Positions 1 to 33,434 of a DNA stretch of 33,434 nt are shown one piece after another. A program made the translations under genes and the position numbers. The notes below the pieces were generated by a model. The model saw only the letters and a list, made by a program, of their open reading frames with translations. It made no database searches and was not told the DNA's origin. Where the stretch lies: IMG/VR virus record IMGVR_UViG_3300030450_002941, positions 1 to 33,434 of that record. The stretch is one strand, 5' to 3'. Source of the stretch: a virus. The number at the start of each line of letters is the position of its first letter. Within the stretch, counting starts at the first letter, position 1.

Positions 1-72
1 ATCTATGCCATACGTTTGCGCTGTTGCAAAGTTTGATATTAATAGTATTAATATTATTAGTTTTTTCACCAT
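1..72 (-). CDS. secreted or membrane protein, N-terminal fragment cut by the window edge
   Basis: An ATG at 70-72 opens a frame that runs off the left edge after 24 codons. The visible residues are M-V-K-K, then a hydrophobic run LIILILLISN, then FATAQTYGID. This is a textbook signal peptide: basic n-region, hydrophobic core, and an A-x-A-like site ahead of Gln, a common form in Bacteroidota. The start lies about 40 bases downstream of the stop of the polyvalent protein, so it is probably the next gene in the same late operon. A spanin, lysis-related or other envelope-targeted phage product would fit, but nothing beyond the signal peptide can be seen and the function is unknown. The leader is A/T-rich without a Shine-Dalgarno sequence, like the other genes here. 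Confidence 0.7.
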   Translation of the reverse strand, partial: MVKKLIILILLISNFATAQTYGID

Positions 73-83
73 ATCATATTTTG

Positions 84-94
84 TTTATAATCAC
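84..94 (-). promoter_or_regulatory. shared intergenic 11-mer GTGATTATAAA, copy 1
   Basis: On the minus strand the gap between the polyvalent protein gene and the signal-peptide gene holds GTGATTATAAA, ending 11 bases before the ATG. The same 11-mer lies in the 53-base gap before the 279-residue protein gene (10128-10138). Two identical copies in two of the few non-coding gaps suggest a control element, but no promoter consensus is certain and chance is possible in AT-rich DNA. Confidence 0.3.
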
Positions 95-113
95 TTGTAT
101 TTGTAAATGTTTA

Positions 114-3100
114 CTATCTTCTTTTAGTTGTTCTTCTTTTACTACGTGTTCTTTTCTTTGGCACTCTTTTATAACCTGAATTCTTTTGATTACTTTTTTG
201 ATTCTTTTTTACTTCTTCTTTTATTTTTAATACATCACTATCGGTAACGCCCAAATCCCAAGTATTCCACCCGAGTATTAAAGCAATCCTTTGCCAAGCG
301 GCATTATCTTCGTCCATAGATTGCTTAATATTATTTATTTTATTTATAACCCTACTCATTGGTATATTCGTTACGCCTTCAACAACACTACCGATAGACT
401 GCCATCTTGGATTGCTAATATCATACATTGACATTTCTGCAATTATTTTTTTATTAAACTTTTCAGTTTGTGTTGCTGAATATATTTTTCTAGCTTTAGA
501 ACCTATAGGTGGAGATATATTTAACATTTGTAACAATGTGTACGTTTGATCTTCGTTATAACCTTTAGTTCTTTGTTTTTGATATTCCATTATAGCATTT
601 TTAACTGTAGCTACAACCGCTCCAGATACACCTAAACCTCTTAATATAGAATCCGCCATACCATTAGCTACTCTAACTGTTCTTTTATTTTTCTTTTTAT
701 CATCCTCATCTTCATCGTCAAAAGCTAAAGCAAATAATGCTGATTGTAAAGCGTTAAACACAAAGTTTTGAACAGCGCCATAGTATACAATTCTTGATAT
801 ATTAGTTTTTAAATCACCCCTACCTTTTGCTATATCAATAACAGACTTTTTCATACGCCTAGAATATTGCATGGTAACATTTTGAAAAGCTAAAACTACT
901 CTACCCAATATACTAGCTTGTTCTTTTGATATTAAAGATGGATCCGCTGATTGCTGAACAGGTTCAGAAGAATCTACCATATCTTCAAAAGCTTTAGCTT
1001 CTGCTTGTTGTTGTGATAAACCTTGTTTTTTATATGTATTTATTCTGTTTCTATAAAACGTAGCACCACCTGCTGCAATAGCGAAACTATCTGCAATTTG
1101 CGTAGGTAAAAAACCAATTTTTAATAAATAAGCTATCATAGCTTTTGGTTTATTTTTCTTTCCCGCAACTGCGTTGGCTAAAGCAGCTTCGTTAACATCT
1201 AATTTTAAACCACCTCTTCTTTGTCTTAAGAAATCAGAATTAAATATCATTGTAAAATCTTTTATAAATCTAGGGAAGTTAGCTAATGCCATAGCCGCTT
1301 TTATAGGATTGTTATCTCCCCAGTTTATAAAGTTTGCTGTAGATAAAGTTTGTAGTAACGCTGATCTTGTATTAAAAAACATAATAGCACCAATGGAATT
1401 ACTAACCCAATTTAACCATTTATTAACTTGTCCATTTTGTCCTGTTGGTCTGTTGTTACCGTTTTCCATACGATATAACATATCTTTTAGTGCTTCAACA
1501 AATTCAGGTCCGTAAACAGCTTCTAACTTATTTAAATTTTCTTTACTAAAAACAATATCTTTATTATTTAAAAATTCTTGTAAATGTACTTTTCTAGCAA
1601 CTTTTTCAGTAACGTGATCTAAATCAGATAATATTGTTTCTGCAGCCCAATTTTCTCCAGGTTTAGTATAACCTTCAGGTTGTAAAGAAATAACACCTAG
1701 TTGATCAGCGAAATCTCTTAATTGATTATCTTCTAATACAGCTTTAATTAGTTTTTGTTTTTCTTGTGGACTAATATCTGGTGTTTCAAATCCAGATTTT
1801 TCCCATAAATAAACTCTTACAGCGGCATCGTGCGTAAAGTTTGTTCCAGGAACCACTGATCTTAATTTTGACCTTACACCTTCCTTAGATTTTAATAACG
1901 TTTTATAATTATCAGCTATATTTTGTTTAATATTATTAATTCTTTGAACACCTTTTCTATATGGTTTATATAAATTATCTTCAAAAAACTTAATTTGTTG
2001 TTCACCAAGTTTACCTTTAGCATTAGCTATAACATACATAAGACCCATAAAATCATTAGAACCAGCTGTGTTAAAAAATCTATCACCTAAATTTTTAGTT
2101 CTTTGAGCACCTTGTAATCTAGCTTGTGCTCCAGAAATTTTAGTTGTAGCATCTATACCTTCGTTGAGTTCTATTATTTTATTAAGATCATCACTTAAAC
2201 TTAATTTAGTTTGTTCTTTAGCTAATTGAACTTTAGATTTAACATCAAATTGATCTAATACATTTTGAACCGCTTGAACATTTTGTAAGGCATCGTCAGC
2301 AAAATATATATCATTATAACCTTCAGAAACTTTTTCTGTTATCCACAAAGCTTTAGCTTCCGATGTTGAATTAGCTAGTCCAGTTATATTTTGTAAAGGT
2401 ATATTTAAACCAAGTCCTTTTAAAAACTCATGTATTGCTAATTGAGATTCTGGTGGACGAGCTGTTAATATAAATTGATTTTTAGTTCCAAACTTTTTTG
2501 CTCTTTCTAAAGCTTTTTTAAAGAAAGGACCTTCTCTACCTTGAACAACTTTATTAAATTCAGAAAAATCAAACACATAACCCTTAGCAGCTAACTCAAC
2601 ATAATCTCTAGCATATTGCTCAGCGTTTAATTTACCTTTTTTACCATCTGGAGTTGTATATAATATCTTAGAGTTTGTTCTAGCTAACGTGTCATCGAAA
2701 TCCCATATACTTATACCTTTTTTATCAGTAATAGAAAGACTTACTTTTTCAGCTTTTAAAGCTATATTGTGATTGTTAACATCTTCTTGTGTTATTGATA
2801 ATGAGGCAACACCTTCTCTAGCTATAACTTTTGTCATTGGATCACCACTTATATCAATAGCATTTTTCATTTTTCCTTTAGGTAAAAATTTAATTCTATA
2901 TCTACCCTCTGTAGTTACCTTACCACCAACTTTATCCATTATATCAGTAATATAATTTGGAGCCCAAAGTGTTTCGTGATCAGAGAATATAGCTTCAGCT
3001 TGGGCTATTGTTTTTATATCACTAGTTATTATAGTATTCATCAACTCAGCCATAGTTAAAGCATTAGGTCCCATGTGCTCATTTTTATAGTTTAAATCGT

Positions 3101-6100
3101 GGATAGTAGCTAATTCTAACGCTATTATATGATCTTGATCTGTTAAATATTTTGGATTACCATTTTTATCAACAGCGTTTCTTTTATATTTAGGATCTTT
3201 TTTGTTAGCATTATATCTTTCCTTATACTCTATACAATCTTTCCAACTATCTCTATACTCTTGTTTAGCTTCGTTTCTAACTCGTAACAAAGCATTTTCT
3301 TCACTTATATTTTCATTATTAACTAAATCTTTTACAGCTTTTGTATTTTTAGTAATAGCTCTAGGAGACATCATACCTACAATTTTACCTTTTCCTTCAG
3401 CGAGATATAAACCTTTAATAGTACTAAATGCTCTAAAACCTTCTATAATATTTGTTTGTAGTTGACCCATTACATAAAGATACTTACTGTCTATAACTTT
3501 AGCTTTATGCAACACATTTAGTTTAAGCGCTAAGTATTTTAATAAAGCCATATTAGCTTTATTAATGTTTAACATATCGTTGTACGCGGCACCAAGTTTT
3601 TGCTTTCTTTCTTGCACGCTAATATCAGCTGCTAAAATACCATTCCAAACAACATCTTTAAACCAAGACTTTGTTTTAACTTGTTTACGTAAACTATCTT
3701 TGTGAACTATAAACTCGTTATAAGCTTTTCTAGTTTCTTCTGTAGAATATTTAGCTCCTTCTATCTCTTGGTATTTGTTTTTAGCTACTTTTTGTTTCTT
3801 CTGATCAGCGGTTAACGGTTGCACTCCTCTTCCTTGATCTTTATAACCCATCCAATCAAATCCAGCTGCTTCAAATATTACGCCAGGTATATATTCTTGT
3901 ACTTTGTTTATGCTTTCTTCGTAATTTTTTTGTAAATCTGTGTTTGGTCCTGTTTTTTCTGAAGACCATTGTAATTGTTTTTCAGCTATTGGTTTTGATA
4001 ATTCTTTCGGAATACCCAATCTTTCCATTTCTTTAATAAATCCTTTTGCACCATCAACAGCTTCTGGATTTTCGTATACTAATCTATCTACAATTTTAAC
4101 GAGTTGAGGATGGTATTCTTTTGCATAATTTAACTCTTTAGATTTTTCATAAGCTTCTATACCTTTTTCGTTAGCTATGTTTGCTAGTTCTTCTATAATA
4201 TTAATACTTTTTTCTACACTTAAAGATAAGCTAACTTGATCTTGCTTTGCTAATTCACCTCTTTGTTTATCAAACTCTTGTAATATGTTTTCCAAACTAG
4301 CTTTAAATACAGCGTCTGGATTATTAGAGTTTTCTATAGTAAGATCATTAGCAACTTTTGTTATAAGTCCTTTGGTTAAAACTTGAGCTAAACTTCTTTT
4401 TCTTTCAATTAATCTACCAGCTGGACCAACAGTAAAATAAGCACCAAATTGAGCTCTAGGTATTGGTTTTATTATAAATATATCATTACCTTGTGGTGTT
4501 GCGTCTCTTTTACCTGTGTTTATTATTTTAAAAAGCTTACCATATCTCTTTTTTATTTCAGATGTTGGTATAGATTTTTGTATAAAATCAAAATGAGTAT
4601 CATGGAAAACTTTATATTGTTCACTAACTCCAGTAACTTTAGATACTTTACCCATCATATCCATTACTTTTTTGTTGATACCACCTTTTATAAGTTGTTT
4701 TATAACATTGTTTACATTAGCTGGATTTAATTCTATAACTTGAAGTATATCTTCTTTTAAATCTTGTATAAACTGTTCTTTACTTTCAATAGTTATGTCA
4801 GCTAGTTTTTCTAATTCTCTTTGTCTTTCTACTTTTGGTAAAGGTTTGTCTTTCTTATCGACAGTCATATCAGCTGTTTGTGTAGCTATTTTTTTAGAAA
4901 CTTTTTTACTTATAGTTTCTTCAGCTGTAGATTTTACAAAAGCTTCTGGTAAAAAGTATTTAAATACTTCTTTTGCTCTTTCTTTTAAAAATTGATTAAG
5001 ATAAGCGGCAACGTTTTCATACTTGTGTTTTTCTTTTCTAAAGTCTTGAACTAATCCTAAAGCAGTTCTATGTTTAGATTCAGCTTTTTGTGTAGGGATT
5101 TTATCATATAAAAGCATCGACACTATATCTTCTCTTTTGCTTTCTAAAATATTTTTTTGGTCTTCAGTTAGGTCTGCTGTCTCTATATATCTATTAAGTA
5201 TAGAGTTAGCTTGACCTTCGTACATCATAGCTATTTCAAATCCAGCTGTTGATTTATCTTCCGATGCATCAGCTTTATATGCTTCATTTACTTTATCAAC
5301 TAAATCAGATAAAGATTCTTCAGCTGTATCTTGAGGTGTAAACACTTTATTTTGCTCTGTAATAGATAACGCTGATCCTTCCATATCTATTTTACCAGCA
5401 AAATCAGATACACCAGCAACTAGATTACCTTTTCTAGCATTTTTACTATATTCTTTAATAAAGTTAAAAGCTTGTTTACCGTCATTAAATTTTATTTTCT
5501 TGAAACCCATAGCTCGTAGCATAGGTGTTATTAAATCAATTATCTTATCAAAAAGAGTTTCATTGTATTTAATTTCTCCTTTTACTATAGCATCTGAAAA
5601 AGCTGTAAACCATTCATCAGTTGTTTCAAGATCAATTTTATCTCCTAATTTTTTCTTATAAAAGTTCATTCTATCTTCAATAGCTTTATAAGCTTTTGAA
5701 TCAAGATTATTTTTTAATGTGTCTTTAAAACTAGTTACTAATTCTTTTCTCGCGCTAGGATCAAGACCTTTTAAATGTTTATTTAAAACAGCATGTAGTA
5801 CTTCGTGCGAACCAACACTAATAGCACCTGTTAACGCGGCTCTTTCTTTGTTTATTAAAACAACACTTTTACCATCATTACCTTTAACTATTAGTCCATC
5901 AGACATTAGTATCTGATCATCAGTTTTATCTTCTTGAGAAGCGTTTAATGCACCAACTACTTCTTTATATTTTTCAAGAAAAGATTTAGCAGTTTCTCCA
6001 GCATCAACATATTCCATACCTAATGCTCCAGCTGCTTTTTCAGCAAATTCAATTGTGCCTTTTAATCTTTTTTTACCAACAGCTAGAGCAACTCTTTTAG

Positions 6101-7550
6101 CAGCGCTATCTTCCTCTTGTAAAAGTAATTCTGTAGATTTAGCACCTTCATATTTATTAACAATACTTTCTATTTCGTTTTCAATACTTTCTAAAGTTTC
6201 TTTTGCTTTTGGAACTTTTTGACTACCTTCTTTTTTAACATCAACTTGGGCTTTTGTTCTTTGTATTTCAAGGTCAATTAACTTTTCTCTATCATTTTGA
6301 TCTGTTACTCTATGATCAATTTGAGAATCAATTATAGCTTTATTTTGTCTTTCGTAAACCTCAGCAGCAAAAACATCATCATTTTCAATAGTAATATCAG
6401 CCATAGCTATAGTTATATCATCCATAGCTTCTATTTCTTTTTTAAACTTTTCTTCGCCAAGAGTTTCTGTACCTATTTTATATTTACGTTTTTCAAATAT
6501 TTTAGGTAATGATGTTGCTACCGCTCCTGGAGTTTGAGCAAACGCCTCCATTATTATTTCCGATGCATCGTATTCTTGATCAGCTGCTCTTTGTCCAAAA
6601 AATTCACCAACACCACCAAACGCTCCTTCAGTACCTATACCTGTTCCTGCCGCTATCACTCCTCTAGTTCCAGCTCTTAAACTTGTTTTTGCTAATGCTT
6701 TAACTGTTTTTGTTGTAACCGCACCAGCTAAACCACCAGATAACATATCTATAGCGCCTATAGTTAAACCTCTTCTTAGTGCTCTATTTTTTACTTTTTG
6801 GTAATTATCTCCTTCTTCTAACCATTGTTTAATAGATTCTTTATTCCACTCTTTACCATCTTTTTCCATTTCTTCTTTTAACAACTCAGCAAAGGTTAAA
6901 CCATGCTCCATAGCAGTTGATAAACCACCTAAAGAACCAGCTATAGCACCGGTACCAGCACCTATTAAATTACCAATACCAGGAGCTATAGAACCTAAAG
7001 TACCAAAAGTTAAAGCTCCAATTCCAGCCCCAGCACCAACATAACCTAAAGCATCTCCAGTTTTACCTTCTAAAACATCTGCACCAGAATCTACCAAAGC
7101 ACCAGCCATCATAGACATTGATTGTGTTGCTATTTGTGACGCTAATATAGGATCTTCAAAAACTAAAGCTCTTAATGCAGCAAAAAATCCACCACCATCT
7201 TCTTCTACTTTCTTTTGAAATCTTTTCATTCTCTCTCCTTGTGGTAAATTATTTAATTTATCACCAGCAACAATCATAGCTTCAATATCATCAAGAGATG
7301 TACTGCCTTTAAATACTTCTAGATTTTCTTCATTAGTTCTACCAGTTTCCCAACCCGTAGTTATAGCATCAATATACTCACCACCTATTTTCCATATAGA
7401 ACCTAATGGATCATCAAGTTCAAAAGAAGGACTTGTGTAGGTCTCTTCTTCTTCTTTTTTAATAGCATTAGGAAATTTTTCTAAAAACTCTTCTAACCTA
7501 CTTTGACCTACAGAATATTCTTGACCATCAACTATATAAATTTCATTCAT
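114..7550 (-). CDS. giant polyvalent internal virion (ejection) protein with zincin and HAD domains
   Basis: A 2478-residue protein, last of three probable ejection proteins. The N-terminus (IYIVDGQEYSV, then FLEKFPNA) resembles a start I associate with large marine-phage virion proteins. Residues about 130-350 are Gly/Ala-rich and hydrophobic, as in membrane-active ejection proteins. HEVLH at 582-586 with a candidate third ligand E646 marks a zincin-like metallopeptidase. Residues about 1612-1780 form a HAD phosphohydrolase: DFDDT at 1617-1621, T1696 in ILTAR, K1733, and D1752/D1753. SLS-type peptides occur at 727-731, 1107-1111, 1583-1587, 1604-1608 and 1783-1787. The region after about 1790 resembles the long helical 'large polyvalent protein-associated' domains, and the last 20 residues are mostly Lys/Arg. 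Its neighbour upstream ends 6 bases before the ATG. Virion location and delivery into the host are inferred from gene position and family. The stop is TAG, unlike the TAA I see at the other stops I checked. Confidence 0.85.
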   Translation of the reverse strand: MNEIYIVDGQEYSVGQSRLEEFLEKFPNAIKKEEEETYTSPSFELDDPLGSIWKIGGEYIDAITTGWETGRTNEENLEVFKGSTSLDDIEAMIVAGDKLNNLPQGERMKRFQKKVEEDGGGFFAALRALVFEDPILASQIATQSMSMMAGALVDSGADVLEGKTGDALGYVGAGAGIGALTFGTLGSIAPGIGNLIGAGTGAIAGSLGGLSTAMEHGLTFAELLKEEMEKDGKEWNKESIKQWLEEGDNYQKVKNRALRRGLTIGAIDMLSGGLAGAVTTKTVKALAKTSLRAGTRGVIAAGTGIGTEGAFGGVGEFFGQRAADQEYDASEIIMEAFAQTPGAVATSLPKIFEKRKYKIGTETLGEEKFKKEIEAMDDITIAMADITIENDDVFAAEVYERQNKAIIDSQIDHRVTDQNDREKLIDLEIQRTKAQVDVKKEGSQKVPKAKETLESIENEIESIVNKYEGAKSTELLLQEEDSAAKRVALAVGKKRLKGTIEFAEKAAGALGMEYVDAGETAKSFLEKYKEVVGALNASQEDKTDDQILMSDGLIVKGNDGKSVVLINKERAALTGAISVGSHEVLHAVLNKHLKGLDPSARKELVTSFKDTLKNNLDSKAYKAIEDRMNFYKKKLGDKIDLETTDEWFTAFSDAIVKGEIKYNETLFDKIIDLITPMLRAMGFKKIKFNDGKQAFNFIKEYSKNARKGNLVAGVSDFAGKIDMEGSALSITEQNKVFTPQDTAEESLSDLVDKVNEAYKADASEDKSTAGFEIAMMYEGQANSILNRYIETADLTEDQKNILESKREDIVSMLLYDKIPTQKAESKHRTALGLVQDFRKEKHKYENVAAYLNQFLKERAKEVFKYFLPEAFVKSTAEETISKKVSKKIATQTADMTVDKKDKPLPKVERQRELEKLADITIESKEQFIQDLKEDILQVIELNPANVNNVIKQLIKGGINKKVMDMMGKVSKVTGVSEQYKVFHDTHFDFIQKSIPTSEIKKRYGKLFKIINTGKRDATPQGNDIFIIKPIPRAQFGAYFTVGPAGRLIERKRSLAQVLTKGLITKVANDLTIENSNNPDAVFKASLENILQEFDKQRGELAKQDQVSLSLSVEKSINIIEELANIANEKGIEAYEKSKELNYAKEYHPQLVKIVDRLVYENPEAVDGAKGFIKEMERLGIPKELSKPIAEKQLQWSSEKTGPNTDLQKNYEESINKVQEYIPGVIFEAAGFDWMGYKDQGRGVQPLTADQKKQKVAKNKYQEIEGAKYSTEETRKAYNEFIVHKDSLRKQVKTKSWFKDVVWNGILAADISVQERKQKLGAAYNDMLNINKANMALLKYLALKLNVLHKAKVIDSKYLYVMGQLQTNIIEGFRAFSTIKGLYLAEGKGKIVGMMSPRAITKNTKAVKDLVNNENISEENALLRVRNEAKQEYRDSWKDCIEYKERYNANKKDPKYKRNAVDKNGNPKYLTDQDHIIALELATIHDLNYKNEHMGPNALTMAELMNTIITSDIKTIAQAEAIFSDHETLWAPNYITDIMDKVGGKVTTEGRYRIKFLPKGKMKNAIDISGDPMTKVIAREGVASLSITQEDVNNHNIALKAEKVSLSITDKKGISIWDFDDTLARTNSKILYTTPDGKKGKLNAEQYARDYVELAAKGYVFDFSEFNKVVQGREGPFFKKALERAKKFGTKNQFILTARPPESQLAIHEFLKGLGLNIPLQNITGLANSTSEAKALWITEKVSEGYNDIYFADDALQNVQAVQNVLDQFDVKSKVQLAKEQTKLSLSDDLNKIIELNEGIDATTKISGAQARLQGAQRTKNLGDRFFNTAGSNDFMGLMYVIANAKGKLGEQQIKFFEDNLYKPYRKGVQRINNIKQNIADNYKTLLKSKEGVRSKLRSVVPGTNFTHDAAVRVYLWEKSGFETPDISPQEKQKLIKAVLEDNQLRDFADQLGVISLQPEGYTKPGENWAAETILSDLDHVTEKVARKVHLQEFLNNKDIVFSKENLNKLEAVYGPEFVEALKDMLYRMENGNNRPTGQNGQVNKWLNWVSNSIGAIMFFNTRSALLQTLSTANFINWGDNNPIKAAMALANFPRFIKDFTMIFNSDFLRQRRGGLKLDVNEAALANAVAGKKNKPKAMIAYLLKIGFLPTQIADSFAIAAGGATFYRNRINTYKKQGLSQQQAEAKAFEDMVDSSEPVQQSADPSLISKEQASILGRVVLAFQNVTMQYSRRMKKSVIDIAKGRGDLKTNISRIVYYGAVQNFVFNALQSALFALAFDDEDEDDKKKNKRTVRVANGMADSILRGLGVSGAVVATVKNAIMEYQKQRTKGYNEDQTYTLLQMLNISPPIGSKARKIYSATQTEKFNKKIIAEMSMYDISNPRWQSIGSVVEGVTNIPMSRVINKINNIKQSMDEDNAAWQRIALILGWNTWDLGVTDSDVLKIKEEVKKNQKSNQKNSGYKRVPKKRTRSKRRTTKRR
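2200..2718 (-). other. HAD-like phosphatase domain inside the polyvalent protein
   Basis: Residues about 1612-1784 hold all four HAD motifs in order. Motif I is D1617-x-D1619-x-T1621 after a hydrophobic strand (ISIW). Motif II is T1696 after a strand (FIL). The motif III lysine is probably K1733, and motif IV is D1752-D1753 after IYFA. SLSIT precedes the domain and LSLSD follows it directly. The substrate cannot be told; nucleotide or nucleic-acid phosphatases of this superfamily are known from phages. Confidence 0.8.
5613..5807 (-). other. zincin-like metallopeptidase site (HEVLH + Glu)
   Basis: Residues 582-586 read HEVLH within ISVGSHEVLHAVL, a helix context typical of the HExxH zinc motif. 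E646, in DEWFTAF about 60 residues on, is a plausible gluzincin third ligand. This is a motif call; the fold is not shown directly. Confidence 0.6.
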
Positions 7551-7556
7551 ATTTTA

Positions 7557-9248
7557 TTATTCTTCAAAATCAGTATTAATTTTACTATCTTTTTTTAACT
7601 TTATATTATTATCTTTCAAGAAGTTATTCCACATTATAGAATTAACTTTGGCTTCGTCTTCATGTTTTGATCTTGATTTTATTACTAAATTTTTCTTTGA
7701 GTCTTTTTTATTAACTATATTTACTTGAGATGTTAAATTATGAGCTGGCGTTGCGGTCACAACCCACTCATCACCAAAATCAAAGTTCTTATTTGCCCAT
7801 GTTGCAAATTCAGTTTTACTTTGTCCTTCTCCACTTGTCCAAAAATCAGAATATGTAAACGTTCGAGGTGCTTTTGGAGTACTTTCTTCTTTAATTTGTT
7901 TTCTAGTTTTATACGTATTTTCATTATCACCTGTTACGATTAAACCTTCCTCTTGAAGTACTTGAAACTGTGTATAAGCGTCATTATTCGGGTCTTTTAA
8001 CCACTCTTCTGTATTCTCTTTCCAAGACATGTCATTTGCGCCGTCTGTATAGAAAAATTTATTATGTTCATCACTCCAATGGTAATACCCTTGGTGATCC
8101 CAAGCATAAAAACTTTGTTTGTTATCAACATTATATCTTGCTGTTTCTAATTCCTTTGGTCTTCTCCAGTTACCCCGTACGTGTCTTGAGTTAGCGTAAA
8201 TGTCTGATGCGTCTTCATCAACTTCTGCATATGGACCTAACTTATGTTTTCTATCATACCTATCATTTTTATCCTTCCAATATTTTTCGTGAGAATTTTT
8301 TACAGCATTAGTAAGTTGTTCAGCATAAATACTTCTGGAAGCTTCTAAATTATACAATGGATTATCTGTATTTATAATAGCGTCAATAAAAGCGGCTTTT
8401 TCACCTGGATCTAACACGGCATCTTTGTTTCCAATTGTTTTCATGAAATCTTCACCAGCTATAGCTGCTAAAATTTCGTTATCTAAACTTTTAGAACCTC
8501 CTAACATATCTCCTAAACTCTTTCCTAAAACACCATCAGCCATTGCTGCTCCAAATTCTTCTGGATTTGTTGGCATGCTTCGCATAAATGCTGCGTGAAC
8601 ATCTTCGTATTGAAAAGTTTCAATATCCATCCATTGACTTTTAATTTCTGAATATGCTACATCTACTGTAAAGTTTTTAGGTTGAAAAAGATTTTCATAT
8701 TCAGCTTCTGTAACTTCTATATTTTCACCAGTTTCTAACTTTATATTAAACACTACTTCGCCCTCTTTATTTTCACCTAATGTATAATCTTTGTTTATTA
8801 TTTTCCCAACAATATCCCGATCTCCAGTACTCATGTTATTAGAAAATTCTCCATTTTTATATGCTTCTGAATAATCTAAATTCCATTGGCTGTGGTTTTT
8901 TACAAATGTACTCCAGTTTTGCATTTGCATCATAGCGTCCATTTTCATTTTCTCTCCTTCAGTACCACCTGTTCTAACGCCCTGCCAATACATATTTTTC
9001 CAACCGTTTACTTTATCTGTTGTATAATTATAAAATTCATCACCCAAAGCACCAGCTGTCATAATAGCATCACTAGTAGCTGCTTCTAAAGTAGCTTCTA
9101 CAGCTTTTTTTATAGCTAAACCTTTTTCAAAAATTTCTTCCCCTTTTTTAATTACAGGGTCTAAACCTTCTAAACTTATAGGTTTTAAGCTTTCAGCGAC
9201 TTTACCCGCACCTCGTATTAAAGATTGATCTGCTGTATATTTTGCCAT
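7557..9248 (-). CDS. internal virion / ejection protein (middle of three)
   Basis: A 563-residue protein that I do not recognise by motif. It is acidic to neutral and rich in Lys, Glu, Asn and aromatic residues (Trp, Tyr). The first 70 residues are Ala/Glu/Lys-rich and look helical, and there is no signal peptide or membrane segment. Residues about 340-400 are rich in His, Tyr and Trp (for example AWDHQGYYHWSDEHNKFFY). It lies between the 279- and 2478-residue proteins with gaps of 9 and 6 bases, so the three are very likely co-translated. The small-medium-giant order recalls T7 gp14-gp15-gp16, where the middle protein joins the ejection channel; that role is inferred from position and size only. 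The start at 9248 is preceded by an A/T leader without a Shine-Dalgarno sequence. Confidence 0.65.
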   Translation of the reverse strand: MAKYTADQSLIRGAGKVAESLKPISLEGLDPVIKKGEEIFEKGLAIKKAVEATLEAATSDAIMTAGALGDEFYNYTTDKVNGWKNMYWQGVRTGGTEGEKMKMDAMMQMQNWSTFVKNHSQWNLDYSEAYKNGEFSNNMSTGDRDIVGKIINKDYTLGENKEGEVVFNIKLETGENIEVTEAEYENLFQPKNFTVDVAYSEIKSQWMDIETFQYEDVHAAFMRSMPTNPEEFGAAMADGVLGKSLGDMLGGSKSLDNEILAAIAGEDFMKTIGNKDAVLDPGEKAAFIDAIINTDNPLYNLEASRSIYAEQLTNAVKNSHEKYWKDKNDRYDRKHKLGPYAEVDEDASDIYANSRHVRGNWRRPKELETARYNVDNKQSFYAWDHQGYYHWSDEHNKFFYTDGANDMSWKENTEEWLKDPNNDAYTQFQVLQEEGLIVTGDNENTYKTRKQIKEESTPKAPRTFTYSDFWTSGEGQSKTEFATWANKNFDFGDEWVVTATPAHNLTSQVNIVNKKDSKKNLVIKSRSKHEDEAKVNSIMWNNFLKDNNIKLKKDSKINTDFEE

Positions 9249-9257
9249 AATTATTTA

Positions 9258-10097
9258 TTATATTTTCCTTAATATATTTTTCCAATTTTTATTTTCAAAT
9301 TTCCATTCTTCAAATTGCTCTTTAGTACCACCTGTTTGTGCTTGCCAAGCTTTAAACCATTTTCCACCACCACTAAAACCACCTACACCTCCTTCAGCTC
9401 CCCCAAACGCTGTCATCGTGTCAATACCTGCTTTAGCTATATCACCAACAGCTCCTAATTGCTGTTCTTTTGCCATTCTTATAGCTTCGTTAGCACCAGC
9501 AAGTCTTTCTTGTGACATACCAAGTAGTGTACCTGTTTTACTCCATTCTAAACCTCTAGCTGTTTCAGCACCTTCTAGTCTTTGTGTTTCTGCTATTTGC
9601 TCACCTCTTCTTTCTAATGTTTGTAATCTACTAGCTTCAGTTGCTTTTTTTATACCTATTTGAGCTTCCTGTGCACCGATAGAAGCACCAGCACGTTGTG
9701 CTTGTATTAAACCTTGATTAGACATAGCTTGAGCTAAAGACGCTATACCAGAAGCGCCCGCAGCACCACCCATTTGTTGCATTATATTTGCTTGTTGTTG
9801 TTGAGCCATATTTCTTTCAAACTCTGCTTGCTGTTTATTAACAGTAAGATCTTCAAAAGCATTTTCCATGTTTTCAAATTGATTACTAACGTTAGCGTAT
9901 AAATTACTAGTATCTAATTTTTCATATCTAGATTTCATTTTATCCATTTCTTGTCTAGCTTCTTTTTGCTCTTCTCTTCTTTTACCTATACCATGTAAAG
10001 ACATACCAAGTTTACCTAAAGATGCCAACCCACCTATAGCTGAACCTATAGCCATCATTGAAAATGGATCTACGAATTTTAAGGGTGATTTACTCAT
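9258..10097 (-). CDS. small helical internal virion protein (gp14-like position)
   Basis: A 279-residue protein. The N-terminus has a Gly/Ala/Ser/Leu-rich hydrophobic stretch (MMAIGSAIGGLASLGKLGM). Residues about 35-120 are a charged, Gln-rich predicted coiled coil, followed by Ala/Gly/Gln-rich helix and a Gly-rich segment near 230-245, ending in a Trp/Lys-rich tail. This composition is typical of the smallest phage ejection proteins, which insert into the host outer membrane. It is the first gene of the ejection cassette and is preceded by the second-longest true intergenic gap in this half of the window (53 bases), which holds the shared 11-mer. Assignment rests on composition, size and position; no catalytic motif is visible. 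Confidence 0.65.
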   Translation of the reverse strand: MSKSPLKFVDPFSMMAIGSAIGGLASLGKLGMSLHGIGKRREEQKEARQEMDKMKSRYEKLDTSNLYANVSNQFENMENAFEDLTVNKQQAEFERNMAQQQQANIMQQMGGAAGASGIASLAQAMSNQGLIQAQRAGASIGAQEAQIGIKKATEASRLQTLERRGEQIAETQRLEGAETARGLEWSKTGTLLGMSQERLAGANEAIRMAKEQQLGAVGDIAKAGIDTMTAFGGAEGGVGGFSGGGKWFKAWQAQTGGTKEQFEEWKFENKNWKNILRKI

Positions 10098-10127
10098 ATC
10101 TTTTTCGTTTTTATTATTTTATATCTA

Positions 10128-10138
10128 TTTATAATCAC
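10128..10138 (-). promoter_or_regulatory. shared intergenic 11-mer GTGATTATAAA, copy 2
   Basis: Identical on the minus strand to the 11-mer at 84-94. It sits 12 bases after the stop of the 146-residue gene and 30 bases before the ATG of the ejection cassette. It is a candidate promoter or RNA element; function is not shown. Confidence 0.3.
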
Positions 10139-10150
10139 AGTTTTTGTGTT

Positions 10151-10591
10151 TTATTTACTACTTTCAAATACTTCCGAGCCAACGCTAAATAATTCTGCTT
10201 CGTCAGTGGAATTGTTTTTAAATTCAACTTCAGCATAATAACCCAATAAACTACTTAAATTAGCTTTGTTATCCTTACTAAACATGATAAAAGGCTGATT
10301 AGGTGGTGTTAACTCAATATAATAGTCATTATACAAACCTTGAGGCATATTACATACTATAGTACTAAATGTACCGTTCCATTGCCCTATATCAACTATT
10401 TCCCCAATCATTTTAATATCTGATTGACTAGATGTCATGTGTGGTGTTGTTGTAGCTGCCCATGTTTGTGAAGGCCCTACAGCTGTAGAATTAGAAAAGT
10501 AAGCAACGTCACCAATTTGAACTGATACGTTTAATTCGTATAAAAATGTTAATTGAACTACCGGATCACCTGTTGACCATGTTAAATGCAT
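10151..10591 (-). CDS. small conserved virion structural protein, function unknown
   Basis: A 146-residue protein with a beta-rich pattern and no signal peptide or membrane helix. Its C-terminal part (FIMFSKDNKANLSSLLGYYA, then EVEFKNNS, AELF, VGSE) resembles a conserved small structural protein I associate with marine phages, always near tail genes; this is recognition from memory and no name can be given. It lies between the fibre-like protein (6-base gap) and the ejection cassette, so a role on the tail or as an accessory head protein is plausible. The start is a plain ATG after an A/T leader (AAATAATAAATT). An alternative start further in is not needed. Confidence 0.6.
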   Translation of the reverse strand: MHLTWSTGDPVVQLTFLYELNVSVQIGDVAYFSNSTAVGPSQTWAATTTPHMTSSQSDIKMIGEIVDIGQWNGTFSTIVCNMPQGLYNDYYIELTPPNQPFIMFSKDNKANLSSLLGYYAEVEFKNNSTDEAELFSVGSEVFESSK

Positions 10592-10597
10592 AATTTA

Positions 10598-12361
10598 TTA
10601 TTTTACTGTTATATAAACTGTTTTTTCTTCACTAGTATTCGCACCATCACTCATTGTAAAGGTGAAAAAATCTTCACCCGTAAAACCATTAGCTGGTCTA
10701 TATGTAAAAGAATCTGTTGATGTAGCATATGCCGCAACTGTACCATTTTGAGCTTCTTTAACAACTGTACCTGTTTTAGTATTAGCAGTTTTATCGTAAT
10801 CACCTTCTATCATATTTATTGTTATAGATGTTTCTTTTGCTGTTGTTACTCTTTTATCATAAGCGTTTGGTGTGTATGTTATAATCTCATCTAAATCTAA
10901 AGTGTATGTAACGTTTTTAAAGCCAAATTTTTCTACGTTAATTATTGTTGAAAGCGTTACGCTATCTGTACCACTGCCAGTATGGTTTATAACCCCACTA
11001 ATAATATTAGTATTATCATCAAACTCTATTTCCGTATGATGTGGTATATCAACTGCTGTTATCAGATCAATTGTAGTTTGACCTTTACTATTAATATTAT
11101 TTACAACATTACTAATAGCGCTACGCCAAACATTTCTGAATATTAAAGAAGTACCTCTAGTTATATAAATTTTAGCTGAAATTTCTATAGTTTTATCACA
11201 GACTACAGATTCTATTCTACTTATGTTTCTACCATCTAAAATAACAGCCATACCTTCAACTAAATCATTTGTATCGCTAAGTTTTATTCTATGTGTTTCT
11301 TTATTTTTACAAGTTTCAAAATCTAAAATATTATTATCACTATCTAAACTAGCTACAACCGTTTTTGTTTTTTCAACTTTAGCATATAACGCCATACCAG
11401 CTTGTAAATCTCCTGTTGCTCTTGTTGCATTAGATTGAACTACATCATCAATTTTATATTGTCCATCTGTTTCTACAGCGCTTTCAGTTCTGGTTGTTAA
11501 AGGATCTAATGTTAAAGTTCTTATTTTACCCGTACCACCACACCTATCTATTTTCTTTTTTATAACAGTATTAGTTGATACTATATCGCTAAAATTTAAT
11601 TTATCATTTTTAACATAAAAATAACCACTAGTCTCGGGATCTTCGGTAAGTATTAATCTATATTCAGAGGAAGAATAACCTGGTAAAGTTCTACCTCTAG
11701 CGCCAGCTTTACCAGTCTTAGTAACATCAGCACCAGAAACAGAAAGACTTGTTAATGACTTCGTGTTTGTAATTGTAACAACAGGATCAGCATGTTGATA
11801 AATATTTATTTCTTTATCAATATAATTTGGTAAATCAACATCAGCGGCTGGGGTTAATTTAATTGTATAAGTTTCTCTACTTTTTGATACTTTTCTAGTA
11901 CCTACACCAACATATATAGATGGAAAAGTTTGATCAAATTGATAAACTCCAAAATCTGGTATAGTTACATTTTGAATATCTTTTTTTAATATATTACAAC
12001 CAGAACTATCTTCTATAGTAATAGAAAAAATAGAACCAGGAGTTCCTTTTATTTTGATATTTTTTGTTTCTCCACTTTGTGATATTGAGTTACTACCACT
12101 TACTACAAAATAATATATTTCTGATTTTGTTTCTTTTTTATGTATAGATCCTTTATTTGCATTATAAACACTTGCTATAGTATTACTAGAGCTAGATCCT
12201 CCAGAACCACCAGTTGGAAAACTTGGTGAACTTGGGCTTCCAGAATCTTCTGTTGCACCCTCTTCACCACCACCATCTCCTTCTGCTCCACCACCACCAG
12301 GAGCAACCCCATAGTCACCATCAGGATAATATAATTTAAATTTATATATAGATAAAATCAT
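10598..12361 (-). CDS. tail fibre / appendage-like protein with C-terminal Ig-like domain
   Basis: A 587-residue protein. After a short N-terminal segment (MILSIYKFKLYYPDG), residues about 18-62 are a Gly/Ser/Glu linker, and the rest is beta-rich. The last 70 residues match the bacterial Ig/cadherin-like (Big_9-type) pattern: NGTV, then SFTYRPANGFTGEDFFTFTMSDG and a closing TVYITV strand. The middle (about 300-420) has two copies of a small beta module built around GM-x-V followed by a V-x-S strand, also seen in the adaptor and hub. It lies directly after the hub gene (21-base gap). I infer an appendage on the tail or capsid that binds the host surface or decorates the particle. No catalytic motif is visible. 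Confidence 0.65.
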   Translation of the reverse strand: MILSIYKFKLYYPDGDYGVAPGGGGAEGDGGGEEGATEDSGSPSSPSFPTGGSGGSSSSNTIASVYNANKGSIHKKETKSEIYYFVVSGSNSISQSGETKNIKIKGTPGSIFSITIEDSSGCNILKKDIQNVTIPDFGVYQFDQTFPSIYVGVGTRKVSKSRETYTIKLTPAADVDLPNYIDKEINIYQHADPVVTITNTKSLTSLSVSGADVTKTGKAGARGRTLPGYSSSEYRLILTEDPETSGYFYVKNDKLNFSDIVSTNTVIKKKIDRCGGTGKIRTLTLDPLTTRTESAVETDGQYKIDDVVQSNATRATGDLQAGMALYAKVEKTKTVVASLDSDNNILDFETCKNKETHRIKLSDTNDLVEGMAVILDGRNISRIESVVCDKTIEISAKIYITRGTSLIFRNVWRSAISNVVNNINSKGQTTIDLITAVDIPHHTEIEFDDNTNIISGVINHTGSGTDSVTLSTIINVEKFGFKNVTYTLDLDEIITYTPNAYDKRVTTAKETSITINMIEGDYDKTANTKTGTVVKEAQNGTVAAYATSTDSFTYRPANGFTGEDFFTFTMSDGANTSEEKTVYITVK

Positions 12362-12382
12362 TTTTATTTGTTTTTTTTATTT

Positions 12383-15300
12383 TTAATACGTAGAACTCGT
12401 AGTAATAGTATTACCACTATTTCCTGGAATAAAACTTGAACTTATTCCTTCTATAATACATATATTAGATATTTGAACCCACGCTTGTTCATATGTTTCG
12501 AACTCTAAAATTAACGTTTCTATATTCAACCTATCACTACCAGTAGGATCGTTTGCTGTAGGACCTATAGCTGTAAAATTGTACGTCCACACATAATCTG
12601 TAGAATTATAAGGATTAAAATACCAAGAAGGAAAATCTATCATTACTGGACACCCACCACCTAAGTTATAATATGCCCAATCTCTTTGTACATAATCTAA
12701 CATACCATTATAAACACCGTTTGTAATGTGTCTGTGAGGAATTTGGTTTCCACTTCCACTCGTATGTGTAGATGCATAAAGAGAACTATTAGTAGAACAA
12801 GCAGAATCGGCGTTATGTCCAGTATTTATCCATAACTTAGATTGATTAGGACCCGTACCATAACCATAAGTTCCAAAATCTGAAGCAGGACCACCACCTG
12901 TCCAATTTCCACATTCAAAAGTAATTTGTAGTTGATAATTATGTCCAGCTTGTAATTTGTAATTAGTATCACCAGTAATATGATCAAAAGTAACTAATGG
13001 TTTGGCTATTAAGACAGATTGTCTATATCCATTTGGTCTACTAGCTGCAATATCAGTTGCTAGCCAAGGATGAGTACTACCGTCAACACCAACTCCACCT
13101 ATTCTAGGACCATGAAGAGTAATACCTCCAATGTTATATGGATAATTAGTATGTCCATAATCAACCTGCCAAGGTAGTTCAATGTATGGATAATCTCTAC
13201 AAGGACCACTACACCAAGTTGAGTGGGTAGGATCAGGTGCGGGTTGCCAAGCGCCAGCATATGGCTTGTCCACACATTTTGTATACGTTTGGTAATCACA
13301 ACATAGGTGCATATTATTATAACAATCCTGCTCTGCGCCATTCACGTGATGATTAGCTACAGAATAGTTTAACCAACGTTCGTCAAACACGTCAAAATAG
13401 ACATAGCCAGGCCCTGATCTTGATGAAGCAGCTAATCCCATAGGCCAAGAAGCCTCAGGCCAATTATTAGTAGGATTATTTAACTCAACAGTACTAGACG
13501 TTGGATTAGATGAGCTTCCTGTCGTTCCAAAAGCATAAAATTCCCTCAATCGTGTACCTATTGGAGAATTCATAGGATTCATACTACTACTTGATGGATC
13601 ATCACCGATCCAACCACGTTTAGGAGTAACATCCACAGTTGGAACTTCACCTTGACCGATTCCCATATCGTGATATTCTCCAACTATAACACTACAATCA
13701 TAATCACACGTAGGAACACAATCCATAACATCATTAAAGTAATCAACATTAAGCACTGCACCTGGTGGTATATTTGAAACGGCTACAGCTTGACAAACAC
13801 TCATTGCTCCATTACACATCCAAACAGGTGGAGGTGGTCCACAAGCATCTATGCAGTCATTATAATTGTTATAAGTTGTAAAACTAGCGGTATTAGTACC
13901 TTGACAAGCTGGAACACTATTACATTCATAATATGGAAAACTTCCAACCAAACAAGCTGCTAGACATAAGTGAAGAGCAGCATATGTTCCAGTACCGTCA
14001 CCAGGATTTACACATGTACCATTATTACAATTATATGTTATAGGGAATATACAAGAACCATCATCTATAGTACATGTTGGACAGTAGTTAACTGCTGATG
14101 GATCTGTACAACCATAAACATTAGCACAATTAGCATCGCAATCAGTAGGATTTGTCCACGCACCAAGACCATTTCCAGGATCATAACATTCACCAGGTAA
14201 TACTGCTAATGGAGCACCAGTTGACCAATCATCGCAATTATGTGTTGACGTAGGTGGACAACAGTCATATGAAGGTATCACAGCTGGACAACTAGCAGTA
14301 CAAGCCGCTTCTGTTAATGCTGGATCAAAACTATAATTTTGACCTTCAAAAGGTAAACTATTACCATTTACACCATAACAAGTTCCTACGTTAGCAACTG
14401 TACTAGTTATAACATCATTACAACCATTAGGATCTTCACAACAACCATATGAAAAATGTGAACCTGGAGGACCACAAATGCTGTCACAAGTAGATTGTGA
14501 GCTATAATAAGGACCATTAGGACCAGTTCCAAAACTACCATCATTAAAACAATCGTCAATCGCTACAAGCGTCGCAGCATTAGGATTACTCCAGTCTACA
14601 CATCCACCCAAACCAGCGTCATAACCAGGTTTATTAGCATCGCAACAAGACCAATGAGGTGTTCCAGGATTACACCCTGGCGTATGGGGTCCAAATAAAC
14701 CGTGACAACACACTTGTGAACCACCGTGTTCGCAAATTTCCCAACCCCATTGTCTATTAGCATCAGGCGGATTCCATGAAGCTGTATCACCAGAATAGTA
14801 TATAGTACCATCAACATATGTTGGTATAAGTGTACCAGAAACATAAGCTGTGGGATTCCATTCAAACCATTTTATAGTCCAATATGTACTTCCGAGAACA
14901 TTACCAGCACATCCAGCACCAAGATCAATAGTTACATTTATTATACCATTATCACATATTGGAGGATTAGTTGCTGGGAATTGATTTGTAGTAAAAGTAT
15001 GTGGTGGACATGTGTCAGCCATAGATATACATGGTTGTGGAACTATACAATCTATTGTAAAAAGAGTATCTGTAAAACAACCAAAATTATCAGTTACTCT
15101 AACATAGTAATCTCCATCTATAAAACCTGGAGGCCAAGCTAATACAGACGCTTGGAACGCTACAAATGATTGACTTGTTGTGTTACCAGAATAAGTATTA
15201 GTATCTGTAGTTATAAGTGTACCAGTGGCATCATACCATTCAACTGTCCATGTAGAAGCACCATTTAGTAATATAACATCTATATAAGCATCACCATCTC

Positions 15301-18300
15301 TATTACAAGTTCCTGTGTTTGATGGATCTGTTGCGTCGGTTTTAAATACAGTAATATCATGAGGTGTACCAGTACACGGTGCTATTGGAGCACAACTAGG
15401 AGAGTTTGCTATACACGTTGCTTCATCAGGATGTGGACCTGTTGTAGAACCTAATAATTCTACACATTGAAAACCAGTACTTGTTACCGCGTTTTGAGGA
15501 TTAGAACAGTTAGTGTAAGGACAAGGACATTGAAATAATTGTCCACCTAAATCTGAAAAAAATCTCATATCACCAATAACACCATTAGGCGACGGTGAAG
15601 GTGAAATTTTATCCGTAGCATCCATAAATTGATTAAAATTCATACCAGGATATACGGGATACCATGTAGAATAAAAATTTATCAATTCTAATACTGTATA
15701 AAATCTTGGAGGAAGTGGATTGCCAGAAATTACTATAGACGCTGGTGTATTATATCCTTGTCCTTGCAGATAAGTATCCCCCATATAAACACAATCAATA
15801 CAACCACCGCTACTACCAGAATCTGTACCGCATGTTTGCATTACGTAATCTTCAAATCTAAAAGTTTGTCTAGAAGGTACATCAAAAAACCATCTTATGT
15901 ACTCTTGCAACCAAGCGTCGCCCCAAGCTCCTGATCCATATTGTGGTGAATCACAATCTACTTGATATATACCATGTCTATTATGTCCATCTGGAGAAGA
16001 TCCACTTTGTACTATAACATTCCTACCTGTATTAGGGTTTACACAAGCATATGTAACAGGTTGACATTCCCAACTAGTTCCAGTTAAACCACATGGAGAA
16101 TTTACGTCAGTCAAACAAGTTGGTTCATCTGGATAAGGACCTGTATTTAAACCTGGTACTTCAACACAACTAGGCATAGATGAACCAGCTGTTTGATTAT
16201 GATGTACTACAAGATTAAGATCACTACCAACACTATTAATAAGATCTTTTACTCCAATAGGTGTTATAGGTGTTCCGCTAGCATCAAATTCTTGCTCCCA
16301 AACTAAATCACCAGAATTAAGTTTTGCAATTGTTAATTGACCACCAAATGTACCATATTGATTTTGTAATTGTGAAACAAAGAAAAATACAGTAGTAAAT
16401 AATAATGGATTATTAACACCAACATTATCAGTAATATAATGACCATATGGATAAGCTGCTGGATTTGGCGAGCTTGAAGTAGAAATAATATCAAGCATTG
16501 ATGTTGGATAACTACTTTGGTAAAGTATATAATCTGGATGTGTACTTGCTAAAACACCATCTATAGTTGTTGAGGTATCGTTTGCCCATTCTCCACCAAA
16601 AAGCGACATGTAGTGACCATTTGTATTATCTACACCATTAACATAATGTGGATTTGGATTAAATGTAGCATCTACAGGACCCATTTCTATCCAAATTGTA
16701 GAATATTGACCTGCAGCATTAGGAGGATAATTGGCGTTAAATGTAGGGTCTTGCCAATTCATAAACCAGTAATTAACAAAGCTTGGATTTACTCCAGGAA
16801 TATGTATGTATTCATTACCCGTAACACCTGGTCTTGAATAAACAGGAACGTTTTGTTGACAATCCCAAGATGTATAACCACCAGTTGGTGTTGTTATAGC
16901 GCCAGATTGACCTATACCTTGGAATGAGAACTCTCTACCATCTAAATTACCAGCTGTACCATCATCGGTCCATTCTGTATATTGACCTTTAACTTGAGAA
17001 AACCATTTACCTTCTTTTTCTTTAAATTCTTGTATATCTCCTTCTTGTAAATCACTATTTATTCTATCAACATACCAACCATATTTAGTATAATTATCCC
17101 AGTATTCTCCAGAATCAGTTAAATTTTCTGTTATTCTAGCTTGACTACCTTCATAATTAAGTGTTTGAAAACTTTTTACACTACCAGGTTGCTCGTTAAG
17201 CATAACCGTAACACTAGATTCACCTTGAGCATTATGGAAATTATTTCTTACAAGATTAGTATGGTGTTCCCATAAATCACCATTTTTAATTGTATAATAA
17301 CTATTATTTAAACTTATAGCATTTTCTGCTGTCCAAGATTTAAAACTAACCCAACCTCTATTTATTTCAGAGAAAGACACTGTAGTGTCAGTACCACTTT
17401 CTGTGTATGTAGAAATAGTTTCGCTAGGACTATAAAACACTAGTCTTGTACTCCAGTATCCTAGTTCTGGACAGCTAGTGCAAGGACTAGAAATATCTAC
17501 AACACCAGCAACACCACCTAAACCAGCAACATCAATTATAGTACTAGCTATATCTAATTCTAGTTCTAACATATCTATATAATTATAAGTAACATTTTGT
17601 ATACTTAATACTTCAGCTCCATCATAAACACCTACACCTTTTACTAAACTACCAACTTGAACATTTGTACCAAGATCAACCGTTATTCTATTTGTAGGTT
17701 GCCATTGACTTGGTCCTGAAGCTGTAGAACATGGTGCTGTTTTACAATTAGCTAATACCCATGCGTAAGCTTGTGATTGATGTATTGGAGGAAGTGTAAT
17801 AGGAAAATCAGTGTGATTTAAAGATATATTATATTCTTTTTTTCTATCATCAAAACTACCATAAATTCTATTAGACAATGGTAAGTTATCAGAGAACCAA
17901 TCGTGCATACCAGCATCAGATATTGGTGTTAAACCGTCTCTAGATAATCTTAAAACAGCTCCTCTAGTTTTATCTGTAAAGTAAGATCTAAAGTTTTCTG
18001 TAGCAAATGATTCTGGGTTTTTAGATATACCATACTCACCGGCATAAGGTTGAGCTTCACCTAAAACTCTATTTGTAGATATTAATTGTGGATTACCATC
18101 AGCATTATACAAAGCGTCTTTATTTGCTAATATTTTTAAAACTCTATCTTCACAAAAAGTTGTTAATGTAAAGTTTCTTTGATGTAATTTTTGTATACTA
18201 CCATAAGTCGGATTTAAATCTTTTGTAATTTTTTCTGCTTGTATAAATTGATTTAAATTATTTATACCAGCTACAGAATTATATATACCAGAATATATTA

Positions 18301-21300
18301 AACCACTACTTCTTCTTTCTTCTAAATATGGTTCTTCTAATACTGTAGATGCTTTTGCTCCACTATCTATTGTGACTTGATTAAAATCATCTCGTATTCT
18401 ATCGGATTCAACACCATTACCAAAAGAATAACAATTATGCCAAGGTAGTGTAACTTCGTAATTATGTAACTCCGCATCTAATATATATCCATTAGCTCTT
18501 GCCATATCATAACCAACAATAGTAGTTTCAGTTTTACTACCATTGGCTCTTGTAAATACTAATCTACTATTTACCGGTGGGAAATCAGGACCACTACTTC
18601 CATCGTGATTCAAACCAGCGCCATTAACATCTGATAAAAGTACCATATTATCAACAGCTCTAGAAACTCTTATGTCATCGTTATTTGGTATTGGAACTGC
18701 TGGAAATCCAGGATGTGTATCAAGTGTTACTGTACTACCAGTGACAGGATCATAACATGTTACATAACTATTTTCTCTTAGCTCAACATGTATGGGTCCT
18801 AAAAATTGTTCATTAGTATTATTATCTAACCTTATAGGATATGTTTGCCCAACTTCGTAATATATATCTAAATCAACCTCTTCTTTAGGTTCTGTTTCCC
18901 ATATAGCCGGATTAGTACTCATTGGGTTTTCATCATCATAACTAAAATAAGGTGATAACACCTCCCACGTTACAGAACCCGGGGCTGGTGATTGTACTGA
19001 ACTAGAGTCAACACGTTTAAGATTTGGTATTGTTGTATGATTAGAAAGACTATTCCAAGTATAACCCCAATTACCACCAGGGTAATCATAAGTAGAATGC
19101 ATACCGTCATTACGTATACCAGGCGCTGGCGTGCTTGGTAAATTTGTACCTGTTAAAACGTTTCCGCTAGCATCAAAGTGAGCGTCTAACGTGCTATCGT
19201 TTGTTGGCGAATAGTAATGAGGTCCAACTTCACCTATACCATAATAGTTTCCAGCATTATCTACCTCTATACTTTCAGCATAAAACGTATATCTTCTTCG
19301 CTTTGCGTTAGGCCAATTCCACTCCCATATATTACAAGGGTATCTATGGTGAGCAGTTGTAGTGTAACCCATGGTACTAGTACTATTACCGCAGTTACTA
19401 GCCCCAGCTGAATTACTCCAACCACCAGAACTATCTCTATCATCACCACCACCACCTCCATGCCATTGTAAGCCTTGGTTTGGATCACCTATACCACTAG
19501 GTGTACATGCTCCAGCTCTTGTTTGAGAAACCCAATTCTGATGAGTTATAGTAGATGTTCCATGGGTATGATCATGATGATTAACACCATAATCTGCAAA
19601 ATTAGCATAATTATAAAGAAAAACTCCCTTTTCACTAGGATTAAACATATGATCTTGTTGATTAAAGGACCATTCTGCTGCTGATAAATTATTCATAAGT
19701 AAATTAACAGGAAAAGCTGGAGTTTTTGTTCTGTAAACAACTAGTCCTGGATCTTCTCTCCATCTCCATATTGAACCAGGAGTTGTAATAGAATTTATAA
19801 ATTCCATATCTGCAACATGATCTAAAGCCCAAGATGCGTTTGGCATATTATAATTTGACTGTACTTGAGATAAACTAGTTAAATCACTTCCATTAGGATA
19901 TTGATTTCCACTATCACCATAACCAGCCTTAGATAAAGTTATAACATTGTAATTAGCAGTTGGAACTGATGAGCCAAAAATCATAGCTTGACCAACGTTT
20001 GCATCATCAACACCGTGTATACCACTAGCTGGAGGTATTCTACCAAAATCAGAAGCTGGCATGTTTTGTAATAAACCAAAATTATCCATTGGTACAACAG
20101 GATGATTTGGTCCTATAGAAAGACCATCATTATCCCAAAAAGGTCCTCTCATATCTGTTATACCTAAATAACCTTGCGCTGTACCACCACCGTTGTATTC
20201 ACCAGTACCACAAAGCTGCATACCCATATGATAACCATCTCCACCCACCATTTTTAATTGCTCTTCATGAGAAGTATAACCACCACTATTCCAAGCTGAT
20301 CCAAGAGCAAACTTAAGAAAACACTCGTTATTACCTGTCGGGTCTATAGCGTTTGTTCTTGGCGTGGGGTGTTGAGATTTAAAGTCGTGTAAACCCCAAA
20401 AATCAGAGTGAAAAAATGGTCTAAATCCTTCTATTTTATCTATAAACCAACCATTAGAAGTAGTTGTAGTTGATTGACCAGAAACATGATCCCAATACGT
20501 TGCACCATGTCCCGGGCCACCAGCACAGAAAGGCCATCCAGCATTACCATTATCTTCATGAATAGATATTTTTTGCTCTCCGCTAGAACCCGCTCCAAAA
20601 CCTGGATCACAACCAAACCAATTACCACCACCATTTCCAATTGGATTCATGGTGATTGGTATACTAGTACTTATATATTGTGATTTGCAAGAATGTACGA
20701 CGTTATAATCTGTAGAAGTACCAAAACCTCCAATTACAAACTCTTGTATAAATAAATCATTTTTTATTTTTGCAAAAAATCTACCTTGAAATTCTGGTTT
20801 ATTTAATACTTGTTGTTTACTTAATAAAATAGTTAATGTTGGAATAGCAGTAGTGTAAGAACCATCTAAACTTGTTATACCAACGTCAGAACCAAGTTCT
20901 TTTTTAAATACTATTTTATAAGCTCCAGTACCAGTATTCATAACTACATTAGGTATCAACTCTGCACTTTTTATTTCATAAGCTTTACTAACCCCATAAG
21001 AAGATTTAAACCTTATTCTATATTCAAATAATTCTCCTTGTTCTTGATCTACTAATCTTTTATCCCAACCAGCATTATCAAATGTATCAGTATCAACATA
21101 TATAAATTCACCACCATCAAGTGGGAAACCATCTCCAGCTGCATTTCCTATTAGTTTTGGTACTGTTCCAGCGGCTGGAGGTGTAACAGTATTACCTGTA
21201 TCAGTGATACTAGGTTGTGGTTTTTCAAAAGTTTTTATAAATTGTGGCGCTTCATTTTCTATAGCTATAACCTTATATCTAGCTGGTCCTGAAACAAATT

Positions 21301-23341
21301 CATCACTATTATGTCCCTTTTTAAGTATTAAATACGTGTCTAAATCTAGTTTATTTCTTTCAGAAGATGGGAAAGAAAGCCAAATATTACCATCTTCAGC
21401 GTCATACCAACGATCCATAGCTAGATTATAATAATCGCCAGATGTTTCTTTTATGTAAAATTTAAATGATTCTGCCCACTCAGGATAAGTATTAAATAGT
21501 TGGGCTTTCAGTCTTGTTTGTTTATCAGCTGTGTCTTTATTAAGATATATAGAATTTTTATCAGAATTACTATCTGAAAATACTGGAGTTTCTCTACCAA
21601 ACTCATCTATATAAACAACACCTATTTGATAATGTCTTAATGTTTTTATTGATTTAGCTGGTACATATGAATATGCTCTTTTTGCATTATATTGTTCAGG
21701 AACAATACTTCCAATATCATTAGTTCTTAACGATGTTTTTATTTCGATATTTATATCCGCTTCTGCATCTAAAACAGGTATACCTAAATTACTTAAAGCC
21801 TCACAAGATATAGGTGCGGAGTTAAATAAATTATAATTTTGTAAATAATTACCATAAACTAATCTATTACCAACAACTTCTTGACCTAAAGCTTTTCTAG
21901 GTACATTATCATAAGGTCTTAATAATTGATTTGACGGAAGAATAGCATGTACCATTTCCGTTGTTATCTTTACAAAACCCGATGTTCTTATAGTGTTTGT
22001 ATTTGGTAAAATAGTATCTTCACTATCAGCATTCCACTCTTCATACTCACCAGTTGGATCCGGCAATGTGCGTTTTATTGTTTTTACAGAATAAATATTT
22101 GGAGAATTAGACTCTTTATATAATATATCTATTGAAACAACATCATCAGGTATTTGTCTATGGTCAACAAAATCTTTAACAATTAAATTTCTTAAATTAT
22201 TAACCATACCTAAGTTATAGGCTTCTTTAGGTAAGTAATCAAATTCACTTGGTAAAAAAGCTACTTCTGTAAAAGGTGAAAACGTTGAATACTCACCATC
22301 TTCATATTTGTATCTATAAGCAAATCTTGGAAATTTAAATCTAAATAAAGCTTGTTCTTGTTCTAGTTCTGAAAAGAATTCATAATTTGAAGAAGAAGTA
22401 GCCATATTACCACCTAATATTTTTACCGTACATAAACCATTCCAAGGTGTAATTTGAGGACCGTTTAATATTTCTACTCTAACTTTATAATTACTGCCTG
22501 ATGTTGATTTTATAACTAATATGTCTCCATTTTTATAATCTGGATAACTAGGACCATCAAATTGTATATCTACATTAGTATCATATAGTTGGCCAGTTGT
22601 TGGATTTATAAATATATTTGTACTAGCTGTTATAATACCATTTAAATCACCACGCCTACTATCTCCATCTAAATCTTCTCTATTTGTATTGATCATTTCC
22701 AAATTTGGAGCAGTAGGTGGTGCTTTTTTAATGACAGTTAAATGTTCTTGTCTAATAGGTCCAGCTGATCTATATTGTATTTGGTTTATAGAGTTTAAAT
22801 TATCTCTTACATAAAATTGAGTTTGCGTAGTAAAATCTACAGAACCCATTTTACATCTTGGTATATTTATTCTTTTTGGCTCTGTGTTATTATCTGTCCA
22901 AAACAATATATCATCAATAATATTAATACCAGTAACTAAAAAAGCTTTATCAAAATTAAGAGCTCTACCACTACCATTATGAGCAATACTTTGTGATGTT
23001 GGATCAAATATATCAACAACTACTGGAGAAACTGTTTGTGTTTTATAATCGTACTCCGCAATAACATCTATACTTTCACCGGCTAATAGCCAATATAGTT
23101 TGTCGTTTTTTTCATCAGCTACACTACCAATACAAAAAAATGTTTGATTATTTCCTGGATCTATAACTGACGAAGATAAATCAGTATTACCTAACAAGGT
23201 TTGTAAAGATCCCATATTAGAGCTTTCGGAAGTGGCAACCTCAACATTTACAGCATGTCTATATTCGCCCTGTGGTACTAATCTTTCATCAAGGTCTTTA
23301 TTCATTCGACCTTTCATGAAGTTGTGCTTCAATTCCGCCAT
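12383..23341 (-). CDS. giant tail hub ('stabilization') / receptor-binding protein
   Basis: A 3652-residue protein. The N-terminus (FMKGRMNKDLDERL, then GEYRHAVNVEV and LQTLLGN) matches what I know as the podoviral/crAss-like stabilization protein, related to the P22 gp10 tail hub (472 residues). Framework blocks of this family span about 1-880 and about 1455-2145 (for example NPAIWETEPKEEVDLDIYYE and GSFDDRKKEYNISL). Between them, about 890-1450, lies a Gly/Asn/Trp/His-rich expansion containing HHDHTH at 1255-1260. Residues about 2392-3216 form a Cys-rich modular array, including a SprB-like repeat (2679-2756) and a GCTDP...DDGSC motif (3077-3097). Residues 3217-3652 look like a beta-sandwich binding domain. 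I infer a tail hub with receptor-binding extensions in the same chain. The reading frame is intact. It begins 4 bases after the adaptor gene stop. Confidence 0.8.
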   Translation of the reverse strand: MAELKHNFMKGRMNKDLDERLVPQGEYRHAVNVEVATSESSNMGSLQTLLGNTDLSSSVIDPGNNQTFFCIGSVADEKNDKLYWLLAGESIDVIAEYDYKTQTVSPVVVDIFDPTSQSIAHNGSGRALNFDKAFLVTGINIIDDILFWTDNNTEPKRINIPRCKMGSVDFTTQTQFYVRDNLNSINQIQYRSAGPIRQEHLTVIKKAPPTAPNLEMINTNREDLDGDSRRGDLNGIITASTNIFINPTTGQLYDTNVDIQFDGPSYPDYKNGDILVIKSTSGSNYKVRVEILNGPQITPWNGLCTVKILGGNMATSSSNYEFFSELEQEQALFRFKFPRFAYRYKYEDGEYSTFSPFTEVAFLPSEFDYLPKEAYNLGMVNNLRNLIVKDFVDHRQIPDDVVSIDILYKESNSPNIYSVKTIKRTLPDPTGEYEEWNADSEDTILPNTNTIRTSGFVKITTEMVHAILPSNQLLRPYDNVPRKALGQEVVGNRLVYGNYLQNYNLFNSAPISCEALSNLGIPVLDAEADINIEIKTSLRTNDIGSIVPEQYNAKRAYSYVPAKSIKTLRHYQIGVVYIDEFGRETPVFSDSNSDKNSIYLNKDTADKQTRLKAQLFNTYPEWAESFKFYIKETSGDYYNLAMDRWYDAEDGNIWLSFPSSERNKLDLDTYLILKKGHNSDEFVSGPARYKVIAIENEAPQFIKTFEKPQPSITDTGNTVTPPAAGTVPKLIGNAAGDGFPLDGGEFIYVDTDTFDNAGWDKRLVDQEQGELFEYRIRFKSSYGVSKAYEIKSAELIPNVVMNTGTGAYKIVFKKELGSDVGITSLDGSYTTAIPTLTILLSKQQVLNKPEFQGRFFAKIKNDLFIQEFVIGGFGTSTDYNVVHSCKSQYISTSIPITMNPIGNGGGNWFGCDPGFGAGSSGEQKISIHEDNGNAGWPFCAGGPGHGATYWDHVSGQSTTTTSNGWFIDKIEGFRPFFHSDFWGLHDFKSQHPTPRTNAIDPTGNNECFLKFALGSAWNSGGYTSHEEQLKMVGGDGYHMGMQLCGTGEYNGGGTAQGYLGITDMRGPFWDNDGLSIGPNHPVVPMDNFGLLQNMPASDFGRIPPASGIHGVDDANVGQAMIFGSSVPTANYNVITLSKAGYGDSGNQYPNGSDLTSLSQVQSNYNMPNASWALDHVADMEFINSITTPGSIWRWREDPGLVVYRTKTPAFPVNLLMNNLSAAEWSFNQQDHMFNPSEKGVFLYNYANFADYGVNHHDHTHGTSTITHQNWVSQTRAGACTPSGIGDPNQGLQWHGGGGGDDRDSSGGWSNSAGASNCGNSTSTMGYTTTAHHRYPCNIWEWNWPNAKRRRYTFYAESIEVDNAGNYYGIGEVGPHYYSPTNDSTLDAHFDASGNVLTGTNLPSTPAPGIRNDGMHSTYDYPGGNWGYTWNSLSNHTTIPNLKRVDSSSVQSPAPGSVTWEVLSPYFSYDDENPMSTNPAIWETEPKEEVDLDIYYEVGQTYPIRLDNNTNEQFLGPIHVELRENSYVTCYDPVTGSTVTLDTHPGFPAVPIPNNDDIRVSRAVDNMVLLSDVNGAGLNHDGSSGPDFPPVNSRLVFTRANGSKTETTIVGYDMARANGYILDAELHNYEVTLPWHNCYSFGNGVESDRIRDDFNQVTIDSGAKASTVLEEPYLEERRSSGLIYSGIYNSVAGINNLNQFIQAEKITKDLNPTYGSIQKLHQRNFTLTTFCEDRVLKILANKDALYNADGNPQLISTNRVLGEAQPYAGEYGISKNPESFATENFRSYFTDKTRGAVLRLSRDGLTPISDAGMHDWFSDNLPLSNRIYGSFDDRKKEYNISLNHTDFPITLPPIHQSQAYAWVLANCKTAPCSTASGPSQWQPTNRITVDLGTNVQVGSLVKGVGVYDGAEVLSIQNVTYNYIDMLELELDIASTIIDVAGLGGVAGVVDISSPCTSCPELGYWSTRLVFYSPSETISTYTESGTDTTVSFSEINRGWVSFKSWTAENAISLNNSYYTIKNGDLWEHHTNLVRNNFHNAQGESSVTVMLNEQPGSVKSFQTLNYEGSQARITENLTDSGEYWDNYTKYGWYVDRINSDLQEGDIQEFKEKEGKWFSQVKGQYTEWTDDGTAGNLDGREFSFQGIGQSGAITTPTGGYTSWDCQQNVPVYSRPGVTGNEYIHIPGVNPSFVNYWFMNWQDPTFNANYPPNAAGQYSTIWIEMGPVDATFNPNPHYVNGVDNTNGHYMSLFGGEWANDTSTTIDGVLASTHPDYILYQSSYPTSMLDIISTSSSPNPAAYPYGHYITDNVGVNNPLLFTTVFFFVSQLQNQYGTFGGQLTIAKLNSGDLVWEQEFDASGTPITPIGVKDLINSVGSDLNLVVHHNQTAGSSMPSCVEVPGLNTGPYPDEPTCLTDVNSPCGLTGTSWECQPVTYACVNPNTGRNVIVQSGSSPDGHNRHGIYQVDCDSPQYGSGAWGDAWLQEYIRWFFDVPSRQTFRFEDYVMQTCGTDSGSSGGCIDCVYMGDTYLQGQGYNTPASIVISGNPLPPRFYTVLELINFYSTWYPVYPGMNFNQFMDATDKISPSPSPNGVIGDMRFFSDLGGQLFQCPCPYTNCSNPQNAVTSTGFQCVELLGSTTGPHPDEATCIANSPSCAPIAPCTGTPHDITVFKTDATDPSNTGTCNRDGDAYIDVILLNGASTWTVEWYDATGTLITTDTNTYSGNTTSQSFVAFQASVLAWPPGFIDGDYYVRVTDNFGCFTDTLFTIDCIVPQPCISMADTCPPHTFTTNQFPATNPPICDNGIINVTIDLGAGCAGNVLGSTYWTIKWFEWNPTAYVSGTLIPTYVDGTIYYSGDTASWNPPDANRQWGWEICEHGGSQVCCHGLFGPHTPGCNPGTPHWSCCDANKPGYDAGLGGCVDWSNPNAATLVAIDDCFNDGSFGTGPNGPYYSSQSTCDSICGPPGSHFSYGCCEDPNGCNDVITSTVANVGTCYGVNGNSLPFEGQNYSFDPALTEAACTASCPAVIPSYDCCPPTSTHNCDDWSTGAPLAVLPGECYDPGNGLGAWTNPTDCDANCANVYGCTDPSAVNYCPTCTIDDGSCIFPITYNCNNGTCVNPGDGTGTYAALHLCLAACLVGSFPYYECNSVPACQGTNTASFTTYNNYNDCIDACGPPPPVWMCNGAMSVCQAVAVSNIPPGAVLNVDYFNDVMDCVPTCDYDCSVIVGEYHDMGIGQGEVPTVDVTPKRGWIGDDPSSSSMNPMNSPIGTRLREFYAFGTTGSSSNPTSSTVELNNPTNNWPEASWPMGLAASSRSGPGYVYFDVFDERWLNYSVANHHVNGAEQDCYNNMHLCCDYQTYTKCVDKPYAGAWQPAPDPTHSTWCSGPCRDYPYIELPWQVDYGHTNYPYNIGGITLHGPRIGGVGVDGSTHPWLATDIAASRPNGYRQSVLIAKPLVTFDHITGDTNYKLQAGHNYQLQITFECGNWTGGGPASDFGTYGYGTGPNQSKLWINTGHNADSACSTNSSLYASTHTSGSGNQIPHRHITNGVYNGMLDYVQRDWAYYNLGGGCPVMIDFPSWYFNPYNSTDYVWTYNFTAIGPTANDPTGSDRLNIETLILEFETYEQAWVQISNICIIEGISSSFIPGNSGNTITTSSTY
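13694..16168 (-). repeat. Cys-rich modular array in the hub protein
   Basis: Residues about 2392-3216 of the hub carry many Cys, repeatedly in units of the form Y/W-x-C(C), a spaced C, a Gly-rich segment with G-x-Y, then C-x3-C. Examples begin at HWSCC, SYGCC, SYDCC, TYNCN, YYECN and VWMCN. Units are 30-60 residues long and diverged in sequence. This is a protein-level repeat; the DNA copies are not near-identical. Confidence 0.7.
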
Positions 23342-23345
23342 TTAA

Positions 23346-24758
23346 TTAATGTTTTATTTGTTTTGATTTACCTCTAAATACTTGAGTAATCTCTTCTAAT
23401 TTAATATTTGATAATCTTAATTTTGCTTTTCTAGTTTCAGCAAACTTTTCTTTTTTGAATCTTCGCATTACGTATTCTGGAACACCTATTCTAGCAGATA
23501 AACATCCATAAATTATCCACTTATAAATAGCTTCTTCTGCAAATTTGTGTACTATTTTTTCATTATCTTTACCTAAACTATCGCTTATATATTTTAATAT
23601 TATAGTTTTTCCATTTAAATTTGAACTAAAATGTATCATTCCAGAATCACAATCTATAAAATAAGAACCATTAATTTGAGCTCTTTCAGGATCTAAACCA
23701 TATCTTTGACCCATATTAGGCCAATATATATCATCTTCGTAATCGTCATTATTGTTTTCTGAAGGTGTAGATGAACTATAACCACTCCACGTATTAGATG
23801 CAGTTGTTAACGATCTAAAAGTAATCTCACCGTTATTAAGTGCTGGTGATCCACTACAAGTTGGTTTACGATTAACAGCTATAACAGTATTATTTACACT
23901 TACAACTCTTGTTGCGCTCGAATAACACTCGTGAGATACTCTCATCCCAGGTTTTATATCAGATATATCATCAGCTGAAGTAGCTGTTATCTGATTATTT
24001 GAGGAGCTAAAAGTTAAACCTTCTACAATATGTGTTGATTCTGTTTGTTTTCTTATATTTCCTGAACGTGGATATATTCTTATTGTTTGTTGTGATCCTG
24101 TTGAAGCTCCAGTCCAAAATGATCCCATAGTAACAGGATTTGGAGGGGTACTCATATCTTCTAATGTTATTCTTGTTATACCTCCAGAATTATACGTGCT
24201 CTCTACAACTGTATTGTTTGGTATATTTTGTCCTACAACAAAATCACCAACCATTATTTTTTTGTATTCACCATCCAAAGGAAGCACGTTAGAACCGCTA
24301 TTTAAAGTTGCTACTGCTTTTATTGTATAATCACCATCGTCAGATTGTAATATAGGAAAAGGAGCTGATGTATCTCTAGTAGGATATATTATATGCTCTA
24401 TACCTGATTTATCAACTCTTGTTAGTTTAACATAATTAACATAATCTTGTGGTAAAGGCATTTTCAGTGTAGCAGGAACTTCTATTTCTTGTGATTTACA
24501 AGATTTTAATGTATCAAAACTTAATTCCGCTAAAGCTCTGTTAGCGTGAAATATAATATCACCAAAACTTACATTTTCTAATATTTTACCTTCACCAACA
24601 TATGTTGCGTGAAAATTATCTATGATATTATTACCATTAGTACTACTTGGCCCTAATGGTATAAATTGATATTCACCATAATTTTCATCTGCTGAATTTG
24701 GTATACCATCATAACCATTATAATATTCTTGTTGTGTTTGACCGTCTAGTAATCCCAT
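23346..24758 (-). CDS. head-to-tail adaptor-like structural protein
   Basis: A 470-residue protein. The ends are helical and hydrophilic: residues about 60-85 (FGDIIFHANRALAELSFDTL) and the last 90 (KFAEEAIYKWIIYGCLSARI, then Arg/Lys-rich helix). The middle is a beta-rich insertion with two copies of a small GM/GD-x-V module. Helical ends around an inserted beta domain, placed between a short connector protein and a gp10-like hub, match the expected adaptor between portal and tail hub (P22 gp4-like role). That role is an inference from layout; I recall similar proteins in marine phages annotated only as structural. It follows the ring-like gene by 4 bases. The ATG at 24758 is preceded by AAATGTAAATAA, with no Shine-Dalgarno sequence. 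Confidence 0.6.
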   Translation of the reverse strand: MGLLDGQTQQEYYNGYDGIPNSADENYGEYQFIPLGPSSTNGNNIIDNFHATYVGEGKILENVSFGDIIFHANRALAELSFDTLKSCKSQEIEVPATLKMPLPQDYVNYVKLTRVDKSGIEHIIYPTRDTSAPFPILQSDDGDYTIKAVATLNSGSNVLPLDGEYKKIMVGDFVVGQNIPNNTVVESTYNSGGITRITLEDMSTPPNPVTMGSFWTGASTGSQQTIRIYPRSGNIRKQTESTHIVEGLTFSSSNNQITATSADDISDIKPGMRVSHECYSSATRVVSVNNTVIAVNRKPTCSGSPALNNGEITFRSLTTASNTWSGYSSSTPSENNNDDYEDDIYWPNMGQRYGLDPERAQINGSYFIDCDSGMIHFSSNLNGKTIILKYISDSLGKDNEKIVHKFAEEAIYKWIIYGCLSARIGVPEYVMRRFKKEKFAETRKAKLRLSNIKLEEITQVFRGKSKQIKH

Positions 24759-24762
24759 TTAT

Positions 24763-25476
24763 TTACATTTTTTCTTGTTGAATTTTTTTAATTTGCTCCT
24801 GATCAGCTATTTGTACTAAACCAGGTTTGTTAACTATAATACCACCTAGTTCTAATATTTTTAGCACTAAGTTTGTTTCTTCTGAATCATGAAGATCAAA
24901 ATCAGTTGATCTAGCAGCATTATACATTGCTCTTTCATTCACAACATCATAACCCCATTCTACCCTGTGTGGTCTATCTATTATTTCAACTCTTACATCT
25001 CCAGTTACGTTAATTGGATTTGAGCTAGAATTAGTAACATGTATATCTTCTCCATTTAACGGAGATTCACAGTATACTGGTTGTTTATTTAATCCATCCC
25101 TATGAAATAATGAGGAAAACAAACGATTATTAACATTTATATTATCTACTTTTTTTGCTTCAACCCAAGTAGCTCCACGTCTAACAAAAACTTTACCAGT
25201 TCTATAGTTTTCTGGAAATGTTTTTGCACCTACAAGATTTTGCACACTAGTAAATAATGATAATTTATTTTTTATAAGTTCTACAGTATCTGACATAGTA
25301 CCATCGTCAGTAGGTCTTCTTTTAAATTGATCTAAATCATAAAAATACTGTTCAAATATTCCCATTTGAGCTTGATTAGCTAATAAATTAAATTCCAAAG
25401 GAGTTATATAACCTCTTTGTTCTTTATTTACTATTGCTAAAACTCTTTGATATACCGTGTCTATACTTACTGCCAT
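24763..25476 (-). CDS. connector / ring-like virion protein
   Basis: A 237-residue protein. It opens with a helical segment (IDTVYQRVLAIVNKEQRGYI, then TPLEFNLLANQAQ and IFEQYFYDL) that I recognise as a conserved opening of a structural protein in marine phages. The middle is beta-rich, with NVTGDVRVEIIDRP, and the end is a helix (NLVLKILELGGIIV) with a Gln/Lys tail. There is no signal peptide, membrane span or catalytic motif. It sits between the 61-residue protein and the adaptor-like protein, both within 5 bases. I infer a head-tail junction or ring component; the exact position in the particle cannot be told from sequence. Confidence 0.55.
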   Translation of the reverse strand: MAVSIDTVYQRVLAIVNKEQRGYITPLEFNLLANQAQMGIFEQYFYDLDQFKRRPTDDGTMSDTVELIKNKLSLFTSVQNLVGAKTFPENYRTGKVFVRRGATWVEAKKVDNINVNNRLFSSLFHRDGLNKQPVYCESPLNGEDIHVTNSSSNPINVTGDVRVEIIDRPHRVEWGYDVVNERAMYNAARSTDFDLHDSEETNLVLKILELGGIIVNKPGLVQIADQEQIKKIQQEKM

Positions 25477-25481
25477 TTATT

Positions 25482-25667
25482 TTATTTTTTATAAGGGAAT
25501 GCTTTATTTAAAGTTTCTTGTCTTTTTTTACATCCACAATCTTTTTTACCCATAGCTTTAGCCCCCATTTGTGCTAAATTATCTATACCAGTAACTCTTG
25601 TGAATTTTGCTATTGAATCTCCCAAACCTCTAGAAGGTCCAGCATAATGTCTTAAATTGTTTTTCAT
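25482..25667 (-). CDS. small Cys/Lys-rich conserved phage protein (CGCKKR...FPYKK)
   Basis: A 61-residue protein. The first half has two short helical-looking parts (GLGDSIAKFTRVTGI, NLAQMGAKAMG). The end is KKDCGCKKRQETLNKAFPYK. This C-terminal signature, a CxC pair then basic residues, LN and FPY, recurs in small proteins of unrelated tailed phages as far as I recall, with no known function. A CxC pair could bind metal, though one pair alone is too few ligands per chain. It starts 22 bases after the UUCG terminator and ends 5 bases before the ring-like gene. Reality as a gene is supported by tight packing, AT leader and the signature. Confidence 0.65.
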   Translation of the reverse strand: MKNNLRHYAGPSRGLGDSIAKFTRVTGIDNLAQMGAKAMGKKDCGCKKRQETLNKAFPYKK

Positions 25668-25689
25668 ATTATTATATTTTTAATAAAAG

Positions 25690-25709
25690 GGTTACCCCGA
25701 AGGGTAACC
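25690..25709 (-). terminator. hairpin terminator with UUCG loop
   Basis: On the minus strand GGTTACCC-TTCG-GGGTAACC forms a perfect 8-bp stem closed by C(UUCG)G, a very stable tetraloop, followed by CTTTTATT. It lies right after the 283-residue gene and only 22 bases before the 61-residue gene. Confidence 0.85.
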
Positions 25710-25721
25710 ACTATTATATGT

Positions 25722-26573
25722 TTATTGATTCAATCTTTTTTCTATACTTCTATAAACCTCCATACCTTCATCAGTTTTAAACCAAGCGGCTAATGCTGAA
25801 TATGGATGTTCATCAAAAGGAACATTCATTAACTTTCTATCATTAGAAGTCCAAGTAAATGTTCTTTGATCTTCAGATAATTTAATTATTCCAAGTTCTA
25901 CAGCTCTAATACCGATATTTCTAAGTTTAACATTGTCATCATTAACTAAATCTAAGAATAATTGAGGATTTCTCTTAGCAAATATAAGTAAATCACGTTT
26001 AAGCTCCTTAGAACTCAAATCTGACACCTTAGAACCAATCTCTACACGCATTATTGCTTCTGCTAAATCAATATCTATATCTCTAGCTATAGTTAAAGCA
26101 TCTATTTCAAGTTCTAATGTAACCATTTCTTCTTGAGCTTTTACCTCTGGTTTTAACTCTTGATAAATAGAGTTTTTTTGTGGATGATAAATAGATAATA
26201 ATTTTTGTAAAGTTACTTTTTCTTTAGAAACAGGTAGTAAACCATTTCTAAAAATAATATGAGATAATCTTTGATCACCTTTCATTTCGTCTACAAAAGA
26301 TGTTCTTTGATTTTCACAATATTTTAATTCTCTTTCGTATCCTTGTTCTTCATCAAACCAGTATATTCCTTGAGATTTTATTATTCTAGTTAAAGGTTTT
26401 TTACTACCTTTTAAAACATACATTCTATCTTTTACTTCCCAAGTATCTTTTTTTGGTTTTGGAGTTTCAACTACTGGAGTTTCAACTTCAATAGTTCTTT
26501 CTATATGCTCGTCACCAGGATCTCCCTGATAAGCAGTTTTTGTTTTTGTTTTTGTTTTTTGTTTTTTTGCCAT
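25722..26573 (-). CDS. conserved phage protein after the MCP, function unknown
   Basis: A 283-residue protein. The first 13 residues are Lys/Gln/Thr-only after MA (KKQKTKTKTKT), then an acidic/Pro linker to about residue 42. A compact domain follows: RMYVLKGSKKPLTRII, IYWFDEEQGYERELKY, then a helical part with SSKELKRDLLIFAKRNPQLF and a C-terminal FTWTSNDRKLMNVPFDEHPY. I recall close relatives at the same place, just after the MCP, in marine phages, always unnamed. The gene is bracketed by its own terminators (26605-26650 upstream, 25690-25709 downstream), which suggests separate dosage. No enzymatic motif is seen; head completion or DNA-end protection would be guesses. Confidence 0.6.
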   Translation of the reverse strand: MAKKQKTKTKTKTAYQGDPGDEHIERTIEVETPVVETPKPKKDTWEVKDRMYVLKGSKKPLTRIIKSQGIYWFDEEQGYERELKYCENQRTSFVDEMKGDQRLSHIIFRNGLLPVSKEKVTLQKLLSIYHPQKNSIYQELKPEVKAQEEMVTLELEIDALTIARDIDIDLAEAIMRVEIGSKVSDLSSKELKRDLLIFAKRNPQLFLDLVNDDNVKLRNIGIRAVELGIIKLSEDQRTFTWTSNDRKLMNVPFDEHPYSALAAWFKTDEGMEVYRSIEKRLNQ

Positions 26574-26604
26574 AATATAATATATAATAAAATTAATAAA
26601 ATAA

Positions 26605-26650
26605 AAAAAGGAGGGCAGAGAGCGTTTACATGCATGCCGCCCTCCTTTTT
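26605..26650 (-). terminator. strong hairpin terminator after the major capsid gene
   Basis: Minus strand: AAAAAGGAGGGC, a 22-base loop, then GCCCTCCTTTTT, a perfect 12-bp stem followed by further T/A (TTATTTT). It begins about 10 bases after the MCP stop, the classic place for a terminator that caps a highly expressed capsid transcript. The symmetric A/T flanks mean it could act on either strand, but no plus-strand gene is near. Confidence 0.88.
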
Positions 26651-26659
26651 AAAAATTGA

Positions 26660-28141
26660 TTAGTTTAATAACATAAAGTTATTAGCACCTTGAGTAATTA
26701 AACATCTTTCAGATAAATAATTAACTCGCATTGCATCTAATTCAGATGTAGCAGCTCCAACAGAACCAGTAATCCAAGTTTTCATTCTTCGATTATCAGT
26801 TTGAGAAGCTCTATATCTAACATGTAAGAAAGGACGTTTCATATTTTTCCCCATCATTTGGTCATAAACTGAACTTACACCAGCTGGAACAAAGACTCCA
26901 CGTACTGGAGATGCAGTGTTTCTAGAATTAATTGCTCCTCTAGTACTAGCGTCATTTAAGTATTTCCAATCAGATTTATAGAAATCATAAGAACCTCTTC
27001 GGAATCCAGCGAAACCTAAGTTAAGTGCCATATCTTCAGAGTTATCAAATACTCCATAAGAAGTACCACCAGCACCGTAAGAATTCATACCAGCTAACAT
27101 ATCGTCAATTGCTAAAGATACGTCTCTATTACAGAAAATCATATTTTCTTCAATAGCTCCTTGAGCATCAAACTCAGCTAATATTAAATCAAACTCCCCT
27201 AAGTTAACACCAGCAGCAGCTGAACTAGTAACACCGTTTGACATTAAACCTCTAGTTTCAATAGCATCAAATAAACCTTGAGTACCAAAGTCATTGTTAC
27301 CAGAACCAGTACCTCCAGGCATTAACGCACCTCCTAAAGTTTGTGTATCTAATGTAGAATTAGCAACACCTCTAACACCTTCAAGACATGTCATTTCTAA
27401 ATTATCAGCAAATCTCATTCTAGTTTCACCTTCAGCTTTTAAATACCATAAATAACCAGTACTTCCATCCTCTGAAGTAGTTTCAACCCAACCAACTTGA
27501 GAAGCATCAGATCCAGAAACATGATACATATCTCTAATAATAACTGGTTTGTTCTCAAAAGAAGTAAACTTAGGTTCATTAGCTGTTGTATATGGAGTGT
27601 CAGAACCTTTTGGCCATTCAGATCCAAATTTTAGAACTGTAACAGCACCACCGTTTCCAGCACCACTAGATATATTAGTTGTATGCGCTCCTTCATAAGG
27701 AAGAATTGTAACGTCATCTGTTGATACAGCTGTAACTCTTCCAGGATACGTGAAACCAGCAGCCATAGCTACTAAACAAGTATCACCAACACGTAAACCG
27801 TGTGTACCTGCAGAATAACTAGCTCCTGGAGCTCCAGCATATCCAGTAATTGCAACAACCGAACTTGCGATTGTAACCGTACCTACATATGCTAAATGTA
27901 ATCTACCTTGTTCAGACCATACGACTCTATCAGAAGTCATAGCCTCTTCAGCTCCTACTTGTGAAAGAAATCCTGATATTGTTCTGTTTCCAAAAACCTC
28001 AGCTTCTTTCTCCATAAGATCTGGTAAATATTGTTGTTCCCAACCTGTACTACCATCTGTAAAATCGATGTAGTTAGTTTGGAACGTTTGTTTTATTGGG
28101 CTTGGCACGCTATTAAGCGACCCCCCTTGTTGTATTGCCAT
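26660..28141 (-). CDS. major capsid protein (HK97-fold type)
   Basis: A 493-residue protein. The N-terminus (IKQTFQTNYIDF, then YLPDLMEKEAEVFGNRTI) forms a mostly polar arm. Residues about 75-175 are a Gly/Val/Thr-rich beta insertion. The remainder mixes helices and beta strands with family-like segments (FDLILAEFDAQGAIEENMIF, MALNLGFAGFRRGSYDFY, RGVFVPAGVSSVYDQMMGKN). Length, position after portal and scaffold, and a strong terminator directly after it all support the MCP. I recall similar MCPs in marine flavobacterial and crAss-like phages. No cleavage site or protease partner is visible nearby. The start at 28141 follows AATTTAAAA, without a Shine-Dalgarno sequence. Confidence 0.85.
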   Translation of the reverse strand: MAIQQGGSLNSVPSPIKQTFQTNYIDFTDGSTGWEQQYLPDLMEKEAEVFGNRTISGFLSQVGAEEAMTSDRVVWSEQGRLHLAYVGTVTIASSVVAITGYAGAPGASYSAGTHGLRVGDTCLVAMAAGFTYPGRVTAVSTDDVTILPYEGAHTTNISSGAGNGGAVTVLKFGSEWPKGSDTPYTTANEPKFTSFENKPVIIRDMYHVSGSDASQVGWVETTSEDGSTGYLWYLKAEGETRMRFADNLEMTCLEGVRGVANSTLDTQTLGGALMPGGTGSGNNDFGTQGLFDAIETRGLMSNGVTSSAAAGVNLGEFDLILAEFDAQGAIEENMIFCNRDVSLAIDDMLAGMNSYGAGGTSYGVFDNSEDMALNLGFAGFRRGSYDFYKSDWKYLNDASTRGAINSRNTASPVRGVFVPAGVSSVYDQMMGKNMKRPFLHVRYRASQTDNRRMKTWITGSVGAATSELDAMRVNYLSERCLITQGANNFMLLN

Positions 28142-28166
28142 TTTTAAATTATTTTAAAGTTATTGT

Positions 28167-29375
28167 CTATTTTTTAATTTTAAACTTGAAACTAGGAGAA
28201 TCGTCACCTAATACTTTAAATTTCATACCACTTGTCTTTACTTCACCATGACTTTGTCTTGGGTTCATATTAACATTTTTAGATTTAGCAACGCTATCTT
28301 TCATAGCATCAGCTTTACCTTGTTCATAGAAATGATTAGCGATAGCATCTGCATTCATTGCTGTATATAAAGATTTATGATAACCCTTAGCGTCTTCCAT
28401 TGTATTTTGTTTATTCAAAAACTTTTTGACAAAATTATTAATATCGCTTTGTGTTTCTTTTACTTTACTAGCATCCTTAACATTAAATCTAAACTTTTTA
28501 TCACCAACGTTGTATTCAAAACCTTTGAAATTATTGTTAAAAACTTGATCAGTTTTCTTTAAAAAAGTTGATTTACTAGCTTCTGCTACTTTCTGATTTT
28601 CCTCAGATTCTTTGTTATATCTATTAAAGAAATCCATAGCTTTTTGTTGTTCTTGCGTAAGCTTTGAACCAGCTTTAATTTCTTCATAGTATTTGGACTT
28701 TTGCCCGTCCAAGTGGCTTTTAGCGTCGGCAACTTGCTCTTTTAACGCTAATTTTTTTCTTCTTATATCTCTTTCATCGTCTTCATCTTCGCTGTAAGAG
28801 AATTGATCTTCCATAAGGAAGTTAATTTCTTCTTCATTTAGATGTTTTTTAGTTTGTCTATAATATTCTCTTAATAAAGAATCATCATCTAACTTACTAT
28901 AATCTTGATTAATTTTTACATAATCTTCTAAAGTACCACCAGTTTCTTCCATGAAGTCTACTAACTTTTGAATATTTTCAGGAAGAGGTTTACCAGTTTC
29001 CATATTCTCTTTAATAGCCTCTTCAGCTTCTTCAGCTATTTCTTCTACTTTTTCCTCTACTTCTTCTTCAGTAATTTCTTCTAATACTGGAGTTTCTTGT
29101 GTTTCTGCTTCCGGTTGTACTTCTTCTTGTTCTTGTGTGGGAGCGGCATCTTCAACGACTCCTGTATCTCCTTCTGAGTTAATATTATCTTCTTTAACTT
29201 CATTTTCTTCTTCTTTTGGTGTTGGTGGTTTACTTAAATCTACTTTGTAAACCTCATCTTCTTGACTAAATTTTTTTACTTTAGGTTTTTTCTTCACTTT
29301 TAATTTTTCGACTTTATTGTCTACTTTAGGTTTTTCAGTAGTTTGTTCAACTACTTGTTCTTTTTTTTCTTCCAT
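28167..29375 (-). CDS. scaffold-like protein between portal and capsid genes
   Basis: A 402-residue protein. Residues 1-35 are Lys/Glu/Val-rich, about 36-125 strongly acidic (many Glu, for example EEITEEEVEEKVEEIAEEAE), then a conserved helical part (LVDFMEETGGTLEDYVKINQ, DYSKLDDDSLLREYYRQTKK), more charged helix to about 270, and a basic end (KFKVLGDDSPSFKFKIKK). An acidic, helical, low-complexity protein with a basic C-terminus between portal and MCP is the usual profile of a capsid assembly scaffold, whose basic end binds the MCP. No protease motif (such as a Ser-His pair in a protease context) is evident. The leader ends TATATTATATTATGG, identical over 15 bases to that of the 283-residue gene. 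Confidence 0.7.
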   Translation of the reverse strand: MEEKKEQVVEQTTEKPKVDNKVEKLKVKKKPKVKKFSQEDEVYKVDLSKPPTPKEEENEVKEDNINSEGDTGVVEDAAPTQEQEEVQPEAETQETPVLEEITEEEVEEKVEEIAEEAEEAIKENMETGKPLPENIQKLVDFMEETGGTLEDYVKINQDYSKLDDDSLLREYYRQTKKHLNEEEINFLMEDQFSYSEDEDDERDIRRKKLALKEQVADAKSHLDGQKSKYYEEIKAGSKLTQEQQKAMDFFNRYNKESEENQKVAEASKSTFLKKTDQVFNNNFKGFEYNVGDKKFRFNVKDASKVKETQSDINNFVKKFLNKQNTMEDAKGYHKSLYTAMNADAIANHFYEQGKADAMKDSVAKSKNVNMNPRQSHGEVKTSGMKFKVLGDDSPSFKFKIKK

Positions 29376-29403
29376 AATATAATATAATAATAATTAATAA
29401 TTT

Positions 29404-31824
29404 TTACCTAGGATCAAACGCACCTAAATCAAATCCGCCTCCTAGTATATCATTACCTGCGGACTCAAAGTTTTTAGGTGGCTTACCTGTTTTTCTTTGC
29501 TCAATCATTTCAGATTGTTGAGTAGCTTGTATTTTTGTTCTTTGATCTTTTCTATTTTCTTTTTCAGTTTCCCTACTTCTAACACCTTGAACTTCCATAC
29601 TTTTTAGTTGCATATTCATTTGGAACTCTAAATGCATGAGTTCTTTTTTGTGTTCAACTTCTTGCATCATTTTTTGAGAATCAATTTGGGCTTTCATTTG
29701 TTCTAACTGAGCTTCAGCTTGAACTTTAGCTTGATTTTTTTGCATTTCAGCATTAGCAGCGGCTTCAGCTGTCTGTATATTAGACTCTGTTTGTTGTTGC
29801 ATGTTTTGTTGCTGCATCTGTTGATCTCTAGCAAGTTTCTTTTTTCTACGAACTTTTAAAAGTTGATTAGCTAGTTTAATATTATTTATTTCTCTAAGAT
29901 CAATAGCATCTTCCATTTCTATATTTTGTTGTTGTAATGCCATTTGAATATTATTTTCAAGCATTGCTTTTTCTTCTTCATCTGGTAATAGTTCTATAAA
30001 TATACCAAAGTCATATAAATGAAGATTTTTCATTTCATCTAATGTAGCTACATTATGAGAACCTATAGCTTGAATAAACGCGTCTCTTGTTGGAGAATAT
30101 TCTATAATATCAGATATTCTAAGTGATAAACATTCAGCTGTTTCTGCTGTTAAATATAATCCAGCTTGTAATATATGTCTTGTCGCTGTATTAGAATTGG
30201 CTGCTGCCATTTTTTGAACACCAACTAAAGCATTTTTATCAGGTGTCGCAGCATCTCTTGCTTCGTTTAATCCAGTGACATCTCTTATCATCTGTAGATA
30301 ATAATTATAATTACCTATAAGCGCCTGCATTTTATTACCACCGCTACCACTTGTTATTTCTTGAATAGGTACTTTACCTGGATTCATATCACCATCTTGA
30401 GTAAACGATCTACCAATTACGGAACCAGTTTGGAAAAACATGTTTAAAGCTTCTTGTGGATTATAATTAGTTCCATTACCTAAATCAATTTCTGCTAAAC
30501 CGTCAGCATCAAGATAAACACCATCTGGAACCATTCTTGATAATACTTGTTGAAGCTTTAAATGAGTTAATTGAATCATATCAGCAAAACCAGTAATTCT
30601 ACTTACTAAAGATTCTATTTTACCTTCATACATTCTAGGTGCTACAATAGAATAGTTCATTTTAACTTTAGTATAATCACTTTTAGGACGCATCATATTT
30701 TTTGACATCTCCCATTTAAGTAATTTATTTGTACCTAGAATTAAAGCTCCTTCATATAGTGTTTCTATAGATCTTAATAATTTAGAATAACCACCTTCCA
30801 TGTCTTCTGGTGGATTAAATTGATCATCTTTAGGTATAATCTTATCAGCACCAGTACCAGTTTCTTTCATTTTATAAACCTCATTCATATAAGTTTTATA
30901 ATTAAAATATAATACTTCTACTTTATTGTTGTCTTCATCTATATTACGACTATTATATCTATCTGCTGTATTGCTACTAGTTTGTGATATTTCTTCTAAA
31001 TCCTCGTGTTCTAAATGTGGAAATTGTTTAGCTAATTCATTAATAGGTATATGTTTTACTTCACCAACATAATATATATCATCAAAATAAGGAGATTCAG
31101 TGTAAGAATATACTAAATTAGCTGGATCAACATAATCAATAGTAACACCTTCGGAAGTATTAAAATTAGTTTTAACAGCACCTATACCTAAAACTGCTAA
31201 ATCATAATAAAATCTTTTCTTTGTTAACTCGTATTTGTTACCTTCAAATAAAACTTTTAAAGCTTGTTCTTCTGCTAGCTCTACAGTTTGTTTGTAACTT
31301 AAAGCCATGTGTAAATCTAGTTCTTCTTGAGAATCTGGTAAAGTTTCTTTTTCATTTTCATAAAGATCTATATTAAAATTACTTAAAGCAAACTCATTAA
31401 AATCTTTAGTAGCCATATCTTTCATTATAGACTCCATGTACTCAGTTCTTTTACTAACACCAAATGGATCTTGAGAATAAGCTTTTATATCATACATTCT
31501 TTCAGCAATACCATTAACTACTATATCTACAAATTTAGGTATAATTGGAACTGGTTTCCAATCTAAATTTAAATAGGACAAATCACCGTTTATAGATAAC
31601 TCATCCTTATATTTTTGTATAGATTGCTCGCCTCTAGCATACAATCTTAAATTATGAAAATTATTTATATTATTTCTATATCTATTACCCCTTACATGAT
31701 TTTTATCATAAAACCACTCGTTTTCAATAGCTTTAGCTACTTTTAATCCATAGTCAAAACTTAACTTTTCAGCATCGCTTACAACTTGGCTTGGAAAATA
31801 TTTTTTTACAACAGACTCTGCCAT
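29404..31824 (-). CDS. portal protein
   Basis: An 806-residue protein directly downstream of TerL (2-base gap). The N-terminal part (NLRLYARGEQSIQKY, then SYLNLDWKPVPIIPKFVDIV, NGIAERMYDI) resembles portal proteins of marine and crAss-like podoviruses. The centre carries the conserved clip/stem-like block with GLNEARDAATPDKNALVGVQ and a helix-rich stretch. From about residue 650 the chain is a long Gln/Met/Lys-rich coiled coil (QQMQQQNMQQQ and beyond), which may form a barrel inside the head. It ends with GGGFDLGAFDPR. A dodecameric DNA-entry ring is the family role. Length is in the upper range for podoviral portals because of the coiled-coil tail. Confidence 0.85.
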   Translation of the reverse strand: MAESVVKKYFPSQVVSDAEKLSFDYGLKVAKAIENEWFYDKNHVRGNRYRNNINNFHNLRLYARGEQSIQKYKDELSINGDLSYLNLDWKPVPIIPKFVDIVVNGIAERMYDIKAYSQDPFGVSKRTEYMESIMKDMATKDFNEFALSNFNIDLYENEKETLPDSQEELDLHMALSYKQTVELAEEQALKVLFEGNKYELTKKRFYYDLAVLGIGAVKTNFNTSEGVTIDYVDPANLVYSYTESPYFDDIYYVGEVKHIPINELAKQFPHLEHEDLEEISQTSSNTADRYNSRNIDEDNNKVEVLYFNYKTYMNEVYKMKETGTGADKIIPKDDQFNPPEDMEGGYSKLLRSIETLYEGALILGTNKLLKWEMSKNMMRPKSDYTKVKMNYSIVAPRMYEGKIESLVSRITGFADMIQLTHLKLQQVLSRMVPDGVYLDADGLAEIDLGNGTNYNPQEALNMFFQTGSVIGRSFTQDGDMNPGKVPIQEITSGSGGNKMQALIGNYNYYLQMIRDVTGLNEARDAATPDKNALVGVQKMAAANSNTATRHILQAGLYLTAETAECLSLRISDIIEYSPTRDAFIQAIGSHNVATLDEMKNLHLYDFGIFIELLPDEEEKAMLENNIQMALQQQNIEMEDAIDLREINNIKLANQLLKVRRKKKLARDQQMQQQNMQQQTESNIQTAEAAANAEMQKNQAKVQAEAQLEQMKAQIDSQKMMQEVEHKKELMHLEFQMNMQLKSMEVQGVRSRETEKENRKDQRTKIQATQQSEMIEQRKTGKPPKNFESAGNDILGGGFDLGAFDPR

Positions 31825-31826
31825 AT

Positions 31827-33434
31827 TTATTCTTTAATTATTTTTGATACATTTCCTTTATTTTGATACTTAGAAATATGTATATTTAATTTTGGTTTTT
31901 CAATTTTTGCATTTGGCGCATACAAATGTCTATTACAACCCATTATAGCTAAACCACTGCTTATTGTTGCATCAAACTTTGTTCTTTTATTTATATCAAA
32001 TCTACTCCAATCATTTAATAAAGTATTAAAATAAAGATTTCCAAATGTTCCATCTTGCTTCATGCCTACGTGATCTTGTATATACATTTCAATAGCAGCT
32101 GCATGAGCTTGTTTTATATCTTCACTTGAGTTTGGTATACCTCCAACTTCTTTTTCAGCTGTAGATAGTTTGTTCCAAATTTTATCAGGTCTATTCATAC
32201 TAAAACCTCTATAGCCTCTTCTTCTTAGGTAGTATAATAATCTAGGTTTATTGTTCTCCGCAAGTATTGGCATTCCATAAAATACTAACGCCATTAAAAC
32301 ATCTTCAAAAAATATCTCAGCCGTAGGTGGTCTTGATAAGTATTCTAAAAAGAAGCTATTTGCAGGAGCGTCCTCCATGCTGAACTTTGTTAGTCCGTGG
32401 AGAGCTCCTTTAGAACCTTCACCATCTACGGTCCCTGATATATCATAAGAGTCGCAACCAAAGGCCCCCATATGTTCATTACCAGGATATTTTATGCCAT
32501 TTTTTAGTATAACTCTATTTTGTAATTCTTGTTTAGGAACCCAACTTACTTTAAATCTTCCTTTTGGATCAGGATAAAATATTACTTGTGAATCTTTTAT
32601 ACCACCAACCCATTGAAAATTACCAGTTGTAATACCTAATGTTCTAGACATTTCTTCGTTATAATCTATTTGTTCATATATTTTAACTAAGTTAAATATA
32701 CTATTTTTAGTTTCATCACGAAAAGCATGCTCTTCAGTTCTAGGAAATTGGCGATAAAATTCATTTAAAGCATCTTGATCATCTTTTAAACCATCAGCTT
32801 CATTTTGCCAATTATCAATTACACCTATATCTATTAATTCGCCGTCTGGGGCGAGTATATCTGAGTCAGGAGTAGTAAATACTGGAAATCCGTACTCATC
32901 AATAAATCCTTCGTAGTTCCATTCCATTGGGACAAACAAAGAGTATAAACCAGATTTTGTTTGACCATTTCTATTTCTTTTAGTGACATCGGATGCTTTG
33001 TATAGTTTTTTAAAATTGTCTCCACCTTTATCTAATGCGTTTGAAGTTGAGCCCATCATACATTTACCAACTATTCTACTACCTAATCGTAAACATGTTT
33101 TTGTAACCCTCCAGTTATTTAAAATATTATCGGGTCTTTCCCATTTACCACTTTCATCATGTACTAGTAAGTTTAGTTTTTCACCGTCATAACTATTATC
33201 ACCTGTATTCTTCCAATCAATTGTTGTATCTAAACCTTGTAAATCTTCTAACTTTTCGTTAGATGTTATTTTTTTACGAGTAAACTTACTTGCTGGTACT
33301 CTATATGCTAATTCTGATTTTGGCCTATCCATACCATCTTGTATAGGTTTGAAAAAGAATGGATAGTTTATACTTATCGGAACTACTTTGTCAGTAAACA
33401 TCTTCTTAGCATCTGAACCTGTTTTAGATAGGAT
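31827..33434 (-). CDS. terL: terminase large subunit, N-terminus beyond the right edge
   Basis: The frame is open to the last base: 11 codons (ILSKTGSDAKK) precede the first internal Met at 33401, so that Met is not the true start and the Walker A part lies outside. Counting from that Met, LNLLVHDESGKW gives Walker B with D82-E83, and MGSTSN at 116-121 is the coupling motif. The nuclease half shows D317 in FGCDSYDISG, E366/D367 in FEDVLMAL, and D477 in KFDATISSGLAIM, the expected acidic residues of the RNase H-like fold. The NNKPRLLYYL segment is typical of this group. TerL packages DNA through the portal encoded next. The large size expected for crAss-like TerL fits a missing 150-250 residues, but this is an estimate. 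Confidence 0.88.
   Translation of the reverse strand: MLSKTGSDAKKMFTDKVVPISINYPFFFKPIQDGMDRPKSELAYRVPASKFTRKKITSNEKLEDLQGLDTTIDWKNTGDNSYDGEKLNLLVHDESGKWERPDNILNNWRVTKTCLRLGSRIVGKCMMGSTSNALDKGGDNFKKLYKASDVTKRNRNGQTKSGLYSLFVPMEWNYEGFIDEYGFPVFTTPDSDILAPDGELIDIGVIDNWQNEADGLKDDQDALNEFYRQFPRTEEHAFRDETKNSIFNLVKIYEQIDYNEEMSRTLGITTGNFQWVGGIKDSQVIFYPDPKGRFKVSWVPKQELQNRVILKNGIKYPGNEHMGAFGCDSYDISGTVDGEGSKGALHGLTKFSMEDAPANSFFLEYLSRPPTAEIFFEDVLMALVFYGMPILAENNKPRLLYYLRRRGYRGFSMNRPDKIWNKLSTAEKEVGGIPNSSEDIKQAHAAAIEMYIQDHVGMKQDGTFGNLYFNTLLNDWSRFDINKRTKFDATISSGLAIMGCNRHLYAPNAKIEKPKLNIHISKYQNKGNVSKIIKE

Follow-up and report, generated by a model that had tools for sequence, protein, structure and literature searches.

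Polyvalent proteins with an embedded zincin (Iyer et al. 2017, PMC5512222) are giant mosaic phage proteins in which several catalytic domains are joined to a zincin; they are thought to be injected with the DNA, and zincin-mediated autoprocessing was proposed for them in general terms. The cutting of such proteins into domains has been proposed on general grounds, and the N4 vRNAP, packaged uncut although it contains a metallopeptidase domain (PMC5512222), counts against it. In phage P1, DdrB carries an HExxH motif (residue 872) and is processed to ~76 kDa, and the internal head protein DarA is cleaved during maturation. The crAss-like cargo proteins gp45-gp50 of phiCrAss001 are large, encoded downstream of the muzzle gene and ejected through the tail (PMC10172136). 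For giant phages such as SPN3US (prohead protease gp245), PMC10052503 describes a short recurrent cleavage motif at which one phage peptidase cuts many head and ejection proteins. RNA-virus polyproteins offer an operational likeness, in that the domains of one chain are set apart by short repeated sites, which co-evolve with a single reader.

We analysed a window of 33,434 nucleotides (positions 1 to 33,434 of IMG/VR record IMGVR_UViG_3300030450_002941), which contains a muzzle-like gene, is crAss-like in its gene order and encodes a 2478-aa protein downstream of the portal, capsid and muzzle-like genes (Table 1). Relatives of this protein (L002-L008, of which L002 is near-identical, and over 100 more) were dereplicated to a comparison set of 104, that is, 103 besides the 2478-aa protein. 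The HAD module was the selection criterion for this set and hence occurs in all of them. The best explanation available to us, held with moderate confidence, takes the family for giant mosaic proteins of marine crAss-like podoviruses that are predicted to be virion cargo. Synteny with virion proteins suggests that they may be packaged in the virion and passed on to the host cell; in phi38:1 and elemoA the syntenic giant bears a structural-protein annotation. Syntenic giants of cultured phages are different proteins and were rejected as members with the same module; no cultured phage with that module was found in the phage record collection searched, where the C-terminal module also had no match. 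No member of the family was found in the list of PMC5512222, and among the genes of the window none was recognised as encoding a prohead protease.

Table 1 Features of the gene for the 2478-aa protein, with positions in the window. Residue numbers are those of the protein; labels beginning with L denote relatives.
Feature	Position	Strand	Basis
Polyvalent (mosaic, multidomain) protein gene	114..7550	(-)	ORF, 2478 aa
N-terminal module, residues 1-485	6096..7550	(-)	PHROG phrog_32588 at residues 94-486, E=1.4e-31
Zincin-like metallopeptidase module, residues 540-708	5427..5933	(-)	HEVLH 582-586 (5793-5807), third ligand Glu 646 (5613-5615)
Border peptide 1, ALSIT 727-731, after zincin	5358..5372	(-)	Zincin homology ends at 707-745; coil, pLDDT ~28-45
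Further SLS, ESLSD (SLSD 746-749), absent from the first-pass annotation	5304..5315	(-)	Aligns with post-zincin QFSRT of L072
Module, residues 740-1105	4236..5333	(-)	phmmer matches in 18 other relatives; confident helical parts in model
Border peptide 2, SLSLS 1107-1111	4218..4232	(-)	Letter-for-letter alignment with (K/T)IQFSK of L072, L057; pLDDT below 50
Region, residues 1115-1575, nearly private to this lineage	2826..4208	(-)	phmmer: zero or one match among 103 other relatives
Border peptide 3, SLSIT 1583-1587	2790..2804	(-)	Aligned with LQYSKT of L057; pLDDT below 50 in both models
Border peptide 4, SLSIT 1604-1608, directly before HAD motif I	2727..2741	(-)	Aligned with IQFSKTP of L057; loop, pLDDT ~61
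HAD-like phosphatase module, residues 1610-1775	2226..2723	(-)	DFDDT motif I, DD at end
Border peptide 5, KLSLSD 1782-1787, after last HAD strand	2190..2207	(-)	Model loop 220-224 below 50, then helix
C-terminal helical module, residues 1795-2437, best-conserved part	240..2168	(-)	Alignment A2, 43-96% identity

The zincin, HAD and other modules are each common to different relatives, and several distinct effector-like domains thus lie in one mosaic chain. The N-terminal module, with a glycine-rich hydrophobic stretch at residues ~165-215, is common to 25 of the 103 other relatives, the zincin module to 62 (phmmer), and the C-terminal module occurs in 101 of the 104. In the zincin module H582, E583, H586 and E646 are invariant (alignment A4, 32 sequences), and an active-site HExxH is present in 107 of 112 complete giants; the module has a confident fold in the structure model, no Pfam match and no relevant PDB profile match, and the best fold match of the model is another zincin, a weak one (E=0.085). 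DFD.T, K and DD of the HAD module are invariant or nearly so among relatives, and its model has a Rossmann-like order of strands and helices, with no significant PDB match; PDB fold searches with the two models gave nothing below E=0.001.

Five short SLS-type peptides had been reported in this protein by the first-pass annotation. All are present, spanning 2190-5372, and in four of the five the next residue is acidic or polar. One comes after the zincin region and two bracket the HAD domain, as had been claimed. The pattern [ASK]LS[IL][TSD] occurs five times against 0.07 expected from residue shuffles and 0.19 from a first-order Markov model, and none of 2000 simulations reaches five, figures that are optimistic because the pattern was picked after seeing the data; as an independent yardstick, [SA]LSIT is found three times in the 2478-aa protein and is absent from the 103 other dereplicated relatives. 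Short patterns are easily found, and this one was chosen after reading, so that the recurrence might be a common hydrophobic-serine pattern picked by eye; we give this almost no credence, as the shuffle counts, the site-by-site counterparts in relatives and the family-wide breakpoint and concert tests with their controls (below) refute it.

Placement at domain junctions, the reading given earlier, is supported by homology with the mosaic relatives, in which shared domains begin or end at the peptides. Breakpoint density at the five sites is 2.4, 2.9, 7.1, 12.8 and 1.8 times the mean, in agreement with the claim of non-random placement, and the excess over five random positions has p=0.007 (p=0.0002 without the C-terminal peak). 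Thirteen homology segments end at residues 1109-1114, i.e., at border peptide 2, and HAD homology starts at residues 1601-1611 in most relatives, matching border peptide 4. In AlphaFold models the peptides lie mostly in low-confidence linkers, or at their edges, and not inside confident strands. Across the family, FS[KR] sites have a breakpoint density 3.9 times the mean, declining with distance (null 1.00, sd 0.19, maximum 1.83 in 2000 shifts), whereas the control FS[^KRE] gives 1.08 and other control tripeptides 0.3-1.3; FT[KR], FN[KR], LS[KR], SF[KR] and reversed or other tripeptides were discarded as border markers, having no association with breakpoints. FS[KRE] is over-represented in the giants, whereas the remaining ORFs of their contigs show no such enrichment.

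Alignment of homologues divided the expectation that the peptides are conserved at borders: the position is conserved, but the SLS letters are kept only in L002, and SLS as a conserved motif was rejected, being absent from the other relatives. Matching joints in over 100 marine relatives most often carry [VIL]-x-F-S-[KRE]; at the post-HAD place an FS[KRE]-type peptide is found in 77 of 100 relatives against 13 expected. FSE was counted with the HAD-internal DFSEFN masked, as DFSEFN inflates raw counts. Five close relatives have RxSx(S/N)LG at four joints, and other lineages have joint peptides of their own (KFSET in L030 and L035, MFSR(D/E) in L116); in some relatives there is little recurrence and the peptide is weakly defined. 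The cultured, syntenic phages phi38:1, phi19:3 and Panino, whose giants lack the zincin and also the C-terminal module, have no such recurring peptide. The P1 dar proteins were likewise rejected as carriers for lack of recurrence: DdrB has a single MFSET, DarA and DarB have none.

The post-HAD peptide resembles the rest of its own protein over that of other proteins (z=8.4, against about 0 to 2 for 11-mers from the flanks and 1.6, -0.4 and -0.1 for shuffled cores), and this own-over-other similarity persists among 31 lineages below 75% HAD identity (z=4.2) and among 14 lineages (2.3). Codons at the repeated peptides are alike in 11 of 32 cases in the 2478-aa gene (12.9 expected) and in 1348 of 2272 across the family (1304.5 expected). 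A degenerate DNA pattern showed no excess at window level, and a DNA-level repeat was rejected on the negative codon test. Joint peptides of one genome resemble one another more than they do those of other genomes, yet their codons match no better than expected from codon usage; selection therefore works on the peptide and changes its copies together in each lineage. Replacement is thus concerted at the peptide and not at the DNA level. Copying of linker DNA between junctions, as a recombination scar or a hotspot whose homology serves domain shuffling, would suit a strongly mosaic family, and QQAK(V/I)KFSE is duplicated at both ends of the L030 insert; it is largely refuted by codons as different as chance allows, with all five differing between the two SLSIT copies of the window, and we consider it very improbable.

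The peptides might instead be structural, a hydrophobic-x-F-S-charged stretch that caps or insulates domain ends or forms a hinge for stepwise unfolding at ejection, with the lineage forms due to composition and drift. In the models they are located in linkers or where helices begin, which agrees with this, but composition and drift do not predict convergence on the same letters within one protein (KFSET, MFSRD, RNSESL, SLSIT) without the flanking linker, and the signal is lost with shuffled cores; this account seems to us improbable.

Lineage-own versions at matching joints suggest a single partner, possibly a cutting enzyme, as the reader of every joint, and one recogniser per phage is the simplest cause of the concerted change: if it binds all copies, as we infer, the copies must change together. 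The SLS peptides may accordingly be read, with the balance about even, as this lineage's form of a family-wide domain-border signal, [V/I/L]-x-[F/Y/L]-S-[K/R/E/I/L]-[T/S/D], lying in unstructured linkers between exchangeable domains and read by one recogniser, most likely a peptidase that would cut the chain into single domains, either inside the maturing capsid or following ejection. An uncut docking or packaging tag would account for junction placement, concerted change (through change of its single receptor) and restriction to the giant protein as well as a peptidase does, and requires no active zincin; each domain would carry a linear motif that binds a protein of the virion (portal, ring or inner cargo) for ordered packing and threading through the tail. 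Four to six or more tags per chain are seemingly beyond packaging needs, however, and placing them between internal domains brings a less obvious benefit than a single tag at an end. We regard docking as rather unlikely.

For the peptidase reading, proteolytic processing at the border peptides, possibly by the embedded HExxH zincin, is plausible; the zincin would be the nearest candidate reader, and another phage or host peptidase might serve. Peptide distance and zincin distance did not covary (Mantel r=-0.04, p=0.69) in a comparison of low power, an FSK-like site being common to most relatives. Zincin sites are degenerate in L097, L113 and L121 (HDxxH) and in L090 (QExxH); no separate zincin gene was found within the limited stored flanks of these loci, and border-type peptides are kept in L090 and L113 despite the degenerate site. 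The zincin as demonstrated reader is unsupported by covariation, and border-type peptides persist in zincin-poor relatives. L020, considered as a natural split at a border, was rejected, having one in-frame stop inside a module.

The earlier hunch of novelty holds in part: zincin processing had been proposed (PMC5512222), but we found no account of border peptides that recur and differ by lineage, and PMC5512222 describes neither such a peptide nor lineage-specific concerted change. PMC10172136 mentions no proteolysis for the phiCrAss001 cargo; SPN3US (PMC10052503) has another motif, and the 2478-aa protein repeats its peptide inside one chain at domain joints; RNA-virus polyproteins are unrelated, and cleavage at the sites described here is a prediction. 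We tentatively propose, as somewhat short of probable, a phage polyprotein code in which virion-borne giant proteins would store effector domains as a string with a phage-specific cleavage peptide for one peptidase, the sites switching specificity together in each lineage. With the concerted peptide, predicted sites can be listed concretely for more than 100 phage proteins, and SLSIT, RNSESL, KFSET, MFSRD and QFSKT are natural specificity variants for testing the reader. The border peptide is also a route to domain borders in proteins without recognisable domains; it stands at, or close to, each end of the cassettes inserted in L030 and L148.

All five SLS-type peptides that the first-pass annotation had reported in the 2478-residue polyvalent protein (the giant) were confirmed in the translated sequence, together with a sixth SLS that it had overlooked. 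The pattern [ASK]LS[IL][TSD] occurs five times against an expected 0.07 (shuffles) or 0.19 (Markov simulation), figures that are not relied on, the pattern having been picked post hoc; [SA]LSIT is present in three copies here and in none of the other 103 dereplicated relatives. The hexapeptide ADITIE is found twice (0.2 repeated hexamers expected), a repeat that could be coincidental or mark another recurring element.

Coordinates of the giant, its recurring peptides and the neighbouring muzzle-like protein
Feature	Residues of the protein	Window coordinates	Strand
Giant, 2478 residues		114-7550	minus
Peptide 1, ALSIT	727-731		
Sixth SLS	746-749		
Peptide 2, SLSLS	1107-1111		
Peptide 3, SLSIT	1583-1587		
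Peptide 4, SLSIT	1604-1608		
Peptide 5, KLSLSD	1782-1787		
ADITIE, two copies	384-389; 917-922		
Basic tail of the giant		114-180	
Muzzle-like protein, 3652 aa		12383-23341	minus
Cys-rich stretch of the muzzle-like protein	about 2400-3400		

The whole giant was found in seven loci by the relatives search; searches with the C-terminal and the HAD module turned up over 450 candidate stretches apiece, and the top 80 from either set were taken, leaving 104 giants after dereplication, window included. Judged from their sequences, these giants are mosaics. HAD and C-terminal modules are common to all or nearly all of the 104; with the window counted, phmmer finds 63 giants with the zincin module, 19 with the 760-1110 module and 26 with the N-terminal one; residues 1110-1450 of the window giant match none of the others. 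The giant of the relative L008 (7478-14716) is 28% identical and lacks the HAD module, with zincin and C-terminal modules retained; in L046 and L056 a kinase-like insert separates HAD motif I from the rest of the HAD; that of L020 is split by a single in-frame TGA (7793-7795, inside a module), a sequencing error or real.

The proposal that the peptides lie at domain junctions was upheld on an independent border map, namely the ends of local homology between giants: the five sites together fall at breakpoints with p = 0.007 (0.0002 without the C-terminal peak), breakpoints from many relatives being mutually non-independent. Zincin homology runs out at 707-745, a range that spans peptide 1; peptide 2 coincides with the ends of 13 homology segments (1109-1114); and the starts of HAD homology, at 1565-1611, surround peptides 3 and 4. 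Two AlphaFold models of the window giant, with 1121 and 881 residues, have mean pLDDT values of 57.8 and 69.9. Peptide 1 is coil there (pLDDT 28-45) and peptide 4 belongs to a loop scoring about 61; values drop under 50 around peptides 2 and 3, and also in the loop that joins a helix at peptide 5. None of the five is inside a confident strand, the placement that had been named as speaking against the junction reading; low pLDDT may also come from thin alignment between modules.

Of the expectation that SLS peptides are kept at borders in relatives, the positions stood and the letters did not. The relatives L003-L007 carry no SLS peptides; R-x-S-x-(S/N/D)-L-(G) recurs instead at four corresponding borders (after zincin, middle, before HAD, after HAD), the middle correspondence being approximate in a poorly aligned stretch. 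In L004 the strict pattern is present at three borders, with KNSESLG at the fourth. Most other relatives have QQAK(V/I)(K/Q/N)FS(K/R/E) after the HAD, and FSR, FSK or FSE before it. Aligned with the relatives L072, L073, L057 and L068, peptide 2 falls over (K/T)(I/L)QFS(K/I/Q), peptide 3 over LQ(Y/F)S(K/R)T, peptide 4 over IQFSKTP of L057, and peptide 5 over IQFS(K/R) of the post-HAD site; SLSIT is therefore the window giant's variant of a family motif, approximately [VIL]-x-[F/Y/L]-S-[K/R/E/I/L]-[T/S/D]. An FS[KRE]-like peptide is present in the pre-HAD interval of 60 of 100 proteins (17 expected) and the post-HAD interval of 77 (13 expected). Breakpoint density at family FS[KR] sites is 3.9 times the mean (null 1.00, sd 0.19), falling off with distance, against 1.08 where FS precedes other residues. 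Some lineages have clear signatures of their own: KFSET (L030, L035), MFSR(D/E) four times (L116), FSKS (L148), RNS(E/N)SL (L003, L006) and SLSIT (window). L030 also has a 200-residue insert between HAD and C-terminal modules (residues 2295-2511), flanked by QQAKVKFSES and QQAKIKFSET, whose end, NIPAVKNMLNQSDIKS, resembles a copy of the HAD tail.

Sequence comparison shows that copies within one giant evolve in concert. The post-HAD 11-mer is closer to sites elsewhere in its own protein than to sites in others (excess 3.67, z = 8.4, 75 pre-HAD residues omitted); absolute z is at most 2.0 for 11-mers from -160 to +250 around this site, core-overlapping ones excepted, and shuffled cores gave 1.6, -0.4 and -0.1. 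The own-over-other similarity also stands when the set is cut to 31 lineages (HAD identity under 75%; z = 4.2, p = 0.0002) or to 14 (under 65%; z = 2.3, p = 0.012), but not to 5. The window seed is weak in this test (rank 61 of 96), since KLSLSD is not the same as SLSIT; recurrence in the window giant is taken from direct counts instead. Copying of DNA as the main cause of the repeats is ruled out, because codons at matching residues are no more alike than codon usage predicts (window 11/32, 12.9 expected; family 1348/2272, 1304.5 expected). It is on the peptide itself that selection acts.

Because the copies change together at the peptide level, a single reader per phage would recognise all of them, and for a short, unstructured peptide at domain borders a peptidase is the most obvious reader. 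We give proteolytic processing at these peptides, the favoured candidate reading and one that the first-pass annotation had raised as possible, about an even chance; a non-cutting docking tag, which accounts for nearly all the same facts, we consider rather improbable. Polyvalent proteins, zincins in them and the processing idea are already known, such processing having been proposed by Iyer and colleagues (PMC5512222); for a lineage-specific, concerted border peptide no description was found in the open-licence papers searched, which does not prove that none exists. The zincin active site is apparently intact in 107 of 112 complete giants. Two low-power tests speak against the zincin as reader: peptide distance and zincin distance are uncorrelated among relatives, and at least two of four relatives with HDxxH (L097, L113, L121) or QExxH (L090) replacing HExxH, neighbouring residues partly retained, keep border-type peptides.

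From high to low coordinates the window encodes terminase, portal, a Lys-/Glu-rich protein, capsid-type and other virion proteins, the muzzle-like protein, smaller genes and the giant, an arrangement shared with crAss-like podoviruses of Bacteroidetes. For the portal, the nearest named relatives come from phages that infect Flavobacterium, Cellulophaga, Maribacter and Tenacibaculum (26-53% identity). Since these phages also hold a giant gene at the equivalent place, annotated as structural protein in phi38:1 and elemoA, the window giant is probably virion cargo. GroEL and GroES genes, whose products might help to fold the giant cargo, are present in the syntenic phages L169, L170 and L172 (MW202828, Maribacter phage Panino, elemoA). 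The Cys-rich stretch of the muzzle-like protein (8-22 Cys per 200 residues versus 0-4 elsewhere) is unusual in a phage tail protein. The terminal tail of the window giant, KKRTRSKRRTTKRR, is strongly basic; the tails in L002 to L006 have other sequences.
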